Virus record (IMG/VR): IMGVR_UViG_3300014913_000009
Coordinates: 1 to 64,000 of that record
DNA from: a virus
Strand: one strand, 5' to 3'
Length of the DNA stretch: 64,000 nucleotides
Shown: positions 1-64,000 of the stretch, piece after piece
Position numbering within the stretch: the first letter of the stretch is position 1
Layout of the letters: each line of letters opens with the position of its first letter
Made by a program: the position numbers and the translations under genes
The notes under the pieces: generated by a model
Database searches by the model: none
Seen by the model: only the letters and a program-made list of their open reading frames with translations
What the model was told of the DNA's origin: nothing

Positions 1-61
1 AATTTTCTTCAATAAACCATAAGTATTCATTAAGTTCTCTTTAAATATTTTTAAGTAATCC

Positions 62-96
62 AAAAAAATACTTCCCACTAATTGTGGGAAGTATTT
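62..96 (-). terminator. Terminator of the RNAP beta'/beta operon
   Basis: A 13-bp inverted repeat (66-78 pairs with 84-96, loop TAATT) is followed on the minus strand by a run of seven U. It lies just past the stop codon of the beta-like gene and closes the leftmost minus-strand operon. Confidence 0.85.
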
Positions 97-104
97 ATAT
101 TTCT

Positions 105-1847
105 TTAGCTTCTTAATGCAACAAGTAAATTTCTAACATATTCTGATGGTTTGTCATCTTTGTTAGCAATTAAATGCTTATGAAGCAATTCATCACTCCA
201 TCCTTTTGCCGTTGTAATTAAAGCCATTTCACTTGGACTTATTTTCGTTCCGGATAACTTTCCTTTGTTGGTTGGATTTCCGGTATTGTCAAAATGACAA
301 TGTTCTGTATTGCATTTTATCGCTTTACTGGAATATTTATCAAGTACCATCCAATATAATGGAGCGACATATAGATCAGTTGCCTTTCCGTTCCAATCAA
401 CTTCTTTTGTTTTTCCATAACCTTCGTTATAGAGGTTGTGAAAATGAGAAGTTGGTTCAAAATGATCATAATGCATATGAAAATCTTGAATATCTTCTGC
501 TTTTTCATTTGCCATCATTTCGACAAGCATACCTAAATTTCGTCGTTTTAAAACGGCTAATGGTGATGTCGCACAATGAACATTTTTTGGAAATTGGTCA
601 TCAGGAAGAACAAATACAACACCTTTGCCACCAGCACGATTAGTGATTTTATCGCCGGTCTCCAAGGTATGAATTGTTTCGTATAATAAATAAACGCGAT
701 TATATTTCTTGCCTTGAAATAAATATGTAGTTATTTTCAAGTCTCTAATAACACCTTTGTCTATTTTACATATATATTTAGATGAATGACATCCAAGTCG
801 TTTGATCTTTTCATGTTTGGCTAAAACTTTGCCCTTTTCGACAATGTCTCCTATTTTGACCATCATCTTAAAATTGGAAATAGATTTTGGAACGAGAAAC
901 GTTTGTTCGTTTAGTTGTTTGACCGTAAGCATTTCGGAAGCGGTTTTGCTAATTGCAATTTGCTCCTTGTACGTAAGAAAGGGACATAGAATAGTCTTTA
1001 AATGCTTGCCACTTAATGTGCCTGTTATTTGAAATTCATCTCGCCTTCTTTTATGATCGTATTCCGGATGATGGCACCATGGATCTTCGCCATCAACTAC
1101 TTCAACAACACCATTTATGTTAGAGGCGGTCATCCGTCGTCTACTATATTCGGGAAACAATAAATTCTCATGTAATATTTGCGAATATTGTTTACCTCTT
1201 TTTATAAACATTCCATTATTGTCAATTTCCACATCTTTGCATTGATACATAGAAATGCCGACATTTTTACCTTGACTTTGAGTCATATAATCAAGTATGT
1301 TGCTGGCATCAAATATCGGCATTTGACTATTCCGCCCAATATTAGGAGTGTCTATAAATATCTTATTTGGATATAATTTATCAACTGGTGTGACATATTG
1401 TATACTTTTGTGAGTTTTAATGATACGCATTAATTCATATTGAACTCGATCCGGTTCAATCAAATATCCAAACAAATAATGATCTTCTAATGTACGATTA
1501 ATACTATCTCTTATACAACATGCAAGAATATCACATTCATCTATCATATAATAATCTGCAATTGATTTATCCCATGGATTATACAAAGGAGTTGGTTTTG
1601 CAATATTACATATTCTCAATTTTCCGTTTTCCATATGCAAAATATGATTTTCGTCTGGAATCGGCAATGTAAATATAATAGAATAATTGACTTGTTTGTC
1701 ATTTTCTAAATTCATTGTAAATTGAGCATTAGTATCTGAAATTCTAATTTCCGGATTACACATGTAGAACTGTCTGACCGGCGATAACAGTACTTGGAGT
1801 TTTCTTAGTATCTTTTTGACGTTGTCTACTAATAAAGTTTTGTCCAT
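105..1847 (-). CDS. RNA polymerase beta-subunit-like protein (DPBB/C-terminal part)
   Basis: 580 residues. It resembles the catalytic C-terminal half of multisubunit RNA polymerase beta. GDKITNRAGGKGVV at 398-411 aligns with the bacterial GDKMAGRHGNKGV signature, so both catalytic-centre lysines (K400, K408) are present. Upstream are RRRMTASN (~237-244, like R.LMG.N of beta), YKEQIAIS (like FEDAILIS) and VKIGDIVEKGKVLA (~330-343). Near the C-terminus ISPSEMALITTAKG matches the RFGEMEVWAL..YGA clamp region. The N-terminal lobes of a cellular beta are missing, so this is a split or minimal subunit as in phages with multisubunit RNAPs. It is transcribed after the beta'-like gene; its ATG lies 92 bp inside that gene, preceded by a weak GAAAGAA. 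It probably works with that protein in phage-promoter transcription. Whether it is virion-packaged is unknown. Confidence 0.85.
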   Translation of the reverse strand: MDKTLLVDNVKKILRKLQVLLSPVRQFYMCNPEIRISDTNAQFTMNLENDKQVNYSIIFTLPIPDENHILHMENGKLRICNIAKPTPLYNPWDKSIADYYMIDECDILACCIRDSINRTLEDHYLFGYLIEPDRVQYELMRIIKTHKSIQYVTPVDKLYPNKIFIDTPNIGRNSQMPIFDASNILDYMTQSQGKNVGISMYQCKDVEIDNNGMFIKRGKQYSQILHENLLFPEYSRRRMTASNINGVVEVVDGEDPWCHHPEYDHKRRRDEFQITGTLSGKHLKTILCPFLTYKEQIAISKTASEMLTVKQLNEQTFLVPKSISNFKMMVKIGDIVEKGKVLAKHEKIKRLGCHSSKYICKIDKGVIRDLKITTYLFQGKKYNRVYLLYETIHTLETGDKITNRAGGKGVVFVLPDDQFPKNVHCATSPLAVLKRRNLGMLVEMMANEKAEDIQDFHMHYDHFEPTSHFHNLYNEGYGKTKEVDWNGKATDLYVAPLYWMVLDKYSSKAIKCNTEHCHFDNTGNPTNKGKLSGTKISPSEMALITTAKGWSDELLHKHLIANKDDKPSEYVRNLLVALRS

Positions 1848-3297
1848 TTTTTATTCTTTCAGTAAGTGTGTTTAAAAGTGAATTAAATCCATTGTCTTCA
1901 ATCAATGCATTTAATGTATTAATTCTTTCTTCAAATCCTATTAACCCAGTATTTGAGACTGATGCATCATTAGAAAGAAAATGTAATGGACATCTATTTG
2001 TGATTATCTCACGAATAGTAATTTCATTACGTTCTATTTCTGTCATAAAATCAAAGAAGGGTTTGGATAAATTCTCATCAAGTATGCTTGATAGCAATGG
2101 CATTGTTGTTCTAACTGATAATTTGCTTTCGAGAAGATCAATAATAATTCCGAATCTTTTAGCCAATCCGTGCTTAGAATCAAACAATTCTTGCGATGCT
2201 CTTTCAATGATATGTGCAAATGATTTCATCAATGTAACATTTTGATCTGCGATCAACCATAGCATTTTGGCAAAATTGCCAATCATACCAATCCACAATT
2301 TACCAATAATTATGCCCGATGCTATTTCTAAATCACTTTCTCTTAGATCTTTAAGGTTACCATTAATCCATTTGTTTATATCATCTTTTTTGAGAGATTC
2401 GCAACAATCAAGAATATAATAAGTATCAGAATCTTCATTGAGAATATCTTCAGCGCATAATGAAAAATTATGTACTTCCATTATTCCTTCAATTTCTTCT
2501 TGATAATTATTAATATCTACCGGACCAAGACTTTCCCCAAGTTTCATCTCATGATCCCATTCGAGAGAAGTCCAATCTTCTTGAAGATTCATGCCTGGCA
2601 ATCCCATTAATCCAAATGCCCAATCTCCATCAAAATCGGCATTCATACCTTTCGTATAAGGTGGCGCCATACCAATTGTTGGCTTATCCCATTTTCGAAT
2701 GGTAAGTTTGCGAAAACTTTGATCGTGCAATACTGGCTGCCGAAAAACAATTGCCCATGCAAATTCTGTTGTTTCGCCACAATGTTTATAGAAATATTTT
2801 GCCATTTTTTTGTATATAGGTATTGGTAATGCGATTTCATCATATTCAATCCATGGACAATGACATATAACTCCTCGAAACGAACCTTCGGCACGATGAT
2901 TATATATATTGGTATTTAGCCGTCCTTTCTTGCCGGCAAGATCTAATGTAATGGCATTCCAATACAATCTTACATTAATCGACACTTGCTCATCATAAAA
3001 GTCAGGATCTTCTATATGATAGTCCTCCCATTCTCGAACCATATGAATAAGACGATCAAAATGAAATTGGATATTTGACAATACATATTTGTCATTTATG
3101 ATTTCTGGTTGTTGAGGGGGGATAAGAACATAATCTACTATTTTCCCGCTTGCATTTTCTATTTTGATTGGCAATTTAAATATGCCGCCATTTTTAATGC
3201 ATTCGTCAGTAAGAATATGATTTTCTATAGTCAAAACATCAATAGGATCTACCATCCTCTGGATATATTTCCCTATTGGTCTTAGTATTTTCTTCAT
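1756..3297 (-). CDS. RNA polymerase beta'-subunit-like protein (catalytic N-terminal part)
   Basis: 513 residues from the ATG at 3297, chosen over an upstream in-frame ATG because AAAGGAG lies 5 bp before it. It carries the universal catalytic loop NADFDGD (D221, D223, D225), which binds the active-site Mg2+. Ahead of it is RQPVLH (186-191), the counterpart of RAPTLH in bacterial beta', and a KGR...SFRGVI stretch like the KRVDYSGRSVI region. About 290 residues follow the metal loop. The bridge helix, trigger loop and downstream part of beta' are not obvious, so the rest may be encoded elsewhere. It overlaps the gene before it by 59 bp and the beta-like gene after it by 92 bp, suggesting translational coupling of the two subunits. 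Confidence 0.88.
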   Translation of the reverse strand: MKKILRPIGKYIQRMVDPIDVLTIENHILTDECIKNGGIFKLPIKIENASGKIVDYVLIPPQQPEIINDKYVLSNIQFHFDRLIHMVREWEDYHIEDPDFYDEQVSINVRLYWNAITLDLAGKKGRLNTNIYNHRAEGSFRGVICHCPWIEYDEIALPIPIYKKMAKYFYKHCGETTEFAWAIVFRQPVLHDQSFRKLTIRKWDKPTIGMAPPYTKGMNADFDGDWAFGLMGLPGMNLQEDWTSLEWDHEMKLGESLGPVDINNYQEEIEGIMEVHNFSLCAEDILNEDSDTYYILDCCESLKKDDINKWINGNLKDLRESDLEIASGIIIGKLWIGMIGNFAKMLWLIADQNVTLMKSFAHIIERASQELFDSKHGLAKRFGIIIDLLESKLSVRTTMPLLSSILDENLSKPFFDFMTEIERNEITIREIITNRCPLHFLSNDASVSNTGLIGFEERINTLNALIEDNGFNSLLNTLTERIKNGQNFISRQRQKDTKKTPSTVIAGQTVLHV

Positions 3298-3781
3298 CTT
3301 CGCTCCTTTGCTTAAAGTCAAGTGCCATACGCAGTTTTTGCTCTCCTGTTTGCCCTGCGCTATACTTCATAGACAATCTTACGCTATGATTGTCTTTACC
3401 AATACTTTCATAGTTCCATAATCCAAGATGTCGAATATCCATATTATTAAAATAGTCTGGAGGTGATATTATTCCAGGAATATTCATATTAAATGAAACC
3501 GAACCATCAGATTTTCGCCTACTCGGAACACCATGTATAAATACTTCTCCCGGAGTAGATTTCGTAAGATGTTGTCTTTTTATTTGCAATTTTGCAATTT
3601 CGGCATCTATTTGCTTAATTTCATCTGTTGGTTCTTGTGGTTTATATACTGGAAAAGACTTCATTGATCTCAGTACATGATTCGCGACTTCCTGTATATA
3701 ATCGCAAGTGTCAGGTCTTGGTTGCAACCAAAGTCTTTCTGATTGCATTTCGTCCATTATTTTGAATGCTATATTTGACAT
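3239..3781 (-). CDS. Protein of unknown function upstream of the RNAP pair
   Basis: 180 residues, hydrophilic, no family recognised. A short charged helical stretch (about 53-75, DEIKQIDAEIAKLQIKRQHL) suggests a small coiled coil. The C-terminal end overlaps the beta' start by 59 bp in another frame, so its expression is tied to the polymerase genes and it may be an accessory factor. That last point is inference from position only. The ATG at 3781 follows GAGAAAGGACATT, a reasonable ribosome binding site. Confidence 0.7.
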   Translation of the reverse strand: MSNIAFKIMDEMQSERLWLQPRPDTCDYIQEVANHVLRSMKSFPVYKPQEPTDEIKQIDAEIAKLQIKRQHLTKSTPGEVFIHGVPSRRKSDGSVSFNMNIPGIISPPDYFNNMDIRHLGLWNYESIGKDNHSVRLSMKYSAGQTGEQKLRMALDFKQRSEDEENTKTNREIYPEDGRSY

Positions 3782-3793
3782 AATGTCCTTTCT

Positions 3794-4033
3794 CTATTTT
3801 GCTTCAATATATTTAATATATTGAATAAGTTTCATAATTGTATTTTCTGGATTTGCTTTACGATCAAACAAAAAATCTAAGTTTTCTTTAGTCATCAATT
3901 TTTCAATAGTATGATGTGTTTCTATAATAGAATTTTCTAAATCTATCATATCTGTTGTTACTTTTTTTAACTTTTGTAAAATTTCAAATCTTGTTTTGTC
4001 AAGAAAATCATCATTGAAATCGTCATTATTCAT
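3794..4033 (-). CDS. Small coiled-coil protein of unknown function
   Basis: 79 residues, largely alpha-helical by composition, with heptad-like L/I spacing through the middle (KTRFEILQKLKKVTTDMIDL). It is very acidic at the N-terminus (MNNDDFNDDF). AAAGGATAGAGA precedes the ATG. It sits in the same operon as the zinc-ribbon/HTH protein and the RNAP genes. No family recognised. Confidence 0.65.
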   Translation of the reverse strand: MNNDDFNDDFLDKTRFEILQKLKKVTTDMIDLENSIIETHHTIEKLMTKENLDFLFDRKANPENTIMKLIQYIKYIEAK

Positions 4034-4047
4034 TCTCTATCCTTTCT

Positions 4048-4731
4048 TTATTTTGATAATTGTATTAAAAGTTCTTTTATAGCACTATTAACAATTTCAA
4101 TAACTTCATTTTTTGTAACATATTTATTGTTGAAATTATCAATCAAATTAACAATATCGAAATTAATATCAGAATTAACATTTGTTTGAATCTTTGATGG
4201 GTTACGTTTTTTGATCGAAAGTTTATTTTTTACTTTTGGTAAATAGGGAGTTTTTTTAACTATTGTATTAAAGAATGATAAGTCTTCTTCTTTCATATTC
4301 TGAATTATTTCTTTTGTAGATTTCAAAATTTCTTTTTTATTGTTTTCCCATATTTGCTTTAATGTTTTTCGATTAAAGGAATCGGGTGCTATTCGAAATA
4401 ATTGATATGCATTTATTGTATGATCAATATCTTGTCTTCCTTGCACTATTTTATAAGGAGCAAACATTCTCCCAATCATAAAAGATGAGATATTAAGCCT
4501 TTTGGCTATATCTTTATAAGCCATGTTTGTTGATGTAAGTTTTACCACACGATGATATACTAATCCATCTATTGTATATCGTCTTTTTTCCATATTCCAT
4601 TCAGATGTTAAGCAGTTAGGACATCGGACGAGTCCTTCTTTTTTGTCCCATTGATGTTCGCATTTCATACATGTGAGCATTTTGTAGTCTATCATATTCG
4701 GAAATGTTATTTCTTTTTGAGATGAAGTCAT
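4048..4731 (-). CDS. Zinc-ribbon plus helix-turn-helix protein, putative transcription factor
   Basis: 227 residues. N-terminal zinc ribbon with two CxxC knuckles: CMKC (21-24) and CPNC (37-40). It is followed by a helix-turn-helix-like segment (about 68-90, AYKDIAKRLNISSFMIGRMF, with the I.kRL.iS...ig pattern of resolvase/sigma-like HTHs). The C-terminal third is rich in K/N and helical. The combination suggests a nucleic-acid-binding regulator. Being in the RNAP operon it could recruit or tune the phage polymerase; that is inference. Its stop and the next start are adjacent (4731/4732). Confidence 0.7.
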   Translation of the reverse strand: MTSSQKEITFPNMIDYKMLTCMKCEHQWDKKEGLVRCPNCLTSEWNMEKRRYTIDGLVYHRVVKLTSTNMAYKDIAKRLNISSFMIGRMFAPYKIVQGRQDIDHTINAYQLFRIAPDSFNRKTLKQIWENNKKEILKSTKEIIQNMKEEDLSFFNTIVKKTPYLPKVKNKLSIKKRNPSKIQTNVNSDINFDIVNLIDNFNNKYVTKNEVIEIVNSAIKELLIQLSK

Positions 4732-5292
4732 TTAGTTTTTCCTTTCAAGAGATTTATTTTCTATAATTTCAATGCGAGATAATACAGATTCAACATCTTG
4801 GACAAGGCTATTAAGTATTGAATATTCAGAATTTTGCGATGAGATTCTATTTGCAACTGCAAGATAATTAGAATATTTCATATTAAATTTTGCCAATTCG
4901 TTTTTTGCTTTTTTTATCAAGTCTTTTCGAATCTTTGTATCTTTGATCGCAATGTCTCCACGTTCCCACATTCTATTAGAATTTGGGATTGATTCAAATG
5001 CACGTATAAATCTATATTTATTATCTGAGCCTTTCATACAAATACGAAGCATGCGAGTAATTTGACGTAATTCATTTTTTCGATTTAGAATACCACCGGA
5101 TCTATCATCCCATGTTAACGAATTATGTAATATATGATTTTTATTTTTTGCTTTTTCTAAAAGCAATTCGATTGTCTTTGATTTTCCAGATACTTTGCTT
5201 ATTGCTTCTCCGACTGCCTGAGCATCAAGTGAAGTCGGGAACATATTTGCCCACGAGAATCTGATAGTCTTTTTTTGTTTTGATGCAATCAT
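4732..5292 (-). CDS. Protein of unknown function
   Basis: 186 residues counted from the ATG at 5292, preferred because AAAGGAA sits 8 bp upstream; a longer in-frame start at 5334 lies inside the preceding terminator hairpin. Basic and helical. The C-terminus has a heptad-like stretch (SILNSLVQDVESVLSRIEII) that may be a coiled coil. No catalytic motif or family recognised. Confidence 0.7.
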   Translation of the reverse strand: MIASKQKKTIRFSWANMFPTSLDAQAVGEAISKVSGKSKTIELLLEKAKNKNHILHNSLTWDDRSGGILNRKNELRQITRMLRICMKGSDNKYRFIRAFESIPNSNRMWERGDIAIKDTKIRKDLIKKAKNELAKFNMKYSNYLAVANRISSQNSEYSILNSLVQDVESVLSRIEIIENKSLERKN

Positions 5293-5319
5293 TTTGAATT
5301 CCTTTCTTAGAATATAGAT

Positions 5320-5351
5320 ATTCAGTCCCCTCAATAAAGAGGGGACTGAAT
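5320..5351 (-). terminator. Hairpin terminator between operons
   Basis: A perfect 13-bp inverted repeat (5320-5332 with 5339-5351, loop AATAAA), G/C-rich in the middle. It sits 9 bp past the stop of the 5360 gene. The minus-strand tail is not strongly U-rich, so termination may be partial. Confidence 0.7.
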
Positions 5352-5359
5352 AAGGATGA

Positions 5360-6337
5360 CTATGCGCGTATAATACGTGCTGTATGATCTCGAATGTTTT
5401 CGACTTCTTCTATCAATTCTTGTGCATCTTCAGGCAGATTATCAGCCATTGTGCTATCAAGAATTCGACTTGCAATGACTGCTCTGAATGTATAGGGGTG
5501 AACATTTACACTATACGTTTGTAAATTCCCTCGTAAATTTTGCATTCGGGCCTTCATCGGTTTGCCGGTTTTGTTGGATTCTATCTCAACAATATTCCGG
5601 ATATCGTTATGCCATTGAGGTAAAACATCAAGATACAAATGAACACCTGGTTGCATTGTATTGCGACTGAAATAGTCGCTATAAAATGCTTCTAACCGGA
5701 TTTCTGTTCCTTCTCCAGTTGTTGCCGCATAATGAATTAAGTCATTTGGACGGAAATTCATTTTCTCCAGTTGTTGGTTGAACGCGTTATTACGCCGATT
5801 ATTACGCCGATTGTTACGCCTTGCTTGATTCCGTTGATTTCGTTTATCCGATCCACCTTTGCCAACAAGTTCTAATACTGCTAATTCTACATAAGTATGA
5901 ATTTGCAATGAAGTCCCTTCTGGAACTTTCACTTTCTTTGAACTTGTAACATTAATGAATTGAGAAACTACTTCTGCTCCTGCAATTTGATCGCCATTGG
6001 CGATAAATTGCCCCTGAATACGAGCGGGGAGCCAAACTGAATCTTCACCAAGATTTCCAACAATAGATATAATATCGCCTTTTTTATACTCTTTATCGAG
6101 TATGGCTGGATGATATGTTGGAAAATTTGTTTTTGGCTGTGGATTATCAGTTAAAAGACTTCCTACAATTACATCTCCTTGTTTGTGGCATCCTTGGACT
6201 TTAGCAAGTCCTGCGAATTGACACTTTAGAGATATTCCATCTTCTTCCGGAAGAACTACTGCGATTTCTTCTTCTTGGATAATTTCATCAGTTACTTCTA
6301 CTGCTTCGGCCAATACTGGCTTTTTGTTTTTACTCAT
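5360..6337 (-). CDS. Protein of unknown function with Arg/Asn-rich linker
   Basis: 325 residues from the ATG at 6337 (MSKNKKP); the frame is open to 6397 but the upstream ATGs have no ribosome binding site. It has an acidic N-terminus, then a beta-rich region with GD(I/V)I repeats that could be small barrels (GDVIVGSLL, KGDIISIVG). A low-complexity linker built from RNN repeats (~170-187) corresponds to a repeated TTACGCCGA-type DNA unit at 5787-5822. A second domain follows. The basic linker suggests RNA or DNA binding. It is not recognised as any named family. A zinc-finger gene at 24389 starts with the same MSKNKKP residues, which may be chance. Confidence 0.75.
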   Translation of the reverse strand: MSKNKKPVLAEAVEVTDEIIQEEEIAVVLPEEDGISLKCQFAGLAKVQGCHKQGDVIVGSLLTDNPQPKTNFPTYHPAILDKEYKKGDIISIVGNLGEDSVWLPARIQGQFIANGDQIAGAEVVSQFINVTSSKKVKVPEGTSLQIHTYVELAVLELVGKGGSDKRNQRNQARRNNRRNNRRNNAFNQQLEKMNFRPNDLIHYAATTGEGTEIRLEAFYSDYFSRNTMQPGVHLYLDVLPQWHNDIRNIVEIESNKTGKPMKARMQNLRGNLQTYSVNVHPYTFRAVIASRILDSTMADNLPEDAQELIEEVENIRDHTARIIRA

Positions 6338-6651
6338 AATTTTATTCTTTCGATTAGAATTTTTTTTCATATTAGTTAGCATGCCAATCATGTACATGCC
6401 TGCTTGTTTGTTGGCCTATTTACAATTAGCCTTTTGTTACCAAGGGTCGCATTGGTAGCATCCATTATTTAAACAATATTATTACTCCTTATTAAAATTA
6501 ATATTATAAAACCCACTATTTTATGCAAGCCATTAAAAGATGCTCTTTTTCGACTCTCGCTTATGTGTTTTGAATGGCGGAGCATTTGTCATATCATATG
6601 GGGGTCTCAATGTTTACGTCTTAATATCTATATATGGATAGTTATATCTCT
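6338..6651 (-). other. Leader/intergenic region without a gene
   Basis: About 310 bp between the 5360 gene and the terminator of the next operon. It is AT-rich, with no ORF that has a ribosome binding site. It holds one copy of the recurrent intergenic 9-mer (6512-6520) and is the probable promoter and 5' leader of the 5360 gene. Confidence 0.5.
6512..6520 (-). promoter_or_regulatory. Recurrent intergenic element AATAGTGGG (copy 1)
   Basis: CCCACTATT on the plus strand, AATAGTGGG on the transcribed strand, flanked by A/T. It is one of five intergenic copies in the same orientation, 175 bp upstream of the 5360 gene start. Candidate phage promoter element. Confidence 0.4.
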
Positions 6652-6692
6652 TCGGAAAAAAATATCCCACCAGTCTTATCGACTGATGGGAT
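6652..6692 (-). terminator. Rho-independent terminator
   Basis: A 12-bp stem (6664-6675 with 6681-6692, loop TTATC) with G-U pairs on the RNA, followed on the minus strand by UAUUUUUUU. It ends the 6701 gene. Confidence 0.85.
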
Positions 6693-6700
6693 TAGAATTC

Positions 6701-7216
6701 TTAAAGTTCAGGTAAGACGGGCTCTTTGACCTTAGTCTTTGCTTTCGCTTTCGACTTCGTCGAAGATTTTGTCTTCGATTTAGACTTTGTCTCCAATTCT
6801 TCATTATGCCACGATTTGAGCAGTTCTTCTGCTTCTGCAACCGTGATGTGATTAAAATCGGTTAAATCTTCTGTCCCATCAATGGTTTCATCCAGCAACC
6901 TTACTTTGATGCTGTATGTGATAGCATTTATGCTATCAAGCCAATCTGAGAAACGTTCGTCTTTCTTGGCACCACCAATGATGCCATTCATTCGACGAAT
7001 ATCCAGGGTTGACCCAACAATAAATGTCGGTCCGCCTTGACCTCGTCGTTTGGAGACATGAAATGCTCCAAATAGTACTTTCTCGCCAGATTTTCTGGCA
7101 TTGGCAATTTTATTATTTGCCAATGCGTAACACGCCATCAGCAATTCGAATGACGACTCGCCAACTGCCATAGTCAATTTTTCCTGTGACTCTAATACTC
7201 TGTCCATAATGTTCAT
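6701..7216 (-). CDS. Protein of unknown function with Lys/Ser-rich tail
   Basis: 171 residues. The first 130 look like a compact folded domain (MDRVLESQEKLTMAVGESS.., GGPTFIVGSTLDIRRMNG). The last 30 are a low-complexity K/S/T tail (KSKSKTKSSTKSKAKAKTK), likely disordered and nucleic-acid- or membrane-surface-binding. AAAGGACAAAATT precedes the ATG at 7216; a second ATG lies three codons later. No family recognised. Confidence 0.75.
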   Translation of the reverse strand: MNIMDRVLESQEKLTMAVGESSFELLMACYALANNKIANARKSGEKVLFGAFHVSKRRGQGGPTFIVGSTLDIRRMNGIIGGAKKDERFSDWLDSINAITYSIKVRLLDETIDGTEDLTDFNHITVAEAEELLKSWHNEELETKSKSKTKSSTKSKAKAKTKVKEPVLPEL

Positions 7217-7249
7217 AATTTTGTCCTTTCTTAAGACTTTTGAAACTTG

Positions 7250-7272
7250 AACAATCGAACTATTCGATTGTT
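7250..7272 (-). terminator. Hairpin overlapping a stop codon
   Basis: A perfect 10-bp stem (7250-7259 with 7263-7272, loop CTA). The loop contains the TAG stop of the 7260 gene. There is no clear U-tract, so it may be an RNA 3'-end stabiliser or a weak terminator. Confidence 0.5.
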
Positions 7273-7460
7273 TCTTCTACCATTGTCTGACTGTCAGCCA
7301 TTTTGGCTTTTCTTTCAGATACTTTCTCTTTTGCAAGTTCTACTGCTTTCTCAGCATACTTGCTGCCCTTTTCATAGGCCCACAAGCCACCTTCGATGAC
7401 TAATAGTCCTGCAAGACAACTGACACCGACTTCGATGCCTTTTTTAATGACTCTCAACAT
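7260..7460 (-). CDS. Small single-pass membrane protein
   Basis: 66 residues from the ATG at 7460, chosen because AAAGGAG lies 8 bp upstream. One hydrophobic segment (about 8-27, with a GLLVIEGGLW core) is followed by a charged amphipathic helix (YAEKAVELAKEKVSERKAK). The layout suggests an inner-membrane protein with a cytoplasmic helix. Function unknown. It belongs to a series of very small membrane proteins in this arm, as is typical of phage host-takeover genes. Confidence 0.7.
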   Translation of the reverse strand: MLRVIKKGIEVGVSCLAGLLVIEGGLWAYEKGSKYAEKAVELAKEKVSERKAKMADSQTMVEETIE

Positions 7461-7572
7461 AGCGATACTCCTTTCTTTTTGTAATAATAAGTAATAATAT
7501 ATTTCGTAAAGAGAATTATATAAGTTATCTAATAACAATCTTCAATAATCCTCAATACTCTCCCTATTAATC

Positions 7573-7800
7573 TCATACAATCAAGGCCACTACTAAGAAT
7601 AATATTGAGAAACTGCCAATTAGACTGTTTCTCGAAATATTTCTCTTAATACTACCGAAGTTAAGTTCGGCCTCAATGAGAGTCTCTTCGTCCAAGTCTC
7701 TCTTTTTACGCTTGTGGTCATAATACCATAAACCACAAGATGCCAGCATTATTTCAATAACGAATGCCACAATCATCCACACTAATATTTCTGCAACCAT
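7573..7800 (-). CDS. Small two-pass membrane protein
   Basis: 75 residues with two hydrophobic segments (about 2-26 and 60-75) separated by a charged loop (KRKKRDLDEETLIEAE). GGAAGATATT precedes the ATG, and a pseudoknot leader (7818-7852) lies directly upstream. No family recognised. Confidence 0.7.
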   Translation of the reverse strand: MVAEILVWMIVAFVIEIMLASCGLWYYDHKRKKRDLDEETLIEAELNFGSIKRNISRNSLIGSFSILFLVVALIV

Positions 7801-7817
7801 AATATCTTCCTTTTCTT

Positions 7818-7852
7818 CATCAATTTTAAATGCGGATTGATGATAACCGCAT
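7818..7852 (-). promoter_or_regulatory. H-type pseudoknot leader, copy A
   Basis: On the mRNA: stem 1 AUGCGG (7852-7847) pairs with CCGCAU (7835-7830). Loop UUAU. Stem 2 CAUCAAU (7842-7836) pairs with AUUGAUG (7824-7818). It is followed at once by AAGAAAAGGAAG and the ATG of the 7573 gene. Stem 2 carries an A-U pair where copies B and C have G-C, a compensatory change. The position suggests control of translation initiation. Confidence 0.65.
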
Positions 7853-7853
7853 A

Positions 7854-7893
7854 TAAAAAATTAACCCGAGTACAAATCGTACCCGGGTTAATT
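7854..7893 (-). terminator. Rho-independent terminator
   Basis: A stem of about 15 bp (7861-7873 with 7879-7893, one G-U on the RNA) is followed by UUUUUUAUA on the minus strand. It ends the 7900 gene. Confidence 0.85.
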
Positions 7894-7899
7894 GAATTA

Positions 7900-8334
7900 T
7901 TATCTATCGCAATTCTCGCAATAGATATACACTTCTCCTCCGGCAATTGCCGGTTCCGATGTATCTAAGTACATCGGACCATGACACTTCGGACATATCC
8001 CGGAAGTGTCGGGTGACCTTTCTAATTCGGGGATTTCGTTTCTTTTGATTGTTCGAAGATACCACCCATCTTCCAATTTTTCGTCTCTTTGAACATCATG
8101 ACCAAATTTTCCGATCCAGTTTACTATTGTGTCTTCCGGATTATTGACTTTTGGTATAATACACCAGAAATTGTCCTCCTCTTCGAGGAAACCTCTTTTT
8201 ACAAACTTCACGAGGGCTTTCCCCTCGCCACCGGGAAGGTATGCGACAACAGCGTACCTCTCCCGAACTGTTTCGCCTTTTCCTCGAAATCCTCCGATTT
8301 CGAAGAACGAAATAGCTTCCAAGAAATTATTCAT
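7900..8334 (-). CDS. Protein of unknown function with C-terminal zinc ribbon
   Basis: 144 residues. The C-terminal ~35 residues form a zinc ribbon (CPKC ... YCENC). The N-terminal ~100 residues are mixed alpha/beta (VRERYAVVAYLPGGEGKALV, FWCIIPKV) with no motif I recognise. It is the last gene of a small group that includes the Csx16-like and macro-domain genes, each separated by a ribozyme/pseudoknot cassette. A role against host defence is possible by association only. The ATG at 8334 follows AAAAGGGAATGTT. Confidence 0.7.
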   Translation of the reverse strand: MNNFLEAISFFEIGGFRGKGETVRERYAVVAYLPGGEGKALVKFVKRGFLEEEDNFWCIIPKVNNPEDTIVNWIGKFGHDVQRDEKLEDGWYLRTIKRNEIPELERSPDTSGICPKCHGPMYLDTSEPAIAGGEVYIYCENCDR

Positions 8335-8350
8335 AACATTCCCTTTTCTT

Positions 8351-8382
8351 CGTCAATTTTATTGCGGATTGACGATAACCGC
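8351..8382 (-). promoter_or_regulatory. H-type pseudoknot leader, copy B
   Basis: mRNA order: stem 1 GCGG (8382-8379), loop UUAU, stem 2 CGUCAAU (8374-8368), stem 1' CCGC (8367-8364), linker AAUAAA, stem 2' AUUGACG (8357-8351). AAGAAAAGGG and the ATG of the 7900 gene follow. It lies immediately 3' of the hammerhead at 8397-8462. Confidence 0.65.
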
Positions 8383-8396
8383 ATATTAATATTGGC

Positions 8397-8462
8397 AAAT
8401 CTCATCAGTACCGGAATGCCAATCCGGCAGACCGACGCCGATACCAGCGTCGGTTTCGATTT
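8397..8462 (-). ncRNA. Hammerhead ribozyme, type II (canonical core)
   Basis: Read on the minus strand 5' to 3': stem II 5' AAAUC (8462-8458), GAAA (8457-8454), stem III CCGACGC / GCGUCGG (8453-8447 with 8438-8432, loop of 8), UC (8431-8430, cleavage after C), stem I UGCCGG / CCGGUA (8429-8424 with 8414-8409, one G-U), CUGAUGA (8408-8402), stem II 3' GAUUU (8401-8397). Every core nucleotide of the hammerhead consensus is present: G12, A13, A14, A15.1-U16.1, C17, CUGANGA and a G10.1-C11.1 closing pair. The stem I loop (AUUGGCA) can also pair with UGCCAAU just past stem II. It begins at the stop codon of the 8461 gene, so cleavage would separate that gene from the 7900 message. Confidence 0.85.
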
Positions 8463-8739
8463 AAATGTATTCTAATACCCAATTTTCCGGGTTGTTTCCC
8501 GGAACTCTACCACCAAAATCAAGATAGTACATTCTATCTATCTTTTTGGAAGAGAGCCCAATTTTGGCGGACTCGTATCCGCCATAACTATCGCTCTCGA
8601 ATGGGTTTATTTCGTATGTCTCTTCATCGACATATCCCAACATGCCGAGAAAATCAGCAACGGTGTCGATAGTGAAGTCATCTGGTTCTTCCCGACTTTC
8701 TACTTCAACGCCGTGAGCGTTATAAATTAAAACTTCCAT
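8461..8739 (-). CDS. Small acidic protein of unknown function
   Basis: 92 residues, acidic (MEVLIYNAHGVEVESREEPD...), with no transmembrane segment or catalytic motif visible. AAAAGGAAATATT precedes the ATG at 8739. It is flanked on both sides by the hammerhead/pseudoknot cassette, as if it were a single exchangeable gene unit. It lies between the zinc-ribbon gene and the Csx16-like gene. A defence-related role is possible but only by neighbourhood. Confidence 0.65.
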   Translation of the reverse strand: MEVLIYNAHGVEVESREEPDDFTIDTVADFLGMLGYVDEETYEINPFESDSYGGYESAKIGLSSKKIDRMYYLDFGGRVPGNNPENWVLEYI

Positions 8740-8755
8740 AATATTTCCTTTTCTT

Positions 8756-8787
8756 CGTCAATTTTATTGCGGATTGACGATAACCGC
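8756..8787 (-). promoter_or_regulatory. H-type pseudoknot leader, copy C
   Basis: Same fold as copy B: GCGG (8787-8784), UUAU, CGUCAAU (8779-8773), CCGC (8772-8769), AAUAAA, AUUGACG (8762-8756). AAGAAAAGGAAAUAUU and the ATG of the 8461 gene follow. The core sequence is identical to copy B, consistent with a recent duplication of the spacer. Confidence 0.65.
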
Positions 8788-8799
8788 TTTGAAATTGGC

Positions 8800-8863
8800 A
8801 TTCTCGTCAGTACCCGGGTGCCAGCCGGATAGACCGACGCCGATACCGGCGCCGGTTTAGAAT
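8800..8863 (-). ncRNA. Hammerhead-like ribozyme with altered core (degenerate sister copy)
   Basis: Same order as the 8397-8462 ribozyme: stem II AUUC / GAAU, stem III CCGGCGC / GCGUCGG with a G-U, UC, stem I UAUCCGG / CCGGGUA, CUGACGA. Stem I and stem II differ in sequence from the first copy but remain paired, so the fold has been kept by compensatory change. The GAAA box reads UAAA (8859-8856), however, so the catalytic G12 is replaced by U. A known hammerhead would be crippled by this. It is probably inactive or very slow. Confidence 0.6.
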
Positions 8864-8865
8864 TT

Positions 8866-9201
8866 TTAAATATCGTGAATATTTTCTAAAATGCACTTCG
8901 CGCTTTCCGGCGAAGACACTTCGAATTGTTTGACGGCATAGCGTCGGAGACTCATGCCGAATTGTTTCCACATGTCTTCTGCGGAGAATTCTTCTCCGCG
9001 GGGCGGAAATTTCTCGAATTCTACTGCGATATACACGCAGCAGAGGGAAGCTAAGTGCAGCGGCAAATTACCAATACACAAATTCCCGGCGACATCTGCC
9101 GGGATAGCATTTCCCGTGATGATGTCAAAATCAATCCCGCTATAGCGGGATGTAATGGCTTTTACGGTCGCCGGATGGCGACTGATAATTAAATTTCTCA
9201 T
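8866..9201 (-). CDS. Csx16-like protein, candidate type III CRISPR ring nuclease
   Basis: 111 residues, near the usual length of Csx16 (VVA1548 family). It shows the family layout: N-terminal strand plus RHP motif (NLIISRHPATVKAI, 3-16), the central IGNLPLHLASLC (about 53-64, family pattern IGTLP.hLA...C), and a C-terminal RGEEFSAEDMWKQFGMSLRRY (~78-98; family pattern RGrElt.eeM...Ga.L..y). Csx16 proteins accompany type III CRISPR systems and are regarded as nucleases of cyclic oligoadenylate second messengers. There are no cas genes here, so a phage copy would more plausibly act as an anti-CRISPR. The stop is 3 bp from the next cassette; the start is coupled to the macro-domain gene. Confidence 0.68.
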   Translation of the reverse strand: MRNLIISRHPATVKAITSRYSGIDFDIITGNAIPADVAGNLCIGNLPLHLASLCCVYIAVEFEKFPPRGEEFSAEDMWKQFGMSLRRYAVKQFEVSSPESAKCILENIHDI

Positions 9202-9203
9202 AA

Positions 9204-9647
9204 TTAAAATCCTTTCTTAAATTTGTATAAATACACATCTGATTTGCAGATGTTTTTAATTAAACTCATAATTTTATCGACTTCTCCGCCTCCAAGCCCA
9301 CAGCCTATCAGATATGGCATATGGAGAGTTTCTTCTCTCTCTTGGGCAAACTGGTCGACTTTTTCTAAACATACTGCTAAGTCTGCGTATGACACTCTCT
9401 GTCGATTTGTCCCTATGCCATCTTGTGCACACATATTGCACACATAGATCTCTGTGTCTACTTGAATTATTCGGATTTTTCCGAGTTCTTGTTTATTATC
9501 CCGAAAGACTTTTTCAGGAAAAGACCATTTTCGAGAAAGTGCTAACACAAATCCGGCACCCCATTTATTCACATTGTTCACAATATGGCATATGATGGCC
9601 GGTTTTTGAATTGGCGAAGTGACATCGCCTTTTATGATTTTGATCAT
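9204..9647 (-). CDS. Macro-domain protein (ADP-ribose-binding, Poa1-like)
   Basis: 147 residues from the ATG at 9647, which has GGAG 7 bp upstream; the ATG at 9659 overlaps that site. Macro-domain signature: IIKGDVTSP at the N-terminus, HIVNNVNKWGAGFVLALSRKW (~23-43, the ADP-ribose-contacting N..GAG loop), YLIGCGLGGGEVDKI near the C-terminus (the diphosphate loop). The class with a GCGLGGG loop includes ADP-ribose-1''-phosphate phosphatases and ADP-ribosyl-ester hydrolases. In a phage it could process ADP-ribosylated targets or nucleotide signals made by host defence, fitting its neighbour the Csx16-like gene. The exact substrate cannot be told. Confidence 0.85.
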   Translation of the reverse strand: MIKIIKGDVTSPIQKPAIICHIVNNVNKWGAGFVLALSRKWSFPEKVFRDNKQELGKIRIIQVDTEIYVCNMCAQDGIGTNRQRVSYADLAVCLEKVDQFAQEREETLHMPYLIGCGLGGGEVDKIMSLIKNICKSDVYLYKFKKGF

Positions 9648-9668
9648 TATTTTCTCCATTTATTTTGC

Positions 9669-9702
9669 CAATAATCCCGAGAATAGAAATCGGGGATTAT
9701 TG
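9669..9702 (-). terminator. Hairpin terminator-like structure
   Basis: Inverted repeat with 12 paired positions and one bulged G (9669-9680 with 9690-9702), between the 9717 gene and the macro-domain gene. No strong U-tract, so possibly a processing or attenuation site. Confidence 0.55.
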
Positions 9703-9716
9703 ACATTGACGATTGT

Positions 9717-9953
9717 TCAATCTGGATACAGAAGTTCTCTAACTTCCTCTACGATTCTTTCATATTCACGAGGAATTCTCTCGTTGCAATATGATTCCGT
9801 TGGCTCTCCATCAAGTGCGATCTTGACGGAGGTAATGAATACTCCGCTTTGTAGATGATTTGCAAAGCGGATTGTGATAGAGTTCGCTCCATCACATACT
9901 GTCATTTCTCTTATGGCGGAAGAAATATCTTCCTGTTTTAATCTTTTAAACAT
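9717..9953 (-). CDS. Small protein of unknown function
   Basis: 78 residues, no membrane segment. AAGGAGAGTTTATT precedes the ATG. It has a beta-rich centre (NSITIRFANHLQSGVFITSV) and a charged helical C-terminus. Family not recognised. It lies between the sigma-like gene and the terminator at 9669. Confidence 0.65.
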   Translation of the reverse strand: MFKRLKQEDISSAIREMTVCDGANSITIRFANHLQSGVFITSVKIALDGEPTESYCNERIPREYERIVEEVRELLYPD

Positions 9954-9983
9954 AATAAACTCTCCTTGAAAAGTGTTGAAATT

Positions 9984-10427
9984 TTACTTAAACTTTAACT
10001 GACGTTTGAGTTTTCGTAAATTTAGATTTACGATGCAAGAAATTCCCTGTTTGGAAACTCCTAACAAATCCCCTATTCGTTGATGGGAATATTCTTTGCA
10101 ACCAAATAAACCAAATTTCATAATTAATATTGCCCTATCACGCATTTTCATTTGCGCTAATAATTGGCGAAATATTTTATTAAGATGGTTTACATATTCA
10201 TTCATAAATACTTGGGATTTTAAGTGTTTATAATATAATTCGGCTGTTAGAATATCGACTTTCTCATGTCGACACTCTACACATATGTCTTGCTTTTCAT
10301 ATCCTTGCATATGATTACAATCCCATTTTTTTATTTTTATCGGCGTATAATGTACACGTCGGTAGAAATCTGTAGTATGGTTAGATTGCCCGCATTGCGG
10401 GCAATCTATAAACTTGAATTTTGACAT
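9984..10427 (-). CDS. Zinc-ribbon protein with sigma-70 region 4-like HTH
   Basis: 147 residues. N-terminal metal-binding part with CPQC (9-12), CNH (37-39) and CVEC (49-52). The C-terminal ~50 residues match sigma-70 region 4: MRDRAILIMKFGLFGCKEYS (94-113) followed by HQRIGDLLGVSKQGISCIVN, the helix-turn-helix that reads -35 elements, then an L..LKRQL tail. There is no region 2 and hence no -10 melting domain. Given phage-encoded RNAP-like proteins in the same window, it could be a specificity factor for them or an appropriator of the host enzyme. It overlaps the upstream gene by 1 bp. Confidence 0.72.
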   Translation of the reverse strand: MSKFKFIDCPQCGQSNHTTDFYRRVHYTPIKIKKWDCNHMQGYEKQDICVECRHEKVDILTAELYYKHLKSQVFMNEYVNHLNKIFRQLLAQMKMRDRAILIMKFGLFGCKEYSHQRIGDLLGVSKQGISCIVNLNLRKLKRQLKFK

Positions 10428-10702
10428 TATTTTGAGTTCTCTCTTTCTAATATTTTATTGATACTGGCTCCAGTATCCATTAATTCTTTTAATGTAATTC
10501 TCTTCTGATGATGGATCCCATCACTTCCAAGAATGCAGGATAGATCGGGTAGAGAAAATTCATAAGGTTCACATTCAAGGCTTACCTTTAGAACTTCATT
10601 TTCAATATTCACTTTGACATCTATATCAAAGTGAACTTTCTCTCGATCCATTAATGCTATTGCGAGCAAACTTGCAATAGCATCATGTGTTTTTGTTGTC
10701 AT
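10427..10702 (-). CDS. Protein of unknown function
   Basis: 91 residues, acidic, beta-rich centre (VHFDIDVKVNIENEVLKVSLE). No family recognised. GAAGATGACAACAAAAACACATG at the start is inside the preceding gene (20-bp overlap), so it is translationally coupled upstream to the membrane protein and downstream to the sigma-like gene. Confidence 0.65.
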   Translation of the reverse strand: MTTKTHDAIASLLAIALMDREKVHFDIDVKVNIENEVLKVSLECEPYEFSLPDLSCILGSDGIHHQKRITLKELMDTGASINKILERENSK

Positions 10703-11012
10703 CTTCCTTCTCTTTCTCTATAACAGAACGCAATTCTTTTAATGCTGGCGAATTGCTATACCATCTTTCAATCCGGATACTAAACAATAATCCGGCGAAT
10801 ATACCTATGGGACCACCCTGAATGACACCCATTACTGCAGATGCTCCGAAAGCGGCACCTCCAGTAAGAATGATATCAATAATAAGCATCACTCCGCATA
10901 TTACTGATGGCCATATCATTTTATTTGACATGGCACTTGCCATTCTATCGAATCGCGTCATTAGTGCCCATAACGACACTAATGACAATACTACTAACGC
11001 AATGGTAAACAT
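10683..11012 (-). CDS. Membrane protein of unknown function (about 3 segments)
   Basis: 109 residues. Hydrophobic stretches at about 2-18, 34-52 and 57-82 (FGASAVMGVIQGGPIGIFAG), then a cytoplasmic-like charged tail (ERWYSNSPALKELRSVIEKE). AAGGAGATTCGTT precedes the ATG. Not recognised. Confidence 0.7.
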   Translation of the reverse strand: MFTIALVVLSLVSLWALMTRFDRMASAMSNKMIWPSVICGVMLIIDIILTGGAAFGASAVMGVIQGGPIGIFAGLLFSIRIERWYSNSPALKELRSVIEKEKEDDNKNT

Positions 11013-11026
11013 AACGAATCTCCTTG

Positions 11027-11500
11027 TTAGAGTTCTGATCGTGCAGATACGGCCATTTTATCGACCATATCATTGAATTGAGCATCTATATGGATGCTCC
11101 CAGTATGACTGCGAATATGTTCAGTGTCAAATTTAACTCTTTGACATAAATCGAGAATGATTTTAATCAAATCGATATTTTTCGCCTTTTTTCCAGACGA
11201 TAGTCTCCAGTTTTTCTCGCGCCATTTCGCGCCATTTTTTATGACCTTGATAGCATATTGGCTATCAGTGACAAGTAATGGTGAGATATTCCGCGAATCA
11301 CAATATTTCAAACCAGAAATGATAGCATATAATTCTGCACGTTGGGATGTGCAGTTTTCTACTGAGAACGAAAAGTTACGAACCTTTCGATTATATTTTG
11401 TGACGACATATGCCATTCCGCCACATTTACTTTTAGGACTGTAACTTCCATCAGTATATAACTTATACTGATAGTCTACTGCATCAGATATCTTTGTCAT
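11027..11500 (-). CDS. rnhA: Ribonuclease HI
   Basis: 157 residues, the usual RNase HI length. All acidic catalytic positions are visible: YTDGSY (D17), RAELYAI (E55), VTDSQYAI (D78) and a C-terminal ND.VD (about D145 with neighbouring N144), plus HIRSHTG, the conserved HV.gH.G loop. It degrades the RNA strand of RNA-DNA hybrids, likely primer removal in phage DNA replication. AAAGGAAAATTATT precedes the ATG. It is the first gene of an operon reaching the sigma-like gene. Confidence 0.93.
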   Translation of the reverse strand: MTKISDAVDYQYKLYTDGSYSPKSKCGGMAYVVTKYNRKVRNFSFSVENCTSQRAELYAIISGLKYCDSRNISPLLVTDSQYAIKVIKNGAKWREKNWRLSSGKKAKNIDLIKIILDLCQRVKFDTEHIRSHTGSIHIDAQFNDMVDKMAVSARSEL

Positions 11501-11540
11501 AATAATTTTCCTTTCAAGAGATAGTATGATGTGAATAATG

Positions 11541-11627
11541 ATATATTATATCAAAACAAATGATATAATAAATGATATACAAATGATATAAAACAACGAA
11601 TAATATATATAAATGATATATATCATA
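11541..11627. repeat. Cluster of (A)AATGATATA repeats
   Basis: At least six near-identical 9-10 bp units (AATGATATA / ATGATATAT) in under 90 bp, some forming palindromes with TATATCAT. Related GATATA units recur at 13749-13808 and 14041-14061, on the other side of the gene-free region. They could be binding sites for a replication or partition protein. Confidence 0.5.
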
Positions 11628-11630
11628 AAT

Positions 11631-11639
11631 CCCACCATT
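11631..11639 (-). promoter_or_regulatory. Recurrent intergenic element AATGGTGGG (copy 2)
   Basis: One mismatch from AATAGTGGG. The upstream TTTTGTACAAT is shared with copy 4 (15564). It lies 131 bp upstream of the RNase HI start. Candidate promoter of that operon. Confidence 0.4.
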
Positions 11640-11686
11640 GTACAAAAGTGATATGTGTATATGTAAATAATATACAATTCATATTG

Positions 11687-11962
11687 TTATGACTGATTAA
11701 AGAAGAATGCTGGAATATATGTAAATAAATACATATTATAATCTTTTTCTATAACAAACTTTGAAATGAGTTTGGTAGAAAGCCAAACATTCCCGTTTTT
11801 CGTAACAATTTTGCATGAATCATTTTCGACAAATATTTCATTTAAATGGAATATTGTCATTTTTACATCAGGAACAAGCAAGCAAGCCTCAACAACTTCA
11901 GGATCAGTAAAATCATTTGGCAATCCTTCGCCAAATTTAAGGTTAGTATAAAAGAATTTCAT
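11687..11962 (-). CDS. Protein of unknown function
   Basis: 91 residues, no membrane segment. A strong GGAGGAAATTTTACT precedes the ATG. Mixed beta-strand composition (KMTIFHLNEIFVENDSCKIV). Family not recognised. It is isolated between the GATATA repeats and the gene-free region. Confidence 0.65.
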   Translation of the reverse strand: MKFFYTNLKFGEGLPNDFTDPEVVEACLLVPDVKMTIFHLNEIFVENDSCKIVTKNGNVWLSTKLISKFVIEKDYNMYLFTYIPAFFFNQS

Positions 11963-12261
11963 AGTAAAATTTCCTCCAAGAAAAAGGTAAGCAAAAGAGC
12001 GGATAATACTAAATAAATCCGCGAATAATTATTTTTAAGACTGAAAGCTACTTTTCATATATATCAAATAAGTAATGTATAATACACCCAAATCGGCAAA
12101 ATATTAATTAAGTGAAGAGGTATGTATGTATATAGAAACAAATATATCAAGACAGATATGAATAAGATAAAAGATAAGCCAAATAGAGATATTTAGAAGC
12201 ATTCAAAGAATACATCTAAAAACCACTCAGAAACCAACAGAAGCAATCAAAGATATAAATA

Positions 12262-12325
12262 TATAACATAAATTACACCGAGATATAACATGAATTACAC
12301 CGAGATATAACATAAATTACAAAAA
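12262..12325. repeat. Three 22-bp tandem repeats
   Basis: Units starting at 12262, 12284 and 12306 with consensus ATATAACATAAATTACACCG plus AG. Unit 2 has one change and unit 3 diverges at its end. Iteron-like. Confidence 0.8.
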
Positions 12326-12342
12326 CCACACTGTTATTCCAG

Positions 12343-12369
12343 CCGTCTCGTGCCGTCTCGTGCCGTTTA
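12343..12369. repeat. Tandem GCCGTCTCGT repeat
   Basis: Two exact 10-bp copies and a third partial copy, GC-rich within AT-rich surroundings, directly after the 22-bp iteron-like units. Confidence 0.75.
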
Positions 12370-12543
12370 ACGCCATTCTAACAGTATTTCGACATATTAC
12401 TAATATCTCTTGATAGCATTCCTATCACGTTCCATATAACTCTTTATATATGCCATATACAGTATGCCATATAGGTATGTTATATGTAATATTGTGTAAT
12501 GTGATAGCCAGCAATATTAGCACATATATTTAATATTTCGCCG

Positions 12544-12718
12544 AAAAAAGTCATAAGTCCAATTTGTACACCTAAAATGGCTCTTTTTGCAAATGTCCTT
12601 AAAATTCGTAGTAAACCCCTGACGGGGAATACTACTTATGACATATTTTTATTTTTGAAAAGTCATTTTTTTCTCAGGGTTGTACGAAAAAAGTCCATTA
12701 GACACTTATGACTTTTTT
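12544..12718. repeat. 15-bp inverted repeat with a third half-site
   Basis: AAAAAAGTCATAAGT at 12544-12558 is the exact reverse complement of 12704-12718. The core ACTTATGAC occurs a third time at 12634-12642, overlapping the arm of a hairpin. The arrangement suggests a protein-binding array. Confidence 0.75.
12608..12635. repeat. Perfect stem-loop in the gene-free region
   Basis: GTAGTA, AA, CCCC, loop TGAC, GGGG, AA, TACTAC: two perfect stems around a symmetric AA/AA internal loop. No U-tract follows on either strand, so it is unlikely to be a simple terminator. It could be a cruciform or single-strand initiation site. Confidence 0.7.
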
Positions 12719-12987
12719 TACGTCTTTTTTGCCACTCTAAACTGCCCCTATTTGGCGAATAGAGGCATTCTACGTTGCAAAAATTGCCCAAAATAGGCTA
12801 TTTTTGTAATTTATGATTTATATAGATTATTGAGCACCATACAAACTCTGTCAACTCTACCAAAATCGGCATATTATTATGTGTATTTCTACTACTGATT
12901 GCCAATCATATCACCTCTATAAATATATGTTTTTTCTCACTTTTTCAAATCGGCATATATTTTATTGATTGGATATTTCTCTTTGAT

Positions 12988-13279
12988 GCGCTCGCTTCGC
13001 TCGCGCCCAATAATAATGGTGATTTACCATATATGTTGACATGTAAAGTCCCATCAGACTGCCTCTACACGGCAAATAAATTCTCCTCAAAACACCTTTT
13101 TATGTGATAAATGACACATAAGGCCAAAATGCTCTTTTGGGTAGATATTTCTCTTAAGTGCGCTCGCTTCGCTCGCGCTTATAATGGGAGTATTATTCTT
13201 GATGATTGCGCTCGCTCCGCTCGCGCTGATATATGACAATCAAGTGTTCTTCTTGATGATACGCTCGCTCCGCTCGCGC
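12988..13279. repeat. Four copies of a GC-rich 19-mer
   Basis: GCGCTCGCTTCGCTCGCGC at 12988-13006 and 13160-13178; a one-base variant (CTCC for CTTC) at 13208-13226 and 13262-13279. All are in the same orientation, inside AT-rich sequence. Related GCGAGTCTTCGAGCGAAGC units occur at 15964-16030. Function unknown. Confidence 0.8.
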
Positions 13280-13482
13280 TTATATGGCGTCAGGTTAATC
13301 GCCATATGTTAAGAAGGGGCTGTTATAATAACGATTGGTAATTCGGCTAATTATAAAAATGGCTGATTGCCTATTTGGTTGCTATCCCTTATGATAGGTG
13401 CCGATTGGTATTATGTGCACGTCTCGGGATTCAGGCTATCAATATAAAGTATTAGCCGGGAAATGGTCTGTCGGCGGAGTAG

Positions 13483-13515
13483 AAAAAGCCCCTCCCCATA
13501 ACAGGGGAGGGGCTT
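13483..13515 (-). terminator. Rho-independent terminator
   Basis: A 12-bp very GC-rich stem (13486-13497 with 13504-13515) followed by a U5 tract on the minus strand. It ends the 13525 gene. Confidence 0.9.
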
Positions 13516-13524
13516 GCCAGGGGT

Positions 13525-13731
13525 TCAGGGAGCGTAAGGGCAGTCAGAGGAACATTCCTCTTCGTAGCACTTCGCGCCCTTATAGTGACAATAATTATGT
13601 ACCCAACATGTTGCATCAGCAGCGTTGATGGCTCGGCGAGCGCCACCACGTTGCACTTTACGACCATTTCGACCTTTGTGACACCAATCGTCACTTTTGG
13701 TCGTTGCCGCAATTCGTTCATATGGTTTCAT
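13525..13731 (-). CDS. Small cysteine-rich protein
   Basis: 68 residues with six cysteines and three histidines (WCHKG, CWVHNYCHYKGAKC, EECSSDC), positively charged. The spacing suggests a zinc-binding or disulfide-bonded mini-protein. AAGGAGAATCATT precedes the ATG at 13731, preferred over a 89-residue overlapping frame that lacks a site. It is the first in a row of six tiny genes (13.5-15.1 kb). Function unknown. Confidence 0.7.
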   Translation of the reverse strand: MKPYERIAATTKSDDWCHKGRNGRKVQRGGARRAINAADATCWVHNYCHYKGAKCYEEECSSDCPYAP

Positions 13732-13777
13732 AATGATTCTCCTTGTAAAATGATATAAAAATAATACAAACGATATA

Positions 13778-13808
13778 AAAGTGATATAATGATATATTAT
13801 ATCACTTT
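13778..13808 (-). terminator. AT-rich inverted repeat at a gene 3' end
   Basis: A 13-bp perfect inverted repeat (13778-13790 with 13796-13808, spacer GATAT) overlapping the stop of the 13797 gene. It could be a weak terminator or another GATATA protein site. Confidence 0.5.
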
Positions 13809-14021
13809 CTCTAAATGTTTTGTCGGTTCCGTCAATATCATAAGTTTTATTGACGGAAACAACAATATAAATGACAATGCGTCTACGTTTTCTCTTCGAG
13901 CCTCTTTATCAGAGACGATGAGGTGGATCAGAATAGATCCTATAATCGCAATCGGAAGGACTGCAATAGCATTTACCACCAATATGGCGATAAATACTGT
14001 AAATACGATTTTGTCTTTCAT
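13797..14021 (-). CDS. Small two-pass membrane protein
   Basis: 74 residues. Hydrophobic segments at about 5-34 (VFIAILVVNAIAVLPIAIIG) and 50-63, with a charged loop SDKEARRENVD. AGGAGAATTTATC precedes the ATG. Not recognised. Confidence 0.7.
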   Translation of the reverse strand: MKDKIVFTVFIAILVVNAIAVLPIAIIGSILIHLIVSDKEARRENVDALSFILLFPSIKLMILTEPTKHLEKVI

Positions 14022-14040
14022 GATAAATTCTCCTGAAAGT

Positions 14041-14061
14041 AAGTGATATATTATATCACTT
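14041..14061. repeat. 21-bp palindrome of the GATATA type
   Basis: AAGTGATATA, T, TATATCACTT: a perfect palindrome related to the 13778-13808 repeat and the 11.5 kb cluster. Confidence 0.6.
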
Positions 14062-14072
14062 GGGTGAATGAA

Positions 14073-14107
14073 TCTCCCACCATGCCGACAAGTGGCATAG
14101 TGGGAGA
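14073..14107 (-). terminator. Hairpin terminator-like structure
   Basis: A stem of about 14 bp (14073-14086 with 14094-14107) just past the stop of the 14116 gene. The tail is only moderately U-rich. Confidence 0.6.
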
Positions 14108-14115
14108 AAAATACT

Positions 14116-14508
14116 TTATTCTACGGTTTCTGGAGTTTCCTCTGGCTTTTTGCCGAAGAGGTGACTCCAGATCGACAGGATCTTTCCGAAGACCCAATCG
14201 TGGACTCGCTTCTCCGCTTTGGGAGAAACGACGGAGGCTATCAAAATGCATAGTCCTCCAACACACGCTAATCCCGCGATTAGCGAGAGGTTCTTGAACA
14301 GATAGTACGCCAGAAGAACTGGCATGACCACAACAAGTAAAAATCCCACTGCGGGGGATTTCTCACATAATGTGTCAATCTTCTTTCGGGGATTAACAAA
14401 TCCCGCGAAATGACTGACAAACGAGGACTCTAATCCCCGTTTTTTTGCTTTGCCGAGGATTTCGGTGATCTTCTTTCGGGGATTAACAAAATTTTCTGTG
14501 TGTTTCAT
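14116..14508 (-). CDS. Two-pass membrane protein with repeated FVNPRKKI motif
   Basis: 130 residues from the ATG at 14508, which follows AGAAAGAAGAAAAAT. The octapeptide FVNPRKKI occurs twice near the N-terminus (about 7-14 and 37-44), encoded by a repeated DNA unit at 14380-14399 and 14470-14489. Two hydrophobic segments follow (about 53-69 and 74-95), then a charged tail. The leader is pseudoknot copy E. Probably an inner-membrane protein with a cytoplasmic duplicated motif. Function unknown. Confidence 0.7.
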   Translation of the reverse strand: MKHTENFVNPRKKITEILGKAKKRGLESSFVSHFAGFVNPRKKIDTLCEKSPAVGFLLVVVMPVLLAYYLFKNLSLIAGLACVGGLCILIASVVSPKAEKRVHDWVFGKILSIWSHLFGKKPEETPETVE

Positions 14509-14525
14509 ATTTTTCTTCTTTCTGT

Positions 14526-14558
14526 TTGCAATTTTAGATGAGATTGCAATTAACTCAT
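14526..14558 (-). promoter_or_regulatory. H-type pseudoknot leader, copy E
   Basis: mRNA: stem 1 AUGAG (14558-14554) with CUCAU (14542-14538). Loop UUAA. Stem 2 UUGCAAU (14549-14543) with AUUGCAA (14532-14526). AGAAAGAAGAAAAAU and the ATG follow. Almost every stem position differs from copies A-D yet remains paired, which is the strongest covariation evidence for the fold. Confidence 0.65.
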
Positions 14559-14579
14559 TGATGATACTCAAAATACTCA

Positions 14580-14774
14580 CTATTTCTTGAGTAATCCGCC
14601 CAAAAGGCAAACTACTCCAATGAGACCAATCCCATTGCTGGCAGTGAACAGTCCCTGTTGGGACATGAACATTGCCATCTCTAACTGACTCAGTCCAACT
14701 GGGATAGCAGACATAGATATGCCTATGGCTGCTACCACAGTTATAATACCTATGACAATTAATACGTATTTCAT
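14580..14774 (-). CDS. Small two-pass membrane protein
   Basis: 64 residues from the ATG at 14774 (AGGAGAAATATT upstream). The longer frame to 14804 runs into the leader hairpin. Two hydrophobic segments (MKYVLIVIGIITVVAAIGIS and the C-terminal GLIGVVCLLGGLL). Holin-like in size and topology, but with no family match and no lysin beside it, so left unnamed. Confidence 0.68.
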   Translation of the reverse strand: MKYVLIVIGIITVVAAIGISMSAIPVGLSQLEMAMFMSQQGLFTASNGIGLIGVVCLLGGLLKK

Positions 14775-14791
14775 AATATTTCTCCTGATAT

Positions 14792-14816
14792 GACAAGCAA
14801 GCATCGCTTGCTTGTC
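14792..14816 (-). promoter_or_regulatory. Leader hairpin (GACAAGC type), copy 1
   Basis: A perfect 11-bp stem (14792-14802 with 14806-14816, loop of 3) placed about 10 bp upstream of the AGGAG site of the 14580 gene. Related hairpins precede the 14909 and 17130 genes, so this is a second class of shared leader. Confidence 0.6.
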
Positions 14817-14830
14817 GTTTGAATAAAAAT

Positions 14831-14855
14831 ACAGACAAGAACTGTTCTTGTCTGT
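14831..14855 (-). terminator. 25-bp palindromic element, copy 1
   Basis: ACAGACAAGAAC / TGTTCTTGTCTGT palindrome between the 14909 gene and the leader hairpin. The same palindrome recurs at 15153, 17420 and 18416. On the minus strand it is followed by UAUUUUUAUU. Likely a terminator or 3'-end element. Confidence 0.65.
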
Positions 14856-14908
14856 AAAAAAACCCTTCTACTTGTTAGAGTGGGAGGTAGACCCCATGAT
14901 GGAGGAGG

Positions 14909-15100
14909 TTATTCCTCCATCAAATCCTCTCTGATTGTTTCTACTGTTGTCATCATGTCGGATAATTCCGACACGACGACGGCCGCTGTTTCTGTCGAAG
15001 GATTTATATCCTCCAACAGGAGATGTATTCTTCTCTTTAGTATCTGTAGTCTTCTGCTGACTACAGCCTTTGGTGTTGCCTTTGGTGTTGCCTTTTCCAT
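14909..15100 (-). CDS. Small helical protein of unknown function
   Basis: 63 residues, AGGAGAAATATC directly before the ATG. N-terminal direct repeat KATPKATPKA, a basic middle, then an acidic helical half (ETAAVVVSELSDMMTTVETI). No membrane segment. Confidence 0.65.
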   Translation of the reverse strand: MEKATPKATPKAVVSRRLQILKRRIHLLLEDINPSTETAAVVVSELSDMMTTVETIREDLMEE

Positions 15101-15117
15101 GATATTTCTCCTGATAT

Positions 15118-15138
15118 GACAAGCGATGCTTGCCTGTC
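15118..15138 (-). promoter_or_regulatory. Leader hairpin (GACAAGC type), copy 2
   Basis: A shorter, imperfect version of the 14792 hairpin, in the same position relative to the AGGAG of the 14909 gene. Confidence 0.45.
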
Positions 15139-15152
15139 GGTTGATTGAATAT

Positions 15153-15173
15153 AGACAAGAACTGTTCTTGTCT
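15153..15173 (-). terminator. Palindromic element, copy 2
   Basis: AGACAAGAAC / TGTTCTTGTCT, the inner part of the shared 25-bp palindrome. The outermost base pair is lost by a C-to-T change. Confidence 0.6.
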
Positions 15174-15182
15174 GTAAAAAGT

Positions 15183-15208
15183 CTCTCCCACTCGTTAGAG
15201 TGGGAGAG
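15183..15208 (-). terminator. Hairpin terminator
   Basis: A perfect 11-bp stem (15183-15193 with 15198-15208, loop GTTA) followed by ACUUUUUA on the minus strand. No clear gene ends here, so it may end an untranslated RNA or a lost gene. Confidence 0.7.
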
Positions 15209-15396
15209 GTGAGGCCTGGCTTTTGGTTATAGCAATTCCCTCTGGCTCCAGATTCACGAGGAGCATCGTGCTACATATATACCCGTTTCTTCCGCGAGAA
15301 ACAAGGGCTCTTACGGCTGCTGATGTAGCACAACCGGCAGCAAAGTTTATACTCGTTTTGCAGAGAGTTGAGTATTAGTTAATAACACTCAAAATC

Positions 15397-15405
15397 CCCA
15401 CTATT
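15397..15405 (-). promoter_or_regulatory. Recurrent intergenic element AATAGTGGG (copy 3)
   Basis: Exact 9-mer, minus orientation, 297 bp upstream of the 14909 gene. A GGTGGG just to the right can pair with it as a hairpin. Confidence 0.4.
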
Positions 15406-15428
15406 ATTAATTGGTGGGAATTTTATTT

Positions 15429-15464
15429 ACTATGTATTCTCCGTGCAGGGGAAGAATACATAGT
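15429..15464. repeat. 12-bp inverted repeat
   Basis: ACTATGTATTCT (15429-15440) and its exact complement (15453-15464) around a 12-base spacer. Confidence 0.75.
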
Positions 15465-15563
15465 GGTCGCATTTGTGTGAGAGTATGCGAGAACTCTTGT
15501 GAAGATTGCTGTGAAGGACTTAGAATGATATGTAGATAGCAATCATCTCCATATATCAAATTA

Positions 15564-15572
15564 CCCACTATT
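15564..15572 (-). promoter_or_regulatory. Recurrent intergenic element AATAGTGGG (copy 4)
   Basis: Exact 9-mer preceded on the transcribed strand by TTTTGTACA, as in copy 2. Confidence 0.4.
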
Positions 15573-15888
15573 GTACAAAAAAAGCCATCCCACTTGGCAG
15601 AGTGGAGATGGCGAGTACGATCGGGTTCTCTTCCGAGAACTAATTAACGCTTTGCATCGATTTTGCCAAAACGTTCCACGTCATTCCCGCAATGGCGAGT
15701 TTGACGCACCACATGGAATCAAATGTGGATTTTTCCCGAACTTTCTCTGCCCCCTTGGGCCAGGCATTCGGATACCTAATCTGATCGCATTTTCAACTGC
15801 CTTTGATTTTAACCGTCAGATCTCGGTTACATCTTTGTTTATACTCCTTATGATGTTTCAGAGTTTTGAATAGGCCTTATTCGAAATC

Positions 15889-15897
15889 CCCACTATT
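15889..15897 (-). promoter_or_regulatory. Recurrent intergenic element AATAGTGGG (copy 5)
   Basis: Exact 9-mer embedded in an inverted repeat (TTCGAAAT / ATTTCGAA, 15880-15902). Confidence 0.4.
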
Positions 15898-15963
15898 TCG
15901 AAGTGCCGGAAGACGCAATAGGGAGGTCTTCGAGCACCCCGAAGAGAGTCGGGGTGCGAGTCC

Positions 15964-16030
15964 GCAAGCGAGTCTTCGAGCGAAGCCTTACGGAGTAAGG
16001 CGGAGTTGCAAGCGAGTCTTCGAGCGAAGC
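15964..16030. repeat. 23-bp direct repeat
   Basis: GCAAGCGAGTCTTCGAGCGA plus AGC at 15964-15986 and again at 16008-16030. It is similar in style to the 13 kb GC-rich 19-mers and lies just past the 3' end of an ankyrin gene. Confidence 0.75.
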
Positions 16031-16075
16031 TCTTCTCTTCTCTTGTGGGGGGGGTGGCGGAGTAAGGAAGAAAGA

Positions 16076-17119
16076 CTATTCCTCGTCCTCTTCCTCCTCT
16101 TCTTCCTTTTCTATTTTTACGCCCGACTCCAACAGGAACCGGGCGGCCTCCACAAATCCTTCCTCTATTGCTACTCTCATTTCCCACCCGTAATCTCCAG
16201 AATTGAGGTCTATCCAACCCCCTTCTACGAGGGTCTTTATCATGGGCACACTTCCCAGCGCGTACAGCAGCGCTTGACATGGAAGATCGCCACCTTCCTC
16301 CAACATTAACTGAACCAGACGGCAGTGTCCCGCCCTGATGGCACGGAGGACATCCTCCTCGTCAATTAATGATGCACGAGACCTTGATTCGATCAGGGTC
16401 CGTGAGATGCACTCACATCCCATCCTCACGGATGTGGAGAGGTGCTCTGAAGATGCACGCCCTCCGAACTCAAGAGCGAGATGAATCATAGAAACGTTCC
16501 CACTCTCAAGTGCGTCCTCCATGATGTCTCCCTCATAGTCGGGAGTCCTCTCCAACAGCATCCGTGCTGCGAGGACATTCCCCGATCTTACCTCTCTGTT
16601 CACCTCCATGCCCGAAAGTGGGCATTCAAGTGACTCTAGTATCAACCGGAGGCATTCCACCCCCTGCAGGCTGCCTCCTTGACAGTATCTTATCGCCTGC
16701 GCGAGTGAGCTCTTGTTCTTGCCCGCTCCTCGCTTGAGGAGCAGGCGGACGATCTCAGTATGACCATGGAACGAGGCCCATCTCAAAGGACCCCCCTCGT
16801 CGAAGTGTATACAAGCCCCTGCATCAAGGAGCATGCGAACAGCACCCTCCCTGCCCTCCGTAGAGGCACTAACAAGCGCCTCCCCCAGGGTCTCGTTCGA
16901 AAAACAAGACTCTTTTAAAAGCATCATGAGGATGCTTTCCTTTCCACGCCATGCTGCCGTCAAGAATACCGTCTTGACGGCATCTTTCGACACCCCTCTT
17001 GCGAGGATAGTCTTTACGACAGATTCTCGTCCGCCGTATGAGGCCTTGATAAGGCCTCCTTCCAACACCCTCGTGGGGATGTTGTTTGCCATCAACTCAA
17101 GTGTGAGTCGACGATCCAT
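16076..17119 (-). pseudogene. Ankyrin-repeat protein, main part of a frameshifted gene
   Basis: 347 codons of degenerate ankyrin repeats, about ten units. The best are GREGAVRMLLDAGA, HGHTEIVRLLLKRGA and EGFVEAARFLLESGV, ending in a poly-Glu tail. The ATG at 17119 has no ribosome binding site. The frame stays open upstream through HWDLIREVSG, which matches the GWLGWLMARR region of the intact ankyrin gene at 17509. The missing N-terminal part is the separate 65-codon frame at 17130-17327. One base less in the C8 run (17187-17194, plus-strand G8) would join the two. It is therefore a single ~1250-bp gene that is broken, phase-variable or read by slippage. Confidence 0.75.
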
Positions 17120-17129
17120 TCCTGAGACC

Positions 17130-17327
17130 TCACGAATGAGGTCCCAGTGGGAGTTCTCTCTCGCAAGAGTCTCCCCCCATCTTCTTGGGGGGGGAGATAT
17201 GAGGTTTTACATCAAGGAATTCCCTGATGGAACATCCATCAGGGAATATATCGTTGAATGTTTCTGTCGATTCTTCCGAGAGATCGACAGAATGCATGTT
17301 CTTAAAATATCCTTTTGTGATCTTCAT
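17130..17327 (-). CDS. N-terminal fragment of the frameshifted ankyrin gene
   Basis: 65 residues from the ATG at 17327, preceded by AGGAGAAAATGTT. It starts MKITKGYF and contains FNDIFPDGCSIREFLD, aligning with MKITIDLL and FDKHFPDGCTVPELLE at the N-terminus of the intact ankyrin protein at 17509. After the C8 run the frame goes out of register (PPKKMGG..) and stops at 17130. As read, it is a short truncated product. With one C fewer it would continue into the 16076 frame. Confidence 0.7.
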   Translation of the reverse strand: MKITKGYFKNMHSVDLSEESTETFNDIFPDGCSIREFLDVKPHISPPKKMGGDSCERELPLGPHS

Positions 17328-17347
17328 AACATTTTCTCCTGTAATAT

Positions 17348-17373
17348 GACAAAGCAAGCATCGCTTGCTTGTC
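17348..17373 (-). promoter_or_regulatory. Leader hairpin (GACAAGC type), copy 3
   Basis: A long imperfect stem (GACAAAGCAAGC / GCTTGCTTGTC) upstream of the AGGAG of the 17327 start. Confidence 0.55.
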
Positions 17374-17410
17374 GGTTGCTTGTCGGTTGCTTGTCGGTTG
17401 CTTGTCGGTT
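17367..17410. repeat. Four tandem 11-bp repeats
   Basis: GCTTGTCGGTT repeated exactly four times, an expansion of the outer arm of the leader hairpin. The copy number could vary between strains and change the leader fold. Confidence 0.85.
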
Positions 17411-17415
17411 GAACA

Positions 17416-17508
17416 AAATACAGACAAGAACAGTTCTTGTCTGTCATACTCTCTATTGGGGTGATTTCGTCCATACGGAGAAATCCCCACATGGTGTCTC
17501 TTTACATC
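17416..17508. repeat. 93-bp direct repeat, copy 1
   Basis: Matches 18412-18504 base for base by eye. It contains the 25-bp palindrome (17420-17444) and a copy of the last 18 codons and stop of the DFDGD polymerase-like gene. It ends one base before the stop codon of the ankyrin gene at 17509. Confidence 0.85.
17420..17444 (-). terminator. 25-bp palindromic element, copy 3
   Basis: ACAGACAAGAACAGTTCTTG plus TCTGT, within the 93-bp repeat, downstream of the ankyrin gene at 17509. Confidence 0.6.
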
Positions 17509-18312
17509 TTACGCTCCATTCTCAACAAGCAGTTTGACGACTGCTAAATGTCCGTTCCTCCTCGCCCAACGCAACGAGGAACCGTGATTTTCATTCGTAT
17601 TAGCCCCTCCTTTTATTAGTAGTTTCGCAATTTCTGCGTATCCATTTCTCGCAGAAAGATACAATGCACGCCCTTTAAACGCGTTAACATCTGCACCGCT
17701 CTCAAGGAGCAGTTTTACAACTTCAGGGTAATTACCAATCACTGCCCAGCGCAGTGGATCTCCGTCTATAACATCCGCATCCACTCCCGCCTCAAGGAGC
17801 AACCTCACGATTGCAGTGTGTCCGTTTTCAGCGGACGAACACAATGCCCAATCATAATGGGCGTTTATACCCATCTCTATCAGCAATTTCACAATTGCAG
17901 TATGCCCGTATACAGCGGATAAATGTAATATGGAGTCTATATCCACCCCCATCCCTATCAGCAATTTCACAATTGCAGTATGCCCGTTTTTCGCCGACAA
18001 ATGCAACACATGATTATTGTGGGCGTGAACATTCGCGCCATTCTTGAGCAGCAGTTTTACAACCGCTATATTCCCGTGTTCCGCTGCATCTCGCAACGCC
18101 CAATCGTCTCTGACATGAACGTTTGCACCTGCATCAAGACAAGCCTGGGTTATATCGACCCGCCGTGCCATTAGCCAACCCAGCCATCCGTTATTGTCGA
18201 GTTTTTCGAGCAGTTCTGGTACGGTACACCCGTCCGGGAAATGCTTGTCGAACCAGTCAATGCCAGATTCACAGGCTTTGAGTTCTATTAATAAGTCAAT
18301 TGTGATTTTCAT
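17509..18312 (-). CDS. Ankyrin-repeat protein
   Basis: 267 residues. The N-terminal ~45 residues (MKITIDLL.., FPDGCTVPELLE, GWLGWLMARR) form the capping domain shared with the broken neighbour. About seven ankyrin repeats follow (HGNIAVVKLLLKNGANVH, NGHTAIVKLLIGMGVDID, YGHTAIVKLLIEMGI, NGHTAIVRLLLEAGVDAD, NYPEVVKLLLESGADVN, NGYAEIAKLLIKGGANTN, NGHLAVVKLLVENGA). No signal peptide. Ankyrin repeats bind proteins. In phages they are uncommon and have been linked to host or eukaryote-facing interactions; the target here is unknown. The leader is pseudoknot copy D, and 93-bp direct repeats flank the gene, suggesting acquisition by recombination. Confidence 0.92.
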   Translation of the reverse strand: MKITIDLLIELKACESGIDWFDKHFPDGCTVPELLEKLDNNGWLGWLMARRVDITQACLDAGANVHVRDDWALRDAAEHGNIAVVKLLLKNGANVHAHNNHVLHLSAKNGHTAIVKLLIGMGVDIDSILHLSAVYGHTAIVKLLIEMGINAHYDWALCSSAENGHTAIVRLLLEAGVDADVIDGDPLRWAVIGNYPEVVKLLLESGADVNAFKGRALYLSARNGYAEIAKLLIKGGANTNENHGSSLRWARRNGHLAVVKLLVENGA

Positions 18313-18328
18313 ATTTTTTTTCTTTCTT

Positions 18329-18364
18329 CCATCAATTTTAAAACGGATTGATGGTTAACCGTTT
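18329..18364 (-). promoter_or_regulatory. H-type pseudoknot leader, copy D
   Basis: mRNA: stem 1 AAACGG (18364-18359) with CCGUUU (18346-18341). Loop UUAA. Stem 2 CCAUCAAU (18354-18347) with AUUGAUGG (18336-18329). AAGAAAGAAAAAAAAU and the ATG of the ankyrin gene follow. A-U replaces G-C in stem 1 relative to copies B and C, and stem 2 is one pair longer. Confidence 0.65.
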
Positions 18365-18378
18365 TTCCTGTTTGGAAA

Positions 18379-18411
18379 TAAAAAACCTTGACTACAATTG
18401 TAGTCAAGGTT
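18379..18411 (-). terminator. Rho-independent terminator
   Basis: A 24-bp perfect palindrome (18386-18409) followed on the minus strand by UUUUUUA. It ends the transcript of the DFDGD gene before the ankyrin leader. Confidence 0.9.
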
Positions 18412-18504
18412 AAATACAGACAAGAACAGTTCTTGTCTGTCATACTCTCTATTGGGGTGATTTCGTCCATACGGAGAAATCCCCACATGGTGTCTCTTTA
18501 CATC
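18412..18504. repeat. 93-bp direct repeat, copy 2 (parent copy)
   Basis: Spans the last codons of the 18449 gene, its stop and the 25-bp palindrome (18416-18440). It matches 17416-17508. This is the likely source copy because it encodes the in-frame C-terminus. Confidence 0.85.
18416..18440 (-). terminator. 25-bp palindromic element, copy 4
   Basis: Same palindrome as copy 3, 9 bp past the stop of the DFDGD gene and upstream of the U-tract terminator at 18379. Confidence 0.65.
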
Positions 18505-21500
18505 CCCACTTGGAGAGTATGTCGGCGACATTTCGTTCGCCAACATTATAATCCCGATTTCTATTCTCGGGATTATCCGTAACGAAGGAGCACCCTTTAT
18601 GGAGTGCATCCATCACTCTCTCCACGGGGAGTGGTGCCCTGTCTTTCCTCTTTCCGTTTACGGAAATAAACAGGACCTTATTCTCCTCCCCATTCCAGTT
18701 GGGGAGATTTTTGACATATCTGCCAGTACTCCCCTTGGAGTCTAGATTTGCCAAAAGGAGATCAGAACGATCCCATTTTGCCTTATCCTTTTCTCCATAT
18801 TTCCCCTGGAAGATTTCCTCCGCAGGGGATCCAAATTCAATCTCATTGGACATTGCATCCAATGAGATTTTGGGAGACCATTCAGGGTTACTCATACGAC
18901 CCCCAATGATCGCCCACACTCCCATCGGAACAATCTGTTCGACGAGAGACCATGGATGAACATTTTCACCCATAGCATAAGGCTTGCCGCTCTTATCGCG
19001 GTTTACCTTAAGAGTTCTATCTTCAAGATAGAACTTCTTAATCCTACCTTTCGTATTGCGCTCGGCGAGACTCATCGAGCGTAATATGCAGATTAGATAG
19101 AACTCAATTGAATGAGGCATATCAATCAAGTACTGTTTGATAGCCTCTATTTGCTGGCTATTATATTTAGAGTCACTTCTAAACATGCTAGCCCAAATAT
19201 CAAATAAGGACATTACCGACATTCCATAGCCGTCAATATCCTTCTCCGAATTCAAACGCCCCTGCATAAGGCGTTCACGTGCCTTACCTCGAACATTCTT
19301 GACGGCTGGGCGTTTAGACCACAACTCTATCAAGAGGCTCGAGACGGCATTATAAAGCCCCACATTATCCTCTGCTCCGAGGGTGGGACTTTTAATGACA
19401 GAGTACATCTGAGCGAGCCTTCCAAAATGAGGCTCCTGGATGTTGCTCCATTTATGACAATTCTCGACTACTTCCTTGTAGCCAAGAATTGTCGAGGTTT
19501 CACCAATCACCCGCTTCTCTGCGAGCGATTGGACTTCGGGGGACGCATCTTTCGATGGGCCCTTTATATATTTATAAAGGGAAGCATCTTCATGCATCCT
19601 CCAAATCGAGGGGCTTCTCTTGCCCCAATTGTCGGGAATTCTATTCCCGAAAGTTCGAGCCAGAATTTTGTCTGGCTCGACCTTGCAACCCAAGAACTGT
19701 TGACATTCGTCTCTAAACAGATCTGGGTTGATAATAACGCCATCCAACTTATGTTTCAATAAGTTGATAGCGACCTGAACCTTCATGGTCAATCCATAAA
19801 GGCTCGAGGCACATGATATGAGATCAAGTCCCATATCATGTGCCTTAGAAAATAGGGATGAGAGTATATTATCATATACTCCAATCCCATTAGTTTGGAC
19901 ATCCATGATCATGTCACGAACGCCCTTCCAACCCCAAGACTCACTCCGCTTGGTGGTCGGAGTGTCAAGCCCATCAGCATAAACATCTTTCGATGCTCTG
20001 ACGGACTTAACAATACTCAGATTCATTGCATGCAACTTAGACCAAGTCGCAGGCAACAAATCAACATGGGACACATTAACTGCATCTCCATCGAAATCTC
20101 CTCGACATAATATCGAGAAGATTTCCGGATTTACACTCATTGCGTTTGAGTGTGAACCCTTAACCTCCCTGGCTACGACGATAGATCCCGCCGTGACCAG
20201 TGGGGAACGTGTCATCATGACGTTCCCCTTGCGAGGTTTCATCCCACCAGGAATGGCAATAATCGTATTGCCACCCCGAAATGGGGGGATACATGGGTCG
20301 GGCATCACATAAGCATAAATGCCACGAACTCTTACATTCGCAGCCTTATGATGCAATGCCTTCCCCATTGCGCTCTCACCATATATGCCCGCGACATGAC
20401 ACTTCATGCCGGGAACATTCATAGCGAAAGCGCCTTTTGTATTGGCATCCACTCCGAATGCCTCATACATGAGCTGGTAATCAGCCCATTTGCCGCCAAT
20501 ATTGACGGCATGAACGCCCCGCGCCAATTTCTCGCACGTGACGTACGTTTTAGCCATCAAATCCTCGACCGAGGCATTATCCGGCATATTGCGGATGATT
20601 TGAGAACTCATTTTTACTGAGTTTCCAACATCCTTAATTTCAGAGATGCATGTAATTGCACCTCTTTTGGCACCACTACCAGTGGACTTTATATTCCACG
20701 GGCTAATAGTCCCAAACTCTGCCGACAATCCCAACCGGGACATCAGCAAAGAAATGAAAGTACTGGAACCACATAGCCCTTTGGCTATGTCAATTCCAGT
20801 TTCTCGAAGTTGTACGGCACGCAGCTGTACAACCTCATCTTTGGGCTCAACATTATATATGTTAAGCCCGTCGAAATATTTATCGCCAAATTCGACAAAC
20901 ACTTTTTCAGTGCTGTCGAACTGAGATAAATATTCTCCTATAGTAACAATGTCACTATAGGCTGGCATTGTCATCCAATCGGACGGCAATGCCTTCTTGA
21001 TGGAACGATTGGCACTATTGTACCATTTGTTCCATCTCCCTTCGGCAATTGTAGACACGATAATTTTTATCGCATCCTCCTTGCCGAAACGAGACAATGG
21101 AAACAAGTCCATTGTCTCGAATTTATAACTTGTCACCTCCCTGCAAGGTGACAACAGGAGCCGCGTATAAATCGCTTCATACACGGCCTTGAAACCCCCA
21201 GGTATGAGGGTTTTAAACTCACCCCGGTTTAGGAGGATGAATTGCTCACCCTTCATATCCGGGATTAATACCGCCACTTTACTGACGGTCCTGAATATGC
21301 TCCCAAGACGACTCTCGAGAGCATCGTCTACACGGGCCCTGACCCATGCAGACATCTTTGCAGGTTCGTCCTGGGGACACCTGTCCCACAGTTCGTCCCG
21401 GACAAGGGCTTTTACACCCTTTATGGAAATAGTAGCAAGTTCCTGACGCTTGCTACCAAGGATTGAAAGGATATGTTCTAAAACACGCCCTTTCACTTCA

Positions 21501-21583
21501 ATCGACCCCACACACGTGAGGTCGATTTTCAATCCCATCGACTTAAATAGAACCTCGAAGGTCCTATTTACTAAATTCTTCAT
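18449..21583 (-). CDS. DFDGD-motif polymerase-like protein (two-barrel RNAP superfamily)
   Basis: 1044 residues. CRGDFDGDAVNVSHVDLLP around D496, D498 and D500 is the Mg2+-binding loop of the double-psi-beta-barrel polymerases. Before it comes VMMTRSPLVTAGSIVVAREV (455-474), matching the [KR]sP...G.I.V segment that precedes DxDGD in cellular RNA-dependent RNA polymerases, YonO-like and crAss-like phage RNAPs. A long helical region (520-640) follows, as in those single-chain enzymes. The first-barrel lysines are not certain; SVKMSSQIIR (322-331) is a candidate. It could thus be a complete single-chain RNA polymerase, separate from the beta/beta' pair at 0.1-3.3 kb. AAAGGAGAAATT precedes the ATG. 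Its leader contains a type III hammerhead. Confidence 0.75.
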   Translation of the reverse strand: MKNLVNRTFEVLFKSMGLKIDLTCVGSIEVKGRVLEHILSILGSKRQELATISIKGVKALVRDELWDRCPQDEPAKMSAWVRARVDDALESRLGSIFRTVSKVAVLIPDMKGEQFILLNRGEFKTLIPGGFKAVYEAIYTRLLLSPCREVTSYKFETMDLFPLSRFGKEDAIKIIVSTIAEGRWNKWYNSANRSIKKALPSDWMTMPAYSDIVTIGEYLSQFDSTEKVFVEFGDKYFDGLNIYNVEPKDEVVQLRAVQLRETGIDIAKGLCGSSTFISLLMSRLGLSAEFGTISPWNIKSTGSGAKRGAITCISEIKDVGNSVKMSSQIIRNMPDNASVEDLMAKTYVTCEKLARGVHAVNIGGKWADYQLMYEAFGVDANTKGAFAMNVPGMKCHVAGIYGESAMGKALHHKAANVRVRGIYAYVMPDPCIPPFRGGNTIIAIPGGMKPRKGNVMMTRSPLVTAGSIVVAREVKGSHSNAMSVNPEIFSILCRGDFDGDAVNVSHVDLLPATWSKLHAMNLSIVKSVRASKDVYADGLDTPTTKRSESWGWKGVRDMIMDVQTNGIGVYDNILSSLFSKAHDMGLDLISCASSLYGLTMKVQVAINLLKHKLDGVIINPDLFRDECQQFLGCKVEPDKILARTFGNRIPDNWGKRSPSIWRMHEDASLYKYIKGPSKDASPEVQSLAEKRVIGETSTILGYKEVVENCHKWSNIQEPHFGRLAQMYSVIKSPTLGAEDNVGLYNAVSSLLIELWSKRPAVKNVRGKARERLMQGRLNSEKDIDGYGMSVMSLFDIWASMFRSDSKYNSQQIEAIKQYLIDMPHSIEFYLICILRSMSLAERNTKGRIKKFYLEDRTLKVNRDKSGKPYAMGENVHPWSLVEQIVPMGVWAIIGGRMSNPEWSPKISLDAMSNEIEFGSPAEEIFQGKYGEKDKAKWDRSDLLLANLDSKGSTGRYVKNLPNWNGEENKVLFISVNGKRKDRAPLPVERVMDALHKGCSFVTDNPENRNRDYNVGERNVADILSKWGCKETPCGDFSVWTKSPQ

Positions 21584-21695
21584 AATTTCTCCTTTCTTGA
21601 AAAAGATGGCTTATGAATAGCCAGAGGCCAACATAACCCCACACAATAGAAAGACGTTCTTTTCGCGTGGAAAAAAACATTCTTGCGTGGGGAAA

Positions 21696-21754
21696 AAACT
21701 GTTTCATCCCACCTACGGGAATCGTCAGGCACTAAAAGTAAGTGCTACAGTTTA
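21696..21754 (-). ncRNA. Hammerhead ribozyme, type III
   Basis: Minus strand 5' to 3': stem III AAACUG (21753-21748), UA (21747-21746, cleavage after A), stem I GCACU / AGUGC (21745-21741 with 21733-21729, loop of 7), CUGACGA (21728-21722), stem II UUCCC / GGGAU (loop GUAGGU), GAAA (21705-21702), stem III' CAGUUU (21701-21696). All core residues are present, including the A15.1-U16.1 pair. The one weakness is a U-U at the 10.1/11.1 position of stem II. It sits in the 5' leader of the 1044-residue polymerase-like gene, about 110 bp before its start. Confidence 0.72.
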
Positions 21755-21764
21755 GTTAGAGGGA

Positions 21765-21804
21765 AAGAAAAAATAGAGGAGAGTTTTTACACTCTCCTCT
21801 ATTT
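21765..21804 (-). terminator. Rho-independent terminator
   Basis: A stem of about 14 bp (21772-21785 with 21791-21804) followed by UUUUUUCUUU on the minus strand. It ends the 21819 gene. Confidence 0.88.
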
Positions 21805-21818
21805 CCCATTCGCCTAAT

Positions 21819-22094
21819 TTATGATAAATCGTCTATGGATCCATCGGGGTTCACTCTGTGGCATTCTTCTCCACAGCTCAATATTAGGTGGAGGTTGGCT
21901 TTGTACAGCGATATACTCCAGTGGTAAGAATTATCGTTGGCATTAAGCCAACGATTACTGTAATCAATACCGTACCCGTCATCGCACCCCTCAAACATAT
22001 CTTGATCCGACAATTCAAAATTGTTTTTCAATGTATTCACCTGTGCTTCAGTTACTAATGAAAACAATTTTACTTCTTTCGTTGCATTTGTCAT
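21819..22094 (-). CDS. Small acidic protein of unknown function
   Basis: 91 residues, acidic. A strong AGGAGGAAATATCC precedes the ATG. Contains EGCDDGYGIDYSNRW and two further cysteines (LSCGEECHR). No family recognised. It is first in its transcript, downstream of the gene-free 22.1-23.6 kb region. Confidence 0.68.
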   Translation of the reverse strand: MTNATKEVKLFSLVTEAQVNTLKNNFELSDQDMFEGCDDGYGIDYSNRWLNANDNSYHWSISLYKANLHLILSCGEECHRVNPDGSIDDLS

Positions 22095-23600
22095 GGATAT
22101 TTCCTCCTATTAAAAAGCTGGTTCCCACCAGGCCTATTTGTTAATAGACTTGTATCTCATGGTTGGGATGGACACTCCCTTAAAATACCAGTAGATACCA
22201 TTGGGTGTAGTTACACTCATCACTCTATGCTCAGTTAACCCCATAGAGTAAGGTATTTAGTTTTTACAGCATTGCCCTTAGGTTACTGCACCAGGTCATT
22301 CTTGTAGGGCTATGTTTCCTGAGATTCGCCCGATCAACTATTTTAAGAGGATTGATCTTCCTCCGCAGGTAATTCTTTGTTTACAATAAGCCCCCACACC
22401 ACGTCAAGGTGATTACCAATCGTGGGAGTAGACCCCATAAGGGGTCCAACGCATAAATATTGCTATTATGCGAAATAGCCATATATCGAAGGCTTCTCAA
22501 CGCATAACTTCAGTTTCAGGTGTTATGTACCTAACCATTCCTTTTGATGACGCAGTCAGAATGATGAACCGCCATTCTGCGTCCACTACTTATAATGCGC
22601 CGTATAGAGGGGCGCAATACAAGGACTGGCAAATACAATTGCGAGTTGATGATATTGAAAGATGATGGTGCTATACAAATGCACAATCACCATCAACATC
22701 ATGTTTCCCTCAACCATACTGTCAAATCCATCTTATATCCCATTCATTTATATCCCAGTATGAGTACTGGCTATTAGTATGTCGCGCACTACCACGTGCC
22801 ACATACCTTCCTTGTTATTCTGCTTATCTACATATACTATATGTATTACACTAGGACACTATGCATTATCCATTCATATATCGTTACGCATATATAAGGA
22901 CTAGTCCTCCAATTGTGGGTTGATGGCATCGCAATATAATGTACTATACAAACGCACTATTACTACCAATCCCCATTCTACTAAGCCATATTTCCCCATT
23001 ATGTCGTCATCGTGCCACCATCTTGTCGCCATGGTATGCTCGTTGTCGCCATTAGAGGTCATGCTCTTCACTTTCAGGCTTATTGGAAAGCCTACATCTA
23101 ATTCTATCCAGATGTTGGATTCTTATATTCACATAGCTATAAGACGCTATATCTACTTCTACATGCTCGAGGCTACTAATAGATTAATATTTGGGCGAGT
23201 AGATTCGCACATATTATAGAGTCGTTTGTATTCTTTCATACTGTCTCTATCTATGATATGACTGCTTCAGCAGCTCCGTCGATTATTATGGCATTTATCG
23301 ACCTGCCTATTTTTAGGTGTTATAATCACCAGAATAAGACCCCACTGGCGTGAAACGAAGAAGTTTCTCATACCAAAAGGATATATTCCATATAGTTGCC
23401 CCCAAAGAAGAAACAACAAAGAAGATACAACAAAGAAGTCATTAAAAGTTAGATCCTCGAAAGAACATTTACATCTCCACTCTTCAAAAAAAAAAAAAAA
23501 TACAAGTCCTTACAAATCATTATATTTGTAACAATTTCGTAAATCTCAAATAAAAAATAACAATATTTGTTTCTTATATAGGGCTATTTTACACTAAAAG
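22095..23600. other. 1.5 kb gene-free region, candidate large structured RNA
   Basis: No ORF here has both a plausible start and normal phage composition; plus-strand frames of 60-99 codons have odd residue use (Ser/Thr/Tyr/Ile/His-rich) and no ribosome binding sites. Base composition between 22130 and 23340 is closer to coding than to the AT-rich spacers elsewhere. Clear hairpins follow one another: ACTCTATG at 22222-22229 with 22242-22249, GATCAA at 22332 with 22352, a CCCAC/GTGGG-closed structure at about 22393-22426, GACCCC-ATAA-GGGGTC at 22431-22446, CGCATAA at 22450 with 22466. A ~90-bp segment is present twice, diverged. This fits a long non-coding RNA or a decayed gene. The strand is not decided. 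Confidence 0.4.
22621..22994. repeat. Diverged ~90-bp direct repeat
   Basis: 22621-22708 and 22896-22994 share order and short exact blocks: AAGGACT, CAATTG, G-GTTGATG, CTATACAAA-GCAC, TTTCCC. They are about 274 bp apart. Many substitutions, as between old duplicates or repeated RNA domains. Confidence 0.55.
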
Positions 23601-23601
23601 A

Positions 23602-23640
23602 AAAACCCCCTTGCATTACTACAAGAGGGTTTTGTTATAA
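23602..23640 (-). terminator. Rho-independent terminator
   Basis: A 12-bp stem (23602-23613 with 23622-23633, one G-U on the RNA) and a UUUUUCUUUU tail on the minus strand. It ends the 23665 gene. Confidence 0.85.
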
Positions 23641-23664
23641 TTCTTTTAAAAAAATAATGGTTAA

Positions 23665-24285
23665 TTATCTCATTTTAGTTCCTTCATTCCATACTGTTTT
23701 TCTTAGTCTATTAAAATTCGGCTTATCTATTTTACCCTTTTCTTTTTCGATGTCGAGTTTCATACATCTTAAGTCGATTACATGTCTTTTGTCTGGACTT
23801 TGCCTCTTATAAATTAGCGCCGGAAATGATTTGGCGATATTGTTTGTGAATATGTATAAGAAATCACTCATCATATAATTTGCGCGGGTTTGACTGTGAC
23901 TTACTATTGATGCCGAAGCCGAATTATCTTTTTTCTGCTTGCTTTTTTGTAGACATCTTAAGATACCATTCTCCGTAATGCCACCCATAATATTGCCGAA
24001 TTTGTAGTGTCCTATTCTTATCTTGCGTGATTTGACATTATCAACAAATGCCCCCAATTGTAAATCGTAATCTGTAGGGAGTTTGAATATTATTTTATCG
24101 GCGAAGTCGTCAAGATAAAGACTGACTGGAATGTGATTGTAATCAGATTCTCCAGTAGCCATTACAGTTAATTCGTCATATTCAAATTCAGACAATTTCT
24201 TTTTTATATAACTTACTGCTTTTCCGAAGAGCAATTTTGATTCGACTGGAGATGACCCTGTTATAGTAATAGTTAACTTTTTCAT
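23665..24285 (-). CDS. Protein of unknown function, first minus-strand gene at the divergence
   Basis: 206 residues from the ATG at 24285 (AAAGAAAGAAAAAGT upstream); the frame runs on to 24423 but that part overlaps the opposite gene and is hydrophobic nonsense. Starts with a beta strand (MKKLTITITGSSPVESKLLF) and has an alpha/beta pattern in the first half (YDELTVMATGESD) with a basic C-terminus. Family not recognised. Confidence 0.65.
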   Translation of the reverse strand: MKKLTITITGSSPVESKLLFGKAVSYIKKKLSEFEYDELTVMATGESDYNHIPVSLYLDDFADKIIFKLPTDYDLQLGAFVDNVKSRKIRIGHYKFGNIMGGITENGILRCLQKSKQKKDNSASASIVSHSQTRANYMMSDFLYIFTNNIAKSFPALIYKRQSPDKRHVIDLRCMKLDIEKEKGKIDKPNFNRLRKTVWNEGTKMR

Positions 24286-24388
24286 ACTTTTTCTTTCTTT
24301 TTTTAAATATATTTGACAAAAAAACATAAAGATATGATAATTACTATAAATGAAGTTATCATATTCTTCAATAGGGAAAAATAGAACT
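24286..24388. promoter_or_regulatory. Divergent intergenic region
   Basis: About 100 AT-rich bp separate the last minus-strand gene from the first plus-strand gene, the only strand switch in the window. Promoters for both arms may lie here, but no consensus -35/-10 pair can be assigned with confidence, and the AATAGTGGG element is absent. Confidence 0.4.
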
Positions 24389-24586
24389 ATGAGTAAAAAT
24401 AAAAAACCATTGATTTGTACCACTTGTGGTAATGCTGATATTAGAAAGTATTTGGGGCATTGGAGATGTCTATCATGTCATAAGATATTCATTGACAATC
24501 CTGTGGATAGAGTTGAAACGATAGTTGAAGAAAAACAATATACATTAATTGCCGAAAACAAGGCCAATATGGGAGTATCGAAATGA
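24389..24586 (+). CDS. Small zinc-finger protein
   Basis: 65 residues from the ATG at 24389 (AGGG 12 bp upstream). A zinc ribbon with two knuckles, CTTC (11-14) and CLSC (29-32, followed by H). It opens the plus-strand arm and overlaps the next gene by 4 bp (ATGA). Possibly a regulator. Confidence 0.65.
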   Translation: MSKNKKPLICTTCGNADIRKYLGHWRCLSCHKIFIDNPVDRVETIVEEKQYTLIAENKANMGVSK

Positions 24587-24777
24587 AAATGAAAGAACGA
24601 ATTGCCAATCTTGAAAAAGAGAATGCCAGTTTAATCGAGGAGAAAGAACGGTTATTGCGCATTATTGAAAATATGACTGCCAATCACGTCATATATGATG
24701 GCGGCGAAATGATATCAAATGATATTGCATCGGGTGAGGCAGACTGGTTGGTTAGAGATTCACATAGGCGTTCATAG
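24583..24777 (+). CDS. Small coiled-coil protein
   Basis: 64 residues. The first half is a clear coiled coil (IANLEKENASLIEEKERLLR with heptad L/I). The second half is short and unrecognised. The start overlaps the previous stop (ATGA), so it is translationally coupled. Confidence 0.6.
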   Translation: MKMKERIANLEKENASLIEEKERLLRIIENMTANHVIYDGGEMISNDIASGEADWLVRDSHRRS

Positions 24778-24787
24778 GATATTAAAT

Positions 24788-25435
24788 ATGCTTGAAAAAG
24801 AAATGTTTCCAATTGTAAAGAAGTGGCTATTATCCGGCGGATTCGAAGTGTATGCTGAGGTTCCGAGTCATGGTCGCGATATTGATGTTGTTGGAGACAG
24901 GAATGGATCCCAGCAGGTTTGCATAGAAATGAAACGATCATTTACAAAGAGTTTGAAGCAACAATTATCATATTGCAAGTTTCGTACACCTACTGTATAT
25001 AGTTGTACTTTAACAATGCCATCAAAAAGTAATCAAGAGTGGTGTAAAATAAGGGGTATTGGGATATTGGTCATAAAAGATTCTCGTGAAATTGAAGTGA
25101 TTCTAAGCCCCGTGGATAAACAGCCCGGAAAAAAATATAAATGGCTAAATCTCATGAATGCGCCGAAAGATAATATTGGTGGAGCTGCATCAGGTAAAGA
25201 CAAACATCCTGCAGTAGATACTTATAATAGAATTGTCGATTTCCTTAAGCAGAATCCCGGTGCAAGTTGGGACCTCGTATTTCAATATGTACCCAATCAT
25301 TATAAACATGCTCGAAGTATGATGCAAAGTATGAGACTGCATTGTAAGTGCTATGAATTGGAACCTCTTAAATGCACGGGAAGCGGAACTGGAACTGGCG
25401 GTCGTAAGCGTAAACCTCGATTCAAAAGGTTTTAA
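24788..25435 (+). CDS. Putative PD-(D/E)XK nuclease-like protein
   Basis: 215 residues from the ATG at 24788. The N-terminal half shows the nuclease core: alpha helix, GFEVYAEVPSHGRDIDVVGD with the catalytic-type D (about 28-31), then VCIEMKRS (the E-x-K half, ~40-47). The C-terminal half has a winged-helix-like stretch (AVDTYNRIVDFLKQNPGASW) and ends in a basic GTGTGGRKRKPRFKRF tail. Restriction-like or repair-type DNA cleavage is possible. The exact family is unknown. Confidence 0.6.
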   Translation: MLEKEMFPIVKKWLLSGGFEVYAEVPSHGRDIDVVGDRNGSQQVCIEMKRSFTKSLKQQLSYCKFRTPTVYSCTLTMPSKSNQEWCKIRGIGILVIKDSREIEVILSPVDKQPGKKYKWLNLMNAPKDNIGGAASGKDKHPAVDTYNRIVDFLKQNPGASWDLVFQYVPNHYKHARSMMQSMRLHCKCYELEPLKCTGSGTGTGGRKRKPRFKRF

Positions 25436-25804
25436 ATGAAAAGACGACCGAGAGATGGATTCCCAACGACCGTTAAAATTATCAATGATATGTATCGTAT
25501 TATTTATTGGAACGAAGACCATGATTTGGAAGTGATAAAAGAAGAGGAAGGTATTGTTGGTGTTTGCGATTACAATAAGAGGGAAATACATATACTGGAT
25601 AAAGGACAGCACAGGTTGGAAATAGCCGATACGTTGATCCATGAGATTTTACATGCAATTGCAGAGGCATTCAGCATTAAAAGTATACATGAAAAAGAAG
25701 ATGAAGAAGATACTGTAGCATCTCTTGCAAAAGGACTTCTGAGCGTCCTGCATGACAATAAATTGGCATTTTGGCTCAGTAAAAAGGATCGGAGTAATTT
25801 ATGA
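25436..25804 (+). CDS. Putative zinc metallopeptidase-like protein (HExxH)
   Basis: 122 residues. HEILHAI (about 69-75) is an HExxH zinc-binding motif with flanking helix ADTLIHEILHAIAEAF. The N-terminal half is beta-rich (KIINDMYRIIYWNEDHDLEV). An E-rich helix after it may give a third ligand. Small single-domain zincins of this kind are common in phages, with unknown targets. It starts right after the preceding stop and overlaps the next gene by 4 bp. Confidence 0.6.
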   Translation: MKRRPRDGFPTTVKIINDMYRIIYWNEDHDLEVIKEEEGIVGVCDYNKREIHILDKGQHRLEIADTLIHEILHAIAEAFSIKSIHEKEDEEDTVASLAKGLLSVLHDNKLAFWLSKKDRSNL

Positions 25805-26625
25805 GTAAAATCAGACAAGCACTTATTATTAGCGATATTCATGCGGGATGCCAAATGGCTTTGTGTCCTCCTAGTGGTATCCATCTGGATAATGGCGGTA
25901 TTTATATGCCGTCAGAGTTTCAGCGAGGGTTATGGAAGTTTTGGAACAAGTTTCACAAATGGGTTAAGAAAGTGATGGAGGGTAAGCCATATATTCTTGT
26001 TGTTAATGGAGATGCTCTAGATGGAGTTCATCATAATTCAACCCATCAGATTTCGCATGATTTAGATGATCAGCAGGACTTGGCGTATAAGATTCTTAAG
26101 CCGGTTGTTGATAGGGCGAGGAAATATTATCACATTCGAGGTACGTCAGCACATGTTGGGGAGGCGGGTGTTTATGAAGAGATGTTGGCTAGACGATTGG
26201 GTGCAATTCCGAATGATTTACATCAATATGCTAGACATGATTTGTGGCTTGAGATTGGTGATTCATTAGCACATATTATGCATACAATAGGAACTACTGG
26301 GAGTGTGGCATACGAAAGCACTGCGGTGCATAAAGAGCTTGTAGAAGCACTTAATGAATCGGCACGCTATAATGAAAGACCGCCCGATGCTATCGTCAGA
26401 AGCCATCGTCATCGTTACTTTGAGACTAAGTGGGCATCAGCACAAGGTCGGCAATTTTCAGTAGTTACTGCCGGGTGGCAGGGAAAAACGCCTTTCGTAT
26501 ATAAGATTGCAGGAGGAAGGAATTCTAGGCCGCAATTTGGTGGAATTATATTGAAATGGAATCCTGGCGAAGGATTATATTCAAGGGCACTTGTTGAAAC
26601 GATAGGAAGATCAAAAACAGAATAA
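25801..26625 (+). CDS. Calcineurin-like metallophosphoesterase
   Basis: 274 residues. Motifs in family order: ALIISDIHAGC (D.H, ~7-17), VVNGDALDG (GD..D, ~64-72), RGTSAHVGEAG (GxxxH-like, standing for GNH[ED]), and RSHRHRYFE near 197-205 (GH.H). It hydrolyses phosphodiester or phosphomonoester bonds with two metal ions; the substrate cannot be assigned. It belongs to a compact operon with the nuclease-like and zincin genes. Confidence 0.82.
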   Translation: MSKIRQALIISDIHAGCQMALCPPSGIHLDNGGIYMPSEFQRGLWKFWNKFHKWVKKVMEGKPYILVVNGDALDGVHHNSTHQISHDLDDQQDLAYKILKPVVDRARKYYHIRGTSAHVGEAGVYEEMLARRLGAIPNDLHQYARHDLWLEIGDSLAHIMHTIGTTGSVAYESTAVHKELVEALNESARYNERPPDAIVRSHRHRYFETKWASAQGRQFSVVTAGWQGKTPFVYKIAGGRNSRPQFGGIILKWNPGEGLYSRALVETIGRSKTE

Positions 26626-26660
26626 CATTTTATTAATCATGAAAAATAGGAGTATTAACT

Positions 26661-26960
26661 ATGAAAAAGAAAACAAGGAAATCAAGCGTAAAAAAAAGTG
26701 CTACTTTGACAAAAAAGAAAAAAGGTAGTATGATAGATATGGATATATGGTTGGAGGCACTAAATGGCAACCATAAGGTTGAACATAGTGATGATTTTAG
26801 ATCCTCTTCAGAATATGCCGAATTATGGGGTTGTGGCGAAGCGCGTGCAAGAAAAAGATTGATCGTTTTCAAGAAGGCCGACAGACTTAAAATGTCATTC
26901 AGGCCATCAGTATCATTATCAGGCAAGAGAACCCAAACCCCAATTTACAAAATAGTATAA
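26661..26960 (+). CDS. Small basic protein with HTH-like segment
   Basis: 99 residues. The first ~25 are almost only K/S/T (KKKTRKSSVKKSATLTKKKK). The rest contains SSEYAELWGCGEARARKRLI, which reads like a winged or simple HTH. Likely DNA-binding. TAGGAGTATTAACT precedes the ATG. It lies directly before the tRNA. Confidence 0.65.
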   Translation: MKKKTRKSSVKKSATLTKKKKGSMIDMDIWLEALNGNHKVEHSDDFRSSSEYAELWGCGEARARKRLIVFKKADRLKMSFRPSVSLSGKRTQTPIYKIV

Positions 26961-26969
26961 TTTTTAGGT

Positions 26970-27043
26970 TGCAAGATAGAGTAGAGGTCACTCGACGGTC
27001 TCATAAGCCGTATACCCTGGTTCGATTCCAGGTCTTGCAACCA
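26970..27043 (+). tRNA. tRNA with CAU anticodon (Met or Ile2)
   Basis: 74 nt cloverleaf. Acceptor TGCAAGA / TCTTGCA with discriminator A and an encoded CCA. D-arm GAGT / ACTC. Anticodon arm ACGGT / GCCGT around loop CTCATAA. T-arm CCTGG / CCAGG with loop TTCGATT. The first pair T1-A72 and the anticodon stem lack the initiator features (C1-A72 mismatch, three G-C pairs). It is thus an elongator Met tRNA, or an Ile tRNA if the C34 is made into lysidine. A T-run follows the CCA. Confidence 0.9.
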
Positions 27044-27070
27044 TTTTTTTTTTTTTTTTTAATATCAGTT

Positions 27071-27724
27071 ATGACTAAAACAAAAATGAAAATAGTTGCA
27101 TTCATGCCTATCAAGTTGAATAGTCAGCGTTTGCCATGTAAAAATATCAAACCATTGAATGGCAGGCCTATGTTAAACTATGCCATTGATACTGTAAATA
27201 GTCTTAATAGTATAGACAATTACATATTCTGCTCAGATCCAAAAGTAATGGATTATGTGGAGAGTAGTAATGTTGAATTCCTACAAAGAGATACATCATT
27301 AGATAGTGATAATACTTTGGGTAGCGAAATTTATGACGCTTTCATCAAGCAGATAGATGCAGATGCTTACATCTTATATCATGCCACTTCCCCCCTCCTT
27401 GAAAAAAAGTATTATGAACAAGGAATACATTCCATAAATATGGGAATGTCTTCTGCATTTACAGTTTTTAGGCACCAGACATTTGCATGGTATAGGCGAA
27501 TGCCACTCAACTTCGATATCGAAATACATCCACGTACCCAGGATTTGAATCCGATTATGACAGAAACGTCCGGCTTCTATATGTTTAGAAAAGAAATATG
27601 GGATTGGCATAAGCGGAGAATAGGCCCTAGTCCCGATTTGGTCGAAGTAGATTTCTGGTCTTCTGTTGATATAGATTATCAATGGCAGTTCGACTTATGT
27701 GAAAGGAAACTTAAAAATGTCTAA
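27071..27724 (+). CDS. CMP-sugar synthetase-like cytidylyltransferase (NeuA/SpsF type)
   Basis: 217 residues from the ATG at 27071; the frame is open upstream but there it runs through the tRNA. The nucleotide-binding signature is MPIKLNSQRLPCKNIKPLNG (~10-29), matching the AxRLxSxRLPGKNxxPLxG pattern of CTP:sugar cytidylyltransferases. It also has YHATSPLLE (like QPTSPL), TSGFYMFRK and a DIDYQWQFD tail (like DIDTPED). Expected reaction: CTP plus a nonulosonic (sialic-like) or related acid sugar gives CMP-sugar plus pyrophosphate. It begins a five-gene sugar module with overlapping starts. Confidence 0.75.
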   Translation: MTKTKMKIVAFMPIKLNSQRLPCKNIKPLNGRPMLNYAIDTVNSLNSIDNYIFCSDPKVMDYVESSNVEFLQRDTSLDSDNTLGSEIYDAFIKQIDADAYILYHATSPLLEKKYYEQGIHSINMGMSSAFTVFRHQTFAWYRRMPLNFDIEIHPRTQDLNPIMTETSGFYMFRKEIWDWHKRRIGPSPDLVEVDFWSSVDIDYQWQFDLCERKLKNV

Positions 27725-28328
27725 TATAAAACCACTTGCGATATTGTCAAAATGCAAAGGTCGAGTTACAATACTTGGAAGCGGACCATCCTCAAACAAC
27801 TATAGCATTACAACAGATACTGTTATCATTCCCAACCGATCTATTTGTGCTTCCGCGATTAAAGGCAAGCAAGTAATCTGGGTCTTGGGTTCGGGGACGT
27901 TCAAAAAACAAATTGTTGAATTGCATAAGGACTTTCTTCTTAGGAAGGCAGAAGATCCACAAATAATTGTTTTAAGGTGTGCTGGCAATTTGGATAAGTA
28001 TCAAGAGATATATAACCTTCTTAAATCTGAAACAAATGCAACGATTGTATACATTCCGGTAGCGACTGTTATATCGACTGGAGCGGAATGTGTTAAAATT
28101 GCACTACTTCTTGGTTATGATAACTTGCAAGTTGCCGGTATTGAGATGGGTGTTGATACGACGTATTCCCAAGATATTCTTAATAATAATTTGGGACTCG
28201 ACTCGGGTAAAAGGCATCTGAATGAAGATAAAGCATATTTTAATACGATGGACACAAAAGAAAAGCGTTTGATTCATCCGGTTGAAAATTCAGGTTTGTA
28301 TACTTTTTTAGGGTATCCGAATGCTTGA
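27717..28328 (+). CDS. GT42/DUF115-like glycosyltransferase, paralogue 1
   Basis: 203 residues from the ATG at 27717 (AAAGGAAAC upstream), overlapping the synthetase stop by 8 bp. N-terminal LGSGPSSNNY (~17-26) is the GxGPS nucleotide-sugar loop of GT42 sialyltransferases and DUF115 proteins. VISTGAECVKIALLLGYDNL then AGIEMG (~118-145) matches the TTGxxxxxxALxLGYxxIxxxGxD segment. RHLNEDKAYF gives an H....D pair like the GT42 catalytic region. It is about 100 residues shorter than bacterial CstII-type enzymes. A transferase using the CMP-sugar made by its neighbour is the natural reading. 44% of its motif positions recur in the 30199 protein, by rough eye count. Confidence 0.55.
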   Translation: MSNIKPLAILSKCKGRVTILGSGPSSNNYSITTDTVIIPNRSICASAIKGKQVIWVLGSGTFKKQIVELHKDFLLRKAEDPQIIVLRCAGNLDKYQEIYNLLKSETNATIVYIPVATVISTGAECVKIALLLGYDNLQVAGIEMGVDTTYSQDILNNNLGLDSGKRHLNEDKAYFNTMDTKEKRLIHPVENSGLYTFLGYPNA

Positions 28329-29544
28329 CATTCTTCCTATAAAACAAATTCGCAAATTGCAAATTCAGCAAATTCAACAACAGATAAACCTACTACACAA
28401 TGCGGCTTCTGACAAAACCTGTTATATATTAACATGCGGTCCATCACTACAAAAAGTATGGACAGATGAAATGAAAGATTTATTAAAAGATAAATTTGTA
28501 ATTACAGTTAAACAGGCATCGAGATTGGCTGGCGACATATCCGATATACATATTGCTAATGAGCATAATGCAGAATCATACTCCGTTAATCAAAATACTT
28601 TAAAAATTTCTACACTAAGTAAAGATATTAAAAATAATTATAATGCTGATATATGCTTTATTCCCAAATATTTTAATTACCGTTTTCAGATATTCAAAGA
28701 TCGCAAAGTAGAGAATCATGCTCTGAGTAAAACGCTTATACGCCCATTCCCGGGAATGATGACGGAGATTGGGATGTATTTGCCAGAACATCTTGGGTGT
28801 ACTAAAACGATCATAATCGGATGGGATTTAAATCCACATGACTTGAGGCATTTTTATAGCAATGATAAAGTCCATGAAGTCGAGGAGTACAAAAAAATCA
28901 TTGATCTTTCTCCACGCATTGTAGAATGGTATGAGAGTGTTGGCAAGGAAATTTATCTTTATTCTCCATTATCCGCACTAAAAATACCACAAATTTCAGA
29001 AGAAGAATTTTACAAAGAGCACAGAACAATGTATAATACTAATAGTGACCGTTTTTTTAATAACCCTATTCACAATAAGGGAGTTGTAATGTCAAGTATT
29101 GAAATTAAAACAAAAAGTGTTACTCAGATTGAGAAAAGTAAGGTGAAAGTCATCTTTTCCATTACTAATTCGGGGGATGCAATATCAACCTCCGAAAAAC
29201 ATTCGCTACATTTTCGTCCGCATGACAATCTTAAGAACATAGCAGGGCAAGTGATGGATATTAATAGAATCGACAAAGGGCAGACTATTGAAGTAGAGCA
29301 AATTTGTCCAATTGATAAAATTGGCGATGCTCGCTTTGGACTTGTCATAGAAGGAAAAAAATGGCTTGTCAAAGGCGTTGAGATAGATGGTGAAATTATC
29401 CCGTTGCCTAAGCCAAAAGAAAAAGTAGTAATAAAGACACAGGAGGAGCAAGAAGAGGGGAAGTCAGTACACTCATCCCCCAAGAAGGGAAGCAAAAGGA
29501 AAAGGAAAAAGCGAAAATACACACGCAAGAGCAACGAATCCTAA
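28321..29544 (+). CDS. GT42/DUF115-like protein with C-terminal beta domain and basic tail
   Basis: 407 residues, ATG inside the preceding stop region. Domain 1 (1-250): LTCGPSLQKVW (GPS loop), KTIIIGWDLNPHD (G.D), KEIYLYSPLSAL (like the ..LY..sP.S end of sialyltransferases). Domain 2 (about 257-375): beta-rich, MSSIEIKTKSVTQIEKSKVK, perhaps CARDB/Ig-like. A Lys/Arg tail (KGSKRKRKKRKYTRKSNES) follows. A well-placed AAGGGAG 6 bp before an internal ATG (29089) suggests the C-terminal domain may also be made alone. Substrate unknown. Confidence 0.5.
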   Translation: MLDILPIKQIRKLQIQQIQQQINLLHNAASDKTCYILTCGPSLQKVWTDEMKDLLKDKFVITVKQASRLAGDISDIHIANEHNAESYSVNQNTLKISTLSKDIKNNYNADICFIPKYFNYRFQIFKDRKVENHALSKTLIRPFPGMMTEIGMYLPEHLGCTKTIIIGWDLNPHDLRHFYSNDKVHEVEEYKKIIDLSPRIVEWYESVGKEIYLYSPLSALKIPQISEEEFYKEHRTMYNTNSDRFFNNPIHNKGVVMSSIEIKTKSVTQIEKSKVKVIFSITNSGDAISTSEKHSLHFRPHDNLKNIAGQVMDINRIDKGQTIEVEQICPIDKIGDARFGLVIEGKKWLVKGVEIDGEIIPLPKPKEKVVIKTQEEQEEGKSVHSSPKKGSKRKRKKRKYTRKSNES

Positions 29545-29570
29545 TTGCTTGGGCTGCTACTGATAAAGTC

Positions 29571-30179
29571 TTGTCTAGATTTGTAAAATGCAATGCTATG
29601 CAGGATAAGAAATCTTATTGGAAAAAGTTTGACAAACTTATTGTGACAAATCATACGAGTAAGTTTGATGTAAATATATTTGCCGACTTCGACATAAAGA
29701 GAATAGATACTCATTCTCAAGTTCCGGGTCAAAAAAACCGAAAAGACTTTAATTTATCTAAGGTGAGAAATGCTAGCCTTGACTATGCTGCTGAAAATAA
29801 CTATGACTTTTTAGTTGTAGTAGATGTTGATTGTATAGTATATTCATATCCGTCCAACCTTGACGACAAAAGAATTGGAGGTGTGAAGTTCCGATGCAAG
29901 TCAGGAGAAGAGATTTTCGACAGTAGATCTAATTGCCGCACGGGAACAGCGTCATGGTTTATTATACCCAAATCCCTTTTTCACCTTAGATGGCACGAAG
30001 GTTTTGTGGGCTATGGATGGGAAGATATGGATTGGGCGATGAATGTAGTAGGAAAACGGGGATACAAGACATATGGAAGTAATATGGAGTGTGCACACAT
30101 TTCACACAAAGAGGAGTTTCCCGATGGCAAAATACTGAAGAATAATTCTGCATTATTCGAAAGAAGAAAAAGCATTTAA
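29571..30179 (+). CDS. GT-A-fold glycosyltransferase (galactosyltransferase C-domain type)
   Basis: About 202 residues. LVVVDVDCIV (~84-93) is a DxD-type metal/nucleotide-sugar site. GFVGYGWEDMDWAMNVVGKR (~141-160) is the GxGxEDxD acceptor/catalytic motif of the beta-1,4-galactosyltransferase C-terminal domain. The start is uncertain: TTG at 29571 has no good ribosome binding site, and the frame is open without any ATG back to 29406, overlapping the previous gene. A frameshift fusion or unusual start is possible. It lies between two GT42-like paralogues, within the sugar module. Confidence 0.72.
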   Translation: MSRFVKCNAMQDKKSYWKKFDKLIVTNHTSKFDVNIFADFDIKRIDTHSQVPGQKNRKDFNLSKVRNASLDYAAENNYDFLVVVDVDCIVYSYPSNLDDKRIGGVKFRCKSGEEIFDSRSNCRTGTASWFIIPKSLFHLRWHEGFVGYGWEDMDWAMNVVGKRGYKTYGSNMECAHISHKEEFPDGKILKNNSALFERRKSI

Positions 30180-30198
30180 ATAGAACTCAGATTAAAAG

Positions 30199-30804
30199 AT
30201 GAAGAAAAGCAACATGATTACCATTCTCGGAAGTGGAATTAGTGCTCATAATTATGAGATAAAAACTTCGTCAGTTATAGTTTCCAATGGATCATTATTA
30301 TCTCCATCAATAAAAGGAAAAAGTATCACATGGATTACCGGAGGAGATACTGGACAAAGAGTCGATCATTATAAAAATATTGTAGATAATGCCGCAAAGA
30401 TCCCGACCTCTATAGTGATACAATACAATGAGATACAGCATATTAATGATATTCTCAAATTTGCTCAATATGCGAAAAAAGCATTTGAAATAGACCCTAT
30501 ATTTATACCATCATACAGACCAATTGAATGCGAGCAATTTACAAAAAATGTTATATCAACTGGAATGAGATGTATTGAAATAGCATTAAAGTATTATAAC
30601 GAAATTTTTGTTGCAGGTATCGAGATGGGAATTAACACAAATTACGACGATACACTAATCAAGAAAAATGCACATGGATATTCTGCTACTTTACATCTTG
30701 AAAAGGATAAAACATTTCTTAAAAGTTTGAATAAAAATAATCTAAATAAAATCAAACCTTGCGATAAGTCGGGATTGAAAAAATTTATGGATGCCTTAAT
30801 ATGA
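30199..30804 (+). CDS. GT42/DUF115-like glycosyltransferase, paralogue 2
   Basis: 201 residues. Clearly homologous to the 27717 protein: MITILGSGISAHNYEIKTSS against TILGSGPSSNNYSITTDT, then VISTGMRCIEIALKYYNEIF, VAGIEMGINT and LHLEKDKTFL. The GPS loop is GIS here, so the loop proline-serine is changed and activity may differ. It ends the sugar module; the stop overlaps the next start (ATGA). Confidence 0.55.
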   Translation: MKKSNMITILGSGISAHNYEIKTSSVIVSNGSLLSPSIKGKSITWITGGDTGQRVDHYKNIVDNAAKIPTSIVIQYNEIQHINDILKFAQYAKKAFEIDPIFIPSYRPIECEQFTKNVISTGMRCIEIALKYYNEIFVAGIEMGINTNYDDTLIKKNAHGYSATLHLEKDKTFLKSLNKNNLNKIKPCDKSGLKKFMDALI

Positions 30805-31643
30805 ATATCGACAATATAAAACCACCCCCGGACGGAAAAAACCAGATTACAAGATCGCGAAATAGCGACATTGAAAAAAACGATGTAATTACATTTATTT
30901 CCGGCGAAGAAGATATGGCATTTCCATTAGTATCAAATCTTCTTGTGAATGAATATCCCGAAGGCGAACGCGTAACAATCTCCAAAAAGAAAGTAAAAGA
31001 ACTCGAGGATTGGTATAAGGGACGTATTTCCGGATACCACATGTCTCTCGTAATGACTTGCGCAGAGCAATGCCCATATATAAAACAATGTCCAATAAAA
31101 AGAATGGGAATTGATATTCCTGAAGGACATCCATGTGCTTGGGAGTCTGGATTATTTAAGGCTCGTGTTGCCGGATTGTGTGCAGAATTAAATGTAGATC
31201 CACAAGACAAAAACCAATATGTCGATTACAATACTATAAGAGAAATCTCATCCGTCGAAATGTTACTCGAGAGAGTCTCCATGGAAATTAGCACAAAACC
31301 AAGAAGTGTCATTCCTCAGGCAGTCGGCATTGATGGTGATGGACATGCAATATTTCAGGACATGATAAATAAAAGATACGAATGGCTCAATCAATTGACG
31401 CGCAAAAAGGTTGGACTTCTGGAAAGTTTGTCAGCTACTAGACGTGAGAGAATAAAGGCGGGTGTTGCTACAGGACAAGATCCAGCGAGCTATGTGACAG
31501 ATTTAATGAATCGTAAAATGCGCCTAATTGACATGAGGGTCGGAGACGAAACAATAACAACACGAGATCATCCTGAGATTCCAGAGCCGGACGACGACGG
31601 GATGATCTCATTTGAAATTGACGAGGATGAATTAGGTGCCTGA
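30801..31643 (+). CDS. Protein with four-cysteine cluster upstream of virion genes
   Basis: 280 residues. The central CAEQCPYIKQC with a further C 17 residues on (about 89-116) could bind zinc or an Fe-S cluster. Flanks are helical and charged, and the C-terminus is very acidic (DDDGMISFEIDEDE). The position, a few genes before the large terminase, would suit a small-terminase-like or head-assembly protein, but there is no motif evidence. Overlaps with both neighbours (4 and 8 bp). Confidence 0.65.
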   Translation: MNIDNIKPPPDGKNQITRSRNSDIEKNDVITFISGEEDMAFPLVSNLLVNEYPEGERVTISKKKVKELEDWYKGRISGYHMSLVMTCAEQCPYIKQCPIKRMGIDIPEGHPCAWESGLFKARVAGLCAELNVDPQDKNQYVDYNTIREISSVEMLLERVSMEISTKPRSVIPQAVGIDGDGHAIFQDMINKRYEWLNQLTRKKVGLLESLSATRRERIKAGVATGQDPASYVTDLMNRKMRLIDMRVGDETITTRDHPEIPEPDDDGMISFEIDEDELGA

Positions 31644-34437
31644 TCCAAGAGATCCAAGTAGCATCCCCGGAAAATCCGCCAGACAGGCAGTAATCAATCC
31701 CGCCTCTCGAATACAGCATGTCGATGATATACTCGGCTTCAATCAAATCCCTACCGCCTCGTCCAAACAAAGAGCCCTCCTCGCTGCCCGCCAGTATTCC
31801 CCATCGGGCATTCGCCCACAAGGACCATTTACTCAGGGGCAGGGTAATGGTCTTTGGTTTATGGACATTGAAACACTCGGATTAGATAGCGCGTCTCCCG
31901 TTACCATGGGAAGTGTGATGTCTCGAAGTGGCATTGAATCTTTGAGCGGAAATCTTCAGGAGAAGATGATTAGGTCAGGACAATTCGACGAATCAATACT
32001 TCCTGGGTTTGGAAGTGCTGGAGGAAAGATTAAAGGATTACATAATCTCGCAGAATCCGAATGGGACGATCTTGTGAGAAGTATAGATAATGCAACCGAT
32101 TCCGCAGGAAATAATAAACTTAAGGACATTATGGCGGGGCAGTCAAGCAGAGCAATACTCGACGAAGCCAAGCAAACTGGGAGACACCCTGCTGATGTCC
32201 TCTTATCTAAAATGCGGGAAACGAGAAAGGCAGAGGATTTTGGTGCATTATTCAATGCAAAGAAAACAAACAAACGTGCGGGAGATTGGTTTGCCAAGAA
32301 GATAAAGATGATTAGCGATCATGGTGGGGGCACATTGGTCGTCCATAATCTGCCATTTGAATCACGCATAATGAGTACGAGATTTACAGACAAAGGATAT
32401 AAGACCCAGGTTGAGCCTTATTTATATGCATCGTCAATACAAAAGTCCGGCAAAATTGACAAAAGGATGTACTCCACTTCAAAAGAAGTTAGTCGATTGT
32501 CCGATATGCTCCATATTAAAACTCGTGCCGGAGTTGGGGTTGGAGATACTGGAAAGCAATTATTTCAAGCCGTCAAATCTCATATATCTACTCCTGCCGA
32601 CGGATACGTAAAACTTCTTGATAGCCGCGATATTATGCGTTCTGTTAATGCAATGGCAGAAGAGCAGGGGTTCTTGAGTTCAATTGGAGTTACTCGTGGG
32701 TCATCCGTTGATGATTTTTTGCAAGCATTAGATCCCAATCTTAAAGAGTTTCATTTACCATCAGCCGATGATGTTGCCACAGAAGCATTGCTATCACATC
32801 AAATGCAAGCCGGAGAATTACTTGCAAAAGGTGATAAAGAAGCCAAGAAGCAACTTCAGTCCAAATTCGGCGATTACTTCAAGAGGCTGGACATCATCAG
32901 AACGGATAGTCGGCGAGCCGAAAAATATCTCGTTGAAAGATTATCAAATCAAATAGCCAATACACTTGCCGGCAAAGATGTGCGATTGATGGAAGGGAAT
33001 ACTATTAATGGCGTTTTTGTTCCCACGGTAAATGCTTATGAAGGAACTCGCTCAGTATATGATCCAAATGTTGGCAAAAAGGTTGCCGAAACATATTCAG
33101 TACATCGTCCAAAATATTCATCATCACAAAGAACGATAGATGAATTATTTGAATACAATTGGAACGCAACGTCAAAATATCACAGAAAAAATATTTCCAG
33201 AAAAAGATATGATGCTATAAGAGATTCTTTGAAACCCATACTTGAAAAAGGCGAAGCCCTTGATGATGCTGGACTATTATTGCAGAAAGAAATACAAACG
33301 TTAATCAGCAAGGGCGATGATGTCTCAATAAAAGGGATTGAGGCGATCATTGCAAAGCAATCGACCAAAGCAATGGGAAGTGCAACAAAAGCCGCCGAGG
33401 CCGCTTCACGCTTCTCTAAAGCGAAGTGGTTGGGAGTTGGCGTTGGAATTGGACTTGCCGCGACAATGCTATGGGAAGGTAATCCTGAAAGAAATACAGA
33501 AAGGATGACTTCCATAAATCGCGGTGGTAGTGGATCTCCTACTGGAAGTGCTGCGATTGGCGGTGGATTAGCAGTTGCGGGAATTGCAGGTGCATTAAAA
33601 GCGGGGAAAGGATCCCCCGCGTCTTATGGTGCAGTATTGGCCGGCGGATATGCATTGGCAAGTGGAGTTCATGATGTCCTTAATGACAACAAATCGTCAG
33701 ATTGGGGTGGGTCGTTAGGTGCTGGGATTACTGCCGCAGCATTTGGGGGCGTTGCTTATGCAGGGGCCGGAGGGCTGGGGAAGTTAGGACGACCGGAGTT
33801 TTTAAGCAAGGTGGATGATATGTGGAAGGGGCTAGGCGGGCAAAGAATGGGATTTGCTGCTGCCGGAATTATTGGTGCGGGATTAATAGCATCTTATATG
33901 TTGGATGATAATCCCGAAGTTTCCAATCCAATGAGTGAGGCAAGTCATCGCACGCATTCAGATTTTGGCTCACCATACAAAGGGAGGCGAGTATCTGCTG
34001 CTATTGGCGGCTTATTCGAAGATGTTGTCGAAGGAACAAATAAATATATAGGAAAAGTAAGAGGGGGGATGAAGGGTATAGTCAAAACAACGTCGTTGAA
34101 AAAACCGGGTAGTGGACTTATAGTTCATAATGCGACATACTCTGGAAAACAATCAGTCGCAAAAATATCACTATTGGAATCGGCTATGGAGCAAACGGCA
34201 AGCAGACCCGAAATACTTGGAAGAACATCAAGATTGATGCCAAGTGTTGATGATGTCGTTCCATTCAAAAGAATTGCCCAAAAAGGAGGCTTGCCCGAAA
34301 TGCCATCCAAGGGTAAAATAGAATTGCCTTTACCACCGCGTGTAGGTATTCCTCGCGTACAAGGAAGTAAAACCAATACGCCATTTAATGTTGGTAGCAA
34401 TGGAAAGAGTCGGGCAAATGCTAGTTGTATGTATTAA
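31636..34437 (+). CDS. Large virion-like protein with N-terminal DnaQ-type exonuclease domain
   Basis: 933 residues, GTG start at 31636 after GAGGATGAATTAG. Residues 70-340 look like a DEDD 3'-5' exonuclease: LWFMDIETLGLD (Exo I, D77/E79), LVVHNLPFES (Exo II-like, HN..FE), and a later H...D stretch near 312-330. The C-terminal third has Gly/Ala-rich hydrophobic segments (GVGIGLAATML, AAIGGGLAVAGIAGAL, AAGIIGAGLIASYML) typical of membrane-inserting, ejected virion proteins. An exonuclease fused to a membrane-active virion protein suggests a protein delivered into the host. Function is inferred. Confidence 0.6.
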   Translation: MPDPRDPSSIPGKSARQAVINPASRIQHVDDILGFNQIPTASSKQRALLAARQYSPSGIRPQGPFTQGQGNGLWFMDIETLGLDSASPVTMGSVMSRSGIESLSGNLQEKMIRSGQFDESILPGFGSAGGKIKGLHNLAESEWDDLVRSIDNATDSAGNNKLKDIMAGQSSRAILDEAKQTGRHPADVLLSKMRETRKAEDFGALFNAKKTNKRAGDWFAKKIKMISDHGGGTLVVHNLPFESRIMSTRFTDKGYKTQVEPYLYASSIQKSGKIDKRMYSTSKEVSRLSDMLHIKTRAGVGVGDTGKQLFQAVKSHISTPADGYVKLLDSRDIMRSVNAMAEEQGFLSSIGVTRGSSVDDFLQALDPNLKEFHLPSADDVATEALLSHQMQAGELLAKGDKEAKKQLQSKFGDYFKRLDIIRTDSRRAEKYLVERLSNQIANTLAGKDVRLMEGNTINGVFVPTVNAYEGTRSVYDPNVGKKVAETYSVHRPKYSSSQRTIDELFEYNWNATSKYHRKNISRKRYDAIRDSLKPILEKGEALDDAGLLLQKEIQTLISKGDDVSIKGIEAIIAKQSTKAMGSATKAAEAASRFSKAKWLGVGVGIGLAATMLWEGNPERNTERMTSINRGGSGSPTGSAAIGGGLAVAGIAGALKAGKGSPASYGAVLAGGYALASGVHDVLNDNKSSDWGGSLGAGITAAAFGGVAYAGAGGLGKLGRPEFLSKVDDMWKGLGGQRMGFAAAGIIGAGLIASYMLDDNPEVSNPMSEASHRTHSDFGSPYKGRRVSAAIGGLFEDVVEGTNKYIGKVRGGMKGIVKTTSLKKPGSGLIVHNATYSGKQSVAKISLLESAMEQTASRPEILGRTSRLMPSVDDVVPFKRIAQKGGLPEMPSKGKIELPLPPRVGIPRVQGSKTNTPFNVGSNGKSRANASCMY

Positions 34438-34447
34438 GGAGATATAA

Positions 34448-34993
34448 ATGCCATTAATAGGAACATCTTACGGATCGTCATCTCATATGCAGGGTGGCTA
34501 CGAGGGATTTATTAAGACCGGATTCTCTGGAAGTATGGCGCTTGATATGACTGCGTTTGGGGCGATTGACACGATGGTAAAAGGGAGTGCAGTTAAAGCA
34601 AATCCAATAACTGGAAGATTACCTGGATTCAAGCATCTGTATAGTTTCCTTGATAAAAACAAAGTCACGTCCGCAGCACTTCAGCGAATGAGTAAAAGTG
34701 TGTTCATGGGGAAATTGGGAGCAATAACGAATGTGTGGATGAGTGGACTAATGGGTGGTATGGCTGGAACTATGAGCACGATGGCTATCGGAGCATTGGG
34801 CGATTATGGATTGCAGCAAGGAGCGGAAAAACGACGCAAAAAATTTACGGGAAATGTAGAAATGTACGGGGAAGGATTTCGCGACACCAAAAATGCACAA
34901 ACAATGAGACAAACAGCATTATCTATGGTGCAGCAATCCCAACTGGGTGTTAGGAGTGCATTAGGCAGAGAAGCATTTCACATGCATAGGTAG
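34448..34993 (+). CDS. Gly/Met-rich membrane-active protein
   Basis: 181 residues, AAGGAGATATAA before the ATG. Hydrophobic small-residue segment WMSGLMGGMAGTMSTMAIGA (~99-118). The C-terminal NAQTMRQTALSMVQQSQLGV then RSALGREAFHMH looks like a conserved docking tail. Likely a virion or injected protein. No family named. Confidence 0.65.
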   Translation: MPLIGTSYGSSSHMQGGYEGFIKTGFSGSMALDMTAFGAIDTMVKGSAVKANPITGRLPGFKHLYSFLDKNKVTSAALQRMSKSVFMGKLGAITNVWMSGLMGGMAGTMSTMAIGALGDYGLQQGAEKRRKKFTGNVEMYGEGFRDTKNAQTMRQTALSMVQQSQLGVRSALGREAFHMHR

Positions 34994-34999
34994 GGGAAT

Positions 35000-35905
35000 A
35001 TGGGATACGGCAAACGAATCGGGCAAAAAATTAGAAGTTTTGCCAAAAAAGGAATCAAAGCCGTAACTATGCGGGGTGGCGCAAATAGGGTTGCAAAAGG
35101 GGTAAAAAAGGTCTCGAAGATAGGACGAGGTGGAGCGCAGGTAAAGGTTGCTCCCAATAATTTTTCGGCAATAAAAAGACCACCGAGCGACCCACTAAAA
35201 GGATTGACTGTAAAACCTGACGGGATGGTTGATGTTCCGTTGGGAGGAGGGTGGGTTAAACCTACGCCATCAAAAGATATTATAGCACAACACGCTAAGG
35301 AGTCCCGCATAAGAGGGTATAAGGCAGAAGATCTTATACAACGCGAACTTGACGAAGAAATAATAAGGAGAGGAGTTAATCCACTTAACATTGGAAGAAA
35401 CGAAACTTTCATGGATGAGTATGTAAGGAAAAGTGCAGAAGATGCAATCAGAAATCCAAATGCGACGTGGAATAGAGGCATAGCAGGAAGACAGGCAAAG
35501 GCGAGAGGAGGTGCCGATAAAGGTGGAATGAATTGGTTTCAAAGAATGAAACTCAAAATGAAATTGGGACCACTAAAAAATATGGATGAATCTATACCAG
35601 GAGTTACTCCCGAAATAAATAGAAGAAGAGCACTTAAATGGGGATCACTGGCAGATGAAATTACAGGACAAAAAGTTGACCTTGAATCAATCAGAGATAA
35701 TCCAGGCAACTATATACGATCAATACAAAAAAAAGCAAAATACTATAGGGAACATGCTCCGCTGGGAGATGATGTACAAGCATATTTTAAGAAGGACATT
35801 AATGGAGTTCAAAAACTGGTAGAAAATTTGCAAGACGCAAATGTTCCTCATAACAAAATCATAGATTATAGAAACCGGTTATTTAGATATCACAGAAACA
35901 GATAG
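35000..35905 (+). CDS. Basic protein of unknown function
   Basis: 301 residues, strongly basic N-terminus (GYGKRIGQKIRSFAKKGIK), rich in R/K throughout. No membrane segment. TAGGGGAAT precedes the ATG. It sits between the membrane-active proteins and is possibly a DNA-associated internal virion protein. Confidence 0.65.
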   Translation: MGYGKRIGQKIRSFAKKGIKAVTMRGGANRVAKGVKKVSKIGRGGAQVKVAPNNFSAIKRPPSDPLKGLTVKPDGMVDVPLGGGWVKPTPSKDIIAQHAKESRIRGYKAEDLIQRELDEEIIRRGVNPLNIGRNETFMDEYVRKSAEDAIRNPNATWNRGIAGRQAKARGGADKGGMNWFQRMKLKMKLGPLKNMDESIPGVTPEINRRRALKWGSLADEITGQKVDLESIRDNPGNYIRSIQKKAKYYREHAPLGDDVQAYFKKDINGVQKLVENLQDANVPHNKIIDYRNRLFRYHRNR

Positions 35906-35914
35906 GAGATATTT

Positions 35915-36562
35915 ATGACGTCGAGACTAAAAATGGCCGGCTCATTTGGATCGGAACAAACAGCAAAAGTAGGTTCAAATTTCGGGCGAAAAATGGTCGA
36001 ACATGGAGGTGTCCGAAAATGGAGTACACACCTAAGAATGTATGGTAGTGGAAGTATGGCGATGAATTCGAGACCTGAATATGGGTTCCCTGCAGGCAGA
36101 CGAAAAAAGAAGTATAGAGGCGGGGGAAGTAACACAAGGAAAAAATACAGAGGGAAGGGAGTGCCCAGTCGCCCCACAACTCCCATATCAAAAGTAAAAG
36201 CGACAATAGATAGGGGAAAACGTCCCGGACTGTCATGGAAGAATGGAGCACCTCAAATGAGGGGACCAAAATCTCCATTGAAAATTTCTTATTTACGAAG
36301 AAAGGCGCACATGAGGGGGCTTCGTGGTATAGATAGGTCTGTCGGAAAATATTCCAAAATGGCAATGGGGGCAGGAGCAATGATGGGCATGTATGGAATT
36401 TACAAATTAGCAAAGACCGAAGGAGAGGAGGGGACTGGATCGCTTCTTTTTGGTGGTGCGATTGCAGCTGCTGGCGTGATGGGGAAAAAGCCATTAGCAT
36501 CGGCAATGAAGGGCAATTATCTTAGAAAAATTGGAAGATTGGCAAAGAAGGTAATAAAATAA
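35915..36562 (+). CDS. Basic protein with one hydrophobic segment
   Basis: 215 residues. N-terminal two thirds very basic and Gly-rich (GRRKKKYRGGGSNTRKKYRG). A hydrophobic stretch follows (MAMGAGAMMGMYGIYKL, ~151-167) and a second near 180-193. TAGGAGATATTT precedes the ATG. It resembles the neighbouring Gly-rich proteins in style, so probably belongs to the same particle or injection complex. Confidence 0.65.
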   Translation: MTSRLKMAGSFGSEQTAKVGSNFGRKMVEHGGVRKWSTHLRMYGSGSMAMNSRPEYGFPAGRRKKKYRGGGSNTRKKYRGKGVPSRPTTPISKVKATIDRGKRPGLSWKNGAPQMRGPKSPLKISYLRRKAHMRGLRGIDRSVGKYSKMAMGAGAMMGMYGIYKLAKTEGEEGTGSLLFGGAIAAAGVMGKKPLASAMKGNYLRKIGRLAKKVIK

Positions 36563-36575
36563 AGGTAGGCTAATT

Positions 36576-37007
36576 ATGGCAACAATGGCAACAATAGGGG
36601 GGATAACGGCAGCAAGTGTGGCAACAATGGGAGCGATTGGCGTGTCTCAATCAATGGATGCTGGTCCAACTCCTCCAGATCCGTGGGAAATCTACCGATG
36701 GAAAAGAGCGGGTTTATATATGGGAGTTGGAGGAGTGGCGGGTGGTGGAGCCGGAATGCTCGCAGGAAGAAAACATCTGGGGAAAAGAGCCGGATGGGGA
36801 GCGCTCGCAGGTGCCGCCATAGGAATAATTGGTGGTGCAATTTTTGCCAAGTCTACTACCAACGCAGAAAAAAGAGGTGCATATATGGGAGGTCGTGTCG
36901 GACAAAATGAAGCGATGACCAGAGTCAGCGGAAGTGTTGGGCAAATTGCACAATTAAGAGCGGACATCGCAAGACTCCATAAACCTATTCGTGGTGGAGG
37001 ATATTAA
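36576..37007 (+). CDS. Glycine-zipper membrane protein
   Basis: 143 residues. Two Gly-zipper hydrophobic stretches, YMGVGGVAGGGAGMLAG (~48-64) and WGALAGAAIGIIGGAIFA (~73-90), and an N-terminal one (IGGITAASVATMGAIG). AAGGTAGGC lies before the ATG. Gly-zipper proteins insert in membranes. It directly precedes terminase. Confidence 0.68.
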   Translation: MATMATIGGITAASVATMGAIGVSQSMDAGPTPPDPWEIYRWKRAGLYMGVGGVAGGGAGMLAGRKHLGKRAGWGALAGAAIGIIGGAIFAKSTTNAEKRGAYMGGRVGQNEAMTRVSGSVGQIAQLRADIARLHKPIRGGGY

Positions 37008-38900
37008 TTGGCTAAAGTAAAGGTCCTGGAACATTTGGCAGAACATTTCCAACAAAGCGAAATGTGCAGAAAATGTATATTGTCTTACCACAAATTATAT
37101 CAACAGGGCAAAACCAACAATCCCTTTCCTGTAAGTTGCAGGGGAGATTCCAGCGTACCTCCTCCTGGTATCGAAAATAATAGAGAAGCACAACAAGCAT
37201 TCTTATTGAGCGATCCATCAACATGGGCGGAATTTGAATTGGAGGATCCAAAAAATCCTGGTAAGTCGATGGAGTATAGATCATATCAAAGTGAGATAGT
37301 GAGATGTACTGCGAAAAGATCTGTTGTGCGAATGGGTAGGCGTACTGGTAAAACATTTGGAATAATTACCAAAATGCTACATCGCATGTTTATCCAGAAA
37401 ACCACCATCATTGTTTTGGTGCCTCACAATCCCGCCAATGTCGCCATATTCAGGGCAATAGACGATCTTATGCGAGGATCAAAAATATTGCAACAATGTA
37501 TTTCTAGAAGAGTAAAAAACCCGAGGATCATAGAGTTTAAGAATGGCTCCCGCATTGAAGGCTTTATTATCAATTCTGGAACCGGAACAAATCCCGATAA
37601 AATACGAGGTCAGGGAGCAGATATTTTATATGTTGATGAAGCAGACTTCATCCCCCCTGAAGACTTTACCCCGGTTTGGGCTATACTTATGGACAATAAG
37701 GATGCCGAGTTCTGGATGACTTCAACGCCATCTGGACTAAAAGAAGTTTTTTATTTTAATTGCACCGAAAAAGATCGCGGTTGGCGAGAGCATTACCATT
37801 CATGTCTAGAACATCCCGATTGGGCTGAAATGGAAGCAGACATGAGGGAGCAATATAAATATAATAAAATAGGATGGGATCATGAGGTTATGGCGCTTTT
37901 CGCCGAAGTTGAGGGTGGCGTATATTCTACTGTTGCACTTGAAAATTCTGTCGAGAAATATACTTACGACGCAATGAGAAGGCAAGATGAATGTATTTAT
38001 GCACTTGGTGTCGATTGGAACGGACATCCGATTGGAGATGTTGGTATCGTCGTTGAATATAATCCGCAATCAAACAAATTTAAAGTTGTCGATAAATTTA
38101 TATCGGCCGAAAAAGAATATACGCAATTAAAAGCCATACAAAAAATCATAGAAGTATCGCAAAAATGGAAAATAGATCAATTGTGGGTTGATTCCGGATA
38201 TGGGAGCCCTCAGATTGAAATGCTAAAAAAATATGCGATAGAACGCCCCGAACTAAAGCTCATCCATAAAATAAAAGGCATACAAATGGGCGGGAAGACA
38301 GAAGTCCGTGATCCATGGACTGGAGGTATGATAAAAAAGAGAAACAAATCCCTTATTGTATCAATTACCGCCGAAAAAATCGCCAGAGGGAACTGTATCT
38401 TCCCAAGTGCAGAAGAACCAAAGGGAGGTTTGGTTGATCAATTGAGAAGTCTTAGAATTAAACGGATGGGACTTGATGGGGATCCAGTTTTTGAAGAATC
38501 GGAAGATCATGCAATGGTAGCATGGCAATGTGCAGTATATGCAATTATGATGAAATATTCCGACATCAATTCGTCAATAGGAGTGTCCCATATAGATGTC
38601 GCTCCGACCATTATGAGGAACGGCAGGAAACTCATCCCATTACAAGATACAGGATCAATGAATATTGAGCCAGATCTCTTAAATTATATGCGCAAAGACA
38701 TAATGAATAGAGACGATAGAAGTGTATTCCATAGCCCGCAACATGGAGCGTCAACACAACTATCACGCAAAATCGGTGGTATGCCCTTGAAGCAAAATGA
38801 AAACAAAAGAGGCAATTTTTCTAAAAGTCCATTTAGACGAACACAAAAAGATTTTGTATTTGGACAAGAAAAAAGGCCTACACGGAGGAGACGGCGTTGA
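37008..38900 (+). CDS. Terminase large subunit
   Basis: 630 residues, TTG start at 37008 after GGTGGAGG. ATPase: Walker A MGRRTGKT (109-116), Walker B ILYVDEAD (206-213), coupling motif MTSTPSG (237-243). RNase H-like nuclease: ALGVDWNG (D336), QLWVDSGYGS (D395) and SEDHAMVAW (~505). It packages DNA into the prohead and cuts it. An N-terminal Cys cluster (CRKC ... C, 20-44) looks like a small zinc site, an uncommon addition. The stop overlaps the next TTG start. Confidence 0.96.
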   Translation: MAKVKVLEHLAEHFQQSEMCRKCILSYHKLYQQGKTNNPFPVSCRGDSSVPPPGIENNREAQQAFLLSDPSTWAEFELEDPKNPGKSMEYRSYQSEIVRCTAKRSVVRMGRRTGKTFGIITKMLHRMFIQKTTIIVLVPHNPANVAIFRAIDDLMRGSKILQQCISRRVKNPRIIEFKNGSRIEGFIINSGTGTNPDKIRGQGADILYVDEADFIPPEDFTPVWAILMDNKDAEFWMTSTPSGLKEVFYFNCTEKDRGWREHYHSCLEHPDWAEMEADMREQYKYNKIGWDHEVMALFAEVEGGVYSTVALENSVEKYTYDAMRRQDECIYALGVDWNGHPIGDVGIVVEYNPQSNKFKVVDKFISAEKEYTQLKAIQKIIEVSQKWKIDQLWVDSGYGSPQIEMLKKYAIERPELKLIHKIKGIQMGGKTEVRDPWTGGMIKKRNKSLIVSITAEKIARGNCIFPSAEEPKGGLVDQLRSLRIKRMGLDGDPVFEESEDHAMVAWQCAVYAIMMKYSDINSSIGVSHIDVAPTIMRNGRKLIPLQDTGSMNIEPDLLNYMRKDIMNRDDRSVFHSPQHGASTQLSRKIGGMPLKQNENKRGNFSKSPFRRTQKDFVFGQEKRPTRRRRR

Positions 38901-41746
38901 GCAAATTCCGAAAAAAGCCAAGCATAAAATTCGAGAGACCAAGATCCACATCGAAAAGCGGCATTAATTCTGCTGCTGGCAGAAAATATGGCGAAGCCAA
39001 TATGAGGGATACTGGCGAAGGTGGATATGCTGATACCAAAATCCCAATCTTTGATATTGCATCGAAATCAAGTGCTGAGGAAGCCGACGAAGCATTCCTT
39101 CTTGTTTCTGGAGTAATGTCGAAACTTGAGCAGGCAATGAATATAGCAAGGGTTGCCCCAAAGGCAAGTTTTATTCCTGTTGATAGTGCGTCTCGTAACA
39201 TAAGACAAGCAGTCATGAGGAGAGATAGGACCAATGCTCCTGAAGGAGACAAAATTCACTGGGACTTATTTGAGCGCATAATCAATCATGCTGTCAATCA
39301 ATATGATTTTGTTAATTTCGAGTTTCTTGACAATCTGCAAAATGAACCATATTCAGATACTGTAAATTGGAATGCAAATCAGATTATAAATGATTTGATG
39401 CAAGATGGCAATGACATGTTTGCCAATGCGTCGGACACTGTTGGCGATGATGATTTAACGCCGGGACAATATACTGCCCAATTTATTAACAATGGATTAC
39501 CGCAAGACAAATGGAGTTGGTTAAGAAAACTCTTATTATATTCCGCGCCATTAATATATCTATATTTCGACTATAAATTAAAAGGTCCTCTAAAATCATT
39601 GGACGATGCCGGTGTTGCCGGTGGTAAAATGCCTGCAGGGACAGAGTATGGGACAATTATTGTCCAGATATTAATCGGCATAGCCATTTATCTCCTTATC
39701 CAAGGACTTACGGCACAGCAAATGAAGGATATGCTTCGTGATGCGGGATTTGAAAAAGACATGAAGAAAAGAGGTATCCCAGCTGATCTCGACAATTTAT
39801 GTATGCAAGCACAATCATTACTAAATGGTGATTCCATTACCCTCGATGGCTTTGGGGCTCCGGGTAAAACTTATGCTTTGGGCGATTTACCATTAGGCGT
39901 TAGTGTCGAATTTTTGCACAATGCCACGGCATATATGGGGCAGGGCGATTGGGAAATAATGAGAGATTATTGCGTTGGCTTCCTAATGAATCATTTGGTT
40001 GATGATGAATATTATCCATGGCATATGTATCTTGACTCCAGGATTGGATATGACGATCTTGAAGGAGTCATAGAACAAGCTCCATCATATTCTCCGTTAT
40101 TCAGGGTGCATGCAATAAATAATGATGTCACGATAAATAATGGCGGATCTTATAATACAAACGATCCTGATTTTCCATTAACCGGAAATGATACCGAAGG
40201 ATCGCGCGAAGCGAGAGCCCAAAGAAATAGTACTGATTATTCCAAAAAATTTGAAGCTCCATCGGCAATGGATGCTGTTGGCGATGCACTTGGCAATATT
40301 GGCGATGATTTGCTCGATACTGTTGGAGAAGGAATAGAATTCGGCAATGCGGTTGATGGTGGAGCAAGTACTATCGACGATTATACAATGTGGAAAATGA
40401 TGACTGTCGATGCTGGCCAGTATGGATATATTGACTGGAAGGGCGAAGAATTCAAATATACCGCAAATAATCACAGAACGCCTGAACAGGCATCAAGAAT
40501 GAATGCCGAAGCCGAAAAAGAACTCAGGGAAAGATATCAAAACAGATTTACTATGGCCAGGCATATTAGCGGGATTCAAGAAAAGATGAGTGGCGCAGTA
40601 AAAGGGGCTGGTGATTATCTAAAAATGGATCTCGATAAATTACATTGGACAAGAGAAATTGCATGGGTCTGGAACAAAATCGTAGAATCATTAGTTGCGA
40701 ATCTGTCGTGGCAAGATTGGTATAAAGAATTTTTGTGTTGTTTCATTCGAGCTATCGCATATTATAATCCGGCATTTATATCAGTATTAAAAGAACTTCT
40801 CCGATGGGCAACAATGAATATGACCATCAATTATGGAGAAATGCTCAAAAAATTATACGACAAATTCTGGGTTAGTATGATAGAGGAATTCAAAAAAGCA
40901 CTACATACAATGCTCGATGAAGCATGGCAGAATGTGCTTGATACTTATATCCTCCCATTCATTGAAACAAATACACAGGGCGAAGAAAATGAATATTGCT
41001 ATTTATGGAAAATGTTATTGGAAGCATTGCTCAATTCAATGAAGCAATTTAAAGCCGCCATAGATGCTATTATCGACGATCTGTTTAAGCGCCTAATTAT
41101 CAATTCTGATATATTTAATCAAAAACTAGTATTGAGAATGGGATGTAAATATCTCGATATGTTTGCAAAATTATTGGATAAAATATTAGAATTCGCCGAA
41201 GAATGTGGATTACAAGAAACAGAAGAAGGGTTGGCACAACTTGAATCGTGGTTATCTGAACATGGACTAAGCACATTCAATCAGACCATTCCAAGCAATC
41301 TATCCCCAGACGCCATTAATGCGTTATACGGCAATAATAATGGCGAAATCCCCGATCCCTCAAGTGGTATGGATGGAATCGCAGATATGGTTGGGGGAAT
41401 TATTGGGGTGAGTGATGTAGACGATAATGGCAATCCAATATCGGAAACTCCAGTAGAACAAAGAACGTATAATTCTATAACAGCATATGGACATAAAGTG
41501 GATATTCCTGTAAAATATCAAAAGGCAGCTCCCACGAACTCGTGGTGGTTTGGCGAACCCATTGACTACGATGGACTAATTGTTATGCCAGTATCAGCAT
41601 TGCTGGAGAAGAAATATAAAGACAAAGATTTTGCAGAAGAACAGAAACGAAGATGTAGAGACCAATTAACTCCGGAGAGAATGAAACAAATGGTTAAGCG
41701 ATTTCCGCGCAATATGATTGACCCTCGAATTAACAATAGGAATTAA
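38897..41746 (+). CDS. Large virion-associated protein between terminase and portal
   Basis: 949 residues, TTG start at 38897 after GGAGGAG. One probable membrane segment (IQILIGIAIYLLIQGLTA, ~254-271) and a weaker one at ~213-223 (LLLYSAPLIYL). Long helical region 600-790 rich in W/L (WQDWYKEFLCCFIRAIAYYN). Acidic linker in the middle. Position between terminase and portal and size suggest a capsid-internal, portal-associated or injected protein. Family not recognised. Confidence 0.7.
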   Translation: MSKFRKKPSIKFERPRSTSKSGINSAAGRKYGEANMRDTGEGGYADTKIPIFDIASKSSAEEADEAFLLVSGVMSKLEQAMNIARVAPKASFIPVDSASRNIRQAVMRRDRTNAPEGDKIHWDLFERIINHAVNQYDFVNFEFLDNLQNEPYSDTVNWNANQIINDLMQDGNDMFANASDTVGDDDLTPGQYTAQFINNGLPQDKWSWLRKLLLYSAPLIYLYFDYKLKGPLKSLDDAGVAGGKMPAGTEYGTIIVQILIGIAIYLLIQGLTAQQMKDMLRDAGFEKDMKKRGIPADLDNLCMQAQSLLNGDSITLDGFGAPGKTYALGDLPLGVSVEFLHNATAYMGQGDWEIMRDYCVGFLMNHLVDDEYYPWHMYLDSRIGYDDLEGVIEQAPSYSPLFRVHAINNDVTINNGGSYNTNDPDFPLTGNDTEGSREARAQRNSTDYSKKFEAPSAMDAVGDALGNIGDDLLDTVGEGIEFGNAVDGGASTIDDYTMWKMMTVDAGQYGYIDWKGEEFKYTANNHRTPEQASRMNAEAEKELRERYQNRFTMARHISGIQEKMSGAVKGAGDYLKMDLDKLHWTREIAWVWNKIVESLVANLSWQDWYKEFLCCFIRAIAYYNPAFISVLKELLRWATMNMTINYGEMLKKLYDKFWVSMIEEFKKALHTMLDEAWQNVLDTYILPFIETNTQGEENEYCYLWKMLLEALLNSMKQFKAAIDAIIDDLFKRLIINSDIFNQKLVLRMGCKYLDMFAKLLDKILEFAEECGLQETEEGLAQLESWLSEHGLSTFNQTIPSNLSPDAINALYGNNNGEIPDPSSGMDGIADMVGGIIGVSDVDDNGNPISETPVEQRTYNSITAYGHKVDIPVKYQKAAPTNSWWFGEPIDYDGLIVMPVSALLEKKYKDKDFAEEQKRRCRDQLTPERMKQMVKRFPRNMIDPRINNRN

Positions 41747-41747
41747 A

Positions 41748-43727
41748 ATGCCAAGAACACACAGAATACAATCTCCAGCACATGACAGAATAGCCCCTTC
41801 ATCCATGATGTCTAAAAGCAATCCAAGCGCGATTAGCCACGAGATTATAGAACGGAAGGAAATATTGCCTCCATTAGTGACATTCGCGCCAAAACTCCCG
41901 AGGAACATCCATCGACAAAGATCTAATTTTGAGGAAATCCCATATGATTTAACGGAAATTGTTCGCGCGGAAGATACCGATTCCTATGTAGCAAAGTCAT
42001 TTAACGAACATACGCAACTCATTATGAGAGAGGGATTCGCAATAAAAAGTCAGGATGAGGAGACAGAAAGATATTGTAATATAAGAATGAAAGAAATACA
42101 AATACTTACCGGTATTTCTCCAACAGCGCTTTTAAGGAAAATAGCCCGATCAGTAGTTAGATATTGCAATGCATATGTAGTCAAGTCTAGAGTTCCCGCA
42201 CCATGCATCGGAAAAACATACAGAATGAACAATAGGGATCTCGATCCTATTGTTGGATTATTCGTCGCAGATCCACTTACAATAAGTATTCTGCGAGATC
42301 ATAGGGGTCGCCCCAAAATGTATAAGCAATTTGTTCCAGAAACAAATGGGGTGCGATTTTGGAGCCCCGAAGATGTAATTCATATTTCCTACAATCATCG
42401 TGCGGGCTTTCCCTATGGAACGCCATGGATTATCCCGTCATTAGATGATGTTCGCTTTTTAAGGCGATTTGAGGAGCATGCAGATATTTTGGGAGGCAAT
42501 TTCGCACAACCATTTATTGTGTGGAAAATTGGCACCGATGCAATGCCTACAATGGTTAATCCGGAAACAGGGGAGTCCGAAACAGCATTGGTAAAAAGAG
42601 AAATCCAAAGGTTAGCACAAGAAGGTATCGCCATCGTTGGACACAGGCATAATCCAGAAGCACTTAACACATCTGATAGCGGAGTGAATCTTGTCCCATA
42701 TCTCGAATACCTCAAAGATCGTGTAGTATCCGGCGTTGGATTAAGTTCAATTAGTCTTGGACAAGGAGGCACGGCAAACAGAGCGACAGCAACGCACTTA
42801 ATGCAAGTTGCCATAAATAGATGCAAAGATATACAAGAGGTAATCGCCGATAAAATATCATCAACATTACTTTTTGAGTTACAGCTTGATAGCGGAAAAT
42901 CATTCTCAGTCGCCAATGAAGCATATTTTGAATTTGCGGAGATTGATGTCGAAGCACAGCAATCAAGAGAAAACCATGCCACAGCATTATTCCAGGCCGG
43001 AGCGATGACTCATACAGAATTAAGACGCGAAATGAATCTTAATCCATTCTCAGAAGAAGATAAGAATGACGACTTTATTGCATGGGGAGATAGAAAGAAT
43101 CGTGCAGATTTAGAAGCTCAAAAAGAACTGTCATTAGAGCCACAATTAGAAATGCAAGAGAAAACAGCCAAAATGAGTGCTGCGACAGGTCTTGCTAAAT
43201 CAAAATCCTCCCCATCTTCTTCCGGCAATGGATCGAAAAAATCAATTGCCAACAAAAACCAACCTTCTAATCAATATGGAACAAAGAAGACAAAAACAAA
43301 GGTAACAAAGAATGATGCTATTAAAAATGTGAACTTGGAACAATCCATACTTATCAATTCATTGTTAAACAAGGACAACTTGAAAAATAATCAGAAAATT
43401 ATTTCAAAAACCTTCGATAAATACCTTGACAAAATAACACTTATGGTTGATGATTTAACCAGGGATATAATTACTTCCTTCTGTACAAGGGAGACAATAG
43501 AGTATCCAGATGACGAGATTATAGTGGGTATTATTGAAAAAGTATGGAATAGAGGGTTTGACGAATCCTTGAAAAATACTCAAAAATATTTAATATCAGA
43601 TGAAAATAAAGATAAAATAATCGAGAATGTCAAAAAAGAGGGAACAAAAATACAAACCCTCATTCATATAGTGACTGAACAATTGGAAAACGATCTTAAA
43701 AAGTTATTGCACGAGGACACAAAATGA
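41748..43727 (+). CDS. Portal protein
   Basis: 659 residues from the ATG at 41748, with AATAGGAATTAAA upstream and one base after the previous stop. Residues 60-440 read like a phage portal: VGLFVADPLTISILRD, RFWSPEDVIHISYNHRAGFP (wing region), GTPWIIPSLDDVRFLRRFEE (stem-clip), GLSSISLGQGGTANRATA (crown side) and TALFQAGAMTHTELRREMNL. The last ~180 residues are a low-complexity linker and a helical domain, longer than most portals. It forms the dodecameric DNA gate and docks terminase. Confidence 0.88.
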   Translation: MPRTHRIQSPAHDRIAPSSMMSKSNPSAISHEIIERKEILPPLVTFAPKLPRNIHRQRSNFEEIPYDLTEIVRAEDTDSYVAKSFNEHTQLIMREGFAIKSQDEETERYCNIRMKEIQILTGISPTALLRKIARSVVRYCNAYVVKSRVPAPCIGKTYRMNNRDLDPIVGLFVADPLTISILRDHRGRPKMYKQFVPETNGVRFWSPEDVIHISYNHRAGFPYGTPWIIPSLDDVRFLRRFEEHADILGGNFAQPFIVWKIGTDAMPTMVNPETGESETALVKREIQRLAQEGIAIVGHRHNPEALNTSDSGVNLVPYLEYLKDRVVSGVGLSSISLGQGGTANRATATHLMQVAINRCKDIQEVIADKISSTLLFELQLDSGKSFSVANEAYFEFAEIDVEAQQSRENHATALFQAGAMTHTELRREMNLNPFSEEDKNDDFIAWGDRKNRADLEAQKELSLEPQLEMQEKTAKMSAATGLAKSKSSPSSSGNGSKKSIANKNQPSNQYGTKKTKTKVTKNDAIKNVNLEQSILINSLLNKDNLKNNQKIISKTFDKYLDKITLMVDDLTRDIITSFCTRETIEYPDDEIIVGIIEKVWNRGFDESLKNTQKYLISDENKDKIIENVKKEGTKIQTLIHIVTEQLENDLKKLLHEDTK

Positions 43728-45298
43728 CAAAAGATATTGCCGCAATAGATCTTTATCAATTCGATTCTTCCGCCATAGATATTAATAAGGTGGATAGATT
43801 TTTTGACAATCAAAAGAAATCAATCAAGGCTAGCGGCAAATCGAAAGAAGAAGTATCTACTATTCTTCGCCCGACTATTGATGCTACTCGAAGCGATTCG
43901 ATAGTAAATGCCCGTTGTTATGCTGGCTATAGAGTCAATCAAGCAATCCCAACATGGACTAAACCCTATGCAAAGCCAGTCTTACCACATCATAGATCAA
44001 GTGATTCCTCTGGTTTTTTTGGAGGAGGGTCAAAGGCAGAGGATGCACTAGGAAGAGTCCATAAGGCAACATTCCGTCCATTTCCTGGAGCAGACCTCAG
44101 AAATGGATTTGTATCGGCAACAAAAGGAGGGGCAGGATCAGGACAAGTATTATTGGAAGTCGATATTACTAATAGTGATGCACAGGAAAAAATACTGGAT
44201 AGAAGATACTTGACAGTATCGACAAGCCAAGGGACGACGGATGCGACTTGTAGTATTTGCGGATCATCCCTTGTCTCGGGAGGCTGCTCGCATCGACCCG
44301 GGAGAAAATACCCATTAGAAGAAACATCTCCATTATACAAATTCTTATCCGGCGATGCAAAAAAGAAAAAGAAAATTTATGCAGATTGTTTTTCAATCTG
44401 GGATCAAAAAATAAACTTTAGAGAAGTAAGTTTCGTTAATATTCCAGCACAGCAATATGCGGGAGTATTATCAACCAAATGGGTTGATGTGCAAGATGAC
44501 GAAAGCTTAGATTTAGATATTTCACAAATAGATATTTACGACGGCACATCAGATCATGTCGGCGTAATAAGTATGACTGCAACCAATGGTTTGGTCACAC
44601 AGGAACTATTTGCTGATGACTGGTTTCAATCTCCAAGTGGTCTTTACGTGAGCGCGCCAGCACACGATTACGAGGAGGACGAGATAAATAATATGGATAT
44701 GGGGAACAGGAATCCTCCGGCTACACAGCCAAAAAAGGGCAAGGAGCCCGAACATGTAGATAATCATTCTTTTCAATCTAATGTAGGAGAAGATACAGTG
44801 GAAATCAAAGAATTAGAAAAAAAGCTTGAAGTCGAGACGAAGAAAGTATCTGATGCGGAAGCGAAGATAAAAGAATTGTCCGCCGAGCGCGATTCCCTGA
44901 AGGAAGAGATAGGAAAGATCACTGAAGCAAAAGACGAGGCGGAAAAACGCTTTGTTGATTCACAATCCAAGCGCCTGTTTGATATGTATCAGACTTGTGG
45001 TATTTATGACAAAGAAATGTCAGAAGAAGATACCAAGGAGGCTTTGGACGAATTAGCAAAACGCTCTCTCGAATCCCTCAGTGGCTCTATAGAAGATCTT
45101 AGCCCGAAATACAATTCAATTGTAGAATCGCAAACAAAACAGAATGAAGATGAGGATGATAGTCAGGACAAAGATGATGAACCTGATGTTGCAGACGATA
45201 CGAAAAAGGCAGCCGGAACTGTAGAAGATCCTACGGTCAAAAAATCGGAACCTGTAGAGTATGTAAAACCAACTATGGCTTCAGCTCTTGGATTCTAG
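43724..45298 (+). CDS. Prohead protease with C-terminal scaffold domain
   Basis: 524 residues, ATG overlapping the portal stop. The N-terminal ~320 residues resemble a prohead protease: YLTVSTSQGTTDATCSICGS at ~165-184 (strand with S-G before a zinc-like C..C........C.H knuckle, a pattern seen in this family), then REVSFVNIPAQQYAGV (about 227-242). The C-terminal half is acidic and coiled-coil (KELEKKLEVETKKVSDAEAK), as in scaffolds, ending in a MASALGF peptide. A protease-scaffold fusion would guide shell assembly and then process it. The catalytic Ser/His are not certain. Confidence 0.72.
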   Translation: MTKDIAAIDLYQFDSSAIDINKVDRFFDNQKKSIKASGKSKEEVSTILRPTIDATRSDSIVNARCYAGYRVNQAIPTWTKPYAKPVLPHHRSSDSSGFFGGGSKAEDALGRVHKATFRPFPGADLRNGFVSATKGGAGSGQVLLEVDITNSDAQEKILDRRYLTVSTSQGTTDATCSICGSSLVSGGCSHRPGRKYPLEETSPLYKFLSGDAKKKKKIYADCFSIWDQKINFREVSFVNIPAQQYAGVLSTKWVDVQDDESLDLDISQIDIYDGTSDHVGVISMTATNGLVTQELFADDWFQSPSGLYVSAPAHDYEEDEINNMDMGNRNPPATQPKKGKEPEHVDNHSFQSNVGEDTVEIKELEKKLEVETKKVSDAEAKIKELSAERDSLKEEIGKITEAKDEAEKRFVDSQSKRLFDMYQTCGIYDKEMSEEDTKEALDELAKRSLESLSGSIEDLSPKYNSIVESQTKQNEDEDDSQDKDDEPDVADDTKKAAGTVEDPTVKKSEPVEYVKPTMASALGF

Positions 45299-45349
45299 TG
45301 ACAATCATCAATTATTTTTTTGGAAACCTATTAACGGAGATTTATAACT

Positions 45350-46183
45350 ATGGCAGTTAAAACACCTTATGGTTATGGTCGTCAATCCAAGGACATCTTA
45401 GAACTTTCTGAGGGCGTATCGCCAACAGGTAGTATCAGACTTGCTCCGTGGATTCCCATAACAGAAAGAAATCAAGCGTCAGAATTTGATATCGCCATCA
45501 AAGCAGGCAATGTAATCGCCATCGAATACATTACTACGGCTGTCGGCAGTATCGCGACTGGCCCATATTATGTTCCGGCAAACGGTGGTAAGGCGACAAC
45601 TTTAGCCTATACATCACTCGATGTTGGATTAACCCTTAACAAAAATACTGGAGCGGTTGTAACAGCAGCAGAAGTTGCCGCAGCCTCTACAGCTACACAT
45701 CCTGCAAATAATCCCGTAGGATACAACTTCTTCGACTTTTATCATGATCAGGAAAATGCATACAACAATATGCAGATTCAGACTTATGAAAAGGCGATTG
45801 TAACACGCTACTTTATCGAAGTCCCTGTCAAATACGAATATCAGCTGGGTTCTCCAGGCGAATTGATTATGGCAGATTGGGCTGTACCAGGCTCATGGCG
45901 ACCGGTGGATGCAAACTATCATACGACTGTTGGCTCCTTCACTCGCTATACTGCTGGCTCCGGAGTTGTAACTGTAGATGAGCAGACAAACAAAGAGACT
46001 CAAATCATTGGACGTCTGTTATTTGTTCAGCCAATTACTGATATTGACAATCTAAGTATGGTAACAACTATGCCTGGTCTGTCTTTGACTGGTAGTGGCT
46101 CAAACGGCGTACCTACTCACTTGCGGAATGCGGCGACAATTTCCGGTGTTGAGTATCGGGCGCGAATTTTAGTAAACGCATAA
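45350..46183 (+). CDS. Putative capsid decoration or minor capsid protein
   Basis: 277 residues, ACGGAGATTTATAACT before the ATG. Beta-rich (AIKAGNVIAIEYITTAVGSI), starting MAVKTPYGYGRQ. It lies between scaffold/protease and major capsid protein, where head decoration proteins usually are. No family match seen. Confidence 0.6.
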   Translation: MAVKTPYGYGRQSKDILELSEGVSPTGSIRLAPWIPITERNQASEFDIAIKAGNVIAIEYITTAVGSIATGPYYVPANGGKATTLAYTSLDVGLTLNKNTGAVVTAAEVAAASTATHPANNPVGYNFFDFYHDQENAYNNMQIQTYEKAIVTRYFIEVPVKYEYQLGSPGELIMADWAVPGSWRPVDANYHTTVGSFTRYTAGSGVVTVDEQTNKETQIIGRLLFVQPITDIDNLSMVTTMPGLSLTGSGSNGVPTHLRNAATISGVEYRARILVNA

Positions 46184-46200
46184 TTAGGAGCTTAAATTAA

Positions 46201-47601
46201 ATGAACGAACAAGCAAAAATAAACGAGTTCACCCAGCTCTTTAGCACCATGATGGAAACGAAAGTCGCGGACGTCATGAGTGAAATGGGTTACAAGCCAG
46301 GTGAGGTTCCTAATAGGAAAACATCGCCGGAAATCGCCCTTTTCAATAAGCGCGATAATGCAGTCAACCAGATTGCACGCGTCTGGACAAATGATGGGAT
46401 TGACCCAAAAACTGGTGTTAATTTTAATTTCGAAGATATGCTCAGAGTTGTTAAAACTCAAGAGAGAAAACTCGTATCGGAATACCAGAAGACTGTCGGT
46501 GAAGATGCTGCGGCATCTCCCGACATCATGCTCATCATGCCAAAAGTGGTAAGTAAGATTATACGTGAGCCAATTCATTATACGGAAAATCTGACGCCAT
46601 TGCTTCGGAAAGTACGTGTAAAAGGTGGGCAAATCAACATATCTTATCCCGCAGTTGGAGCGATGGGTGGACAGCCGTTGGATATGGCGGAAGGACAGGA
46701 ATACCCGGAAGGTACTCTCGACATGGCTGGATTAAGCAATGTCAAGATAGGAAAATCCGGTATTGCCGTTCGCTGGACACAGGAAATGCAGCGCTACTCA
46801 CAGTTTGACTTTATGGCCATGCTGTTGCGTGAAGCTGCACGAGCACTCGCTCGGTGGAAAGACAAGAAAATTGCTGACCACATCCTTGCACTCGGTGTAA
46901 CTGCATTTGACAACGATGTAGGTGGAATTGATGGTACGACCGGACGCGATATCGCTGGAGATTATAATGGCACATTAGCTGTTGACGATCTCTTTGTCGC
47001 TTATGCTGACATGGTAAATCAGGGATTCACACCAGACACATTGCTCGTCAATCCTCTTGCATGGCTTATCTTTGCAAGAGATCCGCAGATGCGTCATCTG
47101 GCATATTGGGATGGCGGAGCTTACTTCGGCACATCGCAGGGCAAACTTCCGTATGCTGGTGAATTTGAAACCGGCACAGGAGGCGCTCAAGGTGCATGGA
47201 ATGGTAGTCTCGGAATGGGTGGCGAATCCGCCATCGCCGGAATGTATCATCCTGTATATAAGAGTTTCCCTGTCCCGTTGAAAATTGTTGTTAGCCCTTC
47301 TCTCCCCGTGACTGCTGCATCTGGTAGCACTCCGGCGAAAACAACTATGGTTATGTGCGACTCAAAAGAATTGGGCGTACTCTTTGTTGATGAAGAGCCA
47401 ACAAGCGACCAGTGGGATGATCCTTCTCGGGACATCTATAAAGTCAAGATTCGGGAACGCTATGCAATTGGCATCCTAAATGCAGGGCAAGCAGTAAGAT
47501 CGTTTAAAAACGTGAATATTGCGAAGTCTTATGATTACGATGAACGTATCACGTGGGACGCTGCAACAGCCTCACTGCCGTCAGGTGGATACACCCCGTA
47601 G
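46201..47601 (+). CDS. Major capsid protein (HK97 fold)
   Basis: 466 residues; TAGGAGCTTAAATTAA before the ATG. N-terminal helical arm (1-110), then the HK97-type core: PKVVSKIIREPIHYTENLTP, ISYPAVGAMGG, KSGIAVRWTQEMQRYSQFDF, the spine helix AMLLREAARALARWKDKKIA, and the A-domain segment DTLLVNPLAWLIFARDPQM. MTLTPxx cannot be checked. Followed by a strong terminator, as expected for the most abundant gene. Confidence 0.88.
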   Translation: MNEQAKINEFTQLFSTMMETKVADVMSEMGYKPGEVPNRKTSPEIALFNKRDNAVNQIARVWTNDGIDPKTGVNFNFEDMLRVVKTQERKLVSEYQKTVGEDAAASPDIMLIMPKVVSKIIREPIHYTENLTPLLRKVRVKGGQINISYPAVGAMGGQPLDMAEGQEYPEGTLDMAGLSNVKIGKSGIAVRWTQEMQRYSQFDFMAMLLREAARALARWKDKKIADHILALGVTAFDNDVGGIDGTTGRDIAGDYNGTLAVDDLFVAYADMVNQGFTPDTLLVNPLAWLIFARDPQMRHLAYWDGGAYFGTSQGKLPYAGEFETGTGGAQGAWNGSLGMGGESAIAGMYHPVYKSFPVPLKIVVSPSLPVTAASGSTPAKTTMVMCDSKELGVLFVDEEPTSDQWDDPSRDIYKVKIRERYAIGILNAGQAVRSFKNVNIAKSYDYDERITWDAATASLPSGGYTP

Positions 47602-47632
47602 TTTTTGGACAGGTAGAAGTGAAAAAATAACG

Positions 47633-47671
47633 AAAGGTCTGTCTGGGCCGACCTGGACAGACCTTTTCTTT
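47633..47671 (+). terminator. Rho-independent terminator after the capsid gene
   Basis: An 11-bp perfect stem (47633-47643 with 47656-47666) followed by TTCTTTTAT. It lowers expression of downstream neck genes relative to capsid. Confidence 0.9.
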
Positions 47672-47699
47672 TATATCGTTTTTACAAAGGAAAATAATT

Positions 47700-47999
47700 A
47701 TGAAAAAAGATCTACTTGACGACGCGCTAAAAAACCTCAGAAATACAGACTCCAACAACATTCGCAAAATTAATACCCGTCCCGATATCGAAGAAAGGGA
47801 AGGTAGAATTAATAAGGCTATAAATAAGTCTATCAGGACATCGAAAAAGCCATGGGAGATTTCAGATAAAAGTCTGGCTCAGTATATTGGAGAAATTGAA
47901 GACGAGAGTACTGACGATGAAGTTGATGTCGAATCATATAATAAGAAGGTGAATACAATAACAGACCATAATAAAATCGCCAAACTTTTAGGATTCTAA
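47700..47999 (+). CDS. Small charged protein of unknown function
   Basis: 99 residues, highly charged and helical, no membrane segment. AAAGGAAAATAATT precedes the ATG. Lies between capsid and connector genes and ends in a NKIAKLLGF peptide, recalling the MASALGF end of the protease/scaffold protein. Possibly a capsid accessory. Confidence 0.65.
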   Translation: MKKDLLDDALKNLRNTDSNNIRKINTRPDIEEREGRINKAINKSIRTSKKPWEISDKSLAQYIGEIEDESTDDEVDVESYNKKVNTITDHNKIAKLLGF

Positions 48000-48002
48000 T
48001 AT

Positions 48003-49505
48003 ATGGTAGCCCCAATACTCCTTACAAGCACTCCGGCAAATGGCGCTGATGCCGTTCCAACAAATCTTGAATTACAATTAGAATTCAATACGCCAATTGA
48101 CCCAACAACAGTTGACGGCGCAATTCAAGTTAAGGATGTCGAAACTGGCGTAATATATAATGTTGATTTTGATGTAACTTCAAATGTTATAACAATATAT
48201 ACTGGTAGGACTTTAGAGGATTATACCCGATTTGAAATACGGGTATATGGAAATGATTTATCGTCAATAGTTGATCCAATCAAATCTGCCGATGGAGATC
48301 CATTGGCTGCAAGTTTTTGGATATCATTCATGACATCTAAGCCCGTCAGCACGGGAGTAAGTTCGGACGACGATTCGTATTACGAAACCTCAATTGATGG
48401 TTCTGGAAGCGTTGTCGTTGAATCTTTTGATAAATTCGCATTTACCAGCAGTTTTCCAGACGACGAAACCTTATATTTGGACCCAGGATATTTTAATGCT
48501 GATAGCTCTGGCAATCCAAACAATCCAATAACAATAACATTTAATCTCGATGTCGATCCTGTCAGCACTTCCGGCAACATAACAATCCAACAGCGAGCAT
48601 TTGTTGATACAAGATTCGCCGTACCATCACTCCCCGAAATAGAGGGGTTGTTCGATACGGGATTTAGTTCGCCTTCAGGCAATGTATATTGCCCTACGCA
48701 GAAATCGGATTATGAATACCCCGATTTCTCGGTATCTGTTTCTAACGGCGTGCTTTCGCTCACAATAGACAATGAGGACGGGCTTCGATGGAATTCACAA
48801 ATAAGGATTCATGTCTCGTCCGACCTTCTTTCAACAGAGGCAACTGGAGGGCAGGCATTAGGTACTCCCGTCGATATATTATTTACGACCGGTATGTATC
48901 CATGGTTTGCTGAGATAGAGCAATTAAGACTCGAACTAGGCACAGAGAATACAGAGTATTCAGACTTTCTGTTGGCTCGATTTATTTTAAGAGCATCTAT
49001 CAGAGCGTGGAGATTGTCATGTTTCACATTTGATTTATGCAATCCTCCGTATTTTGTCAATGATTATGTTTTGAACAGAGCCATATATGACATATATACT
49101 GGACCAAAGGGCATCGCGAAATCAACTGGCAAATCAAAATCATTAGGAGACTTCTCGGTAAGATACGGATCGTCCGACACTGGGATAGCATTTAAGCAAA
49201 AACTCAACGACTTAACAAAGATCGTCAAAGAATTCGAAATGTGGCTTAAATGGAGATGCTCCGGTCAAGGTGGGTATGGTGGTATGGCAACGGCCGTCAG
49301 AGGTGGAAGTAGAAGTGATTATCCTATCAAAAGATTCAGAGAAAGACATTGGCATAGGGAGTCACATGGAGATGCCTCCTATCATGGGCTTGAAAATACA
49401 GCATCGGATCGCGCATTTAAATTGCCGCGAATTAATGAAGAATACTTGCCAGTATATAGTAGGTGGGGATACTCCTCGTATTATGCTTGGCGCAATGGAG
49501 AATAA
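48003..49505 (+). CDS. Neck/connector-region protein with N-terminal Ig-like (SbsA/Big_5) domains
   Basis: 500 residues. The first ~105 residues are a bacterial Ig-like domain (LTSTPANGADAVPTNLELQL, VTSNVITIYTGRTLED), with a second, diverged one at ~125-300. The C-terminal 180 residues are helical (FAEIEQLRLELGTENTEYSD) with a conserved-looking W, suggestive of a head-completion or tail-connector fold. Ig-like domains often decorate phage surfaces and bind glycans or cells. Confidence 0.6.
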   Translation: MVAPILLTSTPANGADAVPTNLELQLEFNTPIDPTTVDGAIQVKDVETGVIYNVDFDVTSNVITIYTGRTLEDYTRFEIRVYGNDLSSIVDPIKSADGDPLAASFWISFMTSKPVSTGVSSDDDSYYETSIDGSGSVVVESFDKFAFTSSFPDDETLYLDPGYFNADSSGNPNNPITITFNLDVDPVSTSGNITIQQRAFVDTRFAVPSLPEIEGLFDTGFSSPSGNVYCPTQKSDYEYPDFSVSVSNGVLSLTIDNEDGLRWNSQIRIHVSSDLLSTEATGGQALGTPVDILFTTGMYPWFAEIEQLRLELGTENTEYSDFLLARFILRASIRAWRLSCFTFDLCNPPYFVNDYVLNRAIYDIYTGPKGIAKSTGKSKSLGDFSVRYGSSDTGIAFKQKLNDLTKIVKEFEMWLKWRCSGQGGYGGMATAVRGGSRSDYPIKRFRERHWHRESHGDASYHGLENTASDRAFKLPRINEEYLPVYSRWGYSSYYAWRNGE

Positions 49506-49508
49506 CAA

Positions 49509-49859
49509 ATGAAAAAAAGATGGAAAATGGCAAAGGAATATCGAACGTCCGACATTAAATTGGCGTCATATTTACTTACAATTGGACAAACATTAATTGA
49601 TTTTAATTATGCGCCGATTAATCAGAATCATAAGCATCAAAAACAAAGAACGAAAGTTTTGTTTGTTTTTGAATTAAATGACGAAATAAACGATTGTATT
49701 ATCGACTATAATGCAAGGCGAGACAGAGTGAGCGCCAGCCTATTATTGGATAACTTTAACAACCTGAAGGCAATGGTGGCCAATAGTAATTACCTTACAT
49801 TGGAAGAAATTACCGAATCGGTCGAAAAAGATAGCAAACAAATCGAAAATGGCGAATGA
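49509..49859 (+). CDS. Small protein, neck region
   Basis: 116 residues, basic, no family recognised. MKKRWKMAKEYRTSDIKLAS starts it; KQRTKVLFVFELNDEINDCI is a likely strand-helix core. The stop overlaps the next start. Confidence 0.65.
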   Translation: MKKRWKMAKEYRTSDIKLASYLLTIGQTLIDFNYAPINQNHKHQKQRTKVLFVFELNDEINDCIIDYNARRDRVSASLLLDNFNNLKAMVANSNYLTLEEITESVEKDSKQIENGE

Positions 49860-50833
49860 ATTATTTTGATGAATTACTAACGAATGGTCCCGTTGAAAAA
49901 AACAAACGGAGAATGCCAGACTCAATGGTTCCTCTTATGCAGAGGCCATTGTTTCGCCCCAACGACTACAATCTTACCGAAGACGATGCTCCGGCAAGAT
50001 CAATGTTACCAGGATACGAAAGTATCGTCGATGCAATTGATATAATGCTTAAGCATTTACAGCATTATGTAAAGCCGTATGATACCAATCCAATGCGAGT
50101 ATGGTTTCCATTTGAATATATGCCCCTTAAAGAAGGGGATAAGATATTTGACGCTCAAACACCAACAAATGTTTATACAATAAAAGACCTTGACAATAAA
50201 TATCAGGGCGTGTATAATTTAGAGGGTAATGGATCTGCACCAACAAAGCAATCCATACTTTATGTGAGTCCCGAGGATAGAATCAGATTTATGGTTGGCT
50301 ATCCAGCATCAGAAGATAATGATACTTATGCCGAAACAGAAGGATGGGAATCGTTAAAAAGTGGCACTCACAATCCTACAATTACTTACAGGTTTATTAG
50401 AGTTGAACCTGCTGGACACAAAGACTACTTTTCGGGAACCAGAGATATAGGTTCTAGATTTGTCGGGTCTTTTGAATATGAAGACGGTACAGTTGCTACC
50501 GTAAATTCGCAGAGATTTGACGTGGAACTCCAATTTTCCTGTTGGATGTCCACAAACGTTGGCGCGGTCAATCTTACGCGATGGTTTAGGGAAGCAATGA
50601 GTATTATAATCCCCGTCCTGCGTGGGCATGGATTAGAACATGGACATTTCTACAAACAGGAACAAGATGTCCACCTCACGCGATGGCGCAATGATATTAT
50701 TGCCCGAAGCATTGTCTACCGATTTAGAATCGGCGAGGCAAAAGCAATGAAGGCATATATCTTAAAGAGTCTGACGGTCAGAACGACAGTCAGCGATGAC
50801 GGGGAAATAGGTATGGAAATACCGCTATATTAA
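49856..50833 (+). CDS. Putative head-tail connector or tail completion protein
   Basis: 325 residues between the neck genes and the sheath. Beta-rich second half (SRFVGSFEYEDGTVATVNSQ, VELQFSCWMSTNVGAVNLTR), ending MEIPLY. Position and size suggest a tail terminator or connector. No motif is decisive. Confidence 0.6.
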   Translation: MNYFDELLTNGPVEKNKRRMPDSMVPLMQRPLFRPNDYNLTEDDAPARSMLPGYESIVDAIDIMLKHLQHYVKPYDTNPMRVWFPFEYMPLKEGDKIFDAQTPTNVYTIKDLDNKYQGVYNLEGNGSAPTKQSILYVSPEDRIRFMVGYPASEDNDTYAETEGWESLKSGTHNPTITYRFIRVEPAGHKDYFSGTRDIGSRFVGSFEYEDGTVATVNSQRFDVELQFSCWMSTNVGAVNLTRWFREAMSIIIPVLRGHGLEHGHFYKQEQDVHLTRWRNDIIARSIVYRFRIGEAKAMKAYILKSLTVRTTVSDDGEIGMEIPLY

Positions 50834-50880
50834 TGAATAAGGTAAAACAATTACGGCAATTTAAATAAGGACAACTTATT

Positions 50881-52335
50881 ATGACAGACGTTTTTTCAAA
50901 CGTGCCGGGTGTACGCCTTACTTTCAAAGATGGTGGATTAGCAGTTAATCCTCCAGCTCCAGGAACTAAGGTTACTGTCCTGGCTGTAACAACCTCTTCC
51001 TCACTTGATGTGAATGAACCTGTTGTCACTGCTAAACAATCCGATGCACTCGCACTAAGTTATCATGCAGATGGCAGTCCGTCAGAAATGACGCATGCTA
51101 TTTCCGAAGCTTATGCTGGTGGTGCGCGAATTGTTGAATTAGTCAAAATCTGTCGGGAAGACGCTAGTGGAAATCCGCTCGCTTCTGGTGAAGTCGCTAC
51201 CGAATCTGGTGGTACTTATACCAAATCTGACGATATGACAGCAGACCAAAGATATGATTTACTCGAAGATGCTTATGCACAATTACTCGATCATGATGTT
51301 GATATTGTGGTCCCGTATAATGTATTTATTGATAATCCAGGTACTGCTTCTGGCTCATTGCCGAGGCGGGAATTTGGATGGCAATTAGCACATTTTTGCT
51401 ATGAAAGCACTCGAGGGAATAATACGGCAATAGGCGTAATAGCACATAGAAGTGAATTGGAGGTCGCGGATCAAGAGCATAGCGAAACAGTTGATGTTAT
51501 GCACGGAACTCCGACTCTCGCTCAACTCAGTCGTTGGGCAACTGAACTCAAGAATCATACTTATGATTCGTGGTATGATGGCGACGGCGTAAATGGAACC
51601 GATGGAAATCATAGACCAACCAGTTATGCATATTTCTTAAATGCAAGTGATTCGACCCTCCCTGGTACGATTTCATCTGCTGAGACAGATGCTAACGGAT
51701 GGCCAATAGATCTTGGTAAATATATCAGCGTAGTTGCTGGTAATGTCAGGCATCCAAATTTCATTGCTCAAGTCAATTATCCCGAGTTTGGATATTATAA
51801 TGGCAACAAAGCATGTTATTATGCGGGAATGCTCACAAGGTTACCTTCTGAGATAAGTCCAACTAATAAGGCGCTTTCTGGAATAAGTGTGGCAAGAAAA
51901 TTAAGTATTACACAACTCAACAACTGTATTGGTGCTCGATATATTGTACCTCGAATCAAGGCTGGTAGGGGACTTCTTGTCGCCGATGCCATGACTGGTG
52001 CGTGGAATGTATCGCGGTACTACAGAAGTGATTATACACGTATCACAACTGTACAGATTTCACATGAAGTTGGGGATATAATTCGCAATACTATTGACCC
52101 ACTTATAGGCAATCCGCCAAATCCCAACACTACGGCATCAATTCAGGCTATGCTGGACAATCTTTTGCAGGACATGATTGAGGATGGCAAGTTACTTGCC
52201 GGCTCATCTGCTGTATTTAGCCAGACTCCTGAAGAGCGTGCCCTAAACGAAGGGACTGTTAACGCATCACTCCAAGTACCTGGAGAGTTGCGTATTGTTA
52301 CTGGTGTTATTGGCTTATCGAAAGCCACAGCATAG
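50881..52335 (+). CDS. Tail sheath protein
   Basis: 484 residues, ATAAGGACAACTTATT before the ATG. Shows the sheath layout: N-terminal strand with FSNVPGVRLTF, central DVDIVVPYNVFIDNPG and IGVIAHRSEL (inserted subtilisin-fold-like part), and C-terminal conserved ISITQL/ARYIVPRIKAGRGLLVADA, TTVQISHEVGDIIRNTIDPL and GTVNASLQVPGELRIVTGVI. It polymerises around the tube and contracts. It proves a myovirus-type particle. Confidence 0.9.
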   Translation: MTDVFSNVPGVRLTFKDGGLAVNPPAPGTKVTVLAVTTSSSLDVNEPVVTAKQSDALALSYHADGSPSEMTHAISEAYAGGARIVELVKICREDASGNPLASGEVATESGGTYTKSDDMTADQRYDLLEDAYAQLLDHDVDIVVPYNVFIDNPGTASGSLPRREFGWQLAHFCYESTRGNNTAIGVIAHRSELEVADQEHSETVDVMHGTPTLAQLSRWATELKNHTYDSWYDGDGVNGTDGNHRPTSYAYFLNASDSTLPGTISSAETDANGWPIDLGKYISVVAGNVRHPNFIAQVNYPEFGYYNGNKACYYAGMLTRLPSEISPTNKALSGISVARKLSITQLNNCIGARYIVPRIKAGRGLLVADAMTGAWNVSRYYRSDYTRITTVQISHEVGDIIRNTIDPLIGNPPNPNTTASIQAMLDNLLQDMIEDGKLLAGSSAVFSQTPEERALNEGTVNASLQVPGELRIVTGVIGLSKATA

Positions 52336-52348
52336 GAGGAACTAAATT

Positions 52349-52987
52349 ATGGCTATGAGCACAAATGATTATGGTAAAACATACACATCTTTCTCCGGTG
52401 CTGACATTCTCATCTCTGTTGGTGGGAAAATTATGGGTGAATTGCAAGGAATATCCTACAGCATTACCCGTGAAAAAGCACCATTATATACACTAGGGTC
52501 ACCGGACCCCCGCTCATTCTCTCGTGGCAAACGAGGAATTAGTGGAAGTTTAATTTTCTTAGTATTTAATAAAAGTCCGCTTCCCGGAAGCATGCCAGAG
52601 GAAAGGGTTGAGTTTATAGGGGATTCAAAAGAGGGTCAAATTTCTACATCTATGTATAATAATAATCTCTTTCAAGAGCCAACTGCCCCACTACAAACCA
52701 TAGCCGCAGGCACATTCGGCAGCGAAAATCCAATAAAATCATATTATGCAGATCAGATCCCCCCGTTTGATGCCCTGATAAGAGCGTCAAATGAATATGG
52801 ACATACGGCATTCATGGAAATTATTGGTATCGAAATACTTAATACCGGCTCTGGAATGTCTGTTGACGACATTACAATTGATGAATCTCACACTTATGTT
52901 GCGAGACGTATCAAAAAATGGTACAATCAGCAGAGGTTTGCCGGCAGCAGATGGGCCGAGGACGATTATCTTGGTGCCTCATACTAG
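52349..52987 (+). CDS. Tail tube-like protein 1
   Basis: 212 residues right after the sheath. SFSGADILISVGGKIMGELQ and FSRGKRGISGSLIFLVF form the beta-strand core typical of tube proteins. The C-terminal MSVDDITIDESHTYVARRIK recurs in the next protein. Its place and the following terminator suggest it is the main tube subunit. Confidence 0.72.
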   Translation: MAMSTNDYGKTYTSFSGADILISVGGKIMGELQGISYSITREKAPLYTLGSPDPRSFSRGKRGISGSLIFLVFNKSPLPGSMPEERVEFIGDSKEGQISTSMYNNNLFQEPTAPLQTIAAGTFGSENPIKSYYADQIPPFDALIRASNEYGHTAFMEIIGIEILNTGSGMSVDDITIDESHTYVARRIKKWYNQQRFAGSRWAEDDYLGASY

Positions 52988-53035
52988 TGCATGATAAGAC
53001 GAAACAATGAAAAATTTAGATGATTAAGGAAATGG

Positions 53036-53071
53036 CCTGGCAGCCGTCATGGCTGCCAGGCTCTTTTTATT
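53036..53071 (+). terminator. Rho-independent terminator abutting a start codon
   Basis: A 10-bp perfect stem (53036-53045 with 53051-53060, loop GTCAT), then CTCTTTTTATT. The next ATG follows directly at 53072, so the terminator occupies the leader of that gene. Confidence 0.92.
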
Positions 53072-53734
53072 ATGACTACTGACCCAAAAAAAGGATTTCC
53101 CGATTATCGCTACTCTTTCACAGGAAGCGATTACCGTGTAACCTACATCTCAAAAAATACCGAAGGACTCAATCGGGTATTAACCGGATTGCAGACTCTT
53201 TCATTCTCTACCCATTCGGACTTATTCCCAGGCAGACGGCTTGGCGAAAAAGGTGTTCATGGATATGCAGTTGGCACAAAAACAGTCGCCGGAACAATGA
53301 TATTCTTATTCAGAGGAAATGACCCTTTCCTTGAAGAAATTGCCATCTCTGAAAAAGAAGTAAAAGGCAATACTCCATACGAAACAAGACCTTGTCATTT
53401 GGAGGCTATTCCTGAATTCGATCTGATTATACAGGCAACTTCAGAAGTACCCTTATATGATGCTCAGGGAAAACTCAAAATACACAATACAAAAATGTTT
53501 CTCGGCGGAATAAAATTATCCGAGACTGGCGGCACATTATCTATACATGATGTATATACAGAAATAATGTACACATTTGTTGCAAGAGAGCAGATTCCTT
53601 TTGCATCATCCATCCCCGATGATACAATAAGTAGAATCACGCAAAATAAAAATCAGTCGTCATCTATTCAATCTCTACTTAACCAATACAACGATCAATT
53701 AGATGAGTTTAGAATAAGAAGGGGAAAAAGTTAA
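53072..53734 (+). CDS. Tail tube-like protein 2
   Basis: 220 residues, no good ribosome binding site because the terminator occupies that position. Paralogous to tube-like protein 1: AVGTKTVAGTMIFLF against FSRGKRGISGSLIFLVF, and LSIHDVYTEIMYTFVAREQ against MSVDDITIDESHTYVARRI. Likely a less abundant tube-end or baseplate-hub-adjacent version. The stop overlaps the next start. Confidence 0.68.
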   Translation: MTTDPKKGFPDYRYSFTGSDYRVTYISKNTEGLNRVLTGLQTLSFSTHSDLFPGRRLGEKGVHGYAVGTKTVAGTMIFLFRGNDPFLEEIAISEKEVKGNTPYETRPCHLEAIPEFDLIIQATSEVPLYDAQGKLKIHNTKMFLGGIKLSETGGTLSIHDVYTEIMYTFVAREQIPFASSIPDDTISRITQNKNQSSSIQSLLNQYNDQLDEFRIRRGKS

Positions 53735-54828
53735 TGGCAATACTTAATAATAATATGCCGCATAAATATTTCTCCTCCTCTGATTGTAGAATTCTCATTA
53801 CTAATGGACAAGGAAAAGAAAGTTGGATAGACGAAGCATTCTCGATAGAGTGGATTGTCAATGCGCCAATTAATCCGTTGTATGGATATAAGGATAGAGA
53901 AATTCGGGCATGGACACCAGGGCGAAAAATAGTTCAGGGTTCACTTATAATGAATTTCAAAAGGCGGAATAGTATTACATTGGCAATGACCAACAGTATT
54001 GAAAATCTTCTTTACAAAGACATTACGGTAAAATCTGAAAGTAAATTGCTAGAAACAGAGCAAGAGATAAAAGTAAGGCTTATTAGTTATGCCGAATTTA
54101 TCAATTCCTATTTCTACAAATTGCCGACAGGGATGAGATTCCAGGATTTGGGACTTCCTTCTGTAAATCTGGAAGAACCACAGAATACACAAAGAGCCAA
54201 CGCATTGGCAAATATCCCAATACAAGGAAAAGAAATCAAGATATGCAATCTTCAACATCATGCAAAAAACTGGGAAACAGACGAAACCGTCCTACATTCA
54301 CAGCAATCAAATCCACGCAGTCTTGCCGATGGGTATTCAACAAGAAGAGGTGTTTTTATAGGGGATGGTTATAATGAATCTCTGCTCGACGAATTGGATG
54401 AATTGATTATAGAAGAACCAAAACATGATGGCAATATTATTTCTCTTAATAATAACAATCCATATAATGCAGTCGATACTGTATTGCCGAAATTCCTATC
54501 CGGATACAGAGATAGTCTTGCCCTGAAAAATGCGCAAAATCCCAATAGTCGAGAACGTCTTAAAAATATATATTGGGGCGACGAAAGTAAGGGCGCTTAT
54601 AATTTACCAGCACCTTATGATAGCGCGGAATCATTATCGCGACAAAATGATTTCGTGATACTTATTGGACAGAAAGATCCGATTGATGATTCATTTGAAG
54701 ATTTTAATCCAGTCGATAGAATACGAATAGAAGATGTTAAATTCCAAGGAGAACAACAAAGAATATCACATGCAGAGAAGGATGTGCTTCGTGTAGCATA
54801 TCCGTTTTTGGCCAAAACGGTCGATTAA
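53734..54828 (+). CDS. Tail tube-like protein 3, extended
   Basis: 364 residues. N-terminal tube-like core (SSDCRILITNGQGKESWI, WTPGRKIVQGSLIMNF) and a long C-terminal addition. IRIEDVKFQGEQQRISHAEK may match the C-terminal strand. It probably caps or initiates the tube. Confidence 0.62.
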   Translation: MAILNNNMPHKYFSSSDCRILITNGQGKESWIDEAFSIEWIVNAPINPLYGYKDREIRAWTPGRKIVQGSLIMNFKRRNSITLAMTNSIENLLYKDITVKSESKLLETEQEIKVRLISYAEFINSYFYKLPTGMRFQDLGLPSVNLEEPQNTQRANALANIPIQGKEIKICNLQHHAKNWETDETVLHSQQSNPRSLADGYSTRRGVFIGDGYNESLLDELDELIIEEPKHDGNIISLNNNNPYNAVDTVLPKFLSGYRDSLALKNAQNPNSRERLKNIYWGDESKGAYNLPAPYDSAESLSRQNDFVILIGQKDPIDDSFEDFNPVDRIRIEDVKFQGEQQRISHAEKDVLRVAYPFLAKTVD

Positions 54829-54859
54829 TATTAATACTTTTTTTAAGGATGAAAAACAC

Positions 54860-55510
54860 ATGTCAAATTTACCTCCAGGACAATTCGAAGTACCACTTAA
54901 CGAAGACGAAGTTCCATTGCAAGAAGGTGCAGATGGCTTTCCCGTTGGATTTGGACCTAACTCAGGACGAGACAATAAGTCCGAACCCAAAAAACCAACA
55001 GTACATCAAGTCCCCATGCCACCTCAAGCACAATCTCCCGAAGTATCCACATACTTCAGCCAGAATCGTCAGTTAGAAGGACAACCATCTCCTCCACCAG
55101 GATTCCATTATGACGGATTATTAAATGATATCCCATCCGAATTTCTACAAGCATTGGAAGAGAATCCCGAAGCCGATTTGGCAAACAATTCCTTATATCC
55201 GCCAGGATTAAGACAAGAAATGATTGACAAATGGAAAGAACGATTTGGCAAATCAAATGTTTATCTTGTTACAATCGTCGATCATGTTTATGTATTTCGT
55301 GCAATTTCAAGACAAGAATGGGCCTGGATAAAACAACAGGGATTCGACCAGGAGACGTTTGAAAACCAGATGGTTTGGACAACCCTATTATTCCCCAAGG
55401 TGAGTGCCGAAGTCATGCAAGCATGGCCAGCAGGAATTCCCAGTAGTATTACTGAATATGTGATGCGATTCTCCGGATTCTCCGCAACCGCAACGCCCAT
55501 AAGACTTTGA
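54860..55510 (+). CDS. Tail assembly chaperone-like protein 1
   Basis: 216 residues, AAGGATGAAAAACAC before the ATG. Disordered Pro/Gln-rich N-terminus. The folded C-terminal half has VYVFRAISRQEWAWI and a helical end with LLFPKV and WPAGIPSSITEYVMRFSGF. The same frame of motifs is in the next protein. Position, before the tape-measure-position gene, fits a chaperone. Confidence 0.62.
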   Translation: MSNLPPGQFEVPLNEDEVPLQEGADGFPVGFGPNSGRDNKSEPKKPTVHQVPMPPQAQSPEVSTYFSQNRQLEGQPSPPPGFHYDGLLNDIPSEFLQALEENPEADLANNSLYPPGLRQEMIDKWKERFGKSNVYLVTIVDHVYVFRAISRQEWAWIKQQGFDQETFENQMVWTTLLFPKVSAEVMQAWPAGIPSSITEYVMRFSGFSATATPIRL

Positions 55511-55513
55511 GCC

Positions 55514-56185
55514 ATGGAAATATCTGATCCGAGGATAGCCTTTGACCTCGACAGACGATGGGCATTGCCAGATACGACACAATGGACAAGGTCTCAATGG
55601 TCGCCACATATAATTGCGGCGATCATTGACGCTAAAGAGCAATATCCAACGGTCTTTATGGTGGAAGTCACTACCCCAAAAACATATAATCATAATGGAG
55701 ATGATTTTCTCTTTATTGTTCGCCCATTATCAAGAAGGGAATTCAATATTGTTGGCTCTGTAAATGCCGCGGGAATGTTCTTCGATAGAGAAGTATTATA
55801 TCGGCGATCATTATTATGGCCGGATGAAGATTTTCTCGACGACTTACCAGCAGGTGTTATAGAGACTGTATATGATACTGTCGAAATGATATCCGGCTGG
55901 GGAGATGTTAGGACACTCCAGGAGTTACAAGCAATTTCGCGCGAACAAATAGGTGTGGATAATGATGTGGGGTCGGTTGAGTCAAAACTCGACATGACGT
56001 TAGGAACAGTTTTCAAATCATTGTCGCCGCTTGACATCAAAGATATGGATGCCTATGAAAGTATGCATCTTATTTCTATGGTGGAAGGAATTCTTTCCGA
56101 ACAAGGATTTAAGTTTGACCTTTCTTTCGAAGACAGAAAAGCAGAAGAGGAGATAAGACGAAAAAGATTCGTTGTTAATAGATGA
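55514..56185 (+). CDS. Tail assembly chaperone-like protein 2
   Basis: 223 residues. FLFIVRPLSRREFNIV, SLLWPDEDFLDDLPAGVIET then VEMISGW correspond to the 54860 protein. A C-terminal extension (EGILSEQGFKFDLSFEDRKA) may bind the tape measure. In many phages this pair is made from one gene by frameshifting; here it is two tandem genes. The ATG of the next gene overlaps the stop. Confidence 0.62.
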   Translation: MEISDPRIAFDLDRRWALPDTTQWTRSQWSPHIIAAIIDAKEQYPTVFMVEVTTPKTYNHNGDDFLFIVRPLSRREFNIVGSVNAAGMFFDREVLYRRSLLWPDEDFLDDLPAGVIETVYDTVEMISGWGDVRTLQELQAISREQIGVDNDVGSVESKLDMTLGTVFKSLSPLDIKDMDAYESMHLISMVEGILSEQGFKFDLSFEDRKAEEEIRRKRFVVNR

Positions 56186-59100
56186 CCGATTATAGAGATG
56201 AATCAAGTACTTGGGAATCAACCCTAAAATGGGGAATGATTGGCATTGGTGCCGTTATGGGTGCTCGTGCTGCTTATCGTTATTCCCCTGCATTTCGTAA
56301 AGCCGCAATCGAAACTGCCGCGACTGCAGGTGATTTGTATCGATCGGCTGGAGTCCAAGCCAGAAAATATGCATCCAGATGGTCAACAAGCGCAAGTCCC
56401 GCAAAACAAGCGAGTGCGTCAGCCCTTGAATACTTTGCTGGCATAAAACAGGGAGGTATGCCGGCAGCATCAACAGTCCTCGAATCTGAAATGATTGAGT
56501 CCCTATCTCGTATTGATGTAATCCAATATAGCGACGATGCAATCGGCGATCTTAGATCTGCACTTGGCAGAAAATACGGGCAACCGATAGTAGGAGCGCC
56601 TAAAGGATATCGTCATATGACGGTACAAGACATCCTCACCAATGCACAAAAAGCCAAAAAGGGACATTATGCAATCGGCGAGGGCGGCAGGATGATGACG
56701 GCAAAAGGTTATGAAAACCTTAGGAGCGCCGTACAATCCGGTGCCGTTGACACTGAATGGATATTCAATCAAGACATATTTCTTCGCGAAATGGATAATG
56801 GAAAATTCCTAATAAGAGATGCTCGATTAGTTAATCCTGCAAAAACAGTATCTCAGGCACTTCAAAGATCGCAAAAATTCCGCATATTGGGTATGAGCCC
56901 AGCCGACCCGTTAGTTCCAAGTTCATGGACAACAAAAACTGCATCGGATTTAATGAGTCCAGATATTCCGATAAATCTTCGTGGCAGAGGGCCAACAAAA
57001 GTTGGTGGTGATTCTGTAATGCAAATTGGGGATAATGTATATAGCGTCCAAGGCAATCAAATGAAACGCGTAGGCAAAACCGACGCTCGTATATATACTA
57101 GCCCGAGATTGGTTAAGGAGCGTGCTGGACAAGCCGGTATGGGCGGTCAGTATTATGGACCAAAAGACACCCAAAGAGCAGTTACCGCAAAAGAAAGAAT
57201 TGCACAAGATCCCAATCGCTACAAAGGACCGATTGGGAAAGTCCGGAAATGGGCCGAATCCGGAAAAGGATACAGAGGATTTGGAATCGGCGAAGGATAT
57301 AATATTGGACCGCAATATAAACATGGGCAATCCATATTCGGTTTCGCCAGAGATTGGATGAATAAACTCCTCAATTACAAAACGGCAATCAATCTTAAAA
57401 CGGGAGCAAGGGGCGCAAAAGCATTTGCCGAAGAGAGCGTAATTGACAAGGTTAAGGGTTTCTTCAAAATCACTCCGGATAAAATGAAGAAAAATATGTA
57501 TTGGGCATCCGAAGAAGAACTCGGAAACCTCACCCTCAAACAAATGAAGGATGCCGCGAATCTTCATGCAAGCACCCACACAACCATAGAGTCCGTCTCA
57601 ACGCCGACAATGAGACTTCAGGGTAAATATCATACTGAAGTTAGGGATGTCGCTATGACGCCAGGTGAGGCTGTGGGGGCCTTTGGCAGAAAGTTCACAA
57701 CATCCGCAACAAGGGTGTTTGAATGGGCAACGGGAATGGGAGTTAAGCCCGGCACCGCAGGACAAACAATGCTTAGATTGGTGGCGAAGGGGGTCATCCC
57801 GACATGGCTATTGGTTGAAGCATTTAAGTATGGCGATTTTATGTCGGAAGAAATAACAGGCGTAAGTCCAATAAAAATGGGGGCTTATGGCTATGCGGGG
57901 GCGCAAACTGCAAAGCAGGGAATGCTTAATCTATCCGGATTTTCAACACTTTCAAATGCCGCGGATGAAGCTACAGGTGGTTTTTGGTCATCGACCGGAG
58001 GGACAATATTAAGAACTGCCGGTATTTTTGGAGCAAGTCTGGCAATCGGCGCTCATCCAGCCGCGAGTAAAGCGACAAAAAAATGGGCTCCAAGATTAGG
58101 GCTCGGATTAGCAGCGTTGCAACTTACGGGATCTCCCGGTAAATCGGCATTTGATCAATGGGATGAATACACCGGAAATAAAATGGTGCCGATAAGAAGG
58201 GGAAGGGGTTGGCTCACTGGACCACAACCTTACGAAGGTGGAGAAGTTCAATATTATAGGAAGCATGCAGTAGCACAAATATTGGATGATAGCCAATATG
58301 AAAAGTTTGGCGGGAAACAAGCATATTTTGAAGACTTATCTTTATTGCCAACACCTCATAATTGGATGGGCGCGAAAAGAATATTGGATCCTTATGCATG
58401 GGAAAAGCGCACATATTACGATCAGCCGTACCCACTTAACAAAGGAATGTTTTCTGAAGTTCCAATAGCAGGACCACTCCTTGATCTTACTGCTGGCCGC
58501 ATTCTTAAGCCAAGAGTAATGATGCATCAACAGGAAATCCAGAGGTGGCTCGATACGCCACAAATTCCGAGAGACCCCAAAATGACAATGATTGCAGATC
58601 AACTCAATATGCAATTACCCGTTACCGGAAGAGCCATTCCTAAATTCGGCGTAGCACAAGAAATCGGAACGGCAATAAAGGGTGCAACAGATTTTATTGG
58701 TATGCCCGGATTTATGCTGAATGCACTTAAAGAAAAGGCAACAGGAAGTTCCGAATGGTTCCATGATGGCCCAGTATGGCAAACGCCAGACTATCAGGTA
58801 TCTCAAGTAAGAAATTTCTTTGAGATGGAATGGGGCGGAATGCTTGGGGGATCAGAATTGTTCCGGCGTATGTGGTCAAAAGATTCTCACGAAGTATCAT
58901 TCGTTAATCCAATCCCCAATACAATGCCGGATTATATGCCCGGAAGTAGATCAATGTATGGAGATACTAATTTCATCAATTTCTCCGAAGGTGATCCATT
59001 TTCAAAAATAAGAGCTCCTGGTGCTCGCAATCTCCACATGGCACTCAATCCTCATACGAGTAATTTTGACAAATGGAGAATGCTCAAAGGGGTCGCCCCA

Positions 59101-60291
59101 TTCTCAAGAGCTGCGAAATCATTCGAAGCGGGAGTTATTGGAGCTGGAGAAAATCAAGTATTCAATGATGCACAGCAATCCCAATTCGAAGATGTCCAGA
59201 GTCGTATGAATATGTATGATCCTTCGACCGCATGGGCAGGGGAAGAAGGTGGAAGTTCCGGATTCCAATCATCATTACCTCATATTCCGTGGGTCAGCAC
59301 AAAATTTATGGGCGCTCCATCACCAGAGGAACATTATAGAAAAATGGTAAGATATGGTTCTGATTACTGGGACTGGAAAAATCCTTATGATCAAATGCTG
59401 GATCCATACCTATCATACATGAGCACCCAAAACCCGGTATCTGCAGCTGGTAGTGGTGCATTACTAGGATCAATCGCCGGATCAAGAGGCGCTGTTGTAG
59501 GAGCCGCTTATGGGGCGGTGTCTTCAATCTTTTCTGATGATAGTATTTCCAATAAAGAATCTCGCAGGGAATTTACAGAAGATTATTTTGACAAAATGCA
59601 ATATACCAAATTGCGCATGATGGAAGAACGCGCACTGGATATGAATAGAAGTGACCTTGTCAAAAAAATCCAAAATATGCAATCAAGCACAATGGTCGGA
59701 TTGGATTATAGTCTGGACTCGGAAGAATTTGCATTAGCAGCCAAAAAAGCATTGCCATCAAAAGACAGGGGTTATCTAATGGCGCTTGCAAATTCGGGTA
59801 TGGATACTTCGGAAATGCCAGAATATATGCATCCGATAATTGACAAGCTTCGTGGTCAGGGTAATCCTAAAATGAGTTATGCATCCAGAGATAGGATGGT
59901 CTCTGATTGGGTTGGAGAGAATGGCGGGATTCCCGGTGGAGAATGGGCTGGATGGGCTCCTGGCGTAGATATGCAAAAACTCAAAGCGGTTTCTGTTGCT
60001 GCTGATGGCGATAATATGCATGACTATGGATCTTATGAACCCGATGTAGAAATGGATGCCTATAGTTCTCCCTACTTAGATGCCATACAAAACTACGGGA
60101 CAATTAGCAATCCAGACTTGCAAAATATGAGTAGGATGGTGTATAATAATATGGCTCATCTCCGCAAGTTGGGGATTGACAATGGGGGGGTTATGATTAC
60201 CCCTTCATTTGGCAGTGGGCGGAGTCAATGGAATATTAATAGAGGGCGCGTAAATAGTGCCCGGCAATGGCGACAAAGAGGGATTTGGTAA
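56182..60291 (+). CDS. Large virion protein in tape-measure position
   Basis: 1369 residues. Hydrophobic stretches near 17-30 (MIGIGAVMGARAA), ~540-560 and ~615-625 (GIFGASLAIGA), a Gly/basic middle, and a helical C-terminus with IAGSRGAVVGAAYGAVSS (~1095-1112). It lacks the long heptad coiled coils of typical tape measures, though it sits directly after the chaperone pair. It could be a tape measure or an internal ejection protein. Starts within the previous stop and ends at TAA just before the next ATG. Confidence 0.68.
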   Translation: MTDYRDESSTWESTLKWGMIGIGAVMGARAAYRYSPAFRKAAIETAATAGDLYRSAGVQARKYASRWSTSASPAKQASASALEYFAGIKQGGMPAASTVLESEMIESLSRIDVIQYSDDAIGDLRSALGRKYGQPIVGAPKGYRHMTVQDILTNAQKAKKGHYAIGEGGRMMTAKGYENLRSAVQSGAVDTEWIFNQDIFLREMDNGKFLIRDARLVNPAKTVSQALQRSQKFRILGMSPADPLVPSSWTTKTASDLMSPDIPINLRGRGPTKVGGDSVMQIGDNVYSVQGNQMKRVGKTDARIYTSPRLVKERAGQAGMGGQYYGPKDTQRAVTAKERIAQDPNRYKGPIGKVRKWAESGKGYRGFGIGEGYNIGPQYKHGQSIFGFARDWMNKLLNYKTAINLKTGARGAKAFAEESVIDKVKGFFKITPDKMKKNMYWASEEELGNLTLKQMKDAANLHASTHTTIESVSTPTMRLQGKYHTEVRDVAMTPGEAVGAFGRKFTTSATRVFEWATGMGVKPGTAGQTMLRLVAKGVIPTWLLVEAFKYGDFMSEEITGVSPIKMGAYGYAGAQTAKQGMLNLSGFSTLSNAADEATGGFWSSTGGTILRTAGIFGASLAIGAHPAASKATKKWAPRLGLGLAALQLTGSPGKSAFDQWDEYTGNKMVPIRRGRGWLTGPQPYEGGEVQYYRKHAVAQILDDSQYEKFGGKQAYFEDLSLLPTPHNWMGAKRILDPYAWEKRTYYDQPYPLNKGMFSEVPIAGPLLDLTAGRILKPRVMMHQQEIQRWLDTPQIPRDPKMTMIADQLNMQLPVTGRAIPKFGVAQEIGTAIKGATDFIGMPGFMLNALKEKATGSSEWFHDGPVWQTPDYQVSQVRNFFEMEWGGMLGGSELFRRMWSKDSHEVSFVNPIPNTMPDYMPGSRSMYGDTNFINFSEGDPFSKIRAPGARNLHMALNPHTSNFDKWRMLKGVAPFSRAAKSFEAGVIGAGENQVFNDAQQSQFEDVQSRMNMYDPSTAWAGEEGGSSGFQSSLPHIPWVSTKFMGAPSPEEHYRKMVRYGSDYWDWKNPYDQMLDPYLSYMSTQNPVSAAGSGALLGSIAGSRGAVVGAAYGAVSSIFSDDSISNKESRREFTEDYFDKMQYTKLRMMEERALDMNRSDLVKKIQNMQSSTMVGLDYSLDSEEFALAAKKALPSKDRGYLMALANSGMDTSEMPEYMHPIIDKLRGQGNPKMSYASRDRMVSDWVGENGGIPGGEWAGWAPGVDMQKLKAVSVAADGDNMHDYGSYEPDVEMDAYSSPYLDAIQNYGTISNPDLQNMSRMVYNNMAHLRKLGIDNGGVMITPSFGSGRSQWNINRGRVNSARQWRQRGIW

Positions 60292-63200
60292 ATGCCCAGA
60301 AGAAAGAAAAAAGGAATTGTCAAACCATTGTTGGGAGCAGCTGCATTAGGCGGTGCTGGATACGGGTTTTATTATAGTCTTAAAAATCCAATCAAAAGTG
60401 CTGCGGGAGAAGTAGCCGCAACAAAACCTAGTCAAGCATATTCGGGAAAAGGTCCGATAGATAGAACCCCTGAATACAAAGGAAAGCCAATAATGATTGG
60501 TGAAAATCCAATCCCGCCAGGCGGACTTAATTTACGAACCGAATCAGAATTTGCAAAATTGTCCGCGGAACATCTACAAAAAGTCGACGATGCAACACTA
60601 CGAATGCTAAAGCAAAATACAGGACAATCCAATAGTTATGGTGGCATCTTTTCTGCTGCAGAACAACAAGGATTGGGAGTAGATATTACCAGGACTGGCG
60701 GAACAATCAACGTAGAAATACAAGGACTAAAAGGTCCAACACAAGTAGTGCAACTTCCAGCCCAACCAAGAGGAGGCGGAAAAGCAACCTTCGGTCTGCG
60801 CAGATATAATGCACCAACCTTTATTGTTGGCGAAAGAGGTGCGGAAAGAATAGGGCATGTTCAGGATGCAATTGAAGAAAGTATTTTTAATGCAATAAAA
60901 GACAAGAAAAATCTTACTCCAACCCAATTCGCCGATGTGATACAAAACGCAAGACAGGAAGTATTTGATATATTGCCGGCCAGCACCAATACGGATTATC
61001 GCGGATTTGGGCAAACAATCGAAAGTACCAGAATGTCCAATCGTATTGTTGGAACGAGACTTCAAAGGGAATTAAGTACACTTGACAAAATCCACGGAAC
61101 CGGAGTGCAGGCAGAAGCGGCTAGACGCGGATTCAGAGGAATTAAAACACGAGCAGATTTATATGGTGCGGTTATCTCTGATTATTGGCAGGGAATGTCT
61201 GATGACGTATTAAAGAATGTGGGAATATCGACCAATAGAACTTCGCCTGAATTTTACAGACAAGTAATGTCGATGTATGACAATACTAAAGGTGGAAATA
61301 TGATTAAGGGGATTGGACATAGATCGGTCATGGGTAAGTCCGCAATTGTTGGAACCCCACTTGACAAAGTATTACATGAAGGTGGACGTATTTTAAGAAG
61401 TGGAAATCTTGTCAATCCAGAAAGTGGACAAATTGCAAAAACATGGAATGGAATTAAAGATGGAATGATATCCAACTTCCCTGCTGGACCAGAGGGAATA
61501 CGAGCATTAAATACCGGAGCCAATAATAGGCTGATTGGAACAACCAGCCGTGCAGCATTTATCGTTGATCCGAAAGCAGCGGCAGTACTTGGTTTTGATC
61601 CGTTCGAATCCGGCGGATCATTTAGAGTTTCCAAAATGCAAAAAGACGTTCTTACACAAGGTATTCATACAAGGTATAATCTTGATGTTCGACCAGGATC
61701 TCCAGGTGCTCCAAAAGGAATTGATCTCGCCATAAAAAAACAAAAGATTGTCAGGTCGGGAAACAGAGGGAAATATGACAAGTGGATTGGCGGGCTTTCG
61801 CAGAAGGAACAACGTATTGTTGGCGGATTCGATGATCCTTTGATGACATTTGGTAAAGGACAACTCGTTGGATCGGGGTCAATTGAATTCATCGAAGATG
61901 GGGCGACAAGATCAGTCTCAAGCCGCAATATAAGGACAAGAGGTACTTATGATGTTACAAACATAGGATACAATGCCATTGATGATACTCTTTCAATACA
62001 AGGGCATATGCGTGCCTCAACGGCGGCATTAACGATAGGAGGAAGTCATGCAAGTATGAATCCGCATACATTTTCAGCAAGCAAGCTAGGCGATGCTATG
62101 AGCGGAGGGAATGTACATATACTTGGATCGTGGACAGATCTTAAAAAATGGGATCAAATGGGAGTGCTTTTTGATGACCTTGCAGTACAGATCGAACAAG
62201 GGGGAGGAAATGCCGTGAAAGCATTTTCAGACCTCAAAACAATGAATCTAAAAACATACAACCAGACTGTTAAAAAATTTGGGCTTGAAAGCAAAATAGA
62301 TTATATATCCAAAAAAGGAGAGATAAGACTCAAGACGACAACAAGAGATGCGAAAGAAATCGCATTAGCTGCTGGTTATACGGAGGCTCAAGCGGCTGGA
62401 ATAACAGGGCAAATAGAAATGGCAAATCTTGCATCTAAGGTTACGATTGGAGGAGAGGCATCATTCTATTCTTCGAAGGGAGTGTGGTCAAATGCATATC
62501 AAGAAGGTACATCATTGGCACATAGGCGGCTTGGAAAACTCAATGAAATTCAGAGTGTATTACAAAGAGGTGATGTCGAAGAAGCCAAGCGAATGATTAG
62601 AAATATTGGAGGAGATAAAGGAAAAGATATATTCGCATCCGAAAGAAAAGGATATGGCGAAGCATTTGGCAAACTTGGACAAAAAAATATAGACGACAGA
62701 TCAATACTGCTCAATAGAACAAGAGGACTTATTCAAAGTGCAGAAAAAGATATTAATGTTGGACTTAGCAAAATGAATACTATTTCAAATCTTAAAATGG
62801 GATTTGATGAATCTATCATGCTTGGACTTACAGCAAACAAATCATACAAGACATTAAGTAAAATCATACAAGGAGAAATGGTCAAACAATCAGGTTCTGC
62901 TGGCAGAGAATTAAGAGCATACATGGGGCAGATGGGAATGGGGACTCAAGGCAATTGGGGTATCGCCAATGTCGGAGCGCTTCAAACAAAAAGCGGGCCA
63001 TTGACGAGGGTGAAAATTGGAAGTAGCGAACTCAAAGAACTTGGCAGTATTGCAAGAAATTTAGAAAAACAATTATCCGATGGCAGTCCAATCACACAAG
63101 AAATGTTCGACAGTGTAAATAAAAAATTTAATGATGCTCTTGGAAGGGTTGGTGTTGCTCCAGGAGAATCAATGGGTGGATTTCTACTTGAAACAAATGG

Positions 63201-64000
63201 GATGGAATTACCAGTTGCCATTGGAAGTAATCCGGTAAAAGTCGGAGGACAACAAGGGCAAATATATATACCAGGCATTAATGAGGCGGTTCCTCAAAAC
63301 CAAATGTTCCAACCCGGTGGATATTCAAAAAACAAAATACTTTTAAGAAAACTCAAACTTTATCAGCACCTTGGCATGTATCCAAATGAAGCAATAGTTG
63401 GGAAAAGAGCAATGCCGGGGCTTGCCGAAAATTGGAGATTGGGAACTGGCAAAGCAATGGGGGATTTATATGATGAGTTGAATGTAATGTCCACTTCAAA
63501 AAAGGGTGGGGGCAGAAGAATAATGGGGCAAGAATGGAGAGCAGAAGCATCAATTTATTCTCAGGCAATTGGACAAGGACAAATTGATATACAGGATAGA
63601 ATGATGGCATTAAGCGGATCAGAGAGACAGCGAATACAGGGACTAAAGGGGACGCAGCAAATAGAAGCACTTGACGACGCATTAGCAAATACAATATTCA
63701 TATCCAAAGAGCAGGCAAAACTTATGCCCGATGATATTTATCAAGCCATCAAATCCGGCAAAGGATACGGAATCACAGGACGATGGCCAATAGTATCTCC
63801 TGGTGGCATTGGAGTTACGCGTTTTGCTATCGCTGAAAGTTTGCATGGAAATGTCGCAGGAGTTAGTTCTGCTGGACTAATGAGATTTGCCGGTGATGTA
63901 GATATGGATAAAGTCGCAGCATTTGTTGGTCGATTTGAAGGAAATGCAGAAGCACAAAAAGCATTAGAAGAAGCATATAGTTATACACTCAAACAGAATC
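60292..64000 (+). CDS. Giant protein, 3' end outside the window; possible virion RNA polymerase-like
   Basis: At least 1236 residues with no stop to the window end. Starts with a basic segment and one hydrophobic stretch (LLGAAALGGAGYGFYYSL). Most of the sequence is Gly-rich alpha/beta without clear domains. At residues ~1163-1212, GRWPIVSPGGIGVTRFAI is followed by LMRFAGDVDMDKVAAFVG: the order R.P then D-x-D-x-D (D1202, D1204, D1206) and the DKVAAF tail parallel the RAPTLH ... NADFDGDQMAVH spacing style of beta' polymerases, with the glycine of DxDGD replaced by M. Giant virion proteins carrying RNAP are known in crAss-like phages. Here the claim is tentative, as the rest is outside the window. 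Confidence 0.55.
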   Translation, partial: MPRRKKKGIVKPLLGAAALGGAGYGFYYSLKNPIKSAAGEVAATKPSQAYSGKGPIDRTPEYKGKPIMIGENPIPPGGLNLRTESEFAKLSAEHLQKVDDATLRMLKQNTGQSNSYGGIFSAAEQQGLGVDITRTGGTINVEIQGLKGPTQVVQLPAQPRGGGKATFGLRRYNAPTFIVGERGAERIGHVQDAIEESIFNAIKDKKNLTPTQFADVIQNARQEVFDILPASTNTDYRGFGQTIESTRMSNRIVGTRLQRELSTLDKIHGTGVQAEAARRGFRGIKTRADLYGAVISDYWQGMSDDVLKNVGISTNRTSPEFYRQVMSMYDNTKGGNMIKGIGHRSVMGKSAIVGTPLDKVLHEGGRILRSGNLVNPESGQIAKTWNGIKDGMISNFPAGPEGIRALNTGANNRLIGTTSRAAFIVDPKAAAVLGFDPFESGGSFRVSKMQKDVLTQGIHTRYNLDVRPGSPGAPKGIDLAIKKQKIVRSGNRGKYDKWIGGLSQKEQRIVGGFDDPLMTFGKGQLVGSGSIEFIEDGATRSVSSRNIRTRGTYDVTNIGYNAIDDTLSIQGHMRASTAALTIGGSHASMNPHTFSASKLGDAMSGGNVHILGSWTDLKKWDQMGVLFDDLAVQIEQGGGNAVKAFSDLKTMNLKTYNQTVKKFGLESKIDYISKKGEIRLKTTTRDAKEIALAAGYTEAQAAGITGQIEMANLASKVTIGGEASFYSSKGVWSNAYQEGTSLAHRRLGKLNEIQSVLQRGDVEEAKRMIRNIGGDKGKDIFASERKGYGEAFGKLGQKNIDDRSILLNRTRGLIQSAEKDINVGLSKMNTISNLKMGFDESIMLGLTANKSYKTLSKIIQGEMVKQSGSAGRELRAYMGQMGMGTQGNWGIANVGALQTKSGPLTRVKIGSSELKELGSIARNLEKQLSDGSPITQEMFDSVNKKFNDALGRVGVAPGESMGGFLLETNGMELPVAIGSNPVKVGGQQGQIYIPGINEAVPQNQMFQPGGYSKNKILLRKLKLYQHLGMYPNEAIVGKRAMPGLAENWRLGTGKAMGDLYDELNVMSTSKKGGGRRIMGQEWRAEASIYSQAIGQGQIDIQDRMMALSGSERQRIQGLKGTQQIEALDDALANTIFISKEQAKLMPDDIYQAIKSGKGYGITGRWPIVSPGGIGVTRFAIAESLHGNVAGVSSAGLMRFAGDVDMDKVAAFVGRFEGNAEAQKALEEAYSYTLKQN

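Follow-up and report, generated by a model that had tools for sequence, protein, structure and literature searches.

A type II hammerhead ribozyme behind a phage stop codon, in a position where sister leaders are preceded by a terminator

Between two small genes on the minus strand of a phage genome we found a sequence that is supported as a type II hammerhead ribozyme by covariance model, predicted fold, core and potential tertiary contact. We consider it probable (about 75%) that this ribozyme, copy B, is functional, with cleavage after C8430 giving an upstream message its 3' end and a downstream message a 5'-OH start. Its most likely role, judging from the sequence and by analogy with published tandem phage hammerheads (PMC3088659), is the processing of a polycistronic message. 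The window analyzed here is a 64 kb stretch of the IMG/VR record IMGVR_UViG_3300014913_000009, which is 90 kb long. Copy B belongs to an already known kind of phage element: Perreault et al. described natural type II hammerheads with a loop I pseudoknot in 2011, including tandem phage hammerheads which flank single genes (PMC3088659), and the role of phage hammerheads has been a question since. What is added here is a rule of placement next to stop codons and the interchange of hammerhead and terminator ahead of a repeated leader. Coordinates of the features are collected in Table 1.

Table 1. Features of the hammerhead locus and of related leaders in the window
Feature	Positions	Strand	Basis
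Copy B, intact type II hammerhead ribozyme (predicted), stop codon nucleotides in stem II	8390..8463	-	RF02276, MFE fold, core
Predicted cleavage site of copy B, C17 (8430) / N1.1 (U8429)	8429..8430	-	Sequence and hammerhead numbering
3' flank GCCAAU, complementary to loop I AUUGGC of copy B	8391..8396	-	Computed complementarity
Copy A, hammerhead-like, all stems kept, CUGACGA, G12 to U (8859)	8793..8868	-	RF02276, fold, descriptor scan
ORF, 144 aa, downstream of copy B, C-terminal CxxC...CxxC (zinc-ribbon-like)	7900..8334	-	ORF call
ORF, 92 aa, between copies A and B	8461..8739	-	ORF call
ORF, 111 aa, upstream of copy A, Csx16 (Cas_VVA1548) family	8866..9201	-	Pfam PF09652 E 6e-7; PADLOC Csx16 E 8e-6
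H-type pseudoknot leader of the 144-aa ORF	8350..8383	-	Pseudoknot scan, pair table
H-type pseudoknot leader of the 92-aa ORF	8755..8787	-	Pseudoknot scan, pair table
H-type pseudoknot leader of ORF 7573-7800, terminator upstream	7817..7852	-	Scan; stem 2 G-C to A-U
H-type pseudoknot leader of ankyrin-repeat ORF 17509-18312, terminator upstream	18329..18364	-	Scan; double changes, both stems
Intrinsic terminator between the 144-aa ORF and the next leader	7859..7893	-	16-bp stem then TTTTAT; fold z -6.4
Terminator-like hairpin ACCTTGACTACAATTGTAGTCAAGGTTTTTT upstream of the ORF 17509-18312 leader	18379..18410	-	Read from sequence

The core of copy B is complete by the type II pattern (C3 U4 G5 A6 N7 G8 A9, then G12 A13 A14 A15.1, then U16.1 H17), with CUGAUGA at 8408-8402, GAAA at 8457-8454 and UC at 8431-8430 of the minus strand. 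Stem III pairs 8453-8446 with 8439-8432 and is closed by A15.1 (8454) and U16.1 (8431), stem I pairs 8429-8423 with 8415-8409, and stem II is formed by AAAUC (8462-8458) with GAUUU (8401-8397), giving 10 pairs in stem III, 7 in stem I and 5-6 in stem II. In the MFE fold stems I and III are closed by loops while stem II is open. A preliminary description of the window had proposed a hammerhead at 8397-8462, and every element named there is found on the minus strand. This includes a stem II that begins in a stop codon, its first two A's being nucleotides of the TAA at 8463-8461, and a stem I loop able to pair with the flank past stem II (UUGGC with GCCAA, 8396-8392). By computed complementarity, 5-7 pairs are possible in this putative pseudoknot. 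The published type II consensus includes such a contact of loop I with the tail, and hammerheads of this type need it for speed (PMC3088659).

A search with the Rfam type II model had been suggested in the same description as a check, and RF02276 matched positions 8461-8390 with 37.4 bits against a gathering cut-off of 37, a margin of 0.4 bits (E=5.6e-4 for the 64 kb searched with all 4227 families). Searched alone against the 90 kb record, the model gave E=1.8e-7 for copy B, the only match above the cut-off. The unconstrained MFE fold is a three-way junction of -29.3 kcal/mol; shuffled sequences averaged -18.8 (sd 2.8, z -3.7), with none of 200 equally stable. In 1.23 Mb of phage loci a strict descriptor found no hammerhead once the sequences had been shuffled.

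The TAA in stem II ends the 92-aa ORF, and 126 bases separate it from the 144-aa ORF. Read 5' to 3' on the minus strand, this gap contains copy B and, after a short A/U stretch, an H-type pseudoknot; an AAGG resembling a Shine-Dalgarno sequence then precedes the ATG. The 92-aa ORF has no match in Pfam, PHROG or PADLOC and belongs to no known family; modelled alone by AlphaFold it reached a pLDDT of 53, and the model was set aside. The 144-aa ORF shows a weak match to an Ogr_Delta-like zinc finger (E 0.1) and likewise belongs to no known family.

A scan for H-type pseudoknots over both strands of the record found this leader four times, always on the minus strand and just before a start codon, including two copies (7852-7817 and 18364-18329) that the preliminary description did not contain. 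Its claim that a pseudoknot leader follows the ribozyme is borne out by pair-preserving changes among the four: G-C to A-U in stem 1, and U-A to C-G and G-C to A-U in stem 2. These pairs were tabulated by script from a hand alignment, as MAFFT had misplaced a gap in the leader of ORF 17509-18312. No Rfam family was assigned to the leader at E up to 1 in the region 8300-9300, a weak test given that covariance models hold no pseudoknots; sub-threshold matches to Gl_U2, snoU83B and anti-hemB were taken as chance. An exact pattern scan found no copy elsewhere in IMG/VR, and the single match to a looser pattern lies inside an open coding region and was judged to be chance.

The slot between the previous stop codon and the leader is occupied by strong intrinsic terminators ahead of the leaders that begin at 18364 and 7852 and by hammerheads ahead of those that begin at 8787 and 8383. 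With two of the four leaders after hammerheads and two after terminators, the hammerhead takes the slot of a terminator, and nothing else at the locus speaks as directly for function as this interchange. One could instead see the leader as the operative unit, with the pseudoknot binding a phage protein or a ligand to co-regulate translation of the four genes and the hammerhead merely trimming its 5' side. Regulation of translation by a leader pseudoknot has a precedent in T4 gene 32. Such a role is compatible with message processing, and the four copies with their pair-preserving changes, in front of genes unrelated to one another, speak for it, as does the 96% identity of the leaders at the two genes whose hammerheads are only 79% identical. 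Against it stand the lack of an Rfam family and of any copy found by pattern elsewhere in IMG/VR, and we consider it doubtful.

The hammerhead ahead of the 92-aa ORF, copy A, was absent from the preliminary description. It lies about 400 bases upstream of copy B, and both copies lie on the sense strand of a series of minus-strand genes. Its placement is like that of copy B, 5 nt past the TAA of the Csx16 gene and ahead of the leader of the 92-aa ORF, so that a stop codon is found 2-5 nt upstream of both copies. RF02276 gave copy A 32.2 bits, under the cut-off of 37; its fold has a z of -2.4 with all three stems present, the predicted site is C8832/U8831, and loop I and tail are complementary (UGGCA/UGCCA). 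Differences between the copies nearly all preserve pairing: in stem I two pairs are altered on both sides and two on one side, in stem III two pairs are altered on one side, and four pairs of stem II are kept when read by eye without the gap introduced by MAFFT.

Copy A is nevertheless probably dead or very slow, since U replaces the general base at position 12. A G12A change slows the full-length hammerhead about 10^6-fold (PMC2553840); an effect of U at this position was not found in the literature searched. Copy A is a diverged sister which has probably lost catalysis, and it offers a natural experiment in which hammerhead structure is preserved without the general base. With one core mismatch permitted, a descriptor scan of these phage loci (1.23 Mb) gave copy A as the sole variant next to 131 perfect cores, and all 45 hammerheads in loci from bacterial genomes have a perfect core; as most surveyed loci were chosen by a perfect-core pattern, the unbiased sample consists of their additional hammerheads and is smaller than these totals.

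These data bear on two other readings of the pair. A cassette of hammerhead and leader may have been duplicated and be in decay, with copy A dead and copy B persisting without function. The G12U change, the size of the G12A effect (PMC2553840) and a copy B score barely above the cut-off all fit such a relic. Loss is not the rule, since nearly all stem changes preserve pairing, the stems of copy A still fold and no other core variant turned up in the hammerheads surveyed, which makes a relic rather unlikely. The presence of exactly one gene between two type II copies also suggests that paired hammerheads could excise the intervening RNA, with the 92-aa ORF, and ligate it into a circle. But copy A has no G12, and when Perreault et al. 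examined tandem phage hammerheads for circular or spliced RNA they saw no such product (PMC3088659), so that we regard circularization as highly improbable. The loss of G12 in the sister and the narrow score margin of copy B count against the message-processing role of copy B as well; the former could mean that selection for cleavage is not strong here. Promoters within the leaders, should they exist, would make cleavage redundant.

If message processing is the role of copy B, the transcribed RNA would fold with stem II built partly from the stop codon, dock loop I against the flank and then cut itself after C8430. The upstream message would end shortly past its stop codon with the closed stem III hairpin and a 2',3'-cyclic phosphate. 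A 5'-OH and the stem I hairpin would open the downstream message, which would continue through the pseudoknot leader, the Shine-Dalgarno sequence and the 144-aa ORF as far as the terminator. Cleavage would thus be the counterpart of the terminators at the sister leaders in splitting transcripts, and both new ends would gain a hairpin which may be protective. We infer that such cleavage takes place in vivo and that it may affect expression of the genes on the two sides and make it independent. The preliminary description expected single-gene messages. For the downstream piece this holds, as only the 144-aa ORF lies between U8429 and the terminator at 7893-7859. For the upstream piece it is doubtful because copy A has lost G12: the RNA ending at C8430 may hold several genes, namely the 92-aa ORF and the genes preceding it if copy A is dead, and would hold the 92-aa ORF alone if copy A cuts.

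A pattern scan of IMG/VR for type II hammerheads returned at least 119 stretches, and in the stretches listed most hammerheads start directly after a stop codon. The matches listed comprise 121 distinct sequences, 117 of them preceded by an ORF of 60 codons or more, which ends no more than 8 nt away in 70% of these cases compared with 3.6% for shifted positions. Counted by upstream gene family among the matches listed, 61 of 89 fall within 8 nt. An ORF of at least 40 codons ends 0-10 nt before G12 in 105 of the 130 IMG/VR hammerheads listed (81%; control 6.9%). Loci from bacterial genomes, probably prophages, behave similarly (32 of 42 stop-adjacent; control 7.1%), though the two collections may have some prophages in common. 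Stop codon nucleotides enter stem II in copy B and in only 27 of the 130 others listed, and adjacency rather than overlap is therefore the rule. An SD-like motif with a start codon follows within 110 nt in 111 of the 130 listed and in 29 of 42 bacterial loci (36% expected), which is commoner than chance, not sharply so. Together these counts suggest that a position right behind the stop codon is a general habit of phage type II hammerheads. Stop codons go unmentioned in the text of Perreault et al. (PMC3088659), and a literature search, with subscription papers mostly outside its coverage, found no later paper with this rule.

In these collections the distance from stop codon to G12 has a sharp peak at 2-3 nt, although the many upstream genes are not related to one another. 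With a stop codon that touches stem II or reaches into it, a ribosome could hold the ribozyme open. The 3' edge of a ribosome extends about 12 nt beyond the stop codon. A terminating ribosome would then cover GAAA and the start of stem III, and the ribozyme would fold and cut only once the ribosome has left, timed by upstream translation rather than constitutively. Such gating would refine the message-processing role rather than replace it. It draws on the sharp peak and on the stop nucleotides in stem II of copy B and the 27 others, but compact phage genomes that place a processing signal nearest to the ORF end would give equal spacing, and we hold gating to be rather improbable. The stop-codon rule (an ORF ends no more than 10 nt away in about 80% of the matches listed, compared with 7%) and the terminator interchange make a testable statement, that phage hammerheads form message ends, possibly gated by translation. 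A broader proposal, tentative and less likely than not, is that phage type II hammerheads are a general substitute for terminators at the stop codon, coupling translation termination to ribozyme folding. If true, departure of the last ribosome permits the cut that finishes the message, and the phage studied here displays the swap directly, with the same leader behind a ribozyme at two genes and behind a terminator at two others.

Copy B shares with RF02276 and the published type II hammerheads (PMC3088659) the permuted architecture, the open stem II, the core CUGANGA...GAAA...UH, the A15.1-U16.1 pair, the potential loop I pseudoknot with the tail after stem II, the phage context and the tandem copies around single genes. 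Perreault et al. showed that tandem phage hammerheads cleave in vitro within native transcripts of about 2 kb and that a set from Agrobacterium cleaves in E. coli, and proposed messages of operon or single-gene length (PMC3088659). Mu-like members of RF02276 score 62-66 bits compared with 37 for copy B, and this locus differs from members of the family in its A/U-rich stem II which takes in the stop codon, its G12U sister and the repeated H-type pseudoknot leader after the hammerhead. In the Mu-like Pseudomonas phages D3112 and MP38 a hammerhead also lies directly at the orf16 stop, on the coding strand and before a small ORF. Unlike the present phage, about 180 nt separate the orf16 stop from the next annotated ORF, a single hammerhead copy was found in the stretch, and these are temperate transposable phages.

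Dense arrays of hammerheads between consecutive phage genes were seen in seven IMG/VR stretches (L055, L060, L066, L073, L079, L081 and L121), with 4-11 per stretch and 2 in L073, in a regular order of stop codon, hammerhead and SD. L081 holds 11 in 5 kb; L055 has 8, and L066 has 5 with the 2 of L073 in a neighboring stretch. In these four, as at our locus, a hammerhead stands behind the stop of nearly every gene, followed by SD and start codon usually 10-60 nt on; in contrast to our locus every core is intact and a leader of the type in the window was not seen. Few of the 89 upstream families have a Pfam name, among them ArdA (2 families), Mu Gam and Csx16. As Perreault et al. also had cases at ardA, this hints at a possible association of hammerheads with counter-defence genes.

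The gene upstream of copy A encodes a protein of the Csx16 family, which likely serves as counter-defence against type III CRISPR; Csx16 is a cA4-specific ring nuclease that turned up in only 2 of 28,114 phage genomes (PMC12409355). Directly upstream of it, at 9204-9659 (-), is a gene for a macrodomain protein (PDB 5e3b E 3e-21, phrog_335), possibly part of a counter-defence cluster with Csx16. IMG/VR yielded no relatives of the locus when queried with the Rpb1-like protein, a 345-aa ORF and the 92-aa ORF; a terminase search found one contig (53% identity) that has neither a hammerhead nor the polymerase gene. A sigma-70 promoter scan gave 26 sites with 18 expected and was not informative.

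Parts of a multi-subunit RNA polymerase are encoded on the minus strand, with an Rpb2_6 match at 105-1847, an Rpb1_2 match with NADFDGD at 1756-3321, and a second motif, GDFDGD, in a 1044-aa ORF at 18449-21583. A sigma region 4-like protein is encoded at 9984-10427. Two ankyrin-like ORFs lie within 16076-18312 (-), and the one at 17509-18312, behind the fourth leader, has strong ankyrin repeat matches. A perfect 93-nt direct repeat is found at 17416 and 18412, and palindromic elements (ACAGACAAGAACTGTTCTTGTCTGT and others) occur in several copies near gene ends, at 14769-15206, 17417 and 18413.
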